Shown here: in pieces, positions 1 through 64,000 of the stretch
How the letters are laid out: every line of letters begins with the position of its first letter
Position numbering within the stretch: the first letter of the stretch is position 1
Source: Sphingomonas limnosediminicola
GTDB lineage: Bacteria > Pseudomonadota > Alphaproteobacteria > Sphingomonadales > Sphingomonadaceae
Direction: 5' to 3'
Assembly: GCF_039537965.1 (NCBI RefSeq)
Contig: NZ_BAABBM010000001.1
Coordinates: forward strand, 310,001-374,000
Length of the DNA: 64,000 nt
Position numbers and translations under genes: made by a program
Notes under the pieces: generated by a model
Database searches by the model: none
Seen by the model: the letters and a program-made list of their open reading frames with translations, nothing else
Told to the model about the DNA's origin: nothing

Positions 1-117
1 CGACGATGCTTATCTGATAGAGGCTCCGTGGTGGGCCACTGGGGAACCGCCGCCTAAGCGAAGCCAATCCGACAAGTAGAAGAAGGCCTAAGAAGGTCGC
101 TAGGCCGAAAACTCATT

Positions 118-870
118 TTAGCCGAGAGGCTGGGCGGCAATCTGGGTGCTTATGTCGCACTCTCCAACGTAAGCAAGTTTGCTACTGCCAGTCGGACTGA
201 ACTCAAACCTGTATCCGTCCTGATCGTCTGTGAACCCTAAGGAAAACATCCCGTCCACGACAAAGTCTTGACGCAGGTGCTGCGGGTCAGGCCCTATTTT
301 AAATTCATAATGAGCGTCGCCGCTCAACGAGCCCTTTGGCGTCAGCGGGGGATCAAACGCGACGTAATCAGTAGTTTTTGGATCGTCTGATGCATTGCCA
401 GATGGATGCACTGCCACCGTCATTGCGACGAGAGGAAGCTTACTATGCCGATCCCCGGCATTGAGTGAGCGTTTGATCGGCTGAACATTCACGTTGGCCT
501 TGTTCGGGTTCACCCACTCTAGGCCGAAGAAGATCCCATCGACGTATCCGTTCGCATAGCTTGGAGCGCCGCACACGCGGTATTTAAGCGGGTAGTTAGC
601 TCCCGTGTACTCCCGCACCCCTTTGTAGATACATAAAGCGACAAAGGCGCCGACCAGCAGACAAGCGGGGATTTTGACCTTTGCCGGAACTGTGTGCCAG
701 CCATAATTAAGCACGAGAACGGCCGCGCAGCCGGCAGTGCCCCAAACGCTGGCCATTATCGGTAGCGCGGCGACGATAGGCCCGGCAAACGCGCCAGCAA
801 GAACCCACAGGATCGGGTTGATCGCTGACCAGATATTGAGGCGCACTGCTTCTGCCTCGGATTTACGCAT
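118..870 (-). CDS. Hypothetical membrane protein of the integrated element
   Basis: A protein of about 250 residues. The N-terminal half holds three hydrophobic segments that could span the membrane; the C-terminal half is polar and probably extracytoplasmic, with two cysteines. I recognise no family. The ATG at 870 (MRKSEAEAV) was chosen; the frame is open to a TTG at 963, which would add 31 residues. It is the leftmost gene seen in the element and is transcribed in the same direction as the capsid-like gene, about 160 bases beyond the last small gene of that cluster. Function unknown; it could be a lysis, exclusion or cargo membrane protein, but nothing in the sequence decides this. Confidence 0.55.
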   Translation of the reverse strand: MRKSEAEAVRLNIWSAINPILWVLAGAFAGPIVAALPIMASVWGTAGCAAVLVLNYGWHTVPAKVKIPACLLVGAFVALCIYKGVREYTGANYPLKYRVCGAPSYANGYVDGIFFGLEWVNPNKANVNVQPIKRSLNAGDRHSKLPLVAMTVAVHPSGNASDDPKTTDYVAFDPPLTPKGSLSGDAHYEFKIGPDPQHLRQDFVVDGMFSLGFTDDQDGYRFEFSPTGSSKLAYVGECDISTQIAAQPLG

Positions 871-1032
871 ACTTCGGCCCCCCCTGCGGAACTTATCCAC
901 AGCGTGCCTCAAAAAGTTGCGTGTGTAAAAAACACTGTCCCCCGGATTGGGGTCGGTTAACAATCGGAGCGAGCGCCGCTCCGACGCGGCTGTCCTTATA
1001 TTCAGCGCTCCCTGTTGGGTGTCGCTAGCTCA

Positions 1033-1269
1033 TCAAACGCCCGTCGCAGGAAAGGGCCCGTAATAAGCCACGGCCATACCGTCGCGCACATCTTTGCCTC
1101 TAGGCCAACAAACAATCCCAGTGCCGACTAGGTTTGTGCCTTGCACAGGGCACGTCATGCTCTTCATCTGCAAATCGTCGACGGTCCCCGGATCGTCGCC
1201 CCAGAGCCGCTTGATCTCCGCTGCCAGGCGGTTTGATGCCTGCGCATAGGTGACCTCGGTGATCTTCAT
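1033..1269 (-). CDS. Small hypothetical protein downstream of capsid gene
   Basis: A 78-residue soluble protein with two cysteines (in MTCPVQG and VCWPRG) and no signal peptide. Its ATG lies one base after the stop of the preceding 80-residue gene, so the two are almost certainly co-translated behind the capsid-like gene. Family not recognised. Position suggests a head-completion or accessory structural role, but this is only inference from neighbourhood. Confidence 0.5.
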   Translation of the reverse strand: MKITEVTYAQASNRLAAEIKRLWGDDPGTVDDLQMKSMTCPVQGTNLVGTGIVCWPRGKDVRDGMAVAYYGPFPATGV

Positions 1270-1270
1270 C

Positions 1271-1513
1271 TTAGCCGCCGTTCACCACACGCAAGGGCCA
1301 TTCCTCCACCGGCAAAATTTGGCGCTGCTTCATTGCCTCAACTTGCCGCTCTAACTCAGTGATCCGCTGTGCCTGGGCCTTGAGCCTTTGCTTCACAGCA
1401 TCTGCGGTAGCAGCGGCCATTCCTCGGCTGGCCTGAGAGACCATCTCCCGAGCCTCGGCCCTCGCGATACTCTTCACCCAAACTTCCACCTGGCTTTCGG
1501 TCGGTGCGTTCAT
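1271..1513 (-). CDS. Small coiled-coil protein coupled to capsid gene
   Basis: An 80-residue protein with a heptad-like central to C-terminal stretch (AQAQRITELERQVEAMKQRQ) that should form a coiled coil. The start is the ATG at 1513 because it overlaps the capsid stop codon by one base (TGATG), a sign of translational coupling; the frame extends slightly further to a TTG at 1519. Coiled-coil proteins next to HK97 capsids can be scaffolds or tail-related, but the family is not recognised. Confidence 0.55.
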   Translation of the reverse strand: MNAPTESQVEVWVKSIARAEAREMVSQASRGMAAATADAVKQRLKAQAQRITELERQVEAMKQRQILPVEEWPLRVVNGG

Positions 1514-2571
1514 CACCAAGTCGCCGTCGTCGTGTAGGCGAGGGCCGGAATGCGCATCGCGTATCCCACCCGCAGAATGCAGCGCAGCACCTTGAAGTCT
1601 CCCTGAAATGCGGAGCGCACCGGCGCAGCAACGATGTTGGGTGAGCCTGCAGTCCCGATTTGCTGCGGGCTGGTATCCTCAAAGTGCGCAGTCGCATCGG
1701 GCGCGAACGTGATTTCGGGCGCAGCACCAAAGCCGCTGGCGAAGGCGTTGGCATCAAGCACGGCAACCGTACCGCTGGCCAAGCTCGGCACCACAATGAC
1801 GGGCGTCTTGAACCCTGAGCCGGCAAGCAGCTGCAGGGTCATCGCTTGTGCAGGAGCCGCCACGATCACGATTTTGCCGCCGCCGCCAGCCGCTGCGACT
1901 GCCGCCGTAAGAGCCTTCAGATCGGTGGCCATCGCGCCTTGTCCGCCGCCCGCCGTTCCGGCCGTCGCCGAAATGCCGTTGAACAAGCCTGCTGGTGCCG
2001 TGGCAGAGGCAGTGTCTGCCGAAAACATCTTGGTATCGAGCGCCAGCGCAACGCTGTCGTTCACGAGGTCGCTGATGATGGTTTCAGCGTCTTGCGCCGA
2101 GCGCTCGGCAAGCTCGTTCGTTAGGGCACTTAGCGCCACCAGTTTGCGCGGCGTCAGTGTCGTAGAAGCGAGGTTGCCTTGAAACACTGGGGCAGGACCG
2201 CCCTCCGCGACCCAAGCAGCTTGCGGGAAGGCCGTCGCTAGCTTCGGCAAGGTCACTGCGCCGCGCGCCAAGCTGAACTGCGTTCCCGCTTCGATCAGCT
2301 GTGCTGCGCCGCTCTTCCCGCGTAGCGACTTGAGGAAGGGGCCGATGACGGTCGCAGCGAGCGAACCGGCCCATGCAGATGTGCTCGTGTCAGCAGGGGC
2401 AACAGCGGACTTGGAGATGATCGCGGCGGCTTCTTTGCCGTAGAGGCGCGCAGCGACCTGGTCAGCTTCTTCGTGCGTGAGGTGGGCGACAGCGCGGATG
2501 GTAATTGCGCGGCGCCATTCTCGCTGAGGATCGAAAGCTCGGACATTCGGCTCGAACGGTAATGTTGCCAT
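1513..2571 (-). CDS. HK97-fold phage major capsid-like protein
   Basis: A 352-residue protein whose middle and C-terminal parts read like an HK97 gp5-type capsid subunit: the stretch around residues 125 to 185 (AAWVAEGGPAPVFQ, then KLVALSALTNELAERS and NDSVALALDTKMF) matches the E-loop to P-domain pattern of that family, followed by an alanine/glycine-rich A-domain. It is shorter than many HK97 capsids, and no protease or portal gene is next to it in the window. The start has AAGGAG 8 bases upstream, inside an 8-bp hairpin. It is coupled to the 80-residue gene by a TGATG overlap. Likely encoded for building element-specific capsids or derived from a prophage. Confidence 0.75.
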   Translation of the reverse strand: MATLPFEPNVRAFDPQREWRRAITIRAVAHLTHEEADQVAARLYGKEAAAIISKSAVAPADTSTSAWAGSLAATVIGPFLKSLRGKSGAAQLIEAGTQFSLARGAVTLPKLATAFPQAAWVAEGGPAPVFQGNLASTTLTPRKLVALSALTNELAERSAQDAETIISDLVNDSVALALDTKMFSADTASATAPAGLFNGISATAGTAGGGQGAMATDLKALTAAVAAAGGGGKIVIVAAPAQAMTLQLLAGSGFKTPVIVVPSLASGTVAVLDANAFASGFGAAPEITFAPDATAHFEDTSPQQIGTAGSPNIVAAPVRSAFQGDFKVLRCILRVGYAMRIPALAYTTTATW

Positions 2572-2575
2572 TGGC

Positions 2576-2596
2576 GAGGCTCCTTGCTGGAGCCTC
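2576..2596 (-). promoter_or_regulatory. Hairpin sequestering the capsid gene ribosome-binding site
   Basis: A perfect 8-bp inverted repeat (GAGGCTCC / GGAGCCTC) with a 5-base loop ends 4 bases before the capsid ATG. On the minus strand the Shine-Dalgarno AAGGAG runs from the loop into the 3' arm, so the folded RNA would hide it. This suggests translational control of capsid synthesis; no experiment supports it here. Confidence 0.45.
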
Positions 2597-2654
2597 TCTT
2601 TCGCTCGTTTTCAGAGTACTGGCGGAGGTGCGCCTCCGTAATTCATTCAGACGG

Positions 2655-4217
2655 TTAAATTCGGGAGGGTCTCATGCCCAATTCCTTCCGATGACGGCGG
2701 AGCGCTCGGCCCAATGCACCAAAGCCTAGCAACAACATTGCCCACGTGGACGGTTCGGGCACTGCCCCACCGTTCCCCCCGCCGCCGCCGCCGCCGCCGC
2801 CGTCGTCGTCACTTATCAGATGAGAAATCCAATCTAGCTGGACTAGTCCGGGTTGGACGAAGGAAAGGCCGACTGTGGTGGTTTGGCCGCCCAGTCCCAC
2901 TAGCCGGAACCGGTCAACGGCGTTCGCAAACGTGTAAATGCCGCCACCAGTGATTGTATCGCCAGTGTTGACGTAGTTGCCGAGCATTTCATCGAAGGTC
3001 CAGATTTCGACCGAGTTAGTGATGATGCTGTCCAAACTCAGTGCGGCAATAAGTGGGCCGTTGGATACGATGAAGTCGTCAACCGAGCCTGTTGAAGGGT
3101 CGAGGTAAGTGAACCCCCCCGTGCCGAGGAAAGAAAAGTTCTTTTGATAAGTGTCAGGTGCGACGAGAGTTGCCGCAACGACCAGTGGATTGAGAGTGGA
3201 ATTGCCACTTACGGTAGCTGGAGGTGCAGCTCCCAAGGCAATTGATTCGCTGGCAATCCAGCTTGCGAATGATGAAACGCGGGTCCAGTAATTTACCTCT
3301 CCGTATAAATCACCGCCTCCGCTTGGATCGAACAGTAAAGGCGTTTCGCCCGGTCCTCCGCTTACCACGCCGATGATAGTGTTACCGACTACAAGTGGAC
3401 CTCCGCTGTCTCCGTGCGCGGGGGCTGCCTGCAAGAAATTGCTGGGATAGCCACGCGAGAAGATTGCACCTGGGCTCAGAAACGTACTCTTCAGCACGTT
3501 CGCATCCGCAGAATAGTCTACTTCTGTCAGGCCGGCCAACTTAAGGCCGCTGGAGCCCGCGATCTCCCCTGCCGTGCCGTTGCCGAGGTTTCCATAGCCG
3601 ATCGTTACCGCAAACGAAGGGTCGATAGTGGCTTCATTTGTCCCCGTGAAAACTGAAAGGAAGTCAGGCGACGTAGGCATTCCGTCCGTTTGTTTGCCGC
3701 CCAATCTCACTAGGGCAATATCGCCAGATCCGGCTGTCGCGCCATCGTACCCGGGATAAATTGAGACTGCGTCAATTTGGGCGGCGTATTGATAAGCATC
3801 CTCCGATGGACCGCCGATGAGAGTTACGGATGCGCCGTTATCAAATGTGCCGCCCTTCGCAACGAGCCCCGGCGTAAACACGGAAACTACAGTTCCTTTG
3901 GCGGCATCGTAAGCAAACATGCAGTGCGCGGCGGTAAGTACGAGGTTCGCGGAGATCATACTTCCGGTGCAACCCTTACCGGCCGATGTGTTGTGCTCGA
4001 ACGGAACGTTAATGAGGAGTTCGCCCACAGCGTAAAAACGCTGCTGGTTGGCCAGGTTGACGTATCGAGCGTAATTCGGGTTACCGGACGAGATAGAGTA
4101 GTCGGTTCTAGTGAGCACGGCTCCCGCCGGACTGCCCAATGCGCCGTACAACACTGCGGCCAAAGGCAGTGCCAAGCGTGAAACAGAAGACCGAAGCCAC
4201 GTACCCATTCCGACCAT
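2655..4217 (-). CDS. Secreted trypsin-like serine protease with PEP-CTERM sorting signal
   Basis: A 520-residue exported peptidase of the S1 family. A signal peptide fills about residues 1 to 33. The catalytic triad is visible: His98 in LTAAHC, Asp166 in GDIALVRL and Ser271 in HGDSGGPLV. A beta-rich region follows, then a DDDGGGGGGGGGNGG linker and a C-terminal PEP-CTERM signal starting at VPEPSTWAM (about residue 486) with a hydrophobic stretch and arginine-rich end, normally handled by an exosortase. The start at 4217 has GGGAGG upstream; ATGs further upstream in frame lack one. It lies between the element's small genes and the capsid gene, which is unusual cargo. Confidence 0.85.
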   Translation of the reverse strand: MVGMGTWLRSSVSRLALPLAAVLYGALGSPAGAVLTRTDYSISSGNPNYARYVNLANQQRFYAVGELLINVPFEHNTSAGKGCTGSMISANLVLTAAHCMFAYDAAKGTVVSVFTPGLVAKGGTFDNGASVTLIGGPSEDAYQYAAQIDAVSIYPGYDGATAGSGDIALVRLGGKQTDGMPTSPDFLSVFTGTNEATIDPSFAVTIGYGNLGNGTAGEIAGSSGLKLAGLTEVDYSADANVLKSTFLSPGAIFSRGYPSNFLQAAPAHGDSGGPLVVGNTIIGVVSGGPGETPLLFDPSGGGDLYGEVNYWTRVSSFASWIASESIALGAAPPATVSGNSTLNPLVVAATLVAPDTYQKNFSFLGTGGFTYLDPSTGSVDDFIVSNGPLIAALSLDSIITNSVEIWTFDEMLGNYVNTGDTITGGGIYTFANAVDRFRLVGLGGQTTTVGLSFVQPGLVQLDWISHLISDDDGGGGGGGGGNGGAVPEPSTWAMLLLGFGALGRALRRHRKELGMRPSRI

Positions 4218-4390
4218 GCCTGCCTCCCAAAACATCGAGGACATCAAGCGATTAAATCGAACGAAGTAGCAAAAGGCGTTGTAAGCCGACGGTAACGGCT
4301 GTTAATGATTTGTTAACGCAATTCGGCGCGTTGATCAAGGAAAGTTTCGCGCTCCATGTCCACTCGCTGAGGAGTGTCGGTCGCTCGCAA

Positions 4391-4639
4391 CTAGGAAAAC
4401 CTTCTGGGGGTTGCCGAGGCGAACTGATCGAATTGCATTTGCGCAGCACGTCCAATTGCATCGCGCAGGTGTGCCTTGTCATCGGGTAGCAGCCCCGCAG
4501 ATACCATCGCCTGCAAATGCTCTTCGGTCAGCGTCACGACGGTGCAAGCGCGGTGCGCACGCACATTCGCCCGATAGCGCTCGTTATTCGCGCGCTTGAG
4601 TTCGCGCTTCCGCTCGGTGGGATCGATGGCGCGGTTCAC
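4391..4639 (-). CDS. Small hypothetical protein of the integrated element
   Basis: An 82-residue basic protein with an N-terminal ERKRELKRANNERYRANVRAH stretch likely to be helical, then a segment with LTEEHLQAMVSAGLLPDDKAHLRDAIGRA. It starts with GTG at 4639, which overlaps the stop codon of a 25-codon open frame just upstream (GTGA), so it may be translated by coupling. Family not recognised. The arrangement and charge suggest a nucleic-acid-binding accessory protein, but that is a guess. Confidence 0.55.
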   Translation of the reverse strand: MNRAIDPTERKRELKRANNERYRANVRAHRACTVVTLTEEHLQAMVSAGLLPDDKAHLRDAIGRAAQMQFDQFASATPRRFS

Positions 4640-4713
4640 GCGCAGCCTTTCGCCTGCGCCAAATGGTCATCTCGCGCGCGCGCGCGAGTGCGACCGCGGT
4701 TAGGCTGGGTCAT
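4636..4713 (-). CDS. Putative 25-residue leader peptide upstream of the 82-residue gene
   Basis: An ATG at 4713 preceded by AAGGA at good spacing opens a 25-codon frame (MTQPNRGRTRARARDD...) that ends by overlapping the GTG start of the next gene (GTGA). It is very arginine-rich in the middle because it runs through an 18-bp CG palindrome. It could be a coupling leader or a chance frame. Confidence 0.35.
   Translation of the reverse strand: MTQPNRGRTRARARDDHLAQAKGCA
4671..4688. repeat. 18-bp perfect palindrome of alternating CG
   Basis: The sequence CTCGCGCGCGCGCGCGAG is self-complementary over all 18 bases. It sits inside the putative leader frame, about 30 bases upstream of the GTG of the 82-residue gene. 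It could form a hairpin in RNA or a left-handed DNA tract; function unknown. Confidence 0.6.
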
Positions 4714-4794
4714 GGGACGATCCTTCGGCGGAATTAGCGGTTAGCGTTGCTTGCATGCTGGGCGGCGGTTTTCAGTTCGCGCAGTTTGGATTTT

Positions 4795-5142
4795 TCATCG
4801 TGCCCCCCACAGCGGCGAGGACAGCACCGACCGTTCCTTGTCGCGAGCCCAGTCGGCTTCATGGTCTTGCACCGGCGCGACAGGGCAGCCGTTGAGGTCG
4901 ATGCGATAAGCGCCAGGCACATAGGTGCTGCGCAGGTAACGATCGGACAGCGTGTAAAAGTCCAATGCCACGCCGACCTCGCGCTCGTCCCAGCCAGCGG
5001 CGATTAGGTCGTCGCGTATGCCGACCTTCAGGGGCAGAGGTTGGGTGGGGAAGGCGGCGGGATGTCGCGCCTTCATTCGGCGAAGGATTTCCTTTGCTTC
5101 GCGCCGACGAGCAAAGAGGGCCATGCGATATTCAGCGCTCAT
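4795..5142 (-). CDS. ProQ/FinO-domain RNA-binding protein
   Basis: A 115-residue protein covering one ProQ/FinO domain. Recognisable pieces are the helical start (AKEILRRMKARHPAAFPTQ), the PLPLKVGIRDDLIAAG segment, the ALDFYTLSDRYLRS segment and the YRIDLNGCPVAPV strand, in the family order. Members bind structured RNA and act as RNA chaperones (FinO on plasmid F, ProQ globally). The start is ATG 5142 with AGGAAA upstream; the frame extends to 5208 without a ribosome site. The gene lies directly beyond the iteron region that follows the primase, so it may control element copy number or capsid expression through RNA. That role is inference. Confidence 0.8.
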   Translation of the reverse strand: MSAEYRMALFARRREAKEILRRMKARHPAAFPTQPLPLKVGIRDDLIAAGWDEREVGVALDFYTLSDRYLRSTYVPGAYRIDLNGCPVAPVQDHEADWARDKERSVLSSPLWGAR

Positions 5143-5178
5143 GTTTGTTTCCTGCGAATGGACGAGGCGAGAGGGTCG

Positions 5179-5441
5179 CGAAACCGATTGGGGCCGGTCG
5201 CCAATCATATCGGTTTCGCAGGAAGCTCCTGATTTCGGTCCGAAATTCGAGGGCGAAACCAGCGAAACGCCCGAAACTACATTTCTTAAGAGTAGTCTCG
5301 CCCAGGCTCCCCCTTCCGTCCGTTCTAAAGTTCCAAGAAGAGGAGGAAGGTTTCGGTAGTTTCGCCTGCTGCAAGCACATGAAAATCATGCGAATTTGCC
5401 GAAACCATGCGCGAGTTTCGGAGCGGTTTCGCGGCGTTTCG
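5179..5441. other. Iteron-rich segment, candidate replication origin of the element
   Basis: This noncoding stretch between the primase stop and the ProQ-like start holds eleven exact copies of GTTTCG or its complement CGAAAC: CGAAAC at 5179, 5254, 5263, 5272 and 5400; GTTTCG at 5213, 5350, 5359, 5415, 5426 and 5436. Three copies are spaced exactly 9 bases (5254/5263/5272), as are two others (5350/5359). The first two form an 11-base inverted pair (5178-5188 / 5209-5219), and ATTTCGGTCCGAAAT at 5232-5246 is a palindrome. Satellite origins of the SaPI/PICI type lie 3' of the rep gene and consist of such iterons flanking a melting region. The rest of the roughly 300-base gap shows no gene. Confidence 0.6.
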
Positions 5442-5448
5442 GTTACCA

Positions 5449-7365
5449 TCACATCGTCTCCTGCGGAAACAGGACGGCGTGAGGCACTTCGGGGACGGCA
5501 TCTCCACCGCCCTCTGCACTGCCCTTGATCCAAGCCCTACGCGGCGTTCCGCCAATTCGAAGAGTTGAGTTTGATTTGGTCCAGCCCAACGATTGCATTA
5601 CGTTCGCGAGCCGCTGGCCCATGTCGGCAGTGCGCCTTGCCTTGTCGCCGAGGCCCAAAGCGTCCCAGACGTCGCTGATCGCCAGCTTGCCAGCCTCGAT
5701 GGCCTGCAGTCGTTCGGCCAATATCTCGTAGAATGGATCTTCCAGCAGTCGGCTGGCTTGATGCTCGGCCGCCGCGCTCCACAGTCGCTCCGGCAAGCGT
5801 ATCGAGACACCCTGCGCCTCACGATGAGAAGCTTCCGCCCAAAGCTGGTCTCGGTCGCGGCGAAGCGCATCAAGATCGAATTTGCCCACCCGGACAGGCC
5901 AGAAGCGGCGGTTGCCGGTCATGTCCCGCAGATATTGGCTGTCGTTGGTGGTGCCGAAGAAGACGCATTGTCGCGGCTGCTCGACGGTCATTCGACCGTA
6001 GGCGGGGCGGGCCTTGTCGACCTGCCGAGAAATCATCGCTTTGGCCTGCTCGACCTCGCTGCGGCGCATGCCTTTGAGCTCAGCAAGTTCTATGATCCAA
6101 CGCCCAGCGGTGCGCTCCATTACGACCTTGCTGTCGGAATCAAGCGGCAGGTCGTCGGCGAACCACTCATCGTGCACCGCGAGAATTGCCAGGGCTGAAC
6201 TCTTGCCTGTGCCTTGTCCGCTCTCAAGAACCACCATTTCGTCGAACTTGATGCCCGGCTGGCGAACACGCCGCACGGCTGCGATGAGCGCGAGGGAGGC
6301 GACAGCTTGCACATATTCGCAGTCTTCCGCCTCACCATAGGTGGCGAGCCAGCAATCTAGCCGTTCAATTCCATCCCAAACATTTGCGTCGAGGTATTGG
6401 ACGACCGGGTGAAACGAGCCGCGGCGTGCATGGTCGGTTACGATGTCGTGCCAGCGGTCCTTGCCGAAATGGAGGTTCCAGCGTTCCTCCGTCTGCAAGC
6501 GCAGGCGAGTGAGGGCCGTATCGTCGAGCGCGGGCCCGAAGCCTTCAAGTCCTTTGACCACGTATCTGCAGGCAAAGGTATCGTAGCCAACTCCGACGCC
6601 CAGCTTGCCAAGCGCTACACGCGCATTTTCAGGCGAGCGATAAAGCTTGCCGTCTTTATCTGTGGCGAATTGGCCGTGAGCGGTCGCCCAAGCTTCCGGG
6701 TCTGTTAGTACTGGTGCCTGCGCTACGAGCTCTAAAAGGTCGGCGATCTCGTTTCCTGCATCGAGCCAGTCTGAGACGTCATCCTTCAGGTCCAACTCAG
6801 GCAACTCGATGATCTTCACGCTGCTGACGTGCGGATGCACTGATCGGAAGACGCGAGCAGCATGCTCTCGGCCAACTTCGTCGTTGTCAGGCAGGATCAC
6901 CACGTCCCGGTTGCGGAGGGCGTCAGAGAACGAGGGCTGCCATTTATTAGCGCCGCATGAGCCTGTCGTTGCGGTGAGCCCCAAACTGGCTAGCCGATCT
7001 GCATCTTTCTCCCCTTCGCACACGAATACGACGTCTCTTGGCGGTGAGGCCAACAACTCGGGCAGTCGATAAAGAAGGTGAGGGTGGTCACCCTTGCCGC
7101 TCAGCCAATCCTTATGGTCCTCTGGTTCGAGCCGATCGCCGAACGAAACCAGGTTTCGACGCCCGATGGTGAAGACCTTTTCTCCATCGCCGTTGAAACC
7201 CTTCCGGACTGTGTAGGCATAACCGCCATCTGCAAGGCGATAGTCGTATTCTGCGACCGTCTCGGTTTGTGCATCCCAACGGGGGCGCCGAGGATCATCG
7301 GAGGAGAACGACCCACCAAGCGATCTCGGTGAGGCCACGTCAGCCCGGGAATAGGCGCGCGTCAC
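5449..7365 (-). CDS. TOPRIM / VapE-family primase-helicase of the element
   Basis: A 638-residue replication protein. An N-terminal TOPRIM-like domain shows EGEKDA (residues 118-123) and DNDEVG (160-165). The C-terminal half is a VirE/VapE-type superfamily 3-like ATPase with Walker A GQGTGKSS (383-390), a Walker B-like IIELAEL (424-430), GTTND (471-475) and GNRRFWP (484-490). No CHC2 zinc finger is visible at the N terminus. Such proteins start and unwind replication of phage satellites and some prophages. The GTG start at 7365 overlaps the stop of the AlpA-like gene (GTGA), so both form one operon. The iteron cluster lies directly after its stop codon. Confidence 0.85.
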   Translation of the reverse strand: MTRAYSRADVASPRSLGGSFSSDDPRRPRWDAQTETVAEYDYRLADGGYAYTVRKGFNGDGEKVFTIGRRNLVSFGDRLEPEDHKDWLSGKGDHPHLLYRLPELLASPPRDVVFVCEGEKDADRLASLGLTATTGSCGANKWQPSFSDALRNRDVVILPDNDEVGREHAARVFRSVHPHVSSVKIIELPELDLKDDVSDWLDAGNEIADLLELVAQAPVLTDPEAWATAHGQFATDKDGKLYRSPENARVALGKLGVGVGYDTFACRYVVKGLEGFGPALDDTALTRLRLQTEERWNLHFGKDRWHDIVTDHARRGSFHPVVQYLDANVWDGIERLDCWLATYGEAEDCEYVQAVASLALIAAVRRVRQPGIKFDEMVVLESGQGTGKSSALAILAVHDEWFADDLPLDSDSKVVMERTAGRWIIELAELKGMRRSEVEQAKAMISRQVDKARPAYGRMTVEQPRQCVFFGTTNDSQYLRDMTGNRRFWPVRVGKFDLDALRRDRDQLWAEASHREAQGVSIRLPERLWSAAAEHQASRLLEDPFYEILAERLQAIEAGKLAISDVWDALGLGDKARRTADMGQRLANVMQSLGWTKSNSTLRIGGTPRRAWIKGSAEGGGDAVPEVPHAVLFPQETM

Positions 7366-7679
7366 TCTACAGTCTCGACTGATACGAAAGCCCGAGCCAT
7401 TCCGCCCTCGACCAAGGCCTCAAGGTCCATCAGTCGATAGCCAGTGATCTTTTCGCTTAGGCGGACACGCTGCGGCCAGTTGGGATCGTCCCGCTCGTGC
7501 TCGCGGAGCGTTTTTTCGGTAGTCCCGAGGAACGCAGCTGCTTCCTTGAAGCGCAGCAACGCGTGACCGCTCAGGTTACGGACGGTTGTCCGCGCAATCG
7601 CCATCTGTTGTTCGTGGCGGTCGCGCTTGGCTTCCCAATCTGCGAGGGCTTCGCCCGTTCGGTGTTTGCGTGCAGGCAT
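7362..7679 (-). CDS. AlpA-like helix-turn-helix regulator / excisionase
   Basis: A 105-residue protein. After a basic N-terminal region comes a winged-helix type segment: LLRFKEAAAFLGTTEKTLRE (helix-turn-helix), then WPQRVRLSEKITGYRLMDLE, the wing and last helix pattern seen in AlpA/MerR-like excisionases of P4-type satellites. It would bind element DNA to control the integrase or the downstream primase. It is the first gene of the leftward operon and its stop overlaps the primase start. The roughly 320 bases upstream (to the divergent gene at 8002) should contain its promoter. Family assignment is by pattern only. Confidence 0.7.
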   Translation of the reverse strand: MPARKHRTGEALADWEAKRDRHEQQMAIARTTVRNLSGHALLRFKEAAAFLGTTEKTLREHERDDPNWPQRVRLSEKITGYRLMDLEALVEGGMARAFVSVETVE

Positions 7680-8001
7680 GCGTCATCATCCTTCTCGGGC
7701 CGTAGCCTCTGATTTTCGGAATGATGCCGCCGTTTGGGTGGGACGGTGCCCATGCGCGTTAGCGCTGATTGGCATTCAATTTGCTGCGGCTGGAAAATCC
7801 GACCGCTCCGGCCTTATGCGCCAGCGTCGCACGGGCGCAAAATGTTTTATTGGCGAATGCGTCAACGTTTTTTCATGACGCTATCGGAGCACTGAAGCTA
7901 ATGGCAGGTTTCGACCCATTCCCGCCATTAGCCGCGACCTGGTTGCAGGCCATTCCTCCGTCGCCTAGGCGAACATCGTAGCCCAACGACTGAAGTTTAC
8001 C
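7680..8001. other. Divergent intergenic region between alpA-like and outer-membrane genes
   Basis: This 322-base gap separates the leftward replication operon from the rightward outer-membrane gene, so it should carry both promoters. I found no convincing promoter pair or open frame. It does contain the palindromic repeat described separately at 7897-7932. Confidence 0.5.
7897..7932 (+). repeat. Palindromic repeat, copy 1
   Basis: A 36-base unit with 9-base inverted arms (GCTAATGGC / GCCATTAGC). The first 14 bases, GCTAATGGCAGGTT, recur with one mismatch and in opposite orientation at 9030-9043, on the other side of the outer-membrane gene. It resembles dispersed REP-like repeats. Confidence 0.55.
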
Positions 8002-9012
8002 GTGAACCGGACATCCTTGCTTCTCGGCGCCGCAGTCCTCGCGCTCGGCTCCCCTGTTCTTGCCGATCACATGGGTCCGTCCGGGTTTGGCGCGGGCGGC
8101 GGCATCAGCGTCTTCAGCCCAGAAACGATGGACGGCAGACATTGGGGCGCAGCATTCCGCATCACGTACACGCGGCCCGACCAACGCTCAGATGAAGAGC
8201 TGCAAACCTTGGCCGAACATGGGATTGCGGCCCACAACACGGATTACAGCCTCAACGCAGGACTGGGCGTCGCTTATGGCCTCAACCATCACCTGACGCT
8301 GTCCGCAGAGTTGCCCTATGTCCGCCGCGACCATCTCCGCGAGGGAGACGAGATCGGTGTCGAGCAGCTTGGCACCGTTGAGGGTATCGGCGACCTCAAC
8401 CTGCTCGCCAAATATCGGCTGACCGACGGGCAAGATCTCGGCCTAGCGCTTGTCGGTGGCATCAAGGTGCCGACCGGCAGCACGCACAAGACTGCGAATG
8501 GCGAGCGCCTCGAGACGGAACACCAGCCGGGCACCGGCAGCTGGGACCCGATCTTCGGCGCGTCGGCATCCGCGAAGCTCGGCATCATGCGACTGACGGC
8601 CAGCGCGCTGTACCAGCTGGCTACGACCGGCGCCGAGAACACGCGACTTGGAAACCGACTGCAAGGCGGGGTCGCCCTGTCTCATCGGTTCGGCCGAGCG
8701 GAGCAAGAGCCTGCCGAGAGCCGCAACCACCATCACGGCGATGAGCTGGATGAGCACCACGAGCATGCGCACTCCAGTTGGGATGCGCTCATCGAAGTCG
8801 CAGGAGAGTGGGAGGGCCGGCAGAAGATCGACGGCGAGGTAGAGCAAGCAAGTGGCGGAAAATGGGCCTGGATAGCGCCGGGGCTTCGGTTCAACGCCGC
8901 GACAGGCTGGTCCGCGTCAGCTGGGATCGCCGTTCCATTCTGGCAACAGATCAGGCCCTCGCACCCTGACAACCGCTACCGCGTCACTCTGTCATTGGGT
9001 CGGACCTTCTAA
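8002..9012 (+). CDS. Secreted outer-membrane beta-barrel protein with histidine-rich loop
   Basis: A 336-residue exported protein with a signal peptide ending near ALGSPVLADH. Alternating hydrophobic strands and a C-terminal aromatic residue (RVTLSLGRTF) indicate an outer-membrane beta barrel of the transporter / phenol-degradation MetA-like type, which often accompanies metal-efflux genes. A loop around residue 240 is very rich in His and acidic residues (NHHHGDELDEHHEHAHSS), suggesting metal binding. The GTG at 8002 is the start in the track; the next in-frame Met would remove the signal. It is the only rightward gene of this size in the element and is flanked by inverted repeats, so it looks like inserted cargo. 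Confidence 0.65.
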   Translation: MNRTSLLLGAAVLALGSPVLADHMGPSGFGAGGGISVFSPETMDGRHWGAAFRITYTRPDQRSDEELQTLAEHGIAAHNTDYSLNAGLGVAYGLNHHLTLSAELPYVRRDHLREGDEIGVEQLGTVEGIGDLNLLAKYRLTDGQDLGLALVGGIKVPTGSTHKTANGERLETEHQPGTGSWDPIFGASASAKLGIMRLTASALYQLATTGAENTRLGNRLQGGVALSHRFGRAEQEPAESRNHHHGDELDEHHEHAHSSWDALIEVAGEWEGRQKIDGEVEQASGGKWAWIAPGLRFNAATGWSASAGIAVPFWQQIRPSHPDNRYRVTLSLGRTF

Positions 9013-9374
9013 CGTCCGCTTTCCACCCAAACCTGCCACTAGCCGAAATCCCTGTCGACACGGACGGCTCCGCACAAATCCACAACATTGTTGATGCTGC
9101 TTCATAATGGAGATTGCGTAACAGCACGTCCGATGTTCTACTTTCCGTGCCTGGCACGAACGAAGCCACGACAAAGGGAGAACACTCATGGGGCCGTGAT
9201 AGGGGATGAACCCATACAAGCGCTTTCAGTTGAGTGCGAAAACGGGCCGTCGCAAATAGACCTAGCTCACCCCCGAACCGAAATATCGGCGGGCATTAGG
9301 CTTCCTCTCGCGGCGAGCAGGAAAAATGAACACTGACTGGCTGCTGAGCCCAATCTCGAAGAGAAGGAGGCCTT
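9013..9374. other. Intergenic region downstream of the outer-membrane gene
   Basis: This 362-base stretch carries the second repeat copy near its left end. I see no convincing gene in the rest: the short open frames here lack ribosome sites or overlap the better supported 59-residue gene that follows. Confidence 0.45.
9030..9043 (-). repeat. Palindromic repeat, copy 2 (partial, inverted)
   Basis: The complement of this site reads GCTAGTGGCAGGTT and matches 13 of 14 bases of the copy at 7897-7910, in opposite orientation. The second palindrome arm of copy 1 is not preserved here. Together the two copies bracket the outer-membrane gene. Confidence 0.5.
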
Positions 9375-9554
9375 ATGGCTTACCTGAACTTTTGGCTACA
9401 CATGGACGACGGGTACATGTGGCGTTGGTACTGTTCCGAACCGGATGGCACCCTCGTCGCTATTTCAGCTCGTTCGTTTTCGAAATTAGCCGATGCCGAG
9501 CGTGCTGCTGACGCAGCGCGAACGAGCATCGGAAACCGCAACCTGGCAGCCTAA
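9375..9554 (+). CDS. 59-residue YegP/DUF1508-like protein
   Basis: An ATG with AAGGAGG ideally placed upstream opens a 59-codon frame (MAYLNFWLHMDDGYMWRWYC...) ending at TAA. The pattern of a short beta strand, WRWYCSEPDGTLVAISARSFS and an alanine-rich helix (DAERAADAART) resembles one repeat of the YegP/DUF1508 fold. Function of that family is unclear. It is followed at once by a terminator-like hairpin, which supports its being an expressed gene. It is convergent with the integrase. Confidence 0.65.
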   Translation: MAYLNFWLHMDDGYMWRWYCSEPDGTLVAISARSFSKLADAERAADAARTSIGNRNLAA

Positions 9555-9574
9555 GACTGCAAGCTCGTGCCGGC

Positions 9575-9600
9575 TTGGGCGGTCTTCCGAGGCCGCCCAA
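9575..9600 (+). terminator. Terminator-like hairpin after the 59-residue gene
   Basis: Arms TTGGGCGG and CCGCCCAA pair perfectly over 8 bp, extendable by two more pairs, around a 6-base loop, 20 bases after the stop codon. Only a weak T stretch follows. It lies between two convergent genes and may serve both. Confidence 0.5.
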
Positions 9601-9637
9601 TTGCCTCACTTCGAGCGAAGACTGACAGCGAAGTTGG

Positions 9638-11080
9638 TCACTCAATCCCTCCTGTGATCCGCACCAACTTGAGGGCCCACCAGTCCATCAATTCTCGCTT
9701 CCGTAACCGGTAGCGCTTCTGCAAATCGCCGTGATCGTAGGCTTTCGTCACGCCAACCGTGATTTCGTGGTTCACCGCCGCTTGCAGCACTTCTATCGGC
9801 GCTGACCATGTGATCTCGCCGTCTGCATTCTCGTCGCCGTCGCGGCAGCGAGTAATGAAAGTGTGCCGTAAATCATGGATGCGCCACGGCACCATTTCCA
9901 CGTTCGCCACCTGTGCCAACGCGGCCTTCTTCCGCGCCACAGTGTCCGCTCGTAGCGCTCCGCCAGCGCGTATTGCTCGATGGTCCTCTTCGCTCAGCCC
10001 CACAAGATTGCCTTTCACGCGACGGTCCAGCGCAGCCTTGAGCTTGTTCCAGCCGCTGATCGGTGTCGCGCCCGTGTCACTCGGAAATACTAGACCGCTC
10101 CGCCGCTGGGCACTGCCGGTGTTCGCAGGGCGGTGGAGGGCATCATAAACTGCGCTTGCATCCTCCAGCAGCTGTATGGCCGGCACGCTCAGTGCCACTT
10201 CGTGCGCGCCCTTCCGGTTTTTCACGCGTTCCTTCGGCAGCACGATCAGCTTGCGCTCAAGGTCAACTTCTTCCCACATGAGACCCGCAATCTCATTCTT
10301 ACGCTGGCCAGTGAGCATCAGGAGCTTAATGACCGCGCCGAAGGGCCAGCCCTGTTCGCTCGCTGCCTGCCAGATTGCCCGCAACTCGTCGTCCGTGAGC
10401 GCCCGCGTGATTTTCTTCGGCGGCTGACGATTGGTCATGCCGGTCGTCGGTAGCGCGCCGTTGAACAGGCCGCGCGACAACGCGAATTTGAAGACGCCGC
10501 GAACAACCTTCAGTGTCTCGTCGACGGGGCCGCCAGACTTGTCGAGTTGCGTCAGCAGGCGGGCAACCATCGGCGTCGTGATGTCGGACAAAGCGCAGCT
10601 GCCGAGGGTGGGGAACACCCGCTGCTCCAACAGACGCTCTCGGGCGACCGCCGTAGTCTGAGTTACGGCGCGCTTGCGACCGCCGACCAGCTGGCCAGAT
10701 TTCATCGCTGCGATGTAATCTTCGGCCACCGCGCGGAAGGTGCCAGCCTGTTGGTCCGTGGCTGCTCGCTCGGCCTCTAACTTCTCCTGAGCCAGCCGCA
10801 TTTCGGGGTCCACGCCATCGGCAGCCAGCCGCATATAATGACGGGCCTTTTGACGCGCGGCGGTGACGTCCATCGCGGGAAATCGCCCAACAACCGATTT
10901 GCGCCGCTGCGTCCTCAGGCCGCCTGCATCCGCTAGCCGATAGATTATGGCCCACGACTTCACACCGTTCGGAGTGATCCAAAGGAAAAGCCCAGGCTCA
11001 CTATCTGATACTTCGGTGCGACCGGCGTGAGGACGACGATAACGTTCAACGGCTGCGTCGGTGAGGTGCGTCTTTGCCAT
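9638..11080 (-). CDS. Tyrosine recombinase / integrase with DUF4102 arm-binding domain
   Basis: A 480-residue site-specific recombinase that inserts and excises the element. An N-terminal arm-DNA-binding domain of the DUF4102 type (about 1-95) is followed by a SAM-like core-binding domain (about 110-205) and the catalytic domain. Active-site residues are Arg260 (TGQRKNEI), His402 and Arg405 (HDLRHTF), His438 (VNHEI) and the nucleophile Tyr448 (KAYDH). A roughly 70-residue insertion precedes the HxxR box. It is transcribed away from the tRNA remnant about 170 bases to its right, the usual position next to an attachment site. Confidence 0.92.
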   Translation of the reverse strand: MAKTHLTDAAVERYRRPHAGRTEVSDSEPGLFLWITPNGVKSWAIIYRLADAGGLRTQRRKSVVGRFPAMDVTAARQKARHYMRLAADGVDPEMRLAQEKLEAERAATDQQAGTFRAVAEDYIAAMKSGQLVGGRKRAVTQTTAVARERLLEQRVFPTLGSCALSDITTPMVARLLTQLDKSGGPVDETLKVVRGVFKFALSRGLFNGALPTTGMTNRQPPKKITRALTDDELRAIWQAASEQGWPFGAVIKLLMLTGQRKNEIAGLMWEEVDLERKLIVLPKERVKNRKGAHEVALSVPAIQLLEDASAVYDALHRPANTGSAQRRSGLVFPSDTGATPISGWNKLKAALDRRVKGNLVGLSEEDHRAIRAGGALRADTVARKKAALAQVANVEMVPWRIHDLRHTFITRCRDGDENADGEITWSAPIEVLQAAVNHEITVGVTKAYDHGDLQKRYRLRKRELMDWWALKLVRITGGIE

Positions 11081-11249
11081 GAGAAGCTCCGAAAAGGGTC
11101 TCTCAGGGGTCTTTTGGGGAGTTCTTCAACGGTCCCCAACGTTCCCCTGCGTTCGATCCTTCTCGCTCCGAAACGACAAAAAGCAAAGGATTATCGTGGC
11201 TTAGCGTCAACTAAAGTTGTTGTCCGTTCGCCAACGTTCGTGGGCAACC

Positions 11250-11299
11250 CACCCTTCACACGGGTGGGGTCGTAGGTTCAATCCCTACCGCGCCCACCA
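11250..11299 (+). other. attR: 3' half of tRNA-Val(CAC) left by element integration
   Basis: These 50 bases fold as the anticodon arm (stem CACCC/GGGTG, loop TTCACAC, anticodon CAC), T arm (GTAGG, TTCAATC, CCTAC), 3' acceptor strand CGCGCCC and CCA end of a tRNA-Val. No D arm or 5' acceptor strand precedes it. Integration into a tRNA gene leaves an intact gene at one end and this partial copy at the other; since the remnant is on the plus strand at the right end, the intact tRNA-Val should lie left of this window. The identity block beginning at the anticodon arm points to crossover in that arm. Confidence 0.8.
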
Positions 11300-11320
11300 C
11301 GCCGCTTGGGCGTGACCACC

Positions 11321-12034
11321 TCAAATATGCAGATAGTTGGGCTGGAAACTCGCGACGCGGCGGATTTCATCCCAGTCTATGAACTGGATTTCGCGACCCT
11401 TGCGCGTGATCAAGCCCTGACGTTCCATGTCCGCCAGCACGCGGTTCACGTTCACTGACGTCTGACCAGTGATTTCGGCGATCTGCTGCTGCGTAAACGG
11501 GTTGAGCATCGGTCCGTTATGAACATGCATGCGCTCCGCCGTCTCGCAGAGCAGGTGCGCCACGCGAGCCGTTGAATCGCGGCGTCCGCAATTTACCAGC
11601 CATTCGTAACCAATCGCCTCGTTGCGCTGGATGAGCTTCCAGAAGAAGCGCTGCATTTCGGGATGGGCTTCCACGATAGGATCGAAGTCTTCCGCCTTGC
11701 CGACCAGGACTTCGCTGCGCACGATTGCCTGAATGCCGTAGTCTGCCGGCCCCGTGCGTGGAAGAATGCCTTCCCCGGGGAACCGCAAAGCGACGATCTG
11801 TCGCCGCCCGGCGTTGTCCGCCTTGAACTTTGACAGGATACCGGATCGCACGAACATGACCTCATTGCGTTCGACGCCCTGCTCCCGGAACGGGCGGCGC
11901 GGCTCAACTATGACCGTGCGATTGGGCATACGGGCGAGAAGGTCAGCCAAATGGGGCGCCAGGCCGGCGTCGACCAAGGTCTCGCGAAGCGAAACAGCCG
12001 GGGCTGTCGACTGCAATCGCCGACTCGCCATCAT
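11321..12034 (-). CDS. Crp/Fnr-family transcriptional regulator
   Basis: A 237-residue regulator. Residues about 35 to 135 form a cyclic-nucleotide-binding-type beta roll (VMFVRSGILSKFKADNAGRRQIVALRFPGE), followed by the long dimer helix and a C-terminal winged helix with LNPFTQQQIAEITGQTSVNVNRVLADMERQGLI as the DNA-reading helix. No Fnr-type N-terminal cysteine cluster is present, so it is not an oxygen sensor of the Fnr kind; its ligand is unknown. The ATG at 12034 has GGGGAG upstream. It lies directly next to the tRNA remnant and is the first normal chromosomal gene after the element. Confidence 0.85.
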   Translation of the reverse strand: MMASRRLQSTAPAVSLRETLVDAGLAPHLADLLARMPNRTVIVEPRRPFREQGVERNEVMFVRSGILSKFKADNAGRRQIVALRFPGEGILPRTGPADYGIQAIVRSEVLVGKAEDFDPIVEAHPEMQRFFWKLIQRNEAIGYEWLVNCGRRDSTARVAHLLCETAERMHVHNGPMLNPFTQQQIAEITGQTSVNVNRVLADMERQGLITRKGREIQFIDWDEIRRVASFQPNYLHI

Positions 12035-12100
12035 CTTTTCTCCCCGGTCGAAGCGATGCGCCTCCGAAACGTTATGCGCAAGTGCTTACCCTTCTGTAAG

Positions 12101-12529
12101 TTAATCAAGATTAGTATCAAACTCCATCACAAGCGCCCGAATCTGCTCTTCGTTGAGCGACACAGAAGAAGCCAGATTCGGCGGTCCTGGCCATCCGGTA
12201 TCGCGGAATTCGAGACCGTTCCATTGACGCAGTTTGGAATATCGCGGGATCACGTGAAAATGGACCTGTGGGTCCACCATCATCAACATCAAATAGTTGA
12301 CGCGCTCATAAGCGACGAAGCGTTTCAACGAACGTTCGATCCACGCGATCGCTTCTGCCTGTTCGACGAATGCCTCGCTCGGCAACGCGCCGTAGGCAAT
12401 GGCGTCGCTTTTCGCGGCAAGCACCAGGGAACCGAGAGTTACCTGTGCTGGCCTTAGGAGGATAACCCAATGTTCGAGTTCTCTCAGGAGGGTCGCGGGA
12501 TAGCCGAATTTCTTGATCGTCGGATTCAT
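12101..12529 (-). CDS. HIT-family nucleotide hydrolase
   Basis: A 142-residue protein of the histidine-triad superfamily. The signature reads QVHFHVIPR at residues 88-96, so the catalytic middle His and last His are present while the first triad position is Gln. Such proteins hydrolyse nucleoside phosphoramidates or dinucleoside polyphosphates in the cytoplasm. The start MNPTIKKF at 12529 was taken; the frame stays open much further upstream but would then run through tRNA-His, which excludes it. It is upstream of and in the same direction as the Crp/Fnr gene. Confidence 0.8.
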   Translation of the reverse strand: MNPTIKKFGYPATLLRELEHWVILLRPAQVTLGSLVLAAKSDAIAYGALPSEAFVEQAEAIAWIERSLKRFVAYERVNYLMLMMVDPQVHFHVIPRYSKLRQWNGLEFRDTGWPGPPNLASSVSLNEEQIRALVMEFDTNLD

Positions 12530-12621
12530 GGCGCCTCGCTTGCGTTCGACTTCGACCGACCCTAAGTGGCGCCAGCGCTGAAGGAAACCGCACGAGAGAG
12601 TGGTTTTCGAAGCGTTCCCGT

Positions 12622-12699
12622 GGCGATCGTAGCTCAGCTGGTTAGAGCACTGGTTTGTGGTACCAGGGGTCGGGGGTTCAAGTCCCCTCGGTCGCCCCA
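12622..12699 (+). tRNA. tRNA-His (anticodon GTG)
   Basis: A 78-base cloverleaf with the extra G at position -1 opposite discriminator C73, as is specific for tRNA-His. The anticodon loop is TTGTGGT between CTGGT and ACCAG, the T arm is GGGGG TTCAAGT CCCCT, and CCA is encoded. Confidence 0.95.
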
Positions 12700-12731
12700 T
12701 TCTTCTTTCAGAAGCCGGACAGTTCAGACCA

Positions 12732-13781
12732 ATGACAACGCCCTGGGGCCTTGCAGATTTCGACGCGCACGAAGAAATCCACTTCATCGACAATGAGAAT
12801 TGTGGGTTGAAGGCGATCATCGCCGTCCACTCGACGCATCTCGGCCCCGCTGGCGGCGGCGCGCGCTTCTGGCACTATGCCGAGGATCAGGCCGCGCTGG
12901 TTGATGCGCTGCGCTTGTCGCGCGGGATGAGCTACAAGAACGCCATGGCTGGCCTGCCGTTGGGTGGCGGCAAGGCTGTCATTCTCGCCGATTCCGAGCG
13001 CAAGAAGACGCCAGACCAGCTTCATGCTTTCGGCAAGGCCGTCGAGCATCTCTGTGGTCGCTACGTCACCGCGGAAGACGTTGGTATGAGCGTCGCCGAC
13101 ATGATCGAGGTTGCACGCTCGACCAAGTTTGTCGCCGGGCTTCCAAATTCCGCGGGCGATGTCGGTGGCGATCCGGGGCCCCACACGTCGCTTGGCGTCT
13201 TCCTCGGCATCAAGGCGGCAGTGAAGCGCGCACTCGGCAAGGAAAATCTGGAGGGGCTGCACATCGCGATGCAGGGCGCAGGCAGCGTCGCCACCGGTGT
13301 CGCGCTTCATGCCTGCGCCGAAGGCGCGCGCCTATCGATCGCCGATGTCGACCAAGCGAAGGCAAAGAAGCTCGCCGACGCAGTGAACGGAACTGTGGTG
13401 TCGACGGATGACATCCTTGCTCTCGAAGCGGACGTCGTCAGCCCTAACGCACTGGGCGCAGTTCTAACGGCAGATTCGATCGCGGCACTTCGCGCGCCGA
13501 TCGTTGCGGGCGGTGCCAACAATCAGCTTGCGACTCCCGAGGACGGCGAGCGGCTGCATCAGCGCGGCATCCTTTACGCTCCCGATTACGTGATCAACGC
13601 CGGCGGCATCATCAATGTGTGCACCGAATATCTTGGCGATGGTGATGCTAGCCTGGTGCGCGAGCGTATCCAGGGCATCCCGCTACGGCTCGAGCAGATC
13701 TGGGCCGAGAGCGCCGAAAGCGGCCGCAATCCTGCCGCCGTCGCCGATGCTATGGCGCAGCGGCTTATTGGAAGGGCATAG
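12732..13781 (+). CDS. Glu/Leu/Phe/Val dehydrogenase (leucine dehydrogenase type)
   Basis: A 349-residue NAD-dependent amino-acid dehydrogenase that would deaminate branched-chain or aromatic amino acids to 2-oxo acids. The substrate domain shows LGPAGGGARFW and the catalytic lysine segment MAGLPLGGGKAVIL; PNSAGDVGGDPGPHTS follows; the Rossmann nucleotide site is MQGAGSVATGVA. Length fits leucine/phenylalanine dehydrogenases (about 350) rather than glutamate dehydrogenase. The ATG at 12732 is used because upstream starts overlap tRNA-His. It ends 11 bases before ccmC, but functional linkage is doubtful. Exact substrate cannot be told from sequence. Confidence 0.85.
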   Translation: MTTPWGLADFDAHEEIHFIDNENCGLKAIIAVHSTHLGPAGGGARFWHYAEDQAALVDALRLSRGMSYKNAMAGLPLGGGKAVILADSERKKTPDQLHAFGKAVEHLCGRYVTAEDVGMSVADMIEVARSTKFVAGLPNSAGDVGGDPGPHTSLGVFLGIKAAVKRALGKENLEGLHIAMQGAGSVATGVALHACAEGARLSIADVDQAKAKKLADAVNGTVVSTDDILALEADVVSPNALGAVLTADSIAALRAPIVAGGANNQLATPEDGERLHQRGILYAPDYVINAGGIINVCTEYLGDGDASLVRERIQGIPLRLEQIWAESAESGRNPAAVADAMAQRLIGRA

Positions 13782-13792
13782 GGGCGGGTGCC

Positions 13793-14509
13793 ATGCACGC
13801 GCTTGCCAATCCGACACGCTTCCTGCGCATCGCCCGACCGGCGACTGCATGGCTGTTTCTGGTCGGCTTCGCGCTTGCCGCCATTGGCGTCGTTTCCGGG
13901 CTCACGCTAACCCCACCCGATTATCTGCAGGGCGAAACTGTCCGGATTCTCTACATACACGTACCGTCTGCATGGCTCGGCATGGCGGGATGGACGGGCA
14001 TCGCGGCGGCGTCCGTCAGCCAGCTCGTTTGGCGGCACCCACTTGCCGCCGTTGCGGGACGCGCGACGGCTCCGGCAGGTGCGACCTTCGCGGCAATCTG
14101 CCTAATAACAGGATCGATCTGGGGCCGCCCGACTTGGGGCACTTGGTGGGAGTGGGACGGCCGGCTGACGTCGATGCTCGTCCTGTTCTTCCTGTACCTC
14201 GGCTACATAGCGCTCGGCTCGGCCGAGCGGGAGCGGGGCGGGGAAGGGCGGATTGCCGCCATCTACGGTCTCGTCGGCGCTATCAACCTGCCGATCATCC
14301 ATTATTCGGTCCTATGGTGGCGAACGCTTCACCAGGGGCAGAGCATCAGCATGTCTGGATCGACGATCGATAGTTCGATCCTGTGGCCGCTACCGCTGAC
14401 AATGGTGGGGTTCACCTGCCTGTTTGGCGCAGCGGTGCTGATGCGGATCCGCGCGGAACTGGCGCAGACCAAGGTCGAAGCGCGGATGCGCAGGATGGGT
14501 GCGGAGTGA
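13793..14509 (+). CDS. ccmC: CcmC, heme transfer protein of cytochrome c maturation
   Basis: A 238-residue inner-membrane protein with six predicted helices and the tryptophan-rich heme-binding WGRPTWGTWWEWD motif in a periplasmic loop (near residue 109-121). With CcmA/B/D it loads heme onto CcmE. It opens a run ccmC-D-E-F-G-H-I in which every neighbour overlaps by one to four bases, so one operon is certain. Length matches the family. Confidence 0.95.
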   Translation: MHALANPTRFLRIARPATAWLFLVGFALAAIGVVSGLTLTPPDYLQGETVRILYIHVPSAWLGMAGWTGIAAASVSQLVWRHPLAAVAGRATAPAGATFAAICLITGSIWGRPTWGTWWEWDGRLTSMLVLFFLYLGYIALGSAERERGGEGRIAAIYGLVGAINLPIIHYSVLWWRTLHQGQSISMSGSTIDSSILWPLPLTMVGFTCLFGAAVLMRIRAELAQTKVEARMRRMGAE

Positions 14510-14634
14510 ACCCGTGGCCATTCGTAACGGCGGCTTATGTAGTTGCCATAGCGTTGACGGCGGCCCTGCTGATTTGGGCCTATGCGTCGATGCGCCGGGC
14601 GGAGGCCGCCGCTGACGCGCTGAAGCGGAAATGA
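14506..14634 (+). CDS. ccmD: CcmD, small heme exporter subunit
   Basis: A 42-residue single-span protein starting with GTG that overlaps the ccmC stop (GTGA). One hydrophobic helix (about residues 7-27) is followed by an Arg/Ala-rich cytoplasmic tail (MRRAEAAADALKRK), as usual for CcmD, which helps release holo-CcmE from CcmABC. Its stop overlaps the ccmE start (ATGA). Identified mainly by size and position. Confidence 0.85.
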   Translation: MNPWPFVTAAYVVAIALTAALLIWAYASMRRAEAAADALKRK

Positions 14635-15071
14635 AGGCCAAGAATCAGCGGCTGGTGCTGGTCGCAGCCGCAGCCTTTGCTCTTCTCGCGGCAGTGCTTC
14701 TGGCCATGTGGGGCCTCAAGGACCGGGCGTCCTATTTCTTCACTCCGGCGGACATTGCTGCCGGCAAAGCCACCGACGGACAGGCCATGCGTCTCGGCGG
14801 CATGGTCGAACGCGGCTCGATCAAGCGCGAGCCGGACGGCGTGACGATCCGCTTCATCATCACCGACGGAAAAGCGCGCACGCCGGTCACCTATCGCGGA
14901 ATCGTGCCCGATCTTTTCCGGGAGGGCAGCGGTGCGGTCGCCGAAGGACACCTTCAGAATCGCACCTTCGTCGCCGACACGATCCTCGCCAAACATGACG
15001 AGCGCTACATGCCACCCGAGCTCGGCAACCTTGCCGCCGAGCACAAGGCTGGGAAGACCCTCGAAAAGTGA
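14631..15071 (+). CDS. ccmE: CcmE, periplasmic heme chaperone
   Basis: A 146-residue membrane-anchored heme chaperone: one N-terminal span, then an OB-fold with MRLGGMVERGSIKREPDG and ITDGKARTPVTYRGIVPDLFREG. The heme-binding histidine is in LAKHDERYMPPEL near residue 120, followed by the conserved tyrosine. It carries heme from CcmC to CcmF. It overlaps ccmD and ccmF by four bases each. Confidence 0.95.
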   Translation: MKAKNQRLVLVAAAAFALLAAVLLAMWGLKDRASYFFTPADIAAGKATDGQAMRLGGMVERGSIKREPDGVTIRFIITDGKARTPVTYRGIVPDLFREGSGAVAEGHLQNRTFVADTILAKHDERYMPPELGNLAAEHKAGKTLEK

Positions 15072-16996
15072 TCGCCGAGGCCGGTCTCGCAGCTCTGTGG
15101 CTGGCCGCTGGTTTGGCCGCGTTGCAATTCGTCCTGATGGTCTTGGCGCTTCGGTCTCCGATCGATGTGTGCCGGGCAATGCGCGGTGTTGCGGTGGTGC
15201 AGGGCGCGCTCACCCTCATTTCGTTCGCGATGCTACTGATCGTGTTCGCGCGCAGCGACATGTCGGTCGCACTCGTGTTCGAGAACAGCCACAGCGCGAA
15301 GCCCTTTATTTACAAGGTCGCCGGCACGTGGGGGAACCACGAAGGATCGATGCTTCTGTGGGTGACGGTGCTTTCGGTCGCCGGCGCTTTCTTTGCGCTG
15401 CTTTCTAAGCGCGCCGGAGAACGCACCGCGATCGCGGCTCTTGGAGCGCAGGCCGCGCTCGCTTTGGGCTTTTACGCTTTCCTCCTGATCGCCTCGAACC
15501 CTTTTGCGAGGCTCTTCCCGGCGCCACCTGATGGCCGTGGGCTAAACCCGCTGCTGCAGGATCCCGGCCTCGCCTTTCACCCGCCCACTTTGTACCTCGG
15601 CTATGTGGGGCTATCGGTCGCGTTCAGCCTCGCAGTAGGCGCGCTGCTGACCGGCGAAGTCGATGCCAAGCTTGCGCGAGCGATGCGTCCGTGGGTTCTG
15701 GGAGCTTGGCTGCTCCTGACGCTTGGCATCACCGCGGGAAGCTATTGGGCTTATTACGAGTTGGGCTGGGGCGGGTATTGGTTCTGGGACCCGGTCGAAA
15801 ACGCGTCGTTGATGCCATGGCTGGCTGCGACGGCGTTGCTTCACTCAATCAATGTGCTCGCCGCGAGGGGTGCCTTGAAAGCCTGGACGATGATGCTCGC
15901 CGTCATCGCTTTCTCGATGTCCATGGTTGGCACCTTCCTAGTACGTTCCGGAGTCCTCACGTCCGTTCACGCGTTTGCGATTGATCCGGAACGAGGCACG
16001 TTCTTGCTGGCCCTGCTCGGCATCTATGTTGGCGCGGCGTTTGTCTTGTTCGCGGTGCGAGGAGCCACACTTCGTGAGGGTGCGTCGTTTGAGCTGGTGA
16101 GCCGAGAGACGGGGCTCGTCATCAACAACCTGCTTCTCAGCGTCATTCTCGGCATCGTGTTCCTGGGGACACTTTATCCGCTGTTCGTGGAAGCGGTGAG
16201 CGGGGAGAAGCTCTCGGTTGGCGCCCCCTACTTCAATGCGGTTGCCGGGCCGCTTGCGCTCATCCTTACCGTGCTGGTGGGTGTCGGGCCGTTGTTGAGT
16301 TGGCGTCGCGAGAGACGGTCCAGGCTCAAGACGCTAACGATCCCCGCGCTGATTGGAGCGACGGCGCTAGCGATTACCGTCATTCTCTGGCCCGGAATGA
16401 ATATCCTGCCGCGGCTTGGGCTGATGGTCGCGGCCTATCTGCTGGTCGCCGGCACCTTGCCGCTTGTCGCGCGCAATCCGCTCCGCGCGCCATTGGCGAC
16501 TTGGGGCATGGTCGTGGCCCATCTCGGCATCGCAGTAGCGCTGGCGGGCATGGCAGCGAACGCGGCATTCACCAGCGAACGCCTTGCCGTCATTAGTCCG
16601 GGGGAATCGCTGACATTGGGCCCATGGACTGTCCAGCTCGAAACAGTCGAACCGGCTGCTGGTCCGAATTACACGGCAATAGAAGGCAAGCTTCGTGCGA
16701 CGCGCGGCAGTGGACTGACCATGCTTCGCCCTCAGACTCGCTACTTCAGCGACCCGCCGACCGAAACAAATGAGGCCGCGATCGAGACCTTCTGGAACGG
16801 CCAGCTCTACACGGTCATCGGAAAAGCCGATACTGCCGGTGGCTGGCAGGTCCGGCTGTGGTGGAAACCCTTCGTCACGCTAATCTGGACCGGTGGCGCG
16901 CTCATCGCATTTGGTGGCGCGCTTGCGCTGGTCGGCCGCGCCTGGAGAAGTCGCCGGCGCACCTCCGGTGGTTGGCGCAAGGAGCGCTACGCATGA
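15068..16996 (+). CDS. ccmF: CcmF, cytochrome c heme lyase subunit
   Basis: A 642-residue polytopic protein with about fifteen membrane segments and the WWD-type motif WGGYWFWDPVENASLMPWL (around residue 235-255). WGNHEGSMLLW near residue 91 is another conserved block. With CcmH/I it attaches heme to apocytochrome c. GTG start overlapping the ccmE stop. Full length for the family. Confidence 0.95.
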   Translation: MIAEAGLAALWLAAGLAALQFVLMVLALRSPIDVCRAMRGVAVVQGALTLISFAMLLIVFARSDMSVALVFENSHSAKPFIYKVAGTWGNHEGSMLLWVTVLSVAGAFFALLSKRAGERTAIAALGAQAALALGFYAFLLIASNPFARLFPAPPDGRGLNPLLQDPGLAFHPPTLYLGYVGLSVAFSLAVGALLTGEVDAKLARAMRPWVLGAWLLLTLGITAGSYWAYYELGWGGYWFWDPVENASLMPWLAATALLHSINVLAARGALKAWTMMLAVIAFSMSMVGTFLVRSGVLTSVHAFAIDPERGTFLLALLGIYVGAAFVLFAVRGATLREGASFELVSRETGLVINNLLLSVILGIVFLGTLYPLFVEAVSGEKLSVGAPYFNAVAGPLALILTVLVGVGPLLSWRRERRSRLKTLTIPALIGATALAITVILWPGMNILPRLGLMVAAYLLVAGTLPLVARNPLRAPLATWGMVVAHLGIAVALAGMAANAAFTSERLAVISPGESLTLGPWTVQLETVEPAAGPNYTAIEGKLRATRGSGLTMLRPQTRYFSDPPTETNEAAIETFWNGQLYTVIGKADTAGGWQVRLWWKPFVTLIWTGGALIAFGGALALVGRAWRSRRRTSGGWRKERYA

Positions 16997-17520
16997 GCCG
17001 GGTCACCCGCTTTGCGCCGCTTGCGCTCCTCTTGCTCGTCATCGTCGCGCTCATTTGGCGGCTCGTTACGCCGAGCGATAACAACGTGACATCGAAGCTC
17101 GAGGGCAAGCCTGTCCCGGCGTTTGACCTCGCCGCCGCTCTGCCCACCAAGCCCACGATCTCGTCTGCCGAGCTCGCTACAGGCAAACCGCGGCTACTAA
17201 ACATCTTCGCCAGCTGGTGCGTGCCTTGCGTTAGCGAGGTGAAAGTCCTGCAGGCATTGAGGGCCGACGGCGTCGCCATCGACGGCATCGCCATCCGCGA
17301 CCGATCGCAGGACGTCGCTGACTTCCTCGCCCGCAATGGCGACCCGTACGAACGGATCGGCAGTGACCCGCAGAGCCTCGTTCAAATTTCGCTCGGCTCG
17401 TCCGGCGTGCCCGAGAGCTTCGTCATCGATGGAAAGGGAATCATTCGTTACCAGCATATCGGACCGATCAAGACGTCCGATATGGCGCTCATATTGACGA
17501 AGCTGGAGCAAGCGAAGTGA
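16993..17520 (+). CDS. ccmG: CcmG/DsbE thioredoxin-like reductant of apocytochrome c
   Basis: A 175-residue membrane-anchored thioredoxin. A signal anchor covers about residues 7-24. The active site is WCVPC in FASWCVPCVSEV near residue 75-79, and SGVPESFVIDG carries the cis-proline loop. It reduces apocytochrome cysteines before heme attachment. The ATG at 16993 overlaps the ccmF stop (ATGA); a longer frame beginning inside ccmF is rejected. Confidence 0.95.
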   Translation: MSRVTRFAPLALLLLVIVALIWRLVTPSDNNVTSKLEGKPVPAFDLAAALPTKPTISSAELATGKPRLLNIFASWCVPCVSEVKVLQALRADGVAIDGIAIRDRSQDVADFLARNGDPYERIGSDPQSLVQISLGSSGVPESFVIDGKGIIRYQHIGPIKTSDMALILTKLEQAK

Positions 17521-17927
17521 GGCGCCTGCTCATCGTCATGGCGCTTTTCGCCGCGCAGCCAGCTGTTGCCGACAGCAATATGCCGCCGGCCTATTGGGCC
17601 AATCGCCAGCTGCCCGACGCGAAGCAGGAGGCGAGGGCGCAAGCGCTGATGGACGAGCTCCGCTGCCTCGTCTGCCAGGGGCAATCGATTTCGGATTCCG
17701 ATGCCGAGCTTGCCGGCGACATGCGCGACCTTGTCCGCCGACGTATCGCTGCGGGAGAGAGCCCGAAACAGATCCGGTCGTGGCTCATCGAACGCTACGG
17801 GAGCTGGATTAGCTATCGCCCGACGACTGAGGCGGCCGCCTGGCCGCTGTGGCTCGCGCCGCTGTTTCTCATCGGTGCAGGCGCTTACCTCGTCCGTCGC
17901 CGCATCAAGGCAAGGGCGCCCAATTGA
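17517..17927 (+). CDS. ccmH: CcmH, thiol oxidoreductase of cytochrome c maturation
   Basis: A 136-residue protein with a signal peptide (about 1-18), the conserved LRCLVCQGQSISDSDAELA block bearing the redox LRCxxC pair, and a C-terminal membrane helix followed by a short basic tail. This is the compact CcmH (CycL) form found when CcmI is separate. GTG start overlapping ccmG; one-base TGATG overlap with the next gene. Confidence 0.95.
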   Translation: MRRLLIVMALFAAQPAVADSNMPPAYWANRQLPDAKQEARAQALMDELRCLVCQGQSISDSDAELAGDMRDLVRRRIAAGESPKQIRSWLIERYGSWISYRPTTEAAAWPLWLAPLFLIGAGAYLVRRRIKARAPN

Positions 17928-18550
17928 TGGGCTGGCTTATCCTCCTGCTGCTGATTGCAGCCAGCGTTGCTTCGATGTGGCTGCTCGGCGCGCGCTCGGG
18001 CCTTCTTACCGCTTCCGCAGCAGCTCTCCTGCTTGGCGCGGCGGGTTATACATTTCAGGGAAGTCCCTCTCTCCCCGGCGCGCCATCAAGCGGCAGCGAG
18101 GCTCAGGAAGTCCTCCCGCTGACTGATGCGCGTCACGCCTTCTTCGGGCAGTTTACCCCCGCCGAGAGTTGGCTCCGTATGTCGGAAGCATTGGCACGGC
18201 ACGGACAAGGCGCGGACGCCGTCGGCATCCTGCAGAACGCCACGGATCGCTATCCAGGCGACGCGCAGCTCTGGATCGGCCTTGGGAATGCGCTCGTCGA
18301 TCACGGTCGCGGCCTTACGCCCCCGGCAGAGCTTGCATATCAGCGAGCCGCCGCAGTCTCGCCCGGGCATCCCGCCGCGCCATTCTTCTACGGCCTCGCG
18401 CTGGCCCGCTCGGGCGACCGCGCGGCTGCCGTCGCGATCTGGAAGCGCATCCTCGCCAATGCCCCTGCAAATGCGAGTTGGCGCCCGATGGTGGAACAAG
18501 GAGTGGCGGCGCTCGGCAAGCCTGCCGGCGCCGCGCCCCCTGCTCAGTAA
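17927..18550 (+). CDS. ccmI: CcmI-like TPR protein, apocytochrome c chaperone
   Basis: A 207-residue protein with two N-terminal hydrophobic helices (about 1-45) and a periplasmic tetratricopeptide-like region (ALARHGQGADAVGILQNATDRYPGDAQLWIGLGNAL, then FYGLALARSGDRAAAVAIWKRIL). This is the TPR part of CcmI/CycH, shorter than many homologues. It holds apocytochrome c for the CcmF/H lyase. It ends the operon and its last 7 bases overlap the end of the convergent alanine dehydrogenase gene. Confidence 0.85.
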   Translation: MGWLILLLLIAASVASMWLLGARSGLLTASAAALLLGAAGYTFQGSPSLPGAPSSGSEAQEVLPLTDARHAFFGQFTPAESWLRMSEALARHGQGADAVGILQNATDRYPGDAQLWIGLGNALVDHGRGLTPPAELAYQRAAAVSPGHPAAPFFYGLALARSGDRAAAVAIWKRILANAPANASWRPMVEQGVAALGKPAGAAPPAQ

Positions 18551-19644
18551 CTCTCGTATTCGAGGTCGAGTGCCTCGGCGACCGCCTGATGGCGAATTTT
18601 CCCGTCGGACACGTTGAGTCCGTTCAGCAAATGCTCGTCGGATTCGAGCGCTTTTTCGACGCCAAGATTGGCGATTTTCAATGCGAAGGGCAGGGTTGCG
18701 TTATTCAATGCGAATGCGCTGGTGCGCGCAACGGCGCCCGGCATGTTCGCCACGCAATAATGGATGATCCCGTCGACTTCGTAGACGGGGTCGGCGTGTG
18801 TCGTTGCATGTGACGTTTCGAAGCAGCCGCCCTGGTCAATCGCGATGTCGACGAGGACCGACCCGCGCTTCATCGTCTTCAGCATTTCGCGAGTGACCAG
18901 CTTGGGCGCGGCGGCGCCCGGGACGAGCACGGCACCGATCACAAGCTCGGCTTCCTTGACCGCGTTGGCGATCGCCGCGCGCGAGGCATAGGCCGTCTTG
19001 ATCTGGCTGGAGAAAAACATGTCGAGCTCGGCCAGGCGGTCGTTGTTAATGTCGTAAATGGTCACATCGGCCCGCATGCCGGTCGCCATTTGCGCGGCGT
19101 TCACGCCGGAGACGCCGCCGCCGAGGATAGCAACCTTGGCGGGCGCAACGCCAGGAACGCCGCCCAGCAGGACGCCGCGGCCTCCCTGTTCCTTTTCCAG
19201 ATAGTGCGCGCCAACCTGAACCGACATGCGGCCCGCAACCTCGCTCATCGGCTTCAGGAGCGGGAGCGTGCCGTTGCGAGCGGTGACGGTTTCATAAGCG
19301 ATGCAGATCGCTTTCGACTTCATCAGGCCCAGAGCCTGCTCCTTGTCAGCGGCGAGGTGGAGATAAGTGAAGAGAATCTGGTTGGGCCTAAGCAACGCGA
19401 TTTCCTGCGGCTGCGGCTCTTTGACCTTCACGATCATGTCGGTGGCGTCGAATACCGACTTGGCGTCCGGAAGGATTTTCGCACCGGCTTTCTCATAAGC
19501 CGAATCCGGGCAGTCGATCCCCGTTCCGGCCTTCGTTTCGACGAACAGTTCGTGGCCATGCGCAACAAGCTCGGCCACTGAAGCCGGCGTCAGTCCAACG
19601 CGATATTCATGGACCTTGATCTCTTTCGGCACCCCGATACGCAT
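18544..19644 (-). CDS. ald: Alanine dehydrogenase
   Basis: A 366-residue NAD-dependent enzyme converting L-alanine to pyruvate and ammonia. The start MRIGVPKEIKVHEYRVGLTP holds the family signature; catalytic residues correspond to Lys in KVKEP and His in TYLHLAADK; the Rossmann site is ILGGGVSGVNAAQ near residue 170-182, and IDQGGCFETSHATTHADP is conserved. ATG start at 19644. It is monocistronic here, convergent and overlapping with ccmI, with its promoter in the 200-base gap before kup. Confidence 0.95.
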   Translation of the reverse strand: MRIGVPKEIKVHEYRVGLTPASVAELVAHGHELFVETKAGTGIDCPDSAYEKAGAKILPDAKSVFDATDMIVKVKEPQPQEIALLRPNQILFTYLHLAADKEQALGLMKSKAICIAYETVTARNGTLPLLKPMSEVAGRMSVQVGAHYLEKEQGGRGVLLGGVPGVAPAKVAILGGGVSGVNAAQMATGMRADVTIYDINNDRLAELDMFFSSQIKTAYASRAAIANAVKEAELVIGAVLVPGAAAPKLVTREMLKTMKRGSVLVDIAIDQGGCFETSHATTHADPVYEVDGIIHYCVANMPGAVARTSAFALNNATLPFALKIANLGVEKALESDEHLLNGLNVSDGKIRHQAVAEALDLEYESY

Positions 19645-19842
19645 TTAATCGTTCGCTCCAGTGATGTTGTTTGCGCGCGCCTATAGACGGGCAAATCGCC
19701 CTTGTCCCCCCGCTTCGCGCACCTACCTAAGAGTGGATTTGCGGCAGTTCCGGGCCGGTGCTAGTGCGACGCACCGCCGCCAAGGCGACCCGGGGGCCAC
19801 AGGGATGCCATTGCGCGTCTTTTCGAGTTCGATTTTTCACCC

Positions 19843-21786
19843 ATGAACATCACCGCAACTGGAGGCGCCGTAGCCGACGCGCCGCAAAACAGTGCCCATG
19901 GTCATGCCCAGGGCCCACTGTACAAGCTCGTCGTCGGCGCCATCGGCATCGTCTATGGCGATATCGGCACGTCGCCGATCTACGCCTTCCGCGAGACGTT
20001 TGCGGGCCATCACACCCTGATCCCCGATAGGCTGCACATCTACGGTGTGCTGAGCCTGATCTTCTATTCAATGATGATCATCGTGACGCTGAAATATGTC
20101 ACGATCATCATGCGCGCCGACAATAAGGGGGAAGGCGGAAGCCTAGCCCTGCTCGCGCTCATCAACCGCACGTTGGGCGGGAAGAAGAAGTGGACGAGCG
20201 GGATCATCATGCTCGGCGTCTTCGCAACGGCGCTCTTCTACGGCGATTCCATGATCACGCCGGCGATGTCCGTCTTGTCCGCCGTGGAGGGCCTTGAGAC
20301 CGTCAATCAGGGTTTCGCGCCCTATGTTGTGCCGATCTCCGTCGTCATCCTCGTCGGACTGTTCGCCATTCAGGCGAGGGGGACGGCGAAGGTTGGCCTG
20401 CTCTTCGGGCCCGTCATGCTGCTCTATTTCGCGACGCTGGCTGTCCTGGGCGCCATGCACGTCATGGACGACCCAGCAGTCATCCTTGCGATGTTCAATC
20501 CGATCCACATTGTTGAGTTCTTCGCGGCGGATTTCCTGCGCGCATTTGTCGCACTTGGATCGGTCGTGCTGGCGGTGACCGGCGCGGAAGCGCTCTATGC
20601 GGACATGGGGCACTTTGGCCGTAAGCCGATCCGTATCTCCTGGGTCTACTTCGTGCTCCCGGCACTGCTTCTCAATTACATGGGGCAGGGCGCGATGATC
20701 CTCTCGGCTGATCCCGCCACCGCGTTGTCCAAGGTCAAGGATCCATTCTTCTATCTTGCGCCCGATGCGCTTCGGCTCCCGCTCGTCCTATTGGCAACGG
20801 CAGCGGCAGTGATCGCCAGCCAGGCCGTCATTTCGGGCGCTTATTCGGTGACCCAGCAGGCGATCCAGCTCGGATTCGTGCCGCGGCTGAAGATTGCGCA
20901 CACAAGCGAAAGCGCCGCTGGCCAGATCTACATCCCCAGCATCAATTGGGCGCTGATGATTATGGTCACGCTGCTTGTCGTGACGTTCCGTTCGTCGTCC
21001 AACCTGGGGGCGGCTTACGGAATTGCGGTGACAGGTGCGATGTTGATCGACACCATATTGATCGCCGTGGTGCTCCGCCAGATGTGGAACTGGAACCGGT
21101 TCGCCGTTGGCGGGCTGCTCACGCTCTTCTTCGTCGTCGATTTCTCTTACCTGTCGGCGAACCTGCTGAAGGTCCCGGCGGGCGGCTGGTTCCCGCTGTT
21201 GGTCGGCGGCATCGCCTTCACGTTCCTGACGACGTGGGCGAAGGGCCGTCAGCTGATGATCAACCGCATGGACGAAGCCAGCCTTCCCATCGAGGTGTTC
21301 ATCAAATCCGCTGCCGCGAGCGCCGCGCGTGTGCCTGGCACCGCAGTGTTCATGACCAGCTCTGCTAGCGGCGTGCCCCATGCGCTTCTCCACAACCTCA
21401 AGCACAACAAGGTGCTTCACGAGCGGATCATCCTTCTGACCGTGAAGATCCAGGACGTTCCTTACGTGTCTGAAGAGAAGCGCGGGGAGACCATGGACTA
21501 TGGCTCGGGCTTCCACCGCGTCGTGCTGCATTACGGCTTCATGGAAGAGGTGAACGTGCCGTCCGAACTGGCCCGCGTCGATCGTTGCGGCCCAGCGTGC
21601 AAGATGATGGACACCAGCTTTTTCCTCGCACGGCAGACATTGATCCCGTCGGCGAGACGACCAGGCATGGCTGTATGGCGAGAGAAGCTGTTCGCCTGGA
21701 TGCTTCGCAATGCGGAAAGCGCGATGGAGTTCTTTAAGCTTCCCACCAATCGGGTGGTGGAGCTTGGAAGCCAGGTCGAAATCTGA
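19843..21786 (+). CDS. kup: Kup low-affinity potassium transporter
   Basis: A 647-residue K+/H+ symporter of the KUP/HAK family. About twelve membrane helices fill residues 25-475 and a cytoplasmic C-terminal domain follows. Signatures are [18 protein letters not shown] near the start, [19 protein letters not shown] and [13 protein letters not shown]. Full length. Divergent from ald, with a roughly 200-base shared upstream region. Confidence 0.95.
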
Positions 21787-21818
21787 ACCTTCGTCGTGCG
21801 CCGCGCATTGGCGCAGCC

Positions 21819-22382
21819 ATGGCAGATACAATCTCGTGGGTTGCGACGATAGCGACCATCATTGCCGCATCGATGACGGCAGCGAACCTTGGGCCGCGCA
21901 TAACGGGTTACGGATTTGCGGTATTCCTACTTGGATCGCTTTGCTGGCTCTGGACCGGGCTGCACACAGGGCAGCCGGCGCTTGCCTGGACGAACATCGT
22001 GCTGACCGTTCTCAACATCTTCGGCATCTGGCGCTGGCTCGGGCGCCAGTCGAGCGTGGAAGAAGGTGCCAAGGCCGCGTCGCAGGCGAGTGAAGGCACA
22101 CCCGGCGAAGCGCTCTTTCCGGTCTCGCTGCTCTCGCGTGCGCCCGTCGAATGCCGTGGCGACGAGATTGGAACATGCATCGATGCGATGGCCGGCTGCG
22201 GGAGTGGGCGTCTGAGCTACATCGTGGTGTCGCAGGGGGGTGTGGCCGGGGTAGGGGAGACGCTGCGCCGCTTGCCTTGGGAAAATGCCCATGTCTCAGG
22301 CGAAAGGGTGCAGACCGAAATGGACAGCCGTCACTTTGAATCGCTTGAGCAGCTTTCGCGGGACCAATGGCCGGGCCGCTGA
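21819..22382 (+). CDS. Membrane protein with C-terminal PRC-barrel-like domain
   Basis: A 187-residue protein. The N-terminal 75 residues have two to three hydrophobic helices. The C-terminal half (from about RAPVECRGDEIGTCIDAMAG, with SYIVVSQGGVAGVGETLRRLPW) follows the PRC-barrel pattern of a short beta barrel bearing a G-rich loop. Function unknown; PRC-barrel proteins often take part in envelope or RNA-related processes. Its end overlaps the next gene by 16 bases, so both are likely co-expressed. Confidence 0.65.
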   Translation: MADTISWVATIATIIAASMTAANLGPRITGYGFAVFLLGSLCWLWTGLHTGQPALAWTNIVLTVLNIFGIWRWLGRQSSVEEGAKAASQASEGTPGEALFPVSLLSRAPVECRGDEIGTCIDAMAGCGSGRLSYIVVSQGGVAGVGETLRRLPWENAHVSGERVQTEMDSRHFESLEQLSRDQWPGR

Positions 22383-22873
22383 TCATCACGGCTGAGCTGG
22401 CAGGGGAGGACCAAGCTTGGCTTGACCGATTGCGGCAGGCACACTTTCCGCCTGAGCGAAACCATCTCGCTGCACACCTCACCATGTTCCACGCATTGCC
22501 GCCCACAGCGGAAGCGGAAGTGCGCAGTCGCCTCGCGCAGCTTGCGAGTGCCGCACCGCCGCGAGCAAGCATCGAGGGGTTGATGAATCTTGGTGGCGGC
22601 GTCGCTTATCGGATCTCGTCACAAGAGCTGGACGCTGTCCGGCGTGAGCTGGCCGAGACCTTCCACGGCTTGCTCAGCGCCCAAGACGCTGGCGGATGGC
22701 GACCGCATGTCACCATCCAGAACAAAGTAACGCCAAAGGTCGCACGGGATTTGTTGGACACGCTCGCCGCAGACTTTCGCTCTCGCGCGCTCCGCATTTC
22801 GGGATTGGGCCTGCATCGATATCTCGGCGGCCCATGGGAAAAGCTGGCAATCTACAAGTTCAGGGGTCGCTGA
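22367..22873 (+). CDS. 2'-5' RNA ligase / 2H phosphoesterase family protein
   Basis: A 168-residue protein with the two HxT boxes of the 2H superfamily: HLTMF (about residues 37-41) and HVTIQ (about 113-117), separated by the usual 75 residues. Members ligate RNA or hydrolyse cyclic phosphates. Substrate unknown. It overlaps the end of the preceding membrane-protein gene and stops 5 bases before the convergent gene that follows. Confidence 0.8.
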   Translation: MAGPLIITAELAGEDQAWLDRLRQAHFPPERNHLAAHLTMFHALPPTAEAEVRSRLAQLASAAPPRASIEGLMNLGGGVAYRISSQELDAVRRELAETFHGLLSAQDAGGWRPHVTIQNKVTPKVARDLLDTLAADFRSRALRISGLGLHRYLGGPWEKLAIYKFRGR

Positions 22874-22878
22874 GGGAC

Positions 22879-23304
22879 TCAGCTCATTTCCCCGATCCCC
22901 GAGCAGCTGAGGTCGAATGCCGCCAGGCCGGATTCAAGAACCGAAGCGAGCATCGGCTGCTCCATCAATTCTTCGATCGCGCCGGCGGTGCCGTCGGAAA
23001 CCAGTGACTGCGCTTCCTCCATGGCCTCATCCCAATCGCTGGCATCATAGGTGCCCTGACCGACCCATGCGAAAGCGATCACCTCCGCGAGCTGGTCTTC
23101 GCCGAGGTCCTCGAACGCGGCCTGAAGCTCTTCCTCGACACTCGAATTGATGTCGTCTTCGAGGACGGAGAGGGCGCCTTCCTGCTCGTCGTCGACATTG
23201 TCCGGGTCTTCATTGCGATCGTAATCGCTAGCGGTCTGCGCTTCATATTCACGTGCGCGCAGGATGATCCGGCACAGCGTTTCGAGGGGGGTCAGCGGGT
23301 CCAT
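22879..23304 (-). CDS. DUF3775-family acidic protein
   Basis: A 141-residue, strongly acidic cytoplasmic protein. The layout (LETLCRIILRAREYEAQT, an acidic low-complexity segment with a DDEQEGALSVLED motif, then DQLAEVIAFAWVGQGTYDASDW) fits the DUF3775 family. Function unknown. ATG at 23304. It lies head-on to the ligase-like gene and its promoter region faces tRNA-Met. Confidence 0.7.
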   Translation of the reverse strand: MDPLTPLETLCRIILRAREYEAQTASDYDRNEDPDNVDDEQEGALSVLEDDINSSVEEELQAAFEDLGEDQLAEVIAFAWVGQGTYDASDWDEAMEEAQSLVSDGTAGAIEELMEQPMLASVLESGLAAFDLSCSGIGEMS

Positions 23305-23360
23305 CTATGTCTCTCTCCAACAGCGGCTTAACGAGAGCAGCCGTAAGCGGTTCCTCCGCG

Positions 23361-23389
23361 TTGACCGTCCAAGTTCACGCACCTATATC
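23361..23389 (+). promoter_or_regulatory. Sigma-70-type promoter for tRNA-Met
   Basis: TTGACC and TATATC are separated by exactly 17 bases and lie about 45 to 70 bases upstream of tRNA-Met, which would place the start of transcription in the short leader before the tRNA. No other plus-strand gene lies nearby. Confidence 0.6.
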
Positions 23390-23432
23390 GCGCCCCTCTG
23401 GCGCCTGTGATACGGGCGCCTTGCCTTTTTGG

Positions 23433-23509
23433 GGCGGAGTAGCTCAGCTGGTTAGAGCAGCGGAATCATAATCCGCGTGTCGGGGGTTCAAGTCCCTCCT
23501 CCGCTACCA
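23433..23509 (+). tRNA. tRNA-Met (anticodon CAT, elongator type)
   Basis: A 77-base cloverleaf: acceptor GGCGGAG paired with CTCCGCT (one G-U at the end), D arm GCTCAGCTGGTTAGAGC, anticodon stem GCGGA/TCCGC with loop ATCATAA, T arm GGGGG TTCAAGT CCCTC and encoded CCA. The acceptor end is not of the initiator type. A CAT anticodon could also be tRNA-Ile2, but the overall form matches elongator Met. Confidence 0.92.
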
Positions 23510-23654
23510 TTCCACAATACTCAATTTTCCCGTTTTCTGAACTGAATGTCGGGGAAGCGGTTCTCGGCCTCGAAAGATAGCACCTTTCAGCGGCCAAGTT
23601 TCCAATCCTACGTAGGGCGCAATCTCGTTCAGCATTGTGGGCAATTTAGGCTAA

Positions 23655-24751
23655 TTGCCTCCCCGTATCGACTGCAGCATGTCCGGATGCGTGAACCTTC
23701 GAGAGGATACATTCTCGCGTCATCTACCGGGTGTCCATTCCGATACGAAGCGGAGCGAGAGGTTGGAGGACACGGAAGACCACTCTAAGAGCGAGCCGAA
23801 ACGCTCAGCTAAGTCTCGTGTGGTTCGAACGCTGCTCGAGATCTTCGTCGGCTTGATAGTAGCGGTAAGTGCGGTGCGGATCCGCATGGCGATCGACCTG
23901 CCGTCGGAGGTTCTCCCGTCCTTTTTGCTGATAATCGGCTTTGCCTGGTCACCGTCGCCGCCGGGTTTGTCAGCGGACTCGTGACTATGATCGCGGGCGG
24001 AATGCTGACTTGGTATTATATCCTGAGTCCCGGCGGCTCGTGGGAGATCGACGGTCGCGACGGCTATTCGCTACTGGGTTTCTTCTCGATCGCATCCGTC
24101 ATTCTCGCGACGTCGCAGCTTTATCGGCTAAGCGAAATCAAGCGGCAACGGGTCGCGCTCAAACTCGCGCTGCAGGAAGCCGATCACCAGCGGTTGTTTG
24201 CGCGCGAAATGTCCCATCGACTGAAAAACGCGATGGCAATCGTACAGTCGATTGCCAGCCAGACGTTTACGCATGGAAACCCCGAAGTAGGCAAGTTCGA
24301 AGGCCGGCTCTCGGCCTTGGCCAACGCGCACAACCTCCTCAATGAACATGTCAAAGAGCCGACGGCGTCTATCGCTGAGGTCGTCAGGACAGCCATTGCG
24401 CCGTTCGACGACAAGACCGGCCGGTTTGAAGTAAGCGGAGAGCCATTGGCACTCCCGGATCAACAGGTCGTGTCGCTGAGCATCGCCCTTCACGAACTCT
24501 GCACGAACGCGGTCAAATATGGAGCGCTAAGTGCCCCGGAAGGATGGGTTTCGATTGAATGGGCGCCACACAACAAACAGCTTTTGCTTGAGTGGGAAGA
24601 GCATGATGGACCGGCGATAACTGCTCCATTGACGAAGGGGTTTGGGTCCAGGCTCTTGGCGCGAGCGGCCATGAGGGCGAGTTTGAAGTTCGAGGAAGAT
24701 GGTCTTCGATGCACTATCGCGCTGACTTCACGACGAAGCTTGATTGACTGA
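23655..24751 (+). pseudogene. HWE-type sensor histidine kinase, split by a frameshift
   Basis: Two frames together encode one membrane histidine kinase. The first (to 23984) gives a hydrophobic segment, RTLLEIFVGLIVAVSAVRIR then LPSFLLIIGF; the second continues, before its first ATG at 23981, as CLVTVAAGFVSGLVTMIAGG, completing a DUF4118-like membrane domain. The kinase core has the H box EMSHRLKNAMAIVQSIASQT, the N box HELCTNAVKYGALS and LEWEEHDGP, as in HWE kinases. One extra T in the TTT run at 23940-23942 would restore a single frame. Either a real lesion or a sequence error; the 256-residue kinase part could still be made from 23981. The true N-terminal start is unclear. Confidence 0.7.
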
Positions 24752-24859
24752 TGGCAAAAGACGAGGTTTTCGCTAGCAACGCCGAGTGTCCAATCCGTCC
24801 GTCCGCGCCACCTCACGACAGCGACCTTTTACTGCGAGGCCGCTTCGAATGAAGATACG

Positions 24860-25342
24860 CTAGGCTGTCGGCTTGGCGGGCTCGGGACCGCAGTCACCAC
24901 TGACCTTGGTCACCACCTTCGGCGGCTTGCCAGTGCCCTGGCCAGTCACCTCGGTTGTGCGCACGCAGGTCTTGGAGCCGTTGCTCTCCGACACAACGGT
25001 GATGCTGCTACCTTCGGGGGCATTGCCAAAAGCCGCTACGTTCAACTCCGGCGCTCCGGCGAGAGTAGCCGGCATCTGCGTCACGGCAGCGACCTCTTGC
25101 ATCATCGCGTCGATCTGGCGCTGAATGTCGAACATGCTGCGGTCGAACAGGCCGAACGGCGTCACGCGGGCCGGCACTACCGTGACCTTCGGCGCCACAT
25201 CACCGACATATTTGACCCGAGCAGTCGAGCCGTCGGGAAGCTGCACGTTCATGGTGTGGGTGTCCCGGCTCGCGGCGACGGCGGCGCTGGCAATTGCAGC
25301 GGCGCCCAGACCTGCCAGGACAATCGCATATGCACTACGCAT
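24860..25342 (-). CDS. Secreted hypothetical protein
   Basis: A 160-residue exported protein with a signal peptide (MRSAYAIVLAGLGAAAIASAAVAA). The mature part has DTHTMNVQLPDGSTARVKYVGDVAPKV and a C-terminal region with two cysteines (KTCVRTTEVT, GDCGPEP) that may form a disulfide. The ATG at 25342 has AGGAGG upstream; the longer frame lacks support. Family not recognised. It is the first of a group of small envelope genes on this strand. Confidence 0.65.
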   Translation of the reverse strand: MRSAYAIVLAGLGAAAIASAAVAASRDTHTMNVQLPDGSTARVKYVGDVAPKVTVVPARVTPFGLFDRSMFDIQRQIDAMMQEVAAVTQMPATLAGAPELNVAAFGNAPEGSSITVVSESNGSKTCVRTTEVTGQGTGKPPKVVTKVSGDCGPEPAKPTA

Positions 25343-25520
25343 GAGGCGTCCTCCTCTTTGATCTGACTTCCACAATTTATCTGAGAAAGCTGAACCGCCG
25401 ATTTCAAGACCAGGAAAGTGAAGGATATTTAATGCGGTCGCAATCTGCACCGCGAAGGATTGGGACCGTCACGCATCAGAGTTCGTCGGCCATGGCGCTG
25501 CAAGGTCGACGAAATGTCGT

Positions 25521-25829
25521 TCAAGTCCCCGAAAACGTGAAGAAAATCAGTGCGATGAGATTCAGCCCTAGAAGGATCCAGGCTAGTCCGACCCAAGGGC
25601 ACTCCCGGTCCACGTGCCGACATAGCCGCACGTGAAGTATCAGTCCCAGCCCAGCCAGCAGCGGCACAATGGCGAACCATAATGGCAGCTGGATGCGCCA
25701 TCGAGCATCCTCCCAGCTCCGTACCGTGGCGAGGCTCGCACTGAACGATAGTGCGAGCGCAAGAATGGCCTGTCCAAGAGCCATTCCGATCACGACGAAT
25801 GCGGTAGGTTTTCGGCGAGGCTTTGCCAT
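25521..25829 (-). CDS. Small membrane protein
   Basis: A 102-residue protein with three hydrophobic stretches (FVVIGMALGQAILALALSFS, LPLWFAIVPLLAGLGLILHV, VGLAWILLGLNLIALIFFTF) and a basic N terminus. Not recognised as a known family. It follows the lipoprotein gene on the same strand by about 15 bases and may be co-transcribed with it. Confidence 0.6.
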   Translation of the reverse strand: MAKPRRKPTAFVVIGMALGQAILALALSFSASLATVRSWEDARWRIQLPLWFAIVPLLAGLGLILHVRLCRHVDRECPWVGLAWILLGLNLIALIFFTFSGT

Positions 25830-25844
25830 GGCAGACTGACACAC

Positions 25845-26438
25845 TTACCGCGGCTTGGGCAGCTCGATCGTCGGGCCAAGCTTGGCCATAACGGCCCGCG
25901 CGTCGATCGCACTCGGCTGGCTGGTGGGGACTGGTCCCTTGTGTGTGGTAATCTCGGCAGTCGCCTCGAAGGCCTCGACCGTCTGCACATTCGCTCCACC
26001 GTACCAGAACGGCCCACCCATCCACGGGTCCCAATAGTTCCAGCCATAGCCGCCCCGGTAATAACCCCAATAGGGACGCCAGTAAGGGTAACCGTACCAG
26101 GGACTGTAGAAGGGATCAGGCTGCACATAGGTTTGTACGTCATGCTCTGTGTGCCGAGTGACCGGAACGAACCAGTCGTACCCGTGCTGCAACGTCACCT
26201 CAGCCGCGCGATAGAGCAGGTAACCTTCGACGCGCTCGCGCGACGCCATTTCGTTACCGTGGAAGCGCACAATGAACCGATCGGGCGCGAGCTGTTGTTC
26301 TGAATATCCGCCGTGCGTGCCTGGCCCGCCTTCAGGTATGTAGGGTTGGTAAGGCGTAGCGGTCATGCAGCCGCCGAGCGTTATGGCCGACAGGACGATC
26401 GCGGCGGCCGCCATCGGGCGAAGCATCTTGTAAAACAT
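25845..26438 (-). CDS. CC0125/CC1285-type lipoprotein
   Basis: A 197-residue lipoprotein. The signal ends in the lipobox ITLGGC. The block YSEQQLAPDRFIVRFHGNEMASRERVEGYLLYRAAEVTLQHGYDWF is characteristic of the CC0125/CC1285 family, followed by a tyrosine/tryptophan-rich stretch (PYWRPYWGYYRGGYGWNYWD). Role unknown, presumably in the outer membrane or periplasm. The ATG at 26438 has GGAAGGA upstream. Confidence 0.8.
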   Translation of the reverse strand: MFYKMLRPMAAAAIVLSAITLGGCMTATPYQPYIPEGGPGTHGGYSEQQLAPDRFIVRFHGNEMASRERVEGYLLYRAAEVTLQHGYDWFVPVTRHTEHDVQTYVQPDPFYSPWYGYPYWRPYWGYYRGGYGWNYWDPWMGGPFWYGGANVQTVEAFEATAEITTHKGPVPTSQPSAIDARAVMAKLGPTIELPKPR

Positions 26439-26614
26439 ACAACTGATCCTTCCGCACATCAGAGACGAGCATTAGGCCTCAAAAGCGGTCGCACGCGCGA
26501 TAGGGGAATGTCCTTAGAGCCGTTGGCAGGAAAAGCGCCGCAACACGGCGCAACGCTAACACTCCGTTAGGGCGCGCCACGTACCCCTTCGCTGCTGAAC
26601 TGGGGGAATTGGCG

Positions 26615-26776
26615 GTGGGCCGGCTAGTCTTGTGCGTATCATTGATGGCGCTTGTCGGCTGCGACGGTTCTGATCAGGCGAGGGCACCGAGCGTCACCGT
26701 GAAGCTTCCTCCGGCCAAGCCGTACGTCGCTGGGCCCGCCTTTTCATTTGGACATGCGCCAAGGCAGCCGCGCTGA
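26615..26776 (+). CDS. Putative 53-residue lipoprotein
   Basis: A GTG at 26615, preceded by GGGGGAA, opens a 53-codon frame with a short signal and lipobox (CVSLMALVGCDGS), then a proline-rich mature part (SVTVKLPPAKPYVAGPAFSFGHAPRQPR). It is a typical short lipoprotein layout and lies in an otherwise empty gap between divergent and convergent neighbours. A chance frame cannot be excluded. Confidence 0.45.
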   Translation: MGRLVLCVSLMALVGCDGSDQARAPSVTVKLPPAKPYVAGPAFSFGHAPRQPR

Positions 26777-26813
26777 AGCGCGACCGCCCGACGTCAAAAT
26801 CAAAAAGGTGTGA

Positions 26814-27182
26814 TTAAGCTGGGCTGTTCGGCGTCGTCGGAAGGACGACGTGACCGCTGTGGTGCTTGGTCGCGATGTAGATCGCGAGCGCCACGTCGGC
26901 TAGCAGGATCGCAATAACTGGCAGCGGCGGGAAGCCACCACCGCGCGCGTAGCCCTCAGGCGGGGGCGGCGGAGGCGGATTGTCGCTCGCCGCCTGAGCG
27001 GCGGCCGCCCCGCCGAGGCCGATGGCTCCTGACGGGGTGAGCATGCTGAGCGCCATCCACGAGGATTGCGCAGCTGGCGCAGCCACGGCGACCGGAGCGG
27101 GCGTCGCTGCGGTGGCTGCGGAGCTTGAAACGAGGGCCGCGACGACGGCGGCGGCAATGAATTTGTTCCTGGCGCTGAACAT
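26814..27182 (-). CDS. Small secreted/membrane protein with proline tract
   Basis: A 122-residue protein: a signal-like N terminus (FIAAAVVAALVSSSAATAAT), an alanine-rich section, a run of seven prolines near residue 70, and a C-terminal hydrophobic helix (LPVIAILLADVALAIYIATK) with a short His-containing tail. ATG at 27182 with AAGGAG upstream. No family recognised; the architecture (signal, disordered linker, C-terminal anchor) resembles the two small proteins near 28.5-29.0 kb. Confidence 0.6.
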   Translation of the reverse strand: MFSARNKFIAAAVVAALVSSSAATAATPAPVAVAAPAAQSSWMALSMLTPSGAIGLGGAAAAQAASDNPPPPPPPEGYARGGGFPPLPVIAILLADVALAIYIATKHHSGHVVLPTTPNSPA

Positions 27183-27309
27183 TCGAATCACTCCTTGAGC
27201 CACGCAACGTACGATCAACTCATTTTCACGGCTGATCATTTGGTCCGCAAAAACAACACGCTTCGGCGGTTCAGCTACAACTCGGACCCTACGATTTTAT
27301 TACTGTTGC

Positions 27310-28461
27310 CTAATCGACACTCGCGAGGCTTCGCTCGAGGTCCTCAATCAGGTCATGCGGATCTTCCAGGCCAATGTGGAGCCGAACCAGTCGTTCCGCA
27401 GGCGTTTTAGTTGCGGTCCGGTTTGCGCGCACTGGCAGCGCAAGACTCTCATAGCCGCCCCAACTATAACCAATGCCGAACAACTTCAGTCGATCGATGA
27501 ATGCGGCGGGATCTCCGTTGAGCTGGAATGCGAACAGCCCCGACGCGCCTTTGAAATCGCGTGCCCAAATTTCGTGACCGGGACAATCGGGAAGGGCGGG
27601 GTGAAGCACCGCGCCCACTTGTCGCTGCTGTTGAAGCCATCTGGCGATCTTTAGCGCGGACGTTTGGTGCTGCTTGAGGCGGATCGCCATCGTCCTTAGC
27701 CCACGAGATGCGAGCCATGCATCGTCGGGTGACACCGCATGACCAAGGTCCCAACTCGTTCGCTGCAGGCGCTGGAAATGCTCCTCAGTCGCCGTAGCCG
27801 TGCCGATCATCACGTCCGCATGTCCGCCGACATATTTGGTGGCGGCGAGGATGGTGATGTCCACGCCGGCCGCGATTGCAGGGAAGAACAGGGGCGTCGC
27901 CCAGGTGTTGTCGAGCAAGGTGACGACACCTCGATCACGCGCCACCGAACAAATCGCCGGTACATCCTGGATTTCCATCGTCAGCGAGCCCGGGCTCTCG
28001 AGAAGGATGGCTTTGGTCTTGGCGCCGATGAGCTCGGCGATGCGGCTGCCAATCAGCGGGTCATAATATCGCGTATTCACCCCGAAGCGCTTGAGGATCG
28101 CATCGCAAAACTTGCGGGTGGGTCCGTAAACGCTGTCGGTGACGAGCAGCTCGTCACCCGCGGAAAGCACCGATTGTAGCGACGCGGTAATCGCCGCCAG
28201 CCCCGAGGAGAAAAGAGCTGTCCCTGCGGCGCCCGGCTCAAGTTCGGTGAGGGCTTCGGAAAGGGCCCAATGCGTTGCCGTTCCCTGCAATCCGTAGCGA
28301 TATTCGCCCAGGCCCGGTTGCCCGCTGCTCAGCTCAGCGACGCTATCGAACAGGATTGTGGATGCGCGCTCGACCGGCGGATTGACGAGGCGCCCAAGCC
28401 ATTCCTTGCGGCGGCCCCCTTCGACAAGCTTCGTCGATTGCCGCTTTTCGTGGTCACTCAT
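27310..28461 (-). CDS. metC: Cystathionine beta-lyase / Cys-Met metabolism PLP enzyme
   Basis: A 383-residue PLP-dependent enzyme of the trans-sulfuration family. The N terminus has PPVERASTILFDS and YRYGLQGTATHWALSEALTEL; the PLP lysine is in the segment ILAATKYVGGHADVM (about residue 205). MetC would split cystathionine into homocysteine, pyruvate and ammonia. The motif order and length fit MetC; cystathionine gamma-synthase or gamma-lyase is possible. The ATG at 28461 is preferred to a GTG one codon upstream because GGAG lies 7 bases before it. Confidence 0.8.
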   Translation of the reverse strand: MSDHEKRQSTKLVEGGRRKEWLGRLVNPPVERASTILFDSVAELSSGQPGLGEYRYGLQGTATHWALSEALTELEPGAAGTALFSSGLAAITASLQSVLSAGDELLVTDSVYGPTRKFCDAILKRFGVNTRYYDPLIGSRIAELIGAKTKAILLESPGSLTMEIQDVPAICSVARDRGVVTLLDNTWATPLFFPAIAAGVDITILAATKYVGGHADVMIGTATATEEHFQRLQRTSWDLGHAVSPDDAWLASRGLRTMAIRLKQHQTSALKIARWLQQQRQVGAVLHPALPDCPGHEIWARDFKGASGLFAFQLNGDPAAFIDRLKLFGIGYSWGGYESLALPVRANRTATKTPAERLVRLHIGLEDPHDLIEDLERSLASVD

Positions 28462-28520
28462 CACATGCTCCGGAAGTTCCTAGCGACCGAGCCGGGAACG
28501 CCCCGAAGACAGGTCGAGAG

Positions 28521-28790
28521 TCAGCCCTTGGCCTTCCTGGCACCGAGTAGACCGACAAGGCCAATGAGGCCAATCGCTCCCCACGGAAGACCACGGGATT
28601 TGGTCGGTTCAGGTGCAGCCATATCGGCGGGCTGCGCCGTAGGTTCCGGCACCGCTTGCGGCGGCACCGCATTGGCATCCACGGCCTGGGTTGCCGCAGC
28701 ATTGTTTGTCGCGACGTTGTTGTCTTGGGCCATGGCTGGCGTTGCGGCGAGCAGCGCGGCGGCGAAGGGCAGGGAATATACGAGGCGCAT
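28521..28790 (-). CDS. Secreted protein with C-terminal Gly/Leu-rich membrane anchor
   Basis: An 89-residue protein: signal peptide (to ATPAMAQ), a disordered Ala/Pro/Gln linker, and a C-terminal anchor WGAIGLIGLVGLLGARKAKG. The WGxxGxxG-like tail with a basic end looks like a short sorting signal. AGGAGG precedes the ATG. Shares its tail type with the next gene upstream on this strand. Function unknown. Confidence 0.65.
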   Translation of the reverse strand: MRLVYSLPFAAALLAATPAMAQDNNVATNNAAATQAVDANAVPPQAVPEPTAQPADMAAPEPTKSRGLPWGAIGLIGLVGLLGARKAKG

Positions 28791-28814
28791 CAGCGTTCCT
28801 CCTTTATCGGATCA

Positions 28815-29048
28815 TCATTCGTCGAAGGATGACGGGTGATAACTGTCTTCCTCATGCTGCGGCAGCAGCCCGATGAGCCCAATGAGCCCGAGCAATCCAA
28901 CGAGGTTCCAGAGCAAATCCACTGAAGATTCGCGGCTTGCGATCCGCTGTTGCGTCTCCGTCCGCAACTCGCCGCGGTCGTTCTGCGCGGACACGGGTCC
29001 GATGGCCGAGGTCATCAGGAACAGCGCGAGTATCAAACGCCAACGCAT
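28815..29048 (-). CDS. Secreted protein with Gly/Leu repeat anchor, paralogue-like neighbour
   Basis: A 77-residue protein with a signal peptide (LILALFLMTSAIGPVSA), a short charged segment (ELRTETQQRIASRES) and a hydrophobic stretch LLWNLVGLLGLIGLIGLLPQ near the C terminus, which repeats the GLxGLIGL pattern of the neighbouring gene; the acidic tail HEEDSYHPSSFDE follows. ATG at 29048 with GGAGG upstream. Function unknown. Confidence 0.6.
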   Translation of the reverse strand: MRWRLILALFLMTSAIGPVSAQNDRGELRTETQQRIASRESSVDLLWNLVGLLGLIGLIGLLPQHEEDSYHPSSFDE

Positions 29049-29163
29049 TGGCTTCCTCCTTCGCTGATCAGTGCGCTTGTTCACGCCCGAAAGGCATGAC
29101 CAAGGAAGTCATTCCTACATCAAAACGACGCTTGCAGAAAGTTGGGCAAACCAATCGTCACCC

Positions 29164-29679
29164 TCAGTCGGCGATCGCCCATTTCACCGACTGGGTATAG
29201 GTGCTGACACTCGGCCTTCCGTCCACGTCGAGTGCCGGTGCGAAGCGCGCCCGTGTTTGGATTATGTTGCAAGTGGCTTGGTCGAGCGAAGCGTGACCGC
29301 TGCTCTCCACTACCGAGCAGCGGCTGACGCGGCCCTGGCGATCGATATCGAGGCGGACGCGTACCGTCCCTTGCGCATTCGCATCTAGGGCGTCCGCAGG
29401 ATAATCGTCTCCGCTGAACAAGCCGGTGAGTCTATTTGGCGATGAGTTTACGTTAGCTGCCGATTGTTCGACCTGCGACCGATTTGGTTCGGACGGAGCT
29501 AACGACCGCCCGGCAGCGGAATGGCTGGACCGAGACGAAGTGTCCTGCACTCTGACCTGCTGAAATGCCCAAATGGCGATCGCTACGACAGCTGCCAGCA
29601 GGAACAGGCCCGCGTTTTCCTTGGGAGGTTGAACCGGTGAGCGAGGATCGGTTTGCCGCCTGTCCGAGCCCCAGAACAT
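29164..29679 (-). CDS. TonB-like C-terminal domain protein
   Basis: A 171-residue single-span protein: short cytoplasmic tail, membrane helix (AGLFLLAAVVAIAIWAFQQV), disordered linker, then a TonB C-terminal domain from about DYPADALDANAQGTVRVRLDIDRQGRV to the end. Such proteins pass energy to TonB-dependent receptors, though the linker here is short. The start MFWGSDRR at 29679 is uncertain since no clear ribosome site is visible; an ATG near 29707 is also open. The roughly 310 bases between this gene and proS hold no gene I can support. Confidence 0.7.
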   Translation of the reverse strand: MFWGSDRRQTDPRSPVQPPKENAGLFLLAAVVAIAIWAFQQVRVQDTSSRSSHSAAGRSLAPSEPNRSQVEQSAANVNSSPNRLTGLFSGDDYPADALDANAQGTVRVRLDIDRQGRVSRCSVVESSGHASLDQATCNIIQTRARFAPALDVDGRPSVSTYTQSVKWAIAD

Positions 29680-29717
29680 TGTAGCGGTGTAACTGTGCGG
29701 CAGCATCAAACGCAAAC

Positions 29718-29742
29718 GCCCGGATCGTCTAGCGATCCGGGC
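29718..29742. terminator. 10-bp hairpin between tonB-like gene and proS
   Basis: A perfect 10-bp stem (GCCCGGATCG / CGATCCGGGC) around the 5-base loop TCTAG. No T run follows on the plus strand; on the minus strand GTTTGCGTTTG follows. It could be an RNA 5' element of the tonB-like gene or a terminator without clear tail. Confidence 0.4.
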
Positions 29743-29992
29743 GCCCTGCGTGACGATTGCTCGTCAGCCCCCTTGGATGTTTGTCGCGGTCCAGCGTCCC
29801 CAGTCGCCTAACCGCAACCCCGAACCCACGACCCAAGGGCCTGTTCGTTCGGTCGAAGTGTTTGGTAGGCCTGCCCCTTGACGCTGTCACGGCGGTAAAT
29901 TGACGGAGGTTGCTTTTTGGCAAGGCCTGTGTCGGTCCTGCCACAGCAGCCGTAGTTGCCAGCTAAAGCCGCTCCCCGTAGAGCGCGGGCCC

Positions 29993-31318
29993 ATGCGCTG
30001 GTCACGTGCCTTTCTTCCCGTGCTCAAGGAGAGCCCCGCCGACGCCCAGATCGTCAGTCACAAGCTGATGCTGCGCGCCGGCCTTGTTCGTCAGACAGCC
30101 GCCGGCATCTACGCCTGGCTGCCGCTCGGGTATCGGGTGCTGCGAAACATCGAGCAAATCGTTCGCGACGAGCAAGACCGTTCGGGCGCGATCGAGATGC
30201 TGATGCCGACGCTTCAGTCGGCCGAACTGTGGCGCGAGAGCGGACGTTACGACGCTTACGGGCCTGAGATGCTGCGGATCCGGGACCGGCATGATCGCGA
30301 TATGCTCTACGGTCCGACCAACGAGGAAATGATTACCTCGATCTTCCGCGCCGAGACCCGCAGCTACCGCGACCTTCCGCGCACGCTTTATCACATCCAG
30401 TGGAAATTCCGTGACGAGGTGCGGCCCCGGTTCGGTGTCATGCGCGGGCGAGAGTTCTTGATGAAGGACGCCTACAGCTTCGACATCGACGAGGCCGGCG
30501 CGCGGATGTCCTACTACACGCAGATGCTGGCTTACCTGCGGACGTTCCAGCGGCTCGGCATCCAGGCAGTGCCGATGAAGGCCGCGTCCGGGCCCATCGG
30601 CGGCGACCTTAGTCACGAATTCATCGTCCTCGCGCCGAACGGCGAGAGCGAGGTGTTCTACGATGCCGCCTACGAAGGTTTCGACTGGCATCAGTCGGAT
30701 ATCGACTATGGCGACGAGCGCGACCTGCAGCGGCTCTTCAAGCAGGTCAGCGACACCTACGCCGCGACTGACGAGACCCACGACGAGAAGCAGTGGGGCA
30801 AGGTCAAGGAAGCGAACCGGCGAACCGGTCGTGGCATCGAAGTGGGGCACATCTTCTACTTCGGCGACAAATATTCCGCAGCAATGGACCTCAAGGTCTC
30901 GGGGCGCGACGGGCACGAAGTCACTCCACTGATGGGGAGCTACGGCATCGGCGTCTCGCGCCTCGTCGGCGCCATCATCGAGGCGAGCCACGACGACGCC
31001 GGTATCATCTGGCCGGAAGGCGTTGCGCCGTGGCGCGTCGGCTTGGTCACCATGCGCGCTGACGATCAGCCCAGCCGCGAGGCGGCAGAGATGCTTTACG
31101 GCCACCTGCTGGGGGCTGGCGTCGAGACTCTCTACGACGACCGCGACGAGCGTGGTGGCGCCAAGTTGGCGTCGATGGATCTCATCGGCTTGCCATGGCA
31201 GCTCATCGTCGGACCGCGCGGAATTGCCACCGGCTCGGTCGAGCTCAAGAAGCGTTCGACGGGCGAAAAGCACGAGCTAAGCATCGAATCCGCGCTTTCG
31301 CGGTTAGTGGGCGCATGA
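29993..31318 (+). CDS. proS: Prolyl-tRNA synthetase, alphaproteobacterial short type
   Basis: A 441-residue class II synthetase charging tRNA-Pro. Class II motifs are visible around residues 60-75 (motif 1 region), [25 protein letters not shown] (motif 2) and [14 protein letters not shown] (motif 3), then the anticodon-binding domain near the end. It lacks the large INS editing insertion of the E. coli enzyme, as is normal for alphaproteobacterial ProS. The ATG at 29993 is used; the longer upstream frame is not needed. Its stop overlaps the start of the lol permease gene (ATGA). Confidence 0.95.
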
Positions 31319-32565
31319 TCCTCAATCGCGCCGAGCGGATGCTCGCTCGCCGTTACCTTCTTCCCGACAAGGGCGAAGGCTTCATCTTCCTGGTCGCCAC
31401 CATCAGCTTGATCGCTGTGGCTCTCGGCGTCGCGGCGCTGATCATCGTGATGAGCGTGATGAACGGCTTCCGAGCGGAGCTGTTCGACAAGATCGTTGGG
31501 CTGAACGGCCACGCGGTGATTCAGGGTTATGATGGACGGCTGTCCAACTGGCAGCAGATCGCCGACCAAGCGAGAAAAACGCCGGGCGTCACCTCCGCCA
31601 TTCCGATGATCGAGCAGCCGCTCATGGGCACGGCGAACGGCCGCTTCGAAGGTGTCATCGTTCGCGGCATGCGTCCCGAGGACCTGCGCTCGAACAATAC
31701 GCTGAACGCGCACGTGGTGGCGGGTGATCTTCGCACCGTCACGCCGGGCAGCAATCGCGTCGCCGTGGGTTCACGCCTTGCCGAAACGCTCGGGCTCTAC
31801 CCGGGCGGCCAGATTACGTTGTGGAACCCGGACGGGCGCTCGACCGTGGTCGGGACGGTTCCGCGCGAAGTGACCTACACCGTCGGCGCGATCTTCGAGA
31901 TCGGCGTCTACGATTATGACAAGGCGTTCGTAGTCCTCCCGATCAAGGACGCGCAGGAACTCCTCCTGATGGGCGACCAGGTCGGGATGATCGAGGTGCA
32001 AACGACGAGCCCGGACAAGGTTCAGCAGATCCTCGATCCGCTCCGCAAGGCCGTCCAGGGCAGGGCCAACGTCGTAGATTGGCGCCAGATGAACTCGGCC
32101 CTGTTTGAAGCGCTGGAGGTCGAGCGCGTTGCGATGTTCGTGGTGCTTTCGCTGATCGTGCTCGTCGCCGTGTTCAACATCCTGTCGTCGCTGATCATGC
32201 TAGTTCGCGCGAAGACCCGCGACATTGCGATCCTGCGGACGATGGGCGCCAGCCGGCGCGGGATGATGAAGGTTTTCATGACCGTTGGTGTGACGATCGG
32301 CTCGCTGGGGATCGTCCTTGGCATCATTATTGGCGCCATCTTCCTCTACTTCCGCCAGGGCGTGGTGGAGGCGATCCAGAAGCTCACGGGCCAAAACCTG
32401 TGGGATCCGTCAGTCCGGTTCCTTACCGACCTTCCTGCCAAGCCCGACCCGTTCGAAGTTACCGCGATCATCGTGATCGCGCTGATCCTCTCGTTCCTCG
32501 CGACCGTCTACCCGGCCTACAAGGCGGCAAGCACTGATCCTGTGCAGGTGCTCCGCTATGAGTGA
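31315..32565 (+). CDS. lolC: Lipoprotein-releasing ABC transporter permease (LolC/LolE type)
   Basis: A 416-residue inner-membrane permease with the LolC/E layout: one N-terminal helix with [21 protein letters not shown], a large periplasmic domain (about 50-270), then three helices and the FtsX-like region ending in [18 protein letters not shown]. It extracts outer-membrane lipoproteins from the inner membrane for LolA. Only one permease gene is present, so the complex is probably a homodimeric LolC/E-type exporter. Overlaps proS and lolD. Confidence 0.9.
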
Positions 32566-33232
32566 GGCGGTCCTCGCCACGAAGGACTTGCGCCGCAGTT
32601 TCACGCAAGGCGAAGTCACGATCGACGTTCTGCGTGGGGTCGACCTGTCGATTGCGCCCGGCGAGATCGTGGCTTTGCTCGGACCCTCGGGGTCAGGAAA
32701 ATCGACTCTGCTCCAGGCAGTCGGCCTGCTCGAAGGCGGCTTTGAGGGCTCGATCCGCCTCCAGGGCGAGGAAGCGTCAAACCTCGACGACGAAGGCCGC
32801 ACGCGTCTGCGGCGGGAGTTGCTCGGCTTCATCTACCAGTTCCACCATTTGCTCCCGGAATTCAACGCGCGCGAAAACGTCATCCTGCCGCAACTCGTGT
32901 TCGGCACGGAGCCGAAGGCCGCGCAGGAGCGGGCAGAGCAATTGCTGACGGTCCTCGGTCTCGGCCAGCGCCTCGACCACAAGCCAGCCAAGCTTTCCGG
33001 TGGTGAACAGCAGCGCGTCGCTGTCGCTCGCGCGCTCGCCAACAAACCGCCGCTCATCCTCGCCGACGAGCCGACCGGCAACCTCGACGAGCAAACGGCC
33101 GACATCGTTTTCGCCGAATTTCTGAACATGGTCCGCAAGGAGGGCAGCGCCGCCCTCGTCGCTACGCACAATGAGCGGCTTGCGGCGCGGATGGACCGCG
33201 TCGTTAGGCTGAACGAGGGGCGTCTTCAATGA
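32558..33232 (+). CDS. lolD: LolD, lipoprotein-releasing ABC ATPase
   Basis: A 224-residue ATPase: Walker [10 protein letters not shown] (about residues 42-50), signature [15 protein letters not shown], Walker [13 protein letters not shown], plus the [12 protein letters not shown] segment typical of LolD. It powers the permease encoded just upstream, with which it overlaps by 8 bases. Its stop overlaps the next gene (ATGA). Confidence 0.95.
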
Positions 33233-34176
33233 CGGAGCCGCAGCGGCGGCCAGACGTTTCTCCGCCAATGCGACGCCTCAATCCCCATCTCTTGGTGCTT
33301 CTCGCCGGTGTCACCGGGCTGGTGCTGCTCCTCGCTTATTACGCCAGCAATCGGAACCCGGATCAGGACAAGCTGAAGGGGTCCCAGGTCGCTGGGCCGC
33401 AAGCGGCCAGCGCCGAGAAACGCTGTGCGAGCAAGGCCACATACGATTTGATCAAGCGCGAACTGTTCCGCCGCGCCGCGCAAATGCGGGGCAGTGATCA
33501 GGCGGCCTATGACAAATTGTCCGCCTACGCCGTCGTGCGCATGGAAAACCCAGTGCTCGAGAGCGAGAATAGCGACACTCGCGCAGTCAATTGCTCGGGG
33601 TCGCTTGCCCTTGATCTGCCACCCGGCGTGGCGGTGGTCGGCGGGCGCCGGACGTTGATGTCCGATGTTGACTATACCTTGCAGCCAGCGGCTGACGGCA
33701 CTGGAACCGTCGTGCTACTGCGTAACGCGGACGCGGTGATAGCTCCGCTCGCGACTCTCGCCCGCACAGCTCAACCGGCACCGCAAACGCCGACTGTCGC
33801 GCCTGAAGCGAATGTGGTCGCCCCTGTAGAGCCCAACCCGGTCGTCGAACCGCAGGCACCTGCAACGCCGCAGGCACCCGACCGGCCGGCGGTTGCGAGG
33901 CCCAGCTTTAACTGCGGCGCAGCTCGCACGCGCGGTGAAAAGGCCGTCTGTTCGGATGCGGGCTTGGCGGCGCTCGATCGCAACATGGCGGCGCAATATG
34001 TGCGGTCGATGAGCGCTGCTTCGCCGGAGCAGCAGGCAACTCTTCGTCGGACACGCGACCGCTTCCTGTCCTATCGAGACCGCTGTCCGGACAACCGCTG
34101 CATCGGCGACGCTTACGTGGGCCGCATGCGCGAGATTCGGGACATCATGGAAGGCCGCTGGCAGGCGCCGCGATAA
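33229..34176 (+). CDS. Membrane protein with C-terminal LprI-like domain
   Basis: A 315-residue protein: one membrane helix (about residues 20-43), a middle region with two cysteines, a proline-rich linker ([20 protein letters not shown]), and a C-terminal cysteine-containing domain ([17 protein letters not shown], then [21 protein letters not shown]) matching the LprI/DUF1311 pattern of lysozyme-inhibitor-like proteins. Probably periplasmic. Coupled to lolD by an ATGA overlap. Its function with Lol is unclear. Confidence 0.65.
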
Positions 34177-34240
34177 GCTTCGTAGAACGATGTTTGCCTC
34201 TGCGTGGCAAACGGTGTCCATCATCCACATGGAGGTGCGC

Positions 34241-34777
34241 ATGGTTCGTCCGATCCTGCTTCTCGCTCTATTCGTGTCGACTTCCTCGTGGGCGCAGGGA
34301 ACTCCGCCGCCCGGTTGCGATAGCCCGGAGTCGCATCAATTCGATTTCTGGGTCGGCAAATGGGAGGTGCACCCGCGCGGCAGCGACAAGATCATCGCGC
34401 ACTCCCTTATCGAGAAGCGTTATGCCGGTTGCGCCGTGCGCGAGAACTGGATGCCGCTCGGCAAAGAGCTCAGCGGCGGCGGCGGAAGCCTGAGTCTGTA
34501 TGACATGCGTCGCAAGCAGTGGCGGCAGACCTGGGTCGATTCGAGCGGCACTCGTGTCGATCTCGATGGCGGCTTTGCCAACGGGGTAATGTTGATCACC
34601 GGCAATTGGGAGAACTTCGTTGCTCCCGGCAAGGATGCGCTGGTCCGCATGAGCTATCAGGTCCAGCCGAACGGCGAAGTTCGCCAGCGGGGCGAATCTT
34701 CAACCGACGGCGGCAAAAAGTGGTCGACGTCGTTCGATTTCTTGTATCGGCGCGTGCAGGAATTTCCCGCCTTTTAG
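34241..34777 (+). CDS. Secreted DUF1579-like protein
   Basis: A 178-residue exported protein: signal peptide to WAQ, then a lipocalin-like beta domain with HQFDFWVGKWEVHPR at its start, KRYAGCAVRENWMPLGKE, and alternating strands to the end. The FDFWVGxW box is typical of DUF1579-type proteins. The ATG at 34241 has GGAGG upstream. Function unknown. It lies between the lol cluster and dnaE. Confidence 0.7.
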   Translation: MVRPILLLALFVSTSSWAQGTPPPGCDSPESHQFDFWVGKWEVHPRGSDKIIAHSLIEKRYAGCAVRENWMPLGKELSGGGGSLSLYDMRRKQWRQTWVDSSGTRVDLDGGFANGVMLITGNWENFVAPGKDALVRMSYQVQPNGEVRQRGESSTDGGKKWSTSFDFLYRRVQEFPAF

Positions 34778-34836
34778 CTGTGGAAAAGAGCCGGCGCCGA
34801 GCTTCCCTCGCGAAATGAAATCCCCATAGTGGGCGA

Positions 34837-37800
34837 GTGAGCCAACCTTTCGTTCCGCTTCGCGTATTCTCTTCCTTCACAATGCTGGAAGGCGCGATGG
34901 AGCCCAAGACGCTGGCGGCGCAAGCTGCGAAGCTCGGCTTCCCGGCGATCGCCATCGTCGATCGCAACGGTCTGTACGGCGTGATGCCTTTCAGCGACGC
35001 GTGCATGGAGAAGGGCGTACAGCCGATTATCGGCGCAATGCTGGGCGTCGCGCGGCCCGCGGATATCGGCGGCGAAGCAGCAATCGACTGGCTGGCGCTC
35101 CTGGCGAAGTGTGAGACCGGCTATGCGAACCTCTGCAAGCTCGTGTCTTCGGCGCATCTCGACCGGCCGCTGGAACAGGATCCGCATGTCGAGTTCGAGA
35201 AGGTTCAGGAATTTAGCGACGGGCTGATCGCGCTGACGGCGGGCGCTGAAGGGGCTTTGGCGCGGCTTATTGCCGATGGGCAGCAGCTTAAGGCCGAAGC
35301 CTACCTGGACAGGCTCCAGACTCTTTTCCCCGACCGGCTCTATATCGAAATTAGCCGACGCGATGACGTCGTTGAGGAAACGGCGGAACAGGCGCTGATT
35401 GACCTCGCTTACGCCCGAGATCTGCCGCTCGTCGCCACCAATCCGGCAGCTTATGCCGACCCGACCTTTCATGCAGCGCACGATGCCATGCTGTGCATCG
35501 CTAACAGCGCCTATGTCGAAAGTGCCGACCGCGTCGTCTCCTCCGCCGACGCATGGCTCAAGAACTCCTCGATGATGACGGAGCTGTTCGCCGACCTGCC
35601 CGAAGCCATTGCCAACACCATGGTCATCGCCCAGCGTTGCGCGGTGGCTGCCCCGAAGCGCAAGCCGATCCTTCCAAGGCTTGGCGAGGACGAAGATCAG
35701 GAACTCCACCGGGACGCCCATGCCGGGCTTGCCGATCGGTTGAAGGGCCGGAGCGCAAAAGATTTCGAGGCGTACGCCAAGCGGCTCGATTACGAGCTCG
35801 AGATCATCACCGGCATGGGCTTTGCTGGTTACTTTCTGATCGTCGCCGACTTCATCAAATGGGCGAAGGCGAGTGATATCCCGGTCGGTCCCGGCCGCGG
35901 GTCTGGCGCGGGCTCCGTTGTCGCTTGGGCGCTGACCATTACCGACCTCGACCCGCTCGCCCTCAACCTGCTGTTCGAGCGCTTTCTCAACCCCGAACGC
36001 GTTTCGATGCCCGACTTCGACATCGACTTCTGCGAAACGCATCGCGACAAGGTCATCACTTACGTCCAGCAGAAGTACGGCCGCGATAAGGTCGCACAGA
36101 TCATCACCTTCGGTCGCTTGAAGGCTCGCGCCGTCCTCAAGGACACCGGTCGCGTGCTCCAGATGGGCTACGGTCAAGTCGATCGCCTTGCCAAGCTGAT
36201 CCCGAACCACCCGACCGATCCGTGGACGCTTGAGCGGTCGCTCAACGGCGTTCCCGAGGTTGCGGCGGAGTATAAAGATCCGGACGTCAAGCGTCTGTTC
36301 GATTTGGCGATGAAGCTGGAGGGCCTGCCGCGCCACGCATCCACCCATGCGGCGGGCGTGGTGATAGGTGACCGCCCGCTCGACGAGCTGGTCCCGCTCT
36401 ACCGTGACCCGCGCTCCGACATGCCGGTCACGCAGTTCGACATGAAATATGTCGAGGCAGCCGGGTTGGTGAAGTTCGACTTCCTGGGCCTGAAGACCTT
36501 ATCGGTGCTGAAAGAAGGCCAGCGCTTGCTCGCCGAACAGGGCATCGAAGTCGATTTCAGCGCGTTGCCGTGGGACGACGCATCTGTTTACGAGCTCCTC
36601 CAGCGGGGCGACACGGTCGGCGTGTTCCAGCTGGAATCGGAGGGAATGCGGCGCACGCTGTCCGCGGTCCGCCCGACGGGCTTTGGCGACATCGTCGCGC
36701 TGGTCGCGCTTTACCGTCCGGGCCCCATGGACAACATCCCGATGTTCGGCGACCGCAAGAACGGGCGGGCCGAGATCGAATACCCGCATCCCTTGCTCGA
36801 AGGCATCCTGGCCGAGACCTACGGCATCTTCGTCTACCAGGAACAGGTGATGCAGGCCGCGCAGATCCTCGCCGGCTATTCCCTAGGCAGCGCAGACTTG
36901 CTGCGCCGCGCAATGGGCAAGAAGATCAAGTCGGAGATGGATGCGCAGCGCGCGACCTTCGTCGAGGGCTGCGCCACCCACAACAACATTCCCGCCGCCA
37001 AGGCCAACGAGCTGTTCGACCTGATCGACAAGTTCGCAGGGTATGGCTTCAACAAGAGCCACGCGGCCGCTTACGCGCTGGTGGCCTATCACACGGCTTG
37101 GCTGAAGGCACATCACCGCGCCGAATTCTACGCCGCGTCGATGAGCTTCGACATGGCACTGACGGACAAATTGTCAATCTTCGTCGAGGACATGCGCCGC
37201 GGCGAAGTCACGTGCCTAGCACCCGACATCAACGCCAGCCACGCGCACTTTACCGTCGAAAGCGGCGCCGTTCGCTATGCTCTCGGCGCTCTCAAAGGCG
37301 TCGGCGAGAAGGCGATGGAAGCGCTGGTAGAAGAGCGCGGGCGGGGAGGGCCGTTCACGAGCCTCGAGGACTTTGCTACTCGTATTGACCCGCGCTTGCT
37401 CAATCGCCGGCAGTTGGAAGGCCTGGCGGGCGCTGGCGCCTTCGATGCGATCAATAATGAACGCGCGGCAGTCTTTGCCGGCGCAGAAACGATCCTCGCC
37501 CATGCCGCAAGCGCGCATGACCAGCGCACCAGCGGCCAGGCCGGGTTGTTTGGCGGCAGCTCGTCAGAAGCGGCGCCGATCCGCCTTCCGCGCGAAGCCT
37601 GGACGCTGGCTCAGCGGATGGCGGCTGAGCGCGAATCCTTCGGCTTCTACTTCTCGTCGCACCCCGTCGATGCCGCCCGGCACCTGCTGGCCGCGCACAA
37701 GGTCCGCACCTTCGCCGAACTTGCTGGCACCAGGATCGCGGAAGGTGAGCGCGTCGGCGCGACCATGGCGGCCTTGATCGAAGAAACGCGCTTCCGCACG

Positions 37801-38277
37801 TCGGCGCGGGGTCGCCGTTATATGATGGCTACGCTCAGCGACAGCTCAGGACAGTTCATTGCAACTTGCTTCGAGGATGATGCCTGCGCGGCTCTCGAAA
37901 GCGCGGCCAAGGCCGGTCAGTGTGGGCTGCTCAACGTCGAACTCGATCGTCGCGCGGGTGACGAAACGCCGCGCGTAACCGTGAAGAAGGTTCAGCCGCT
38001 CACCGATCTCGCCAAGCGCACACGACTTCAAATGACGGTGCGTGCGCCTGACATGCATGCGATCGCGACTGTCTCGAGCGAAATGAGCGATGCGCGTGGC
38101 GGCAACGGGCTGCTGCGCTTTATCGTGCCTTTGGATGGAGGTGGCGAAGCCGCGGTCGTCGCCGGCCGCGACTTCAATCTCGACGGCGAGCTGGCAGCCC
38201 GCATCGAGCGGATTACCGGCGAGGGGAGCGTCGACCTAACAGTCCAGGAGCCGCCGAGGCTCGCCCTCGTCGGTTGA
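34837..38277 (+). CDS. dnaE: DNA polymerase III alpha subunit
   Basis: A 1146-residue replicative polymerase. Order: PHP domain at the N terminus (LRVFSSFTMLEGAME), catalytic palm with GPGRGSGAGSVVAWAL and the aspartate motif MPDFDIDFC (about residues 388-396), fingers with YGFNKSHAAAYALVAYHTAW, then helix-hairpin-helix and OB domains. GTG start at 34837. Length fits DnaE1. It stops 3 bases before the end of the convergent hemerythrin gene. Confidence 0.95.
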   Translation: MSQPFVPLRVFSSFTMLEGAMEPKTLAAQAAKLGFPAIAIVDRNGLYGVMPFSDACMEKGVQPIIGAMLGVARPADIGGEAAIDWLALLAKCETGYANLCKLVSSAHLDRPLEQDPHVEFEKVQEFSDGLIALTAGAEGALARLIADGQQLKAEAYLDRLQTLFPDRLYIEISRRDDVVEETAEQALIDLAYARDLPLVATNPAAYADPTFHAAHDAMLCIANSAYVESADRVVSSADAWLKNSSMMTELFADLPEAIANTMVIAQRCAVAAPKRKPILPRLGEDEDQELHRDAHAGLADRLKGRSAKDFEAYAKRLDYELEIITGMGFAGYFLIVADFIKWAKASDIPVGPGRGSGAGSVVAWALTITDLDPLALNLLFERFLNPERVSMPDFDIDFCETHRDKVITYVQQKYGRDKVAQIITFGRLKARAVLKDTGRVLQMGYGQVDRLAKLIPNHPTDPWTLERSLNGVPEVAAEYKDPDVKRLFDLAMKLEGLPRHASTHAAGVVIGDRPLDELVPLYRDPRSDMPVTQFDMKYVEAAGLVKFDFLGLKTLSVLKEGQRLLAEQGIEVDFSALPWDDASVYELLQRGDTVGVFQLESEGMRRTLSAVRPTGFGDIVALVALYRPGPMDNIPMFGDRKNGRAEIEYPHPLLEGILAETYGIFVYQEQVMQAAQILAGYSLGSADLLRRAMGKKIKSEMDAQRATFVEGCATHNNIPAAKANELFDLIDKFAGYGFNKSHAAAYALVAYHTAWLKAHHRAEFYAASMSFDMALTDKLSIFVEDMRRGEVTCLAPDINASHAHFTVESGAVRYALGALKGVGEKAMEALVEERGRGGPFTSLEDFATRIDPRLLNRRQLEGLAGAGAFDAINNERAAVFAGAETILAHAASAHDQRTSGQAGLFGGSSSEAAPIRLPREAWTLAQRMAAERESFGFYFSSHPVDAARHLLAAHKVRTFAELAGTRIAEGERVGATMAALIEETRFRTSARGRRYMMATLSDSSGQFIATCFEDDACAALESAAKAGQCGLLNVELDRRAGDETPRVTVKKVQPLTDLAKRTRLQMTVRAPDMHAIATVSSEMSDARGGNGLLRFIVPLDGGGEAAVVAGRDFNLDGELAARIERITGEGSVDLTVQEPPRLALVG

Positions 38278-38280
38278 GGC

Positions 38281-38946
38281 TTAAGCCATCCAGAACCCGT
38301 CGCGGTTCACCAGGCTCGTGACCCGCGCGTTCTGCTCGTCGTCGAGCGCATTCTTGAAGGTCGGGAACACTTCCTCTTCCTCCATGTGCGCGTGACGGGC
38401 GACGAGCGCGCGGAACTCGCGAACCTTCTCGAGCCATTTGCCGGACTCCGGCCCCATCTCGTTGAGCTCATAAATGTAGGTCTTGATGTATCCGTGCTCG
38501 CCCTCAAGCTGATCGGCGCTGACGGCCTCATTCGCCTCACGAAGAGCCGGATAAACGACCATCTCTTCCTGATGGGCGTGCTTGTCCAGCGCGTGAGTGA
38601 GCTTCATCAGCAGCATCTTGCGCTTGAAGGACTGCGTCTCGTCGGTGGTGAGCATCTTGTCGAAGATCGCCAGCGCCACGTCGTGTTCGGTCGCCAGGAT
38701 CTCGTCCCAGTCACCCGCTGCGGCCTCCATGCCCTGCATAATCGCCTTGCGGCCGAAATTCGCGGCGAAGCCAATCGCGACGCCGGCAAGCGCCGCGCCA
38801 AGCAGTGGCCCGGCGCTGTCGCCGAAGGAAAAAGCGCTGCGATTGTCGCTGCTTCGATTGCGTTCGTTGCTGCTGCTCTCTTTCGAGCTGCCGCTACGAG
38901 CTGAAGTGGTCCGATTGGATGTGCGGCTTCCGGTACGCGTTGCCAT
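38281..38946 (-). CDS. Hemerythrin HHE-domain protein
   Basis: A 221-residue protein. The N terminus is a Ser/Arg-rich disordered stretch, then a glycine-rich hydrophobic helix (GPLLGAALAGVAIGFAANFG), and a C-terminal four-helix hemerythrin domain with metal ligands in ATEHDVALAIFDKML, HAHQEEMVVYPAL, EGEHGYIKTYIYEL and RHAHMEEEEVFPTF. It would bind a di-iron centre, possibly for oxygen or NO sensing. ATG at 38946 with GGAGGAG upstream is preferred over ATG 38958. Confidence 0.8.
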   Translation of the reverse strand: MATRTGSRTSNRTTSARSGSSKESSSNERNRSSDNRSAFSFGDSAGPLLGAALAGVAIGFAANFGRKAIMQGMEAAAGDWDEILATEHDVALAIFDKMLTTDETQSFKRKMLLMKLTHALDKHAHQEEMVVYPALREANEAVSADQLEGEHGYIKTYIYELNEMGPESGKWLEKVREFRALVARHAHMEEEEVFPTFKNALDDEQNARVTSLVNRDGFWMA

Positions 38947-39040
38947 AAACTCCTCCATGTCGATGATGCTGCTTTAACGGACAGGGGAGAGGCGCCGTTC
39001 CGTTCGCGAAGCACGCCCCGCAAACATTCCGGCGCATGAG

Positions 39041-40012
39041 TTAGACGCCGTTCGCAGGTTCCTGCGGTTGTTCCGGCTGCGGCGCGGTCTCAGGCGTGTT
39101 CTGCGCCGGGGTCTGGTCGGGCGCCTCAAGCGGCTCGGTGGTCGTGGGAGGCAGCTCCTGCACCGCATTTTCAAGCGGCGGCAGCGCCTTAGGGCTCTCG
39201 TATTCCTCGCCGGGCAGCGGACGCGCCTTCTTGCTGACAGGCGGCGGTGCCTTGTTCACCGGCGCGGTGGCTCCCTGATAAACGCAGGCGTCGAGACCAT
39301 CGCGGCTGACGGTCGGGATACGTGCTGCGATCGTATTGCCGTAGCGGCGAGTGAAGCCTTTCGGCGCGACCGCTCCACGTTCCTTCGGAAGCGGAAGGAC
39401 GGCTGCGATCCGTGCCGCCTCGGTCGGGCTCATGGCGCTCGCGTCATGGCCGAAATAGCGCTGCGACCCGGCATTTACGCCATAAGTGCCGATGCCGGTT
39501 TCTGCGAGGTTCAAATAGACCTCCATGATCCGCCGCTTGCCCCACAGACGTTCGATTAGGAACGTGAACCAAGCTTCGACTCCTTTACGCGCATAGCCGC
39601 CGCCTTGCCACAGGAAGGCGTTCTTCGCGGTCTGCTGACTGATAGTGGAGCCGCCGCGAATGCGACCACCGGATGCGTTTCTTTTCATCGCATCTTCAAT
39701 GGCTTCGAAGTCGAACCCGCTATGCGAACAGAACTTACTGTCTTCTGCGGCGATGGACGCGCGAACCATGTCGCGATCGATTTCCCCGATCGGCATCCAA
39801 TCGCGCGTCGCCCCGCGACCGGCGAACATGTCGCCGAGCATGGTCACCGTGATCGGCGGGTTCACGAAGCGATAGGCGAGCACCCACAGGAAAGAGACGA
39901 TGAAGAAGGCGAGGACCAGCCTGACGATCCAGCCGAGTATCCGGCCGATCAGCGAGCCGACCTTTCGCTTGCGCTTGTACTTTGGAATGCTGGTCTTGGG
40001 CCGTTTCGCCAT
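39041..40012 (-). CDS. mtgA: Monofunctional peptidoglycan transglycosylase
   Basis: A 323-residue membrane-anchored GT51 enzyme polymerising lipid II. One N-terminal helix follows a basic tail; the GT51 motifs are [19 protein letters not shown] (catalytic Glu region), [16 protein letters not shown] and [30 protein letters not shown]. It has a longer C-terminal tail than usual, proline- and glutamate-rich (about the last 100 residues), with no penicillin-binding domain. Divergent from alaS, which starts about 90 bases away. Confidence 0.92.
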
Positions 40013-40104
40013 GCCCAGCGCCTAGCGGCAAGGCGGCCGCGCTGCCAAGTCCCGAGCGACAGGCTTTCCTTGCCGCACTGCAGCGCAGCATTTACATCGC
40101 CAGC

Positions 40105-42759
40105 ATGACCTCGACGAACGACATCCGCCGCAGCTTCCTCGATTATTTCGGGACGAACGGCCACGAGCGGGTGCAGTCGGCGCCGCTGGTACCGCACAAC
40201 GACCCGACTTTGATGTTCGTCAATGCGGGGATGGTGCCGTTCAAGAACGTATTCACGGGACTCGAAACGCGGCCTTATTCGACCGCAACCAGTTCGCAGA
40301 AATGCGTCCGCGCCGGCGGCAAGCACAATGACCTCGACAATGTCGGCTACACCGCGCGCCACCACACCTTCTTCGAGATGCTCGGGAATTTCTCGTTCGG
40401 CGACTATTTCAAGGACCAGGCGATCCATCATGCCTGGACGCTGATCACGAAGGACTGGGGGCTGAGCCCCGACCGGCTGACCGCGACAGTCTATCACACG
40501 GACAACGAAGCGTTCGACCTTTGGCGAAAGATCTCCGGCCTTCCAGAGAGCCGGATCATCCGCATTCCGACCAAGGACAACTTCTGGGCGATGGGGGACG
40601 ATGGCCCCTGCGGTCCATGTTCCGAGATATTCTACGATCATGGCGACCATCTCCCCGGCGGGCCTCCGGGCAGTCCCGATGAAGATGGCGATCGGTTCGT
40701 CGAAATCTGGAATCTCGTCTTCATGCAGTACGAGCAGGCGGCGGGCGAGATCGTGTCCGAGCTGCCCAAGAAGAGCATCGACACTGGCATGGGGCTCGAG
40801 CGCATCGCCGCGGTCATGCAGGGCGTTCACGACAATTATGATACGGACACATTCCGCACACTGATCCGCGAGAGCGAGGCGCTGACCCAGACCAAGGCCG
40901 AAGGCGAGCAAAAGGCCAGTCACCGCGTCATCGCCGACCATTTGCGCGCCTCGGGCTTCCTCGTCGCCGACGGCGTGCTGCCGGCCAACGAGGGTAGGGG
41001 TTATGTCCTTCGCCGCATTATGCGCCGCGCCATGCGCCACGCGCACCTGCTAGGCTCGAAAGAGCCGCTGATGTACCGGCTCGTGCCCGCGCTCGTCGCT
41101 GAAATGGGTGCGGCCTACCCGGAATTGGTCCGCGCTCAGCCGCTGATCGAAGCAACGCTGCAGCAGGAAGAGACGCGCTTTCGGCAGACGCTGTCCAACG
41201 GGCTCAAGCTGCTCGATGAGGCGACCGGTGACCTTGCCGAAGGCGGCACGTTAGCGGGCGAGACGGCGTTCAAGCTCTACGACACGTTTGGTTTCCCGTA
41301 CGATCTGACCGAAGACGCGCTGCGCTCGCGCGGCATTCAGGTGGATCGAGAAGGCTTCGACACCGCCATGGCCGAGCAGAAGGCCAAGGCGCGCGCGGCC
41401 TGGAAAGGCTCGGGGTCGAAAGCATCCGAAGATATATGGTTCGACCTAGTCGAGGAGCATGGTGCGACCGAATTCACCGGTTACTCGAGCGACGTGGGCG
41501 AGGGCGTGGTCCTGGCGATCGTCAAGGATGGCACGCGCGTCGAGCAGGCTGACGTCGGACAGACGGTTGAGGTCTTGTTGAACCAGACACCTTTCTACGC
41601 CGAAAGCGGCGGCCAAACAGGCGATGCCGGAAAACTGAGCACCCTCAAGGGCTTCGTTGGCAATGTTGAGGACACCAGCAAGCCGCTTGGCAAGCTTCAT
41701 GTACTTCGCGCGAAGGTCACAGCGGGCGAACTCAACTTGGGCGAGACAGTTCACCAGAAGGTGGATAGCGAACGCCGCGACCGCGTCCGGGCGAACCACA
41801 GCGCAACGCACCTGCTGCACGCGGCCTTGCGCCGTCTTCTCGGCACACACGTCACCCAAAAGGGCAGCCTCGTCGCCCCTGACTATTTCCGCTTCGACTT
41901 CTCGCACCCCCAGGCGCTCACTCGCGAGGAAATTGAGGACGTCGAGGCGGAAGTGAACGCACAGATCCGCTCGAACGAGCAGGTCACGACCAGGCTCATG
42001 ACCCCCGACGAGGCAATTTCTGCCGGTGCGATGGCATTGTTTGGAGAGAAATATGGCGATGAGGTCCGCGTGCTCTCCATGGGCCGTCATTCCGACGCAG
42101 ATTACTCCGTTGAGCTGTGCGGAGGCACGCACGTCCGCGCGCTCGGCGACATCCAGCTGTTGAAGATCATCAGCGAGAGCGCGGTTTCCGCCGGTGTCCG
42201 CCGGATCGAGGCGCTGACGGGCGAAGCGGCGCGCAAGTGGCTGACGGAGCGCGATGCGCGCCTCCGCGAAGTCGCTGCGACGCTCAAGAGCTCGCCGGAA
42301 GAAGTGCCCGCGCGCATCAAGGCGCTTGTCGAAGAGCGGCGCAAGCTTGAGCGTGAGCTAGCGGAGGCGAAGAAGCAACTCGCTATGGGGGGCGGCACCA
42401 AATCCGATGCGTCGGCACCCGAAGACGTGAACGGCCACAAATTCCTCGGCCAGGTCGTGGAAGGCCTTGATCCCAAGAGCTTGCGCTCAACCGTTGATAT
42501 GATGAAGCAGCGCGTCGGGTCCGGCATCGCCGCCTTGATCGCGGTAAACGAGGGTCGCGCCAGCGTTGCCGTTGGCGTGACGGACGATCTTTCGGGCCAG
42601 GTCAGTGCGGTCGATTTGTTGAGGGCCGCCGTCGCGGCACTTGGCGGGCAGGGCGGCGGCGGGCGCCCCGACATGGCGCAGGGGGGCGGACCCGACGGCT
42701 CCAAGGCCAATGAGGCGCTCGAAGCGGTGAAAGACGCGCTGGAGAGGGTGCCGGCTTGA
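40105..42759 (+). CDS. alaS: Alanyl-tRNA synthetase
   Basis: An 884-residue class II synthetase. The catalytic domain begins with [35 protein letters not shown] and GCxxGCxEI-like [11 protein letters not shown] mark it. The editing domain has the zinc ligands [12 protein letters not shown] (HxxxH) and [14 protein letters not shown]; a C-Ala glycine-rich domain ends the protein. The ATG at 40105 ([11 protein letters not shown]) is used; the frame's further upstream start overlaps mtgA. Its stop overlaps the next gene by four bases. Confidence 0.95.
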
Positions 42760-43199
42760 TCGACCCTCAGTCAGCCGAGCCGGTCACGCTGAACGGTTCG
42801 TGCCACTGCGGCGCCGTGCAGTTCAGCGTGAAACTCACCGAGGGTTTTGCCTCGGCCCGGCGTTGCACCTGCTCGATGTGTCGAATGCGCGGCGCAGTCG
42901 CGGTTACCTCGACGCCTGCCGACTTCGCACTGAAGCAAGGCGCGGACCAGCTTGCCACCTACCGTTTCAACACCCGCACGGCCGAGCATCACTTTTGCTC
43001 GAAATGCGGGATCTACACCCACCACAAGCGCCGTTCGAACCCCAACCAATTGGGCGTGAACGTGGCATGCCTGGACGGCGTGTCGCCATTCGACTTCAAG
43101 GAGTTGCTTGTGTTCGACGGAGAGCGACATCCGGCGGACAATGCCGACCACAAGACCTACGTGGCAGGCGTCCTCCGTTTCGAGCCCGCTGAAGGCTGA
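42756..43199 (+). CDS. GFA-family zinc protein
   Basis: A 147-residue protein of the glutathione-dependent formaldehyde-activating (GFA/CENP-V) fold. Zinc ligands lie in [22 protein letters not shown] and [13 protein letters not shown]. Many members have no proven formaldehyde activity. Coupled to alaS by a 4-base overlap; its last 43 bases overlap the convergent antiporter gene. Confidence 0.85.
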
Positions 43200-44956
43200 G
43201 CGTCGCGAAGACGGCGCCGACCGAGCGTGGGCTCGGCGTCAAGCTCTGCCTCTTCCATGATCTTGGCGCGAAGTTGGCTGCGCTTTTCATGGATCGACGC
43301 GATCACCGGGCCCATGGCGAGGCCTGTATCGACGAGCACCGCTTCAGATAGCTGAAGCGACGCTTCCAGCGTCTCTGGCACGGCGTCTGTAGCGCCGGCC
43401 TTGTAGAGACGCGCGGCGTGCGCCGTGTCGCGCGCACGGGCGATAATCGGCAGTTCCGGAACCCAGCCGCGGACGCGCTGGACGACGCGAACGACAAGGA
43501 CGGGGTCGTCCATTGTCAGCACCAACGCAGCGGCGTGGCCCAATTGAAGGCGATCCGACAACTCGGGCCGCGAAACATCACCGAAGAGGATGTTGTAGCC
43601 TTTCTCACCGGCCCGCCGGACCGAGTCTGGATCGCTGTCGACCGCCAGGTACGGGCGATCATGCTCCCGAAGCATGTCGGCGACCATCTGCCCGACGCGT
43701 CCGAAACCGAAGATCACAGTGCGTCCGGCGCCCGAAATTGGCTCCTCCGGCTCGCTCGCCCTGCTCTCGGCGCGATGACCAATACGGCGCCCGACCGCCG
43801 CAAGAAGCGGGGTCACGGTCAGCCCGATGGCCGTTACAGTGGTCCAGAGACCGGTTTCTGTCGCTGTTAGCAGCCCCGCCGTGCCTGCAGCGGAAAGCAC
43901 AATGAGGCTGGTCTCGGACGGGCTCGCCATCAGGATGCCCGCCTCGAGGGCGACGCCGACACGGGCTCCGGACGCGCGAACCAGTGCCGTCGTAACCAAT
44001 GCCTTCACCGCCATCAGCGCGATTGCTGCACCCAGGATCAGCGGCCAATCACGAGCAAGTGCCGTCAGGTCGATACGCATGCCGACGGTGATCAGGAAGA
44101 TGCCGAGCGCGAGACCCGCCAACGGCGCGGTGATCGCTTCAACCTCAGCGCTGTATTCGGTCTCCGCGATCAGTATCCCCGCGATGAGTGCACCGAGGAT
44201 CGGCGACAGGCCGACGGCGCCCGTCGCGAGGCTGGCAAGGATGACCGTCAGCAGGCTGATGGCGAGGAACAGCTCCGGGTTCTTCGTGCGCGCGGCCTGG
44301 GCGAAGAGTCCGCTGAGCAGGAATCGCCCAATGGCCAGCATCGCCGCGACCACCAGCACGCCGAGGATGGCGGTCCGCAGCAGCTCATTCATGTCGGCAT
44401 GCCCGCCAATTAGCTCGATGAGGAAGATCATCGGGACAAGCGCAAGGTCTTCGAACAGCAACATGCCGAACGCGGCCTTGCCGATCGGCGTTTCGACGCC
44501 GGTGATCGGCAGCACCAGCGCAGTGGACGACAGTGCCAGTGCAAGCCCCAATGCTGTCGCTGACTGGATCGGGGAACCAGTGAGCAGCAGTCCGGCAGTG
44601 ATCAGGATCGCACAGCCCAGCAGCTCTGCCGATCCGACGCCGAAAACGGCCTTCTTCATTGATCGAAGACGGCGGAAGCTGATGTGCAGCCCGGCAGAGA
44701 ACAGAAGCAGGATAATACCCAGCTCCGCAAATGGCTCGATCGAATGAGGGTCGCTGATCGAGAAGGTGTGCAGCCATGGATGGGCGGGCGCGAGGGCGCC
44801 GAGCATGTACGGGCCAGCGATGATGCCGACGACGATGAAGCCAATGACTGGCGTGATTTTCAGGCGCGCGAAGGCGGGAATTACGATGCCCGCAGCGCCG
44901 AGGATCGTCAGTGCATCGCTAAGGCCCGTGCCGCCGGTTGGTACTCCTGTCGCCAT
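43157..44956 (-). CDS. CPA2-family cation/proton antiporter with TrkA-N domain
   Basis: A 599-residue KefB/YbaL-type antiporter. About twelve helices fill residues 1-390 (GFIVVGIIAGPYMLG and LALSSTALVLPITG lie in the core), followed by a cytosolic TrkA-N/RCK-type domain with TVIFGFGRVGQMVADMLREH (nucleotide site) and GDVSRPELSDRLQ. It exchanges K+ or Na+ for protons, perhaps in stress or alkaline conditions. The exact ion cannot be read. Ends overlap the GFA gene. Confidence 0.85.
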   Translation of the reverse strand: MATGVPTGGTGLSDALTILGAAGIVIPAFARLKITPVIGFIVVGIIAGPYMLGALAPAHPWLHTFSISDPHSIEPFAELGIILLLFSAGLHISFRRLRSMKKAVFGVGSAELLGCAILITAGLLLTGSPIQSATALGLALALSSTALVLPITGVETPIGKAAFGMLLFEDLALVPMIFLIELIGGHADMNELLRTAILGVLVVAAMLAIGRFLLSGLFAQAARTKNPELFLAISLLTVILASLATGAVGLSPILGALIAGILIAETEYSAEVEAITAPLAGLALGIFLITVGMRIDLTALARDWPLILGAAIALMAVKALVTTALVRASGARVGVALEAGILMASPSETSLIVLSAAGTAGLLTATETGLWTTVTAIGLTVTPLLAAVGRRIGHRAESRASEPEEPISGAGRTVIFGFGRVGQMVADMLREHDRPYLAVDSDPDSVRRAGEKGYNILFGDVSRPELSDRLQLGHAAALVLTMDDPVLVVRVVQRVRGWVPELPIIARARDTAHAARLYKAGATDAVPETLEASLQLSEAVLVDTGLAMGPVIASIHEKRSQLRAKIMEEAELDAEPTLGRRRLRDAQPSAGSKRRTPAT

Positions 44957-45033
44957 ACCAGCTTTAGAGCAGGTGCCGGCAAATGTGTCACCCGTTCAGC
45001 GGCTTGGATCGTTGTGCTGGCGGAGGTTTGGAA

Positions 45034-45240
45034 ATGACCAAGACACTGAAAGCCGGCGATGGCGTGTCGTGGAGCTCGCACGGTGGTAAAGCACACGGCA
45101 AGGTCGTGAGGAAGTTGACGTCGGGCAGGACTATCAAGGGCCACAAAGTTGCCGCGTCGAAGGACAATCCCGAATATCTCGTCGAAACCGACGAGGGGAA
45201 ACAGGCCGCGCACAAGGCCGCAGCGTTGACCAAGGCTTGA
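45034..45240 (+). CDS. DUF2945 (hypervirulence-associated TUDOR) protein
   Basis: A 68-residue protein with the pattern LKAGDGVSWSSHGGKAHGKVVRKLT, IKGHKVAASKDNPEYLVETDEG, KAAALTKA, as in DUF2945. The TUDOR-like barrel is known in fungal and bacterial stress-linked proteins; function in this genome is unknown. The ATG at 45034 has GGAGG upstream. Confidence 0.75.
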   Translation: MTKTLKAGDGVSWSSHGGKAHGKVVRKLTSGRTIKGHKVAASKDNPEYLVETDEGKQAAHKAAALTKA

Positions 45241-45271
45241 CGGCTGTTTCGCCGCTCTGCGAAACGGCGGC

Positions 45272-46492
45272 ATGGCGTCCAAGGGCGATACGCCTGAGCT
45301 AGACCTGATTGTCGTCGGCGGTGGACCCGCCGGGATGATGGCGGGGATGTTGTTCGCACGCGCCGGCTGCGAGGTACTCGTCCTAGAAAAGCACGCGGAC
45401 TTCTTCCGCGATTTCCGCGGCGATACAGTTCACCCGTCGACGATGGAGATCCTGAGCCAGCTCGGCATGCTGGAGCGGTTTTTGAAGCGCCCGCACAACA
45501 GAGTCGCCGGCGCACAACTGCGGATGGCGGGTCGGGAGTGGACGATCGGTGACCTTTCCCACCTTCACACGCCAGCGCCGTTCATTGCGATGATGCCGCA
45601 GTGGGAATTCCTCGACTTCCTTCGCGTTGAGTCGAAGGCATTCCCCGGCTTTCACGTTGAGATGAGCGTGCCGGTTGCCAGCTTCCTTGAGGAGCAGGGC
45701 AGTGTCGTCGGCGTAAAGCTTGAGAGCGGGAAGGAGCTTCGCTCGCGGCTCACGATTGCGGCGGACGGCCGCTCGTCCATCGCGCGCGCCTTGCTTCCGC
45801 TGGAAGACCTGGGTGCGCCGATGGACGTATTCTGGTTCCGCGTGGCGAAGCCCGATCCTGACACGTTTGGACTTCGCGGCAATGTCGAGCGCGGGCGGCT
45901 GCTCGTGATGATCGACCGCGGCGATTACTGGCAGTGCGCATTCCTGATCCCGAAAGGTGCCGCGGCGTCCTACTTGTCGCGAGGCATCGAGGCGATCCGA
46001 GTCGAGGTGGCCGCGACGGCGCCTCCGGAGCTCGATCTCGCTGAGCTCGATGAAATTTCCGACTTGCACCTGCTGACCGTGAAGCTTGACCGCCTGACCC
46101 GTTGGTATCGGCCAGGACTGCTCGCGATTGGGGATGCGGCGCACGCCATGTCTCCAATCGGCGGCATCGGTATCAACCTGGCCATTCAGGACGCAGTAGC
46201 CGCCGCCAATGCGCTCGCTGGTCCGCTGGCAAAGGGCGAGGACGTCGACCCGTTGCTGCACAAGATACAGGAACGGCGGCTGTTCCCGACGCGCGTTATC
46301 CAGGCCGCCCAGAAGACCGCCCAGGACAACATCATCGGTCGCTTGCTCCAGCCCGGCGCGCCGATTACGCAGGCGCCGCTAATCGTGCGCCTGTTCGACC
46401 GCTTTCCGCTACTGCGGCGTATCCCAGGCCGATTCATCGGCCTCGGCGTCAGGCGCGAGCAGGTTCGCTCGCCAGTTGTTCCGACGTCATAG
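45272..46492 (+). CDS. FAD-dependent aromatic hydroxylase-like monooxygenase
   Basis: A 406-residue flavoprotein of the PF01494 type. An N-terminal Rossmann fold ([22 protein letters not shown]) binds [24 protein letters not shown] follows, and the second flavin motif is [21 protein letters not shown] (about residues 285-305). Such enzymes hydroxylate aromatic or polyketide substrates with NAD(P)H and oxygen. Substrate not readable. Its last 44 bases overlap the convergent icd gene. Confidence 0.8.
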
Positions 46493-47693
46493 CCGCTTCG
46501 AGATTCGTCACGATGGCCTCGAAGAACTGTTCGGTCGTCATCCAGGCCTGCTCAGGACCGACGAGGATCGCGAGGTCCTTGGTCATCTGGCCGCCTTCGA
46601 CCGTCTCGACGCACACGCGCTCGAGCGTCTCAGCGAAGCGGACGACGTCCGGCGTCTCGTCGAACTTACCGCGATATTTTAGGCCGCCGGTCCAGGCGAA
46701 GATCGAGGCGATCGGGTTCGTCGACGTCGCCTTTCCCTGCTGGTGCATGCGATAGTGGCGGGTGACGGTGCCGTGGGCTGCTTCGGCCTCGACAGTCTTG
46801 CCGTCGGGTGTCGTCAGCACTGAGGTCATGAGGCCAAGCGACCCGAAGCCCTGCGCGACCTGATCCGACTGAACATCGCCGTCATAGTTCTTGCAGGCCC
46901 AGACGAACTTGCCGCTCCACTTGAGCGCGGAAGCGACCATGTCGTCGATCAGACGATGCTGATATTCAATGCCAGCAGCCCCGAACTTCGCTTTGTATTC
47001 CTTATCATAAATCTCCTGGAAGATGTCCTTGAACCTGCCGTCATAGGCCTTGAGGATCGTGTTCTTCGTCGAGAGATAGACCGGCCAGCCGCGGTTGAGG
47101 CCGAAGTTCAGGCAGGCATGAGCGAAGTCGCGGATCGATTCGTCGAGGTTGTACATGCCCATGGCGACGCCCGAACTCGGGAAGTCGAACACCTCATGCT
47201 CGATCTCTTCGCCGTTCTGGCCCACCCATTTGATGGTCAGCTTGCCAGGGCCCGGAACTAGGAAGTCCGTCGCCTTATACTGGTCGCCGAAGGCATGGCG
47301 TCCGACCACGATCGGGTCGGTCCAGCCAGGGATCAGGCGAGGAACATTGGCGATCACGATCGGCTCGCGGAAGACGACACCGCCAAGGATGTTACGGATC
47401 GTGCCGTTGGGCGACTTCCACATTTTCTTGAGCTTGAATTCCTCGACGCGCGCCTCGTCGGGCGTGATCGTGGCGCACTTCACGCCGACGCCATGCTGCT
47501 TGATTGCATTGGCGGCATCGACGGTGACTTTGTCCTCCGTCGCGTCGCGGTTCTCGACCGACAGGTCGTAGTAAAGGAGGTCGATGTCGAGATAGGGAAG
47601 GATCAGACGTTCGCGGATCCATTGCCAGATAATGCGGGTCATCTCGTCGCCGTCGAGTTCGACAACGGGGTTCTTCACCTTGATCTTGGCCAT
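46449..47693 (-). CDS. icd: NADP-dependent isocitrate dehydrogenase
   Basis: A 414-residue eukaryotic-like (type II) isocitrate dehydrogenase converting isocitrate to 2-oxoglutarate in the TCA cycle. Signatures are [13 protein letters not shown] at the start, [28 protein letters not shown], the catalytic pair region [13 protein letters not shown] [12 protein letters not shown], and [21 protein letters not shown]. The ATG at 47693 is chosen for the canonical [13 protein letters not shown] start. Divergent from psd. Confidence 0.95.
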
Positions 47694-47797
47694 GCTTTTC
47701 CCTGCGATTTGGAGATTTGGCCGCGCATTAGGATGCGCGGGCGCGGCAGGCAACCGCAGCGTTGTGCCGTGGCGGGTGCGCCTTTAAGGACACGCGC

Positions 47798-48538
47798 ATG
47801 CCAGCAATCGACAAGCACGAAACGCCGCTCCCGACGACCACCGTTAAGTGGCGTTTCCCTACAGTTCATCCTGAAGGTCGCAAGTTCGCCGTCGCGGCAG
47901 GGGCGATCACGGTGTTCGCCTTCTTGCTGCACTGGAACTTCCTCGCCTGGATCCTGGTCGGACTGACGATCTGGGTCGCGGCGTTCTTCCGCGATCCGAT
48001 CCGCACCACGCCGCGAAGCGAGAAGTACATCATCGCGCCTGCGGACGGCCTGATCACAATGATCGCTAAGGTGCCGCCGCCACCCGAGCTACGTGGCCCC
48101 GACCTGCTTGCCGACGGCGACTACACACGCGTGTCGATCTTCATGAGTGTGTTCGATGTGCACATCAATCGCTCGCCGATCGCAGGCCGGATCAAGCGCA
48201 TTGCTTATGTGCCCGGCAAGTTCGTCAACGCCGACCTCGACAAGGCTAGCGAGGACAACGAGCGACAGCACTTTCTCGTCGAGGGCAATGACGGACTGAA
48301 AATCGGCTTCACGCAGATCGCGGGCCTCGTCGCGCGGCGCATTTTAGCATTCGTCCGTGAAGGCGATTCCATCGAAGCGGGGCAGCGCGTAGGCCTTATC
48401 CGTTTTGGCAGCCGTGTCGACGTTTACCTGCCCGCGGGCGTCGCTCCCCGAGTGATCCTCGGTCAACGCTCGATTGCCGGCGAGACGATCCTTGGCATCA
48501 TCGGCCTGGACGTTCCTGCGACCGGCATCAGCCAGTGA
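47798..48538 (+). CDS. psd: Phosphatidylserine decarboxylase proenzyme, short type
   Basis: A 246-residue enzyme making phosphatidylethanolamine. Two N-terminal hydrophobic helices (about 30-65) and [11 protein letters not shown] precede the active region; [18 protein letters not shown] carries the conserved His. Self-cleavage occurs at the GSR motif ([11 protein letters not shown]), whose Ser becomes the pyruvoyl group. Coupled to pssA, the preceding step, by a 4-base overlap, so both phospholipid steps are co-expressed. Confidence 0.92.
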
Positions 48539-49302
48539 ACGAAGAGGAGGGGCCGCGCGGCATACCGTTCCGCGCCATGATCCCGAACGCCATTACGGCA
48601 ACTGCATTGTGCTTCGGTCTCACTGGCGTGAGCCTGGCCATCCGTGGCGAATGGCGGAACGCGATTGGTGCGATCATCCTTGCCGGTGTCCTCGATGGGC
48701 TCGATGGGCGTATTGCGCGCCTTCTGAGAGCGCAGAGCAGATTTGGCGCGGAACTGGACTCTCTCAGCGACAATATCGCCTTCGGCACCGCGCCCGCGCT
48801 GATTCTGTTCTTGTGGTCGCTTCAGAATGAGCCCCGGTTCGGGTGGATTGCCGCATTGTCGCTGGCCGTCTGCTGCGCGCTCCGGCTAGCACGGTTCAAT
48901 GCTCGCCTCGACGCCGCGGAGCAGCCGCATAAGACGGCCGGCTTCAATACGGGCGTCCCTGCGCCGGCGGGCGCCGGGCTGGCGTTCATCCCAATCTATC
49001 TCTGGCTGGTGTCAGGCAACGAGTGGTTCCGCCAATGGCAGCTGGTCATGGCCTGGACGGTCTTCATTGCCCTGCTGATGATCTCGAGCCTGCCGACATA
49101 CAGCTGGTCCAGTATCCGAATCCGGCGAAATTGGCGGTTGTTTGCGCTAGCCGGCGTCGGCCTGTTGGGTGCCGCACTTGTGCTTACACCGTGGCCAACC
49201 CTGCTTGCCGTCGCGGTGCTTTACCTGGCGATGATCCCGTTCGGTCTGTTGAGCTACGCCCGCGTCAAGCGGCGGCGCGCAGGCGCGGCTTCGCACGCAT
49301 AG
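48535..49302 (+). CDS. pssA: CDP-diacylglycerol-serine O-phosphatidyltransferase
   Basis: A 255-residue membrane enzyme of the CDP-alcohol phosphatidyltransferase family. The signature DGLDGRIAR ... [11 protein letters not shown] (about residues 53-80) is complete, including the last Asp residues. Several helices follow. It makes phosphatidylserine, used by Psd. GTG start overlapping the psd stop. Its end overlaps a small convergent gene. Confidence 0.95.
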
Positions 49303-49477
49303 GCTGCTGAAGCCGCGGACGGCTCCTGAGCCTCACCGGAACAGCGACGTCCTGCTGCACATTGCCCTTGAGGGCAGCGGCGATCCTCCCGCCGCTTTCC
49401 TCAAGAACGGCGGCACCGACGACCACGAGCAGCCACAGTGTCGCGAGAAAGGCGAGGGTACCGAGAGCAGCAATCAT
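49265..49477 (-). CDS. Small single-span membrane protein
   Basis: A 70-residue protein: one N-terminal helix (LGTLAFLATLWLLVVVGAAVL), then a basic, arginine-rich tail ([27 protein letters not shown]). Family not recognised. The ATG at 49477 follows an AAGGA site. It overlaps the end of pssA by 38 bases on the other strand, which lowers confidence. Confidence 0.5.
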   Translation of the reverse strand: MIAALGTLAFLATLWLLVVVGAAVLEESGGRIAAALKGNVQQDVAVPVRLRSRPRLQQPMRAKPRLRAAA

Positions 49478-49606
49478 CGCATCGATCCTTCTTTGGAGCG
49501 CCAAACCGAACTGGACCCGCTTTGTTCCAGTCTGGTACCGAGCAGCCCGGTTGAGAAGCACAATGTTCCCTCTTTGTTCTTTTAAGTCAAGAGGGCGGCC
49601 AACCCC

Positions 49607-49635
49607 TTGAAAGCGCAGGCGGGTTCGGGTAGGGG
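49607..49635 (+). promoter_or_regulatory. Candidate promoter for rpsB operon
   Basis: TTGAAA and TAGGGG lie 17 bases apart, about 95 bases upstream of the rpsB ATG. The -35 element is good, the -10 poor, so this is only a candidate. Confidence 0.3.
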
Positions 49636-49728
49636 GCCGCTCATTCCACAGGCGGAGCTTACATACCGGTGCCGGCCGTAAGGTTGGTCATACTGCTCCG
49701 CTGAGGCAGAACCGGAAGGAGAAAGATT

Positions 49729-50484
<756 letters not shown>

Positions 50485-50487
50485 TCG

Positions 50488-50511
50488 GTGCTCCTGCAAT
50501 GGCGGGAGCAC
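50488..50511 (+). terminator. Hairpin between rpsB and tsf
   Basis: A 10-bp stem (GTGCTCC... GGAGCAC) with a 4-base loop begins 4 bases after the rpsB stop. No T run follows, so it probably attenuates or protects RNA ends rather than fully terminating. Confidence 0.5.
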
Positions 50512-50573
50512 TATACCTATATCAAAGTCTGACCGGTCTCCGCCGTCGCGGGGACACGAGGAAGGAAGAGAAA

Positions 50574-51518
50574 ATGGCTGAGATCACGGCCGCGACTGTG
50601 AAAGAACTGCGCGAGCGCACCAGCGCGGGCATGATGGACTGCAAGAAAGCCCTCGCCGAGACCAATGGCGACATGGAAGCCGCCATCGACTGGCTGCGCG
50701 CCAAGGGCCTGTCGGCTGCCGCCAAAAAGGCCGGCCGCACCGCCTCCGAGGGTCTGGTTGGAGTCGTCGTCGAGGGCAATCGCGGCGCTGTTGTCGAGGT
50801 GAACTCGGAGACGGACTTCGTCGCCAAGAACGAAATCTTCCAGGATTTCGTCCGCAACGTTGCGACGCTCGCACTGCAGAACGGCACCGACGTCGAGGCG
50901 CTGAGCACTGTTCAGTATCCAGGCGGCGGCACGGTGCAGGAGCAGCTGACGGACAACATCGCCAAGATTGGCGAGAACCAGTCGCTACGCCGCGCTGCGG
51001 TTATTGAAGTGAACCAGGGTGCAGTCGTTCCTTACGTCCACAACCAGGTCGTCCCCGGTCTCGGCAAGATCGGCGTGCTGGTCGCTCTGGAGAGCGCCGC
51101 GTCGGCTGACGTCCTCACGGCGCTTGGCAAGCAGATCGCGATGCACGTCGCGGCTGCGCACCCACTTGCGCTCAATGCCAGCGACCTCGACGCGGAGCTC
51201 ATCGAGCGCGAGCGCTCGATCGCCATGGAAAAGGCAAAGGAAAGCGGCAAGCCGCAGAACATTGTCGAGAAGATGGTCGAAGGCGGCCTTGCCAAGTTCC
51301 GCAAGGAAAACGCGCTGACGTCCCAGCTGTTCGTGATGGACGGCAAGACCCCGGTTGCCGAGGTCGTTGCGGCCGCCGCGAAGGACGCGGGTGCAGCCAT
51401 CGATCTCAAGGGCTTCGTCCGCTTCCAGCTCGGTGAAGGCATCGAGAAGAAGCAGGAAGACTTTGCGGCGGAAGTCGCGGCTGCAGCGGGTACGGCGAAG
51501 GCCGAACCGGTCGCCTAA
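50574..51518 (+). CDS. tsf: Elongation factor Ts
   Basis: A 314-residue guanine-nucleotide exchange factor for EF-Tu. The N-terminal UBA-like helix ends with [33 protein letters not shown] is the core signature. Full-length with the two-repeat C-terminal core. The ATG at 50574 follows GGAAGGAAG. Ends before a strong hairpin. Confidence 0.97.
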
Positions 51519-51550
51519 GCAAAACAACTGCCGCTTGGCAGTTGGCAACG

Positions 51551-51583
51551 GGGCGGCTCGGCCATAAAGGCTGGGCCGCCCTT
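51551..51583 (+). terminator. Hairpin terminator or attenuator between tsf and pyrH
   Basis: A stem of about 13 pairs (GGGCGGC / GCCGCCC core with two G-U pairs) around loop ATAAA, followed by TTGTCAT. It lies 32 bases after the tsf stop and 28 before pyrH. The T tail is short, so read-through to pyrH is likely. Confidence 0.6.
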
Positions 51584-51611
51584 GTCATATCCAAAGGACA
51601 ACCCTTCGAAA

Positions 51612-52334
51612 ATGGCCCTCCCGCGCTTCAACCGCATCCTTCTGAAGGTCTCGGGCGAGGCGCTGATGGGACAGGGCCAGTTCGGCATCGATCCCGCCGC
51701 GGTTGCCAGCCTCGCTGAAGAAATCGCGCAGGCGAAGGGTGAAGGCCACGAGCTGTGCCTAGTCGTTGGCGGCGGCAATATCTTCCGCGGCATGGCTGCG
51801 GCGGCCAAGGGCTTCGACCGCGCGACGGCCGACTATATGGGCATGTTGGCGACGGTGATGAACGCGCTGGCACTCCAGAATGCGCTCGAAAAGGCCGGGA
51901 TCGACACGCGCGTCCTGTCGGCGATCCCAATGTCGAGCGTGTCCGAGCCGTACATCCGGCGGCGCGCTCTTCGGCACTTGGAGAAGGGCCGCATCGTCCT
52001 TTTCGCGGCCGGTACGGGCAATCCCTATTTCACGACCGACACCGCGGCCGCCCTGCGCGCCGCGGAGATGGGCTGCGATGCACTGTTCAAGGGCACCAGC
52101 GTCGACGGCATCTACACCGCCGACCCGAAGAAGGTCGCGAGCGCCGAGCGCTATGACAAATTGACGTTCAGCAGAGTGCTGAGCGACGACCTCAAGGTGA
52201 TGGACGCCGCCGCGGTAGCCCTTTGCCGTGACAACAATATCCCGATCGTCGTTTTCAACATCCGCCAGCCCGGCAACCTCGCGAAGGTGATCGCGGGCGG
52301 TGGGACGGCGACGATCGTGCAGAATGGGGAGTAA
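51612..52334 (+). CDS. pyrH: UMP kinase
   Basis: A 240-residue hexameric uridylate kinase. The start [36 protein letters not shown]-like [20 protein letters not shown] and IPIVVFNI are all as expected. It phosphorylates UMP for pyrimidine supply. The ATG at 51612 is used; a TTG at 51582 would overlap the hairpin. Confidence 0.96.
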
Positions 52335-52337
52335 GAC

Positions 52338-52898
52338 ATGACCACCACCGTGAGCACCGCCGATCTGAAGCGCCGGATGCACGGCGCCGTCGAGGCGCTT
52401 CGCCATGACCTTCAGGGCCTGCGCACCGGCCGCGCGTCGACTGCGCTGCTCGATCCGGTCCAGGTCGAAGTCTACGGCAGCCACATGCCGTTAAACCAAG
52501 TCGCGACCGTGTCGACGCCGGAAGCGCGCATGCTGTCGGTGCAGGTATGGGACCGCTCGAACGTCCAGCCAGTCGAGAAAGCAATTCGTTCGGCCGGCCT
52601 TGGGCTCAATCCCATCACCGACGGTCAGGTCATCCGCCTGCCGATCCCTGAGTTGACCGAAGAGCGCCGCAAGGAGCTCGCGAAGCTCGTCGGGCAATAT
52701 GCCGAGAAGGCGCGAATTGCAGTCCGCAATGTGCGCCGTGACGGCATGGACCATCTGAAGGCCGACGAGAAGAAGCACGAGATTAGCGAGGACGAGCGCA
52801 AGCGCCTCGAGACCGAGGTGCAGAAGCTCACAGACGATACGATTAGGGAAGTCGACGAGCTTTCGCAGGCCAAGGAAAAGGAAATCCTCGGCAAGTGA
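52338..52898 (+). CDS. frr: Ribosome recycling factor
   Basis: A 186-residue [23 protein letters not shown] and [14 protein letters not shown] are family signatures, and the three-helix bundle with a beta-sandwich insertion fits. It frees ribosomes after termination with EF-G. It starts 3 bases after pyrH and its stop overlaps uppS by four bases. Confidence 0.96.
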
Positions 52899-53647
52899 GC
52901 TCGCTTGCTCCGATGGAGGGAGCTGACAGCTTGGCGAAGAAGGACGGCAATGCGGTCCCGCGCCACGTGGCCATCATCATGGACGGCAACGGCCGCTGGG
53001 CCGAGCAACGCGGCCTCCCTCGTGCGGCTGGTCACAAGGCTGGCGCGGAGGCGGTGCGCCGTGCGCTCCAGGCAGCGGCCGACGCGGGCGTCGAGGTGCT
53101 CACCATCTATGCATTCTCATCGGAGAACTGGCGGCGCAGCGACGAGGAAATCTCCGACCTGACGGCGCTGATGCGCTTCTATCTCGAGCGTGAGCTCAAG
53201 ACGCTTGAGAAGGAGCGCGTCCGGCTGAAGCTCATCGGTGACTATTCGGCCTTCGGCGGCGAATTGGTGGGGCGCCTGGAGCGTGCGGTTGAGCGTACGG
53301 CGGGCAACACACGCCTGACGCTCGTGATCGCGCTTAATTACGGATCGCGGGCTGAAATTGCCGGCGCGGCGCGAAGACTCGCGGAAAAGGTCGTAGCCGG
53401 CGAGATGCTCCCGAGCGACATCGACGAGAAAGCTATCGAGTCTGAGCTCCAGACGAAGGAGTTTCCTCCGCTCGATCTCCTGATCCGCACGTCGGGAGAG
53501 GTCCGCCTGTCGAATTTCCTGCTGTGGCAGGCGGCATATGCGGAACTGCTGTTCCTCGACGTGCTTTGGCCCGACTTTGACGAGAAGACCTTCGAGGGCG
53601 CCTTGGAGCGATATGCCGCGCGCCAGCGGCGCTTTGGTGGCCGGTGA
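52895..53647 (+). CDS. uppS: Undecaprenyl diphosphate synthase
   Basis: A 250-residue cis-prenyltransferase making the lipid carrier for cell-wall synthesis. [23 protein letters not shown] carries the catalytic Asp; [26 protein letters not shown] and VLWPDFDE are also typical. GTG start overlapping frr; an internal ATG is possible. Confidence 0.95.
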
Positions 53648-54276
53648 ACGAACTCGCTGTCCGTACCATGACCGGGGTTGTGATGATCGCCACGGCGCTC
53701 GTCGCAGCGGCGGTTGGCGGGACCGTCTTCGCCGTAGCGGTCGCCGCGATTGCGACGGCGATGTTCTACGAATGGACGCGCATGGTTCGTGGGTGGGGCG
53801 GCACCTGGTACATTTCCGGCTTCTTCTATGCACTTCTGCCCGCGCTTGCCCTGCTGTGGATCCGCGAGCGCGACACGCACGGACTTGAGCTGCTGCTTTG
53901 GGCCTTCCTCGTCACCTGGTCGACCGACATCGGCGCCTATTTCGCCGGCCGGCGGTTGGGTAAGCGGAAGCTCGCTCCAACGATCAGCCCCGGTAAGACG
54001 GTCGAAGGACTATACGGCGGGATCGCGGCGGCAACGCTAATCGGCGGAGCATGGGCTCTCTCCATGAACTTGGGCAAGCCATTGCTCATCCTTGCTCCCA
54101 TCTTCGCCCTTGCGGCGCAGGGCGGTGATTTGTTCGAGAGCAAGATGAAGCGGAGGGCTGGCGTGAAAGACTCCGGGTCTTGGCTCCCAGGCCATGGCGG
54201 CGTTCTCGACCGGCTCGACGGACTGGTGCCTGTGGCTGTGCTCACCGCCGCTGCCCAGCTATTGGGGCTGACGTGA
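53644..54276 (+). CDS. cdsA: Phosphatidate cytidylyltransferase
   Basis: A 210-residue membrane enzyme making CDP-diacylglycerol. The C-terminal signature is DLFESKMKRRAGVKDSGSWLPGHGGVLDRLDG; DIGAYFAGRRLGKRKLAPTISPGKTVEG is also canonical. Shorter than the E. coli enzyme (285), as in many alphaproteobacteria. GTG start overlapping uppS; overlaps dxr. Confidence 0.95.
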   Translation: MNELAVRTMTGVVMIATALVAAAVGGTVFAVAVAAIATAMFYEWTRMVRGWGGTWYISGFFYALLPALALLWIRERDTHGLELLLWAFLVTWSTDIGAYFAGRRLGKRKLAPTISPGKTVEGLYGGIAAATLIGGAWALSMNLGKPLLILAPIFALAAQGGDLFESKMKRRAGVKDSGSWLPGHGGVLDRLDGLVPVAVLTAAAQLLGLT

Positions 54277-55433
54277 GGCGGAAGATTGCAATTCTTGGAG
54301 CCACCGGCTCGATCGGGACGTCGACGCTCGACCTGGTAGAGCGATCGCCCGAGCGATTCGAAGTCGTCGCTGTCACGGCGGCCACCAACGTGGAAGCGCT
54401 GGCCGAGATTGCGCGGCGCACAAACGCGCGACTGGCGGTGATCGCTGACGAGAGCCGCTCGCAGGAGCTCGCCGAACTGCTCGTCGGCACCGGATGCAGA
54501 GCCGCTGCGGGGAAGGAGGCGCTGCTCGATGCCGCCGGCGGCGAAGCCGACCTTGTCATCGCAGCGATAGTCGGCTGCGCAGGCCTGCCGCCGGTGATGT
54601 GCGCCGTGGAGACCGGCAAGACGGTCGCGCTCGCCAACAAGGAAGCGCTGGTGACAGCCGGTGCGCTGATGATGGACGCGGCAATCGCGCACGGCGCAAC
54701 CCTGTTGCCTGTCGACAGTGAGCATAATGCCATTTTTCAGTGTCTTGCAGGCAGTCGCGCTGAAGACGTCTCCAAACTGATTCTGACTGCGAGCGGTGGT
54801 CCTTTTCGGACGGCCTCAATCGACGAGATCAATGCGGCGACACCAGCCGAAGCCGTGGCCCACCCGAACTGGTCGATGGGCGCGAAGATCTCGGTCGACT
54901 CCGCGACGATGATGAACAAGGGGCTGGAGCTCATCGAGGCCCATTATCTGTTCGGCCTGCCGTCCGAGCGCATCGATATCCTCGTCCACCCGCAATCAGT
55001 GATCCACTCGATGGTTGAGTATGTCGACGGGTCGGTCCTTGCGCAGCTGGGTAGCCCGGACATGCGCATTCCGATTTCCTATGCGCTGGCTTGGCCGGAA
55101 CGGCTCGAGACCCCCGCGGAGCGGCTCGATCTGGCGGCGATCGCTCGTCTCGACTTCGAGGCGCCGGATTTGACTCGCTTTCCCGCGCTGCGGCTCGCCC
55201 GCGGCGCGCTGATCGAGGGTGGCGCAGCCCCGAACGTACTCAATGCTGCGAACGAAATCGCGGTGGCTAGCTTCCTGGAGGGCCGTATTCGCTTTACCGA
55301 AATTGCCGACATCGTCCGGGAAGCGCTTGAAAGCTCGAATTTTTCTGCGCCGCGCTCTATCGACGAAGTCATGGAGATCGACCGTGCCACGCGCCAGCGC
55401 GTTGCAGCGTCGATGAAAGCGAGTTGTCACTGA
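54273..55433 (+). CDS. dxr: 1-deoxy-D-xylulose 5-phosphate reductoisomerase
   Basis: A 386-residue enzyme of the MEP isoprenoid pathway. NADPH site AILGATGSIGTSTLDLV, then LANKEALVTAG, LPVDSEHNAIFQCL and TASGGPFR, and HPNWSMGAKISVDSATMMNKGLE hold the catalytic and metal residues. GTG start at 54273 overlapping cdsA (GTGA); a longer upstream frame is rejected. One-base overlap with rseP (TGATG). Confidence 0.96.
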   Translation: MRRKIAILGATGSIGTSTLDLVERSPERFEVVAVTAATNVEALAEIARRTNARLAVIADESRSQELAELLVGTGCRAAAGKEALLDAAGGEADLVIAAIVGCAGLPPVMCAVETGKTVALANKEALVTAGALMMDAAIAHGATLLPVDSEHNAIFQCLAGSRAEDVSKLILTASGGPFRTASIDEINAATPAEAVAHPNWSMGAKISVDSATMMNKGLELIEAHYLFGLPSERIDILVHPQSVIHSMVEYVDGSVLAQLGSPDMRIPISYALAWPERLETPAERLDLAAIARLDFEAPDLTRFPALRLARGALIEGGAAPNVLNAANEIAVASFLEGRIRFTEIADIVREALESSNFSAPRSIDEVMEIDRATRQRVAASMKASCH

Positions 55434-56563
55434 TGCTTCCGCAACCGCCGATCTGGCTCGTCCTCATTGCGTTCATCTGCGCGCTCGGCCCGCTCGTCTT
55501 TTTTCACGAACTCGGCCATTATTTCGTCGCCCGGCTCTTCAAAATTCCGGCTGAGGTGTTCTCGATCGGGTTCGGCAAAGAGATCTTCGGCTGGACGGAC
55601 AAACAGGGCACGCGCTGGAAGGTCGCATGGCTGCCGCTGGGCGGCTACGTGAAATTCGTCGGCGACATGAGCCCGGCGAGCAACCCCTCAGACCTGCAAG
55701 ATCTGCCTCCCGAAGTTCGCGAGAAGGCATTCCAGACGCGACCCGTTTGGCAGCGCTTCCTGGTCGTGCTCGCAGGTCCGGCAGCTAACTTCCTGATTGC
55801 GATCGCCATCTTTACGGCATTCTTCGCCGTGGTCGGGATGCCGCGGACCGAGAACCTCGTCGTCAACGTCCAGCCGGGCAGCGTTGCGCAGAAGATCGGA
55901 ATCCAGCGAGGGGATCGCATCGTCGCAATCTCGGGCGACGACACGCCGACGTTTGAGGATATTTCGAACATCGTCCTGATGCGGCCTGGCGAGCCGGTCA
56001 CGCTGAGCGTCTTGCGCAACAAGCAGGTAGTGAACCTGCCTGTGATAATAGGCGCCGCCGAGGAAAAGGATCGCTTTGGCCAGAAATTCCGGGTCGGACG
56101 CCTTGGGATCTACGGCGACACCCGAACCTATGTGAAGCTTTCACCTCTCGAACTCGTCCCAGCAGCGACCACTTACACGATCAAGCTCACGGGCTCGATG
56201 ATGCAAGGTTTGTGGCAGATCGTCAGCGGCCGGCGCTCTGCCAGTGAGCTCGGCGGTCCGATCAAGATCGCGCAAGTCGCCGGACAAAGTGCATCGCTCG
56301 GCGTATTGGCTTTCGTCCAGCTATTGGCGCTGTTCTCAATTAATCTCGGATTCATCAACCTCTTGCCAGTTCCGATGCTGGATGGAGGGCACCTGTTTTT
56401 CTACGCGATCGAGGCCGTCAGGCGCCGCCCGGTCAGTGCGCGGGCGCTCGACTGGGCTTTTCGTGGCGGGCTTGCGCTCATTCTGGCGCTGATGGTCTTC
56501 ACCACCATCAATGATCTCGGTTCGATCGGCCTCTGGGACAGGCTTCAACGCTTGATTGGTTAG
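55433..56563 (+). CDS. rseP: RseP site-2 metalloprotease
   Basis: A 376-residue membrane protease. The zinc site HELGHYFVAR is in helix 1 and the second motif is NLLPVPMLDGGHLFF; a single PDZ domain (about residues 130-205: VQPGSVAQKIGIQRGDRIVAISGD) lies between. It cleaves anti-sigma factors and signal-peptide remnants. The ATG at 55433 overlapping the dxr stop is chosen over a TTG at 55424. Confidence 0.94.
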   Translation: MLPQPPIWLVLIAFICALGPLVFFHELGHYFVARLFKIPAEVFSIGFGKEIFGWTDKQGTRWKVAWLPLGGYVKFVGDMSPASNPSDLQDLPPEVREKAFQTRPVWQRFLVVLAGPAANFLIAIAIFTAFFAVVGMPRTENLVVNVQPGSVAQKIGIQRGDRIVAISGDDTPTFEDISNIVLMRPGEPVTLSVLRNKQVVNLPVIIGAAEEKDRFGQKFRVGRLGIYGDTRTYVKLSPLELVPAATTYTIKLTGSMMQGLWQIVSGRRSASELGGPIKIAQVAGQSASLGVLAFVQLLALFSINLGFINLLPVPMLDGGHLFFYAIEAVRRRPVSARALDWAFRGGLALILALMVFTTINDLGSIGLWDRLQRLIG

Positions 56564-56643
56564 GAGGGTTGGGGCAGGGCAGGAACGGGGGCTTTGCGGC
56601 GAAGCGCGCCGCGGGCACCAATGCACGAAAAGGCGGGGACTGC

Positions 56644-59316
56644 GTGATTTCAAGGTCGAAGAGTTTTAGCCGGCGCACGAGCGCATTGTTCATGGTCGGC
56701 ACCGTGCTCGGTGGATCGGCAACGCCGCTGCTTGCGCAAGCTGCACCGCAGGCCCAGCCTGCTCCGCCTCCCGCGGCTCAGCCCGGAGCGGATGCGGCTG
56801 CCCCGACGTCCGTACAGGCACCCGTCGAGCGCACTATCCGCAGCATTGCGGTACGCGGCAACCAGCGTCTCGAGCCCGAGACGATCCGCGCCTATGCAAA
56901 CCTGACGCCCGGCCAGACCTACACGGCCGAGGTGCTCGATCAGGCGCTGAAGGACCTCTACGCGACGCAGCTGTTTGCTGACGTCACTATCACCGGCGCC
57001 GAGACCGGCGACTTGGTGATCGCGGTCAAGGAAAACCCGGTCATCAACCGCATCATCCTCGATGGTAACAAGCGCCTCAAAGACGACAAGATCACGCCGG
57101 AGATCAAACTTGCTCCGCGCCAGATCTTCACGCGTTCCGCGGCCCGAGCCGACGTCGATCGCATCTTGGAGCTTTATCGCCGACAGGGGCGGTTCGCCGC
57201 CCGGGTCGAGCCGAAGATCGTTCAGCTCGACCAGAATCGCGTCGATGTCGTGTTCGAAATTTACGAAGGCGACCTCGCCAAGGTTCGCGCGATCAATGTG
57301 ATCGGCAACAAGGAATTCTCCGACGAGCGCCTGCGCAAGGAGATGTACACGCGCCAGGCCGGCGGTGTGCTAGGCTTCCTGAAATCGAACGATACTTACG
57401 ATCCCGATCGTCTGGCCGCCGACCAGCAAAAGCTTCGCGCCTTCTATCTCACGCAAGGCTACGCCGATTTCCGCGTTGTCTCGGCGCTTGCCGAGCTCAC
57501 GCCTGACCGCAAAGACTTCGTCATCACCTACGTCGTCGAAGAGGGGCCGCGCTACAAATTCGGCAAGATCAACGCGACCAGCGCGCTGCCGGACCTTCCG
57601 GTTGCGACGGTGCTTTCGACCGTCAAGATCAAGACCGGCGAGTGGTTCAATGCCAAGTCCGTCGAGGATGCGGTCACCAATCTGAACGAGCAGGCAGGAA
57701 ATCTGGGCTACGCATTCGCGGACATCAGTCCGTCGTACGACCGCGACCAGGAACACCGATTGATGAACCTGACCGTCAAGGTCGGGCAAACACCACGTGT
57801 CTATGTCGAGCGCATCGACATCACCGGCAACACGACCACTCGCGACAAGGTCATCCGCCGCGAGTTTCGCCTGAACGAGGGTGACGCCTTCAACGCGCTC
57901 AAGGTGAAGCGCAGCCAAGATCGCATCCAGAGCCTCGGCTTCTTCCAGGAAAAGCTGGAGATCAAGCAGACCGAAGGCTCGGCCCCCGATCGCGTCGTTC
58001 TCGGCGTCAACGTGGAAGAGAAGCCCACCGGCCAGCTCTCGGTTTCGGGCGGCTATTCGAGCCTTGAGAAATTCGTCGTGCAGCTCGGCGTCAGCCAGAA
58101 CAATTTCATGGGCAAGGGCCAGCAACTCGACGCCTCGGTAAATTATTCGGCCTATTCGAAGTCGGCGCAGATTGGCTTCGTCGACCCCTATTTCCTCGAT
58201 AAGCCGATTTTGCTGGGCGGGCAGCTGTTCCGTCAGGACTACAGCAGTTTCAATTATGTCGGCAATGATCGTAACACGACATATAAGCAGGTCAGCACCG
58301 GCGGCGGTCTTCGTGCGGGCTTCCCGATGTCCGAATATTGGAGCTTCGGCGGCCGCTACACGCTGACGCAGGACAAGGTCTCGCTCGACAAGACGACCTT
58401 CTACACGGACCCCGATGGGACCGGTCCTTTGCCGCCTGAATGTGACCCGCTCAAGGCCGGACGCTACCTGTGCGACGAAATCGGCACCCACCTGACCTCG
58501 CTGATCGGCTTTTCGACGATCTTCGACAACACTGACGGCATTCGCCCCACGCGCGGTCAGCGGGCGACCTTATCGACCGATTTTGCCGGCCTCGGCGGCG
58601 ACATTCGTTATGTTCGCGGACGCGCCGATGTGACCAAGTACAAGGGCTTCGGCGGCGGCTGGATTTTCTCGGCGCACGCAGAAGGTGGTTACATCAAGGC
58701 GCTGCAGTCATCGCCTGGACCAGGGCAAGACGCGATTCGCCTGACCGATCGCTTCTTCGGGCCGCAGCTGCGCGGTTTCGACATTCGCGGTATCGGCCCG
58801 CGCATCCTGCGCTACTCGTATGATGCCGACGGCAATCTGATCACGACGAACAACAGTAATAACCAGGTCGTCGATGCTCTCGGCGGCAAGGCCTATTACA
58901 TGGGCCGCCTTGAACTCGAGTTCCCGACCAGCTCGGCCCTTCGGAGCGTCGGTCTCCGTCCGTCCGCATTCATCGATGTCGGTTCGCTCTTCTCGCTCAC
59001 AAAGCCGATCCTGACCGACATTATCGCGACCTGCGTGCCGGTTACCGAGAACACCACCGGTTCGTCGTTCCAGATCCTTCCTGGTGGTCCGGTGACGACC
59101 TGCGGCGCGACGTCAGGCACAAACGGCTACACGCGCGTACCCGGCTTCAAGGAAGTTTTTCTCGGCGATTCTGCAAAGCCCCGTCTGTCGATCGGTATTG
59201 GCGTCAATTGGACGTCTCCGTTCGGCCCACTGCGTATCGATCTCGCCAAAGCGCTGCTCAAGCAGGACGGCGACGAAACCAAACTCTTCAGCTTCAACGT
59301 AGGAACTTCATTCTGA
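56644..59316 (+). CDS. bamA: BamA outer-membrane assembly factor
   Basis: An 890-residue protein that inserts beta-barrel proteins. A signal peptide to about LLAQA, an Ala/Pro-rich segment, five POTRA domains (IRSIAVRGNQRLEPETI starts the first) and a C-terminal barrel with SVGLRPSAFIDVGSLF, ending at FSFNVGTSF. The GTG at 56644 is preferred, since the frame's TTG at 56569 would add 25 residues before an otherwise normal signal peptide. Coupled to skp by TGATG. Confidence 0.93.
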   Translation: MISRSKSFSRRTSALFMVGTVLGGSATPLLAQAAPQAQPAPPPAAQPGADAAAPTSVQAPVERTIRSIAVRGNQRLEPETIRAYANLTPGQTYTAEVLDQALKDLYATQLFADVTITGAETGDLVIAVKENPVINRIILDGNKRLKDDKITPEIKLAPRQIFTRSAARADVDRILELYRRQGRFAARVEPKIVQLDQNRVDVVFEIYEGDLAKVRAINVIGNKEFSDERLRKEMYTRQAGGVLGFLKSNDTYDPDRLAADQQKLRAFYLTQGYADFRVVSALAELTPDRKDFVITYVVEEGPRYKFGKINATSALPDLPVATVLSTVKIKTGEWFNAKSVEDAVTNLNEQAGNLGYAFADISPSYDRDQEHRLMNLTVKVGQTPRVYVERIDITGNTTTRDKVIRREFRLNEGDAFNALKVKRSQDRIQSLGFFQEKLEIKQTEGSAPDRVVLGVNVEEKPTGQLSVSGGYSSLEKFVVQLGVSQNNFMGKGQQLDASVNYSAYSKSAQIGFVDPYFLDKPILLGGQLFRQDYSSFNYVGNDRNTTYKQVSTGGGLRAGFPMSEYWSFGGRYTLTQDKVSLDKTTFYTDPDGTGPLPPECDPLKAGRYLCDEIGTHLTSLIGFSTIFDNTDGIRPTRGQRATLSTDFAGLGGDIRYVRGRADVTKYKGFGGGWIFSAHAEGGYIKALQSSPGPGQDAIRLTDRFFGPQLRGFDIRGIGPRILRYSYDADGNLITTNNSNNQVVDALGGKAYYMGRLELEFPTSSALRSVGLRPSAFIDVGSLFSLTKPILTDIIATCVPVTENTTGSSFQILPGGPVTTCGATSGTNGYTRVPGFKEVFLGDSAKPRLSIGIGVNWTSPFGPLRIDLAKALLKQDGDETKLFSFNVGTSF

Positions 59317-59906
59317 TGACCAAGCTTCTTCTTTCTTCACTCCTTGCCGCAGCAGTCGTCATGCCCGGCGCGGCCAGCGCGCAGGCGATCCCCGGCGCTG
59401 TCGTCGCGGTCGTCGACCTCGAAAAGGTCCAGAGCCAGTGCACTGCTTGTCAGAGCGCTGCGGCAACGCTGCGTAGCCAGGTGACGTCTCTCCAGAACCG
59501 CGAGAAGTCGCTCGCGGCGCCGCTTGAGACCGAACAAAAGGCGATCCAGACCGCCATCGACGCGCTTCCGCAGGGCAAGGAGCCCGATGCCGCGCTTCAG
59601 GCCCGCATCAAGGCATTCCAGACCAAGCAGCAGCAGGGTTCTCAGGAACTGGCGCGCCAGCAGGATCAGATCCGTCGCAACCAGGCCTACATCGGCCAGC
59701 AGATTCAGGCCAAGCTCGGCCCGATCTATCAGCAGGTGATGGTCAAGCGTGGCGCGAACGTAATGGTGGAGATGGGGGCGACGCTCGCGACCGCCTCGGC
59801 GATCGACGTTACAAATGACGTGCTCACGGCGCTCAACGCCCAGCTTCCGTCGGTCCAGACGACGGCACCGGCAGCTCCGGCACAGCAGAAGCCGCAGGGT
59901 CGTTAA
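59316..59906 (+). CDS. skp: Skp/OmpH periplasmic chaperone
   Basis: A 196-residue exported chaperone: signal peptide (to GAASA), then [14 protein letters not shown] (oligomerisation strand) and a long charged coiled coil ([19 protein letters not shown] through [14 protein letters not shown]). It holds unfolded outer-membrane proteins for BamA. The ATG at 59316 overlaps the bamA stop by one base. The next gene is fabZ; lpxD is missing. Confidence 0.9.
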
Positions 59907-59911
59907 GGCAA

Positions 59912-60388
59912 ATGAATGATACGTCGGCAAGCGCCGCCGCCACCCAACTCGATATTCGACGGGTGATGGCGGCGCTGCCGCACCGCTATCCAATGCTGCT
60001 GGTCGACCGGGTCGAATCCATCGTTCCCGATCAGTCTATCCGCGCCATCAAGGCGGTCACGATCAACGAGCAATTCTTTCAGGGACACTTCCCGGGCCGA
60101 CCGATCATGCCCGGGGTGCTTATCGTCGAGGCACTTGCGCAGGCCGCCGGCGTTCTCGCCGTGGAATCGCTCGGCCTCGCGAACTCGGGCAAGCTGGTTT
60201 ACTTCATGGCGATCGACGGGGCGAAGTTCCGTCAACCGGTTGAACCCGGCGTGCTTCTTCGCCTCGACGTTGAATTCGTCCAGAAGCGCGCGTCGGTGTG
60301 CAAATTTGCCGGACGAGCGAGCGTTGACGGCAAGCTCGCGGCCGAAGCCAATTTCACCGCGATGATCGCGGACCCGCCGTCGGTCTGA
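59912..60388 (+). CDS. fabZ: (3R)-hydroxyacyl-ACP dehydratase
   Basis: A 158-residue hot-dog dehydratase for fatty-acid synthesis. The active-site box [23 protein letters not shown] (His near residue 59) is complete, and [10 protein letters not shown] is the family start motif. It begins 5 bases after skp. Its end overlaps the convergent ABC ATPase gene by 35 bases. Confidence 0.95.
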
Positions 60389-61082
60389 CGCGCCAGCCAG
60401 CGCCGTCGCGCTGGATCCGGAATGCTTCCGCGACCTCCGTGCTCTCCAGCATTTGCGAAGGCGGAAGGTCGGCGCGAATTGCACCATCATCGATCAAGAT
60501 CGCACGGTCGAACTCACGGATACGGTCAATGTCATGGACTGCAACCAGCGCGGTTGCTCCCGCTTCCACCGCATCGCGCAATATTTCCAGCAGCCGCAGT
60601 ACCCAATAGGGGTCGAGGTTCGACAGCGGCTCGTCGAGCAGTAGAAGCTTGGGCGATGGCGCCAACGCTCGCGCCGTCAAAACACGCGCCCGCTCGCCCG
60701 TAGAAAGCCGATCCGCGGGCCGATCCGCCAGTTGCTCGAGTTCGAGCAGGCGGATCATCGCTTCCACCCTGTCTCGGTCCGGCCGAGGAAGGCCAAGCGC
60801 GATCACGTCACGGACACGGATTGGCCAGGTAAGATCTCGGGATGCGGGAGCGAAAGTGACAAGATAGGGACGCCGCGCCGGGCTTTGTTTCTCCAACGAC
60901 GCACCATCGATGCGGACCGAGCCGCCGTCGGCTTCGATGCCTGCTAGCGCGCGCAAGAGACTGGTTTTCCCGCCCCCATTCCGCCCGATCAGAGCGACCA
61001 ATTCACCCGGCCCGAGGTCGAGATCCGCTGACCTCAACCGCTGATCGATGGTGACGCCGCGGGCTTCCACGCGTGGCGTCAT
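60354..61082 (-). CDS. BtuD/FecE-type ABC transporter ATPase
   Basis: A 242-residue ATPase: Walker [16 protein letters not shown] (about residues 36-50), signature [15 protein letters not shown], Walker [13 protein letters not shown] and switch His in AVHDIDR. It powers uptake through the permease encoded next to it, with which it overlaps by four bases. The start MTPRVEARG at 61082 was chosen; the longer frame runs into the permease. Cobalamin is likely from context, iron siderophore or heme possible. Confidence 0.85.
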
Positions 61083-62044
61083 GCCGTCACCTGCCGGCGC
61101 ATGGTCACGACAATCCAGATGAACAGCGGCACGCCCGCGACGGTCGTCAACACACCAACGGGGATCACGCGCCCCGCTGGGCCGTACCGAACAGCCAAAT
61201 CGGCAATCAGTAGCAGTATGCTTCCGATCAGGGCCGCGGGGAGAAGTGCTCTTCCGGGATGACCACGAGTCATGCGCCTCGCTACGAAGGGAGCGATCAA
61301 GCCCACGAATCCGATCGCGCCGCACACCGACACGCAGGCACCGATCGCGATCGAAGACAGCGCAACGACTTGCAGCCCGAGGCGCCGCGGCTGGTGACCG
61401 AGAGAAGCTGCGACATCTTCCCCCAAAGCCATTAGGTCGAGCGCCCGCGATCGGGTCAGGAGCAACACGCATGCTAACGAGGACGGAACCAGCGCGGCCG
61501 CCGCCTGGGGCAGGCTGCGATCGACGAAGCTGCCCATCAACCAGTCGAAGCTGTCGTAGAAGGCGAAGGGAGAGGGGGCGAGCGCGAGTAACAGGCTGGT
61601 GCCGGCCCCGGCCGCAAGCGAGACAGCGATACCGGCAAGGAGCAAGACCGTCGGATCGGATCGACGCCCCGCGAGCCCAATAACGACGGCCAACGCAAGC
61701 AAGGCGCCGACAGCGCCACCGGCCGCGAGCGCCAGCGGGCTGGTTACGCCCAACCAGTAGGATGCGAAGACGGCCCCCAGAACCGCCCCACTACTGCTCC
61801 CAGTGATGTCTGGAGACGCGAGAGGGTTGGCGAACAAGGCTTGGAGCGCTGCACCGGTCATTCCGAGCGCCGCCCCGTAGCCCAAAGCCAGCAAAGTCCG
61901 TGGAAGTCGGATCTCTGTCAGCAGGAGCCAGGCGGTCGCTGGCTCACGCTGTTCCAACTCCAGCAATGGGCCAAGCGGCAAGAGCAAATGCGCAAGTGCG
62001 GCCACGAGCAGAGCGCCAAGCAGGAGAAGCATCGCCCGGTTCAT
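61079..62044 (-). CDS. BtuC/FecCD-type ABC transporter permease
   Basis: A 321-residue permease with about ten helices. LPRTLLALGYGAALGMTGAALQALFANPLASPDITG is the FecCD signature, and GAIGFVGLIAPFVARRMTRGHPGRALLPAALIG the conserved end. It forms the inner-membrane channel of a B12, heme or siderophore importer. Start and stop overlap both neighbours by four bases. Confidence 0.88.
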   Translation of the reverse strand: MNRAMLLLLGALLVAALAHLLLPLGPLLELEQREPATAWLLLTEIRLPRTLLALGYGAALGMTGAALQALFANPLASPDITGSSSGAVLGAVFASYWLGVTSPLALAAGGAVGALLALAVVIGLAGRRSDPTVLLLAGIAVSLAAGAGTSLLLALAPSPFAFYDSFDWLMGSFVDRSLPQAAAALVPSSLACVLLLTRSRALDLMALGEDVAASLGHQPRRLGLQVVALSSIAIGACVSVCGAIGFVGLIAPFVARRMTRGHPGRALLPAALIGSILLLIADLAVRYGPAGRVIPVGVLTTVAGVPLFIWIVVTMRRQVTA

Positions 62045-62796
62045 CGGACGAGCCGGCGCAGACGCTCGATCTCGCCGATCATCAGCGGCCCCAGGCAGGT
62101 CCAGGGCCGCCCGTCCGTGGACACTTGCCTGGAACCAGACCGGCGCACGATAGGATTATCGAGCCATCGATTGCCACCAGACATTTGGCCCGACCGATAA
62201 TCGCTTTTTATCAGAAGAGTGGGTGGCTTGGTTAGCAAGGTTTCCAATGTGGCTTTGCCCCCTGGAAGCGATCGCTGTTGCAGGCCTGCAAGTCGAAGCC
62301 ACTGCGTACCGAGTGAACCCGCCGTCAGGCTGTCTCCCCGGCCCGATATCCAGATACTGTCAACCGCACGGCGAGGCGCCGACGCCTCCAGTTGCTTCAA
62401 CCGCGCTACCCAGGGTTCCGCGCGGCGACCATCGCCCAGAGCTGTCGCGACAGTCCGAAGATTGCGCGCCACGCCGGCGAGGTCGGTCGCATAGGGCAAG
62501 TCGAGCGCTTGTATGTGCAGCCTGCCAGCAATCAGCGCGGTCGCGCGGCCGCCACCGCCCATGGTCATGATCACGGTCGGTTTGAGCGTCAGGACCTCTT
62601 CGATTGAGCCCCGATTTCCTTTGAAGTGACGCGCCGACGTCCACAGCCGCGACTCGAGTGGTTCCTGGGAGAGAAAGCTCACGCTAACGATCTGCACAGG
62701 ACGACCCAGAAGCAGCAGATATTCGTCCGTGCACAGGTTCAGCGAGGCGAACTTCGCCGCGGCCGCGCTAGCGAGGAGAAAGGCGGATGCCGCCAT
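62041..62796 (-). CDS. BtuF-like periplasmic binding protein
   Basis: A 251-residue exported substrate-binding protein. After a short signal (FLLASAAAA) it has NLCTDEYLLLLGRPVQIVSVSFLSQ and TLKPTVIMTMGGG, the class III binding-protein pattern with cobalamin-binding likeness. It delivers ligand to the permease. The start at 62796 lies inside the last codons of the receptor gene, so both are co-translated. Confidence 0.75.
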   Translation of the reverse strand: MAASAFLLASAAAAKFASLNLCTDEYLLLLGRPVQIVSVSFLSQEPLESRLWTSARHFKGNRGSIEEVLTLKPTVIMTMGGGGRATALIAGRLHIQALDLPYATDLAGVARNLRTVATALGDGRRAEPWVARLKQLEASAPRRAVDSIWISGRGDSLTAGSLGTQWLRLAGLQQRSLPGGKATLETLLTKPPTLLIKSDYRSGQMSGGNRWLDNPIVRRSGSRQVSTDGRPWTCLGPLMIGEIERLRRLVR

Positions 62797-64000
62797 AGAT
62801 GCTCCTCCCTTCAGTCCGGTAGCCTGACACGTCCTGATAGCGTGCGTTGAAGGCATTTGCCGCGCGGGCGAAAATCTCGATTTGCGGAGTAATCGAAAAG
62901 GCTACGCGAGCGCCCGCCTGCCAATAGCTATCCAGCCTCACGACATCGAACGGGAACACGTCCCTGCGATCGAGATGATTGCCGACATAGGCAATCGACG
63001 CGCCGTAGGTCAGTTTGCCCGAAACCCCGTCGAGCGCCACCGATCCGCTGTGCTTCGGGCGCCGGAGTTCGGTCACCTGGCCGATGCCACTGTCGCTCGG
63101 CTGACTTGCGTGGAGATAGGCATAGTTCGCCGACAGCCTCAGCCTGTTCCCTAATTGCCAGCCCAGCCCGGCTTCGACGCCCGAGCGGTGGCTGATGCCG
63201 TCTCTATTCAACGTGCCCGAAAGGAATGTCGCACTGTCGAACGTGTCGACGATCTCGTCGCGAAGCCGTTGCTTGTATCCGGTCAAGGACGCATCGAACG
63301 AGCCCCGGCGATGACGAATGGATAGCTCGAACCCCCGAGAGCTTTCTGGCTTAAGCGAAGGGTTTCCAACAAAACTCCCCGGAAAGAAGCCGTAAAGGTC
63401 GAAGAATGTCGGCTGCGCGATGCCTTCGGCATAGGAGCCCGCTACCGCGAAGCCGCCACCAAGTTCCGCAAGCAATGACGCTCGCAATGAGGTGGCGTCC
63501 TTGAACCGGTTGAACAGATCGCGCCTGACCGCCACGTCGCCCGTGAAACGCTTGGCTTGGCCGCGCCATTCGACCGTCAGCGCATCGTGCTCGCGAGACC
63601 GGTCCTGGTTCGTGAAACCGCCATATACCGTGTCGTGTGCATTGAACGTTTCTCGCTCGGCTTCAGCGGCGACGATAAGCCGATGCTTCACTGGGCCCGT
63701 CTGAAAAGTTCTCGCGACCTGCCCATCGACGGCTCGACGAGATCCCCTCGTGCCGTTCAGTTGATCGGAAGCGAGGAAATTCCTGTTCGACGAACCAAGC
63801 AGCGAACCGGAGAGATAACCGCTCCATGCCGAACCGTTGTCGCCGAGCTGTATCCAGAGCCTCGCTGCCGCGAGCCGGTTGCGGCTGTTGTCGAGGGTGT
63901 CGGCATGTTCGAATGGCGGATTGGGATTGAAACCGTCGAATTGGCTCTTTGCCGCCACTGCAAAGGCTGCTGCGCCGATCTCCACTTTAGGCGCCACCTT
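62768..64000 (-). CDS. TonB-dependent receptor (BtuB-like), partial at right edge
   Basis: The C-terminal 410 residues of an outer-membrane receptor; the N terminus, plug and TonB box lie beyond the window. Barrel strands alternate through segments such as YGFFPGSFVGNPSLKPESSRGFEL and QIEIFARAANAFNARYQDVSGY, ending at GIRLSPR. The FNARYQDVSGY pattern near the end is common in BtuB. It heads an operon with BtuF-, BtuC- and BtuD-type genes. A cobalamin riboswitch, if present, would be outside. Confidence 0.8.
   Translation of the reverse strand, partial: KVAPKVEIGAAAFAVAAKSQFDGFNPNPPFEHADTLDNSRNRLAAARLWIQLGDNGSAWSGYLSGSLLGSSNRNFLASDQLNGTRGSRRAVDGQVARTFQTGPVKHRLIVAAEAERETFNAHDTVYGGFTNQDRSREHDALTVEWRGQAKRFTGDVAVRRDLFNRFKDATSLRASLLAELGGGFAVAGSYAEGIAQPTFFDLYGFFPGSFVGNPSLKPESSRGFELSIRHRRGSFDASLTGYKQRLRDEIVDTFDSATFLSGTLNRDGISHRSGVEAGLGWQLGNRLRLSANYAYLHASQPSDSGIGQVTELRRPKHSGSVALDGVSGKLTYGASIAYVGNHLDRRDVFPFDVVRLDSYWQAGARVAFSITPQIEIFARAANAFNARYQDVSGYRTEGRSIYGGIRLSPR

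Follow-up and report, generated by a model that had tools for sequence, protein, structure and literature searches.

What a dense cluster of short repeats is doing directly after a primase-helicase gene is the question raised by the stretch of Sphingomonas limnosediminicola DNA analysed here (64,000 nucleotides, hereafter the window). An earlier note on this DNA had counted eleven exact GTTTCG/CGAAAC hexamers within 5179–5441 and had read them as iterons of a candidate replication origin. All eleven are present, at 5179 (−), 5213 (+), 5254 (−), 5263 (−), 5272 (−), 5350 (+), 5359 (+), 5400 (−), 5415 (+), 5426 (+) and 5436 (+), and their enrichment held in the genome-wide count that the note had proposed as a check: the word occurs 1837 times (893 + 944) in 2,848,166 bp, so that 0.17 copies would be expected in the 258-bp test stretch, and the Poisson probability of the array is about 1e-16, or about 1e-9 once corrected for 2080 words and for every window of the same length. 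Elsewhere in the chromosome the word is not dense, and since the whole 64-kb window holds 51 copies against 46.8 expected, which is no enrichment, the excess of GTTTCG is local.

Nearest to the stop codon of the primase-helicase gene, which we call Pri-Rep, and adjoining it, lies a plus-strand triplet (5415–5441; copies at 5415, 5426 and 5436) with a pitch of 11 and 10 bp, a third group beyond those in the earlier note. It is followed by a single inverted iteron (5400–5405, minus strand), a pair at 9-bp pitch (5350–5364, plus strand) and a second triplet, also at 9-bp pitch (5254–5277, minus strand), whose orientation is opposite to that of the first; the two triplets start 8/18/29 and 172/181/190 bp past the stop codon. 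The 9-base tandem groups that had been described (5254/5263/5272 and 5350/5359) are there in the sequence, as are the 11-base inverted pair (5178–5188 with 5209–5219), which carries the two outermost iterons, and the 15-base palindrome ATTTCGGTCCGAAAT (5232–5246), which consists of two one-mismatch iterons. The genome has four copies of the 9-bp tandem form GTTTCGNNNGTTTCG, and three of these are in the array.

The array lies entirely inside a 306-bp gap between the Pri-Rep stop codon (5449–5451) and the likely ATG of a ProQ/FinO-family gene (5142); with the alternative start at 5208, the latter gene would overlap the outermost iteron. The GC content of this gap (5143–5448) is 0.54, compared with 0.62 for the window, and its most AT-rich 30–40-mers (0.63 AT from 5265 and 0.60 from 5323) mark a weak candidate melting region at 5265–5399. 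Over 40 bp the best AT value here is 0.60, against 0.62–0.93 in 18 other loci compared, among which those of like GC (L037, L038 and L076) reach just 0.62–0.65.

The surrounding element is an island of 11.6 kb, of which positions 1–11299 fall inside the window, the left end being at a tRNA-Val gene 303–352 bp to the left of it. A perfect 50-bp repeat flanks the island (genome positions 309648–309697 and 321250–321299); the left copy forms the 3′ end of a tRNA-Val(cac) gene that is intact (309623–309697), and the right copy, at 11250–11299 on the plus strand, represents the other attachment site. A search of 12 further genomes of the genus found the 50-bp sequence, with at most two mismatches, in 6 of them, and in 9 of 11 same-genus loci a tRNA-Val gene lies 18–409 bp from the Crp/Fnr-like gene that flanks the island here, an empty-site arrangement; the stretch examined for the remaining two showed no tRNA-Val. 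Inside the island we identified a tyrosine integrase (9638–11080, minus strand; Pfam Phage_integrase 3e-13, Arm-DNA-bind_3 1.3e-15), a small AlpA/excisionase-like regulator (7362–7679, minus strand; phrog_66 2.1e-4, with Pfam AlpA below cut-off at E 0.18), Pri-Rep (5449–7365, minus strand), the ProQ/FinO-family protein (4795–5142, minus strand; PF04352 1.3e-16 for the 137-aa form, start 5142 preferred to 5208), whose gene sits directly past the candidate origin, and a homologue of HK97-type major capsid proteins (1513–2571, minus strand; PF05065 8.2e-15, TIGR01554 6.3e-13), beside which the scan of island proteins recognised no terminase or portal.

Pri-Rep has 638 residues and combines a TOPRIM-like N-terminus with a VapE-type helicase domain (residues 326–538; Pfam 1.4e-70) and a predicted winged-helix C-terminus (about 541–614). 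The Toprim match (residues 113–187) is below the family cut-off; at E up to 1 the Pfam matches were VapE, Toprim, Toprim_2 and a below-cut-off DUF5906, with no AEP primase among them, and in PHROGs the protein matches DNA primase entries. The AlphaFold2 model has a mean pLDDT of 72.1, with low confidence for residues 1–109, and folds the C-terminal segment into a helix, a short strand, two helices and two long strands (block pLDDT about 78–88), which we read as a probable winged helix. Among the matches listed in a fold comparison, the helicase and the winged-helix-like C-terminus matched PriRep1 on double-stranded DNA (PDB 7pds, molecule 'Similar to D. nodosus vapE', which we take to be a staphylococcal island protein), over a range that leaves out the N-terminal primase part. 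Inside the Pri-Rep gene, at 7144–7158, we noticed a 15-bp palindrome, CGAAACCAGGTTTCG, which amounts to two iteron words in a form unique in the genome. None of the homologues tested has such an opposed pair near its gene start, and a general 5′ operator pair was rejected, as 16 words lay near gene starts against 13.9 expected and a close opposed pair occurs only here.

We then asked whether homologous loci keep an array at the stop codon, scoring hexamer clusters that exceed the density expected from the locus background within 450 bp on either side of it. Significance was set at a log10P of −5 or better, from a first-order background per locus with a Bonferroni-like correction, and control windows served as the key comparison; the 450-bp margin was chosen after viewing the loci of the first set and left unchanged for later sets. 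Loci were drawn from genome contigs (25), viral contigs (29, then 31 new ones of 51), a class-wide genome search (29), near relatives (6) and plasmids (14 of 156 matching records). The near-relative search found homologues in 5 of 100 genomes, including the island's own genome, its other matches being weak; the class-wide search and those of viral contigs yielded better homologues. In the first set, from which 12 of 55 loci were left out because their genes were short, cut or duplicate, 21 of 42 loci, the window not counted, had a cluster at the stop codon, compared with 4 of 484 control windows. The second viral set (2 of 31 skipped; near-duplicates L097/L098, L101/L102, and L115–L117 with L123 included) gave 14 of 29 loci versus 8 of 379 control windows, and a further set of 35 loci, which was run without controls, gave 9 of 30 closed genes, with the 5 open ones left out. 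For plasmids the counts were 5 of 6 versus 3 of 110 control windows and, in 8 further plasmids, 4 of 8 versus 2 of 39, or 9 of 14 in total; further near-duplicates are the plasmids L131/L133 and the loci L004/L006. No array reached the threshold in 21 of 42, 15 of 29 and 21 of 30 loci of the three non-plasmid sets (several of the 30 having little sequence past the stop codon) or in 5 of 14 plasmids. The comparison with homologous elements, by which the earlier note would have been refuted had they kept the primase and lacked the repeats, came out in favour of its reading: many that keep the primase-helicase carry an array at the same place with another word. The hexamer itself is not conserved, and a large share have no significant array by this test.

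The array words elsewhere include TGAAACCG, CGATAA, GCTAAC, GTAATA, GGTTCA, GTGACA and others, and we therefore rejected a conserved hexamer: the word varies by element, the nearest to that of the window being TGAAACCGTT in L106. What recurs is the spacing. Steps between same-strand copies peak at 9 bp (48 of 180), and 88 of 180 measure 8–10 bp, in 42 non-redundant loci that had been picked for having arrays. Array words outside the arrays are near background (292 against 251 expected), and the opposed triplets of the window resemble those of L037 (−2/7/16 and 83/92/101) and L106. In many loci the cluster begins no more than a few tens of bases from the stop codon; its first copy is 170–412 bp before the stop codon in L016, L017, L021–L023, L041 and L089, and 175–373 bp past it in L058, L074, L086, L105 and L109. 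L016, L017 and L021–L023 carry the array within the 3′ end of the gene; in L021, L022 and L023, which are from Sphingomonas, the repeats stand in the open frame of the primase ORF, 109–419 bp before its stop codon, and would also be translated. In some relatives the likeness is chiefly in the N-terminal primase part; their C-terminal halves diverge and, judged by motif, presumably belong to other helicase types. Several of these relatives carry arrays. ProQ as a constant partner was rejected, having a match in 2 of 18 records, both of them closely related plasmids (L131 and L133).

We also compared the word with the C-terminal domain. In 20 VapE-type homologues aligned to Pri-Rep, the helicase domain is 39–59% identical and the C-terminal domain 13–29%. 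Mean word similarity rises with C-terminal similarity across 61 loci with arrays at a log10P of −4 or better: with these clustered to 48, the 36 pairs in one self-chosen similarity band (0.22–0.6) have a mean word score of 2.72, compared with 1.76 when permuted, and none of 5000 permutations, which keep common descent in, scored as high. The plasmids L129 and L130 are a counter-example, with similar C-termini (0.77) and different words. This link may reflect recognition of the word by the domain, and it fits shared descent as well.

Small plasmids with a VapE gene offered a further view of the same arrangement. In NC_012209, NZ_CP056195, NZ_OX291476, NZ_OP242302, NZ_CP019881 and NZ_CP056590, the VapE-domain gene is closely followed by 8–13 repeats of the same word, and the AT block over 40 bp reaches 0.85–0.93 in the first four and 0.72 in NZ_CP019881. 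In L129, L130, L131, L133 and L158, 8–11 repeats lie between convergent annotated genes, as far as the incomplete gene tables of the plasmids go, and a strongly AT-rich block is close to the repeats in the first four of these. The detrended minimum of GC skew falls within 350 bp of the VapE stop codon in L128, L131 and L133 and not in L129, L130 or L132; with three plasmids for and three against, we set GC skew aside as independent evidence of an origin. The replicon typing that came with the records names no type for 13 of the 14 plasmids and rep_cluster_2299 for L153, and in the literature searched we found neither the origins of these VapE plasmids nor, by those terms only, VapE or virulence-associated protein E together with iteron. 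The position of the array suggests where the origin lies on such plasmids. In L156, a Nostoc plasmid, the VapE stop codon has no significant cluster, and nine GTTTCA repeats lie far from it, about 3.8 kb upstream.

Position, spacing, the recurring place with a changing word and the PriRep fold are together best explained by an origin bound by Pri-Rep. From sequence and modelling, we consider it highly probable that 5179–5441 is the replication origin (ori) of a PICI-like island integrated at tRNA-Val and is bound by the island's own Pri-Rep; the weak AT-rich block and the homologues without arrays keep us from greater confidence. The candidate-origin reading in the earlier note is thus supported by place, pitch, recurrence in homologues and fold. 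If it is right, the island would excise and then circularise, and the C-terminal winged-helix domain of Pri-Rep would bind the GTTTCG iterons. The opposed iteron sets on either side of the spacer could load two helicase rings, which would melt the spacer, and replication would presumably start with the use of Pri-Rep's own TOPRIM primase domain.

Other functions can be proposed for repeats in this position. They could be operator sites through which the AlpA-like protein or Pri-Rep controls the downstream ProQ–capsid genes and not replication: the array precedes a co-directional gene, autoregulatory iteron repeats occur in iteron plasmids, and the Pri-Rep gene holds its genome-unique palindromic iteron pair. 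That 5′ pair is not general among homologues, however, and the copy number and pitch of the array are typical of origins. Arrays also recur at the same place without ProQ, since none of 12 viral VapE records (which may be fragments) has a ProQ match and 7 of them carry arrays at a log10P of −5 or better, and five plasmid records have theirs between convergent genes, insofar as their incomplete tables annotate them, where a promoter is not expected. We regard control of transcription in place of replication as improbable.

The gap might alternatively be coding, with the hexamers as repeated codons, since a 105-aa ORF (5132–5449, minus strand) is open throughout it, starting in the Pri-Rep stop codon (TGATG) and running into the ProQ start, so that its ends overlap both neighbours. 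Its GC content by codon position is flat (0.49/0.56/0.57), unlike that of Pri-Rep, ProQ, AlpA and int (0.67–0.70 / 0.46–0.50 / 0.66–0.71), the capsid gene showing a weaker contrast (0.65/0.57/0.70), and no similar ORF (at least 40 aa, E up to 1) was found in 151 other loci. On these two grounds we rejected the coding explanation, which is further burdened by words on both strands and by 10- and 11-bp steps that break the frame, and which we hold to be very unlikely. It is hardly credible, finally, that the repeats serve for packaging (as a pac/cos-like site) or for recombination and not as an origin. Satellites need packaging signals and this island has a capsid-protein homologue, but no terminase was recognised among its scanned proteins, like arrays stand on small plasmid records in whose incomplete gene tables no phage structural genes are annotated, and the integration site is elsewhere, at tRNA-Val.

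With the array taken as a probable origin, the island can be placed among known replicons. P4-like satellites have an alpha-type replication protein, an AEP primase with a D5-type helicase, together with the core genes psu, delta and sid; Pri-Rep has no AEP primase match (Pfam, E up to 1), and none of those three genes was named by Pfam or PHROGs among ten island proteins scanned, in an island that also has unassigned ORFs. Classical iteron plasmids have a Rep_3-family initiator beside the iterons, where this island has a VapE-type helicase, with no Rep_3 match in the same ten proteins. The VapE plasmids differ from it in being extrachromosomal and in using other words. The likeness to SaPIs and PICIs is closer: the size falls within the 7–20 kb given for phage satellites in PMC13376191, the island has both an integrase and a specific attachment site (the 50-bp tRNA-Val repeat, with an empty-site arrangement in 9 of 11 loci), and a Pri-Rep, in PICIs a primase and initiator that are sometimes fused, is indicated by the VapE domain, the phrog primase matches and the PriRep1 fold, with Toprim below its cut-off. 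According to PMC6092414, PICI origins sit just past the 3′ end of the initiator gene and have two sets of iterons with an AT-rich region between them; the paper also reports replication from pri-rep-ori of EcCICFT073. As in SaPIbov1 and EcCICFT073 in that account, the region directly 3′ of the Pri-Rep gene here holds short iterons in two sets; position and enrichment agree with a candidate origin and the sets are opposed, while the AT block between them is weak (0.60 over 40 bp). The SaPI/PICI-like position after a rep-type gene claimed in the earlier note is thus backed by sequence, fold and the origin positions described in PMC6092414 and PMC7581432. According to the latter, SaPI Rep recognises downstream iterons via its C-terminal domain and the C-terminal domain of SCCmec Cch2 binds DNA repeats; Cch2 is like Pri-Rep an initiator helicase with repeats downstream of its gene, binding in our case being predicted, but has a D5/Primase_Cterm-type helicase and only three repeats, of AAGTG. 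PMC4234260 reports a required region downstream of the pRN1 replication gene. The island departs from SaPIs and PICIs in its iteron word and weak AT-rich spacer, in a primase part that is TOPRIM-like where those of SaPIbov1 and SaPI5 are AEP-type (PMC7581432), and in its distant match to the AlpA-type regulator of E. coli PICIs (phrog_66 2.1e-4, Pfam 0.18). Of packaging or interference genes, a capsid homologue alone, and no terS, was recognised among the proteins scanned, beside which there are small unassigned ORFs. Transcription, one-directional in Gram-negative PICIs, is here on the minus strand for the integrase, AlpA-like, Pri-Rep, ProQ and capsid genes, and on the plus strand for 8002–9012.

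Origins of this kind are already known from phage-satellite islands, and the array is very probably a further case, by which the SaPI/PICI design, an initiator helicase with iterons 3′ of its gene, is extended to this host. The homologues supply dozens of initiator–word pairs whose helicases remain alike and whose C-terminal domains and words vary, which makes the choice of origin directly testable by binding assays. Tentatively, and with somewhat less than even confidence, we suggest that VapE-/TOPRIM-type primase-helicases form one large class of self-contained replicons, spread over islands, phages and small plasmids in which no other initiator is recognised. Their common design would be a C-terminal winged helix that changes fast and, at the 3′ end of the initiator's gene, a word to match it, repeated about every 9 bp; the word should then be predictable from the domain, and the pair at 7144–7158 might be an autoregulatory site.

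The remaining cargo is mixed. Ccm of SaPIbov5, a capsid-protein homologue, has been reported to redirect the shape and size of the helper capsid, and by analogy the HK97-type homologue of this island may act likewise. Between it and the ProQ gene, 2655–4247 encodes a trypsin-like protein with a PEP-CTERM sorting motif, an unusual cargo for an island, and the plus-strand gene at 8002–9012, between the AlpA-like gene and the integrase, encodes an outer-membrane-like protein with weak matches only.
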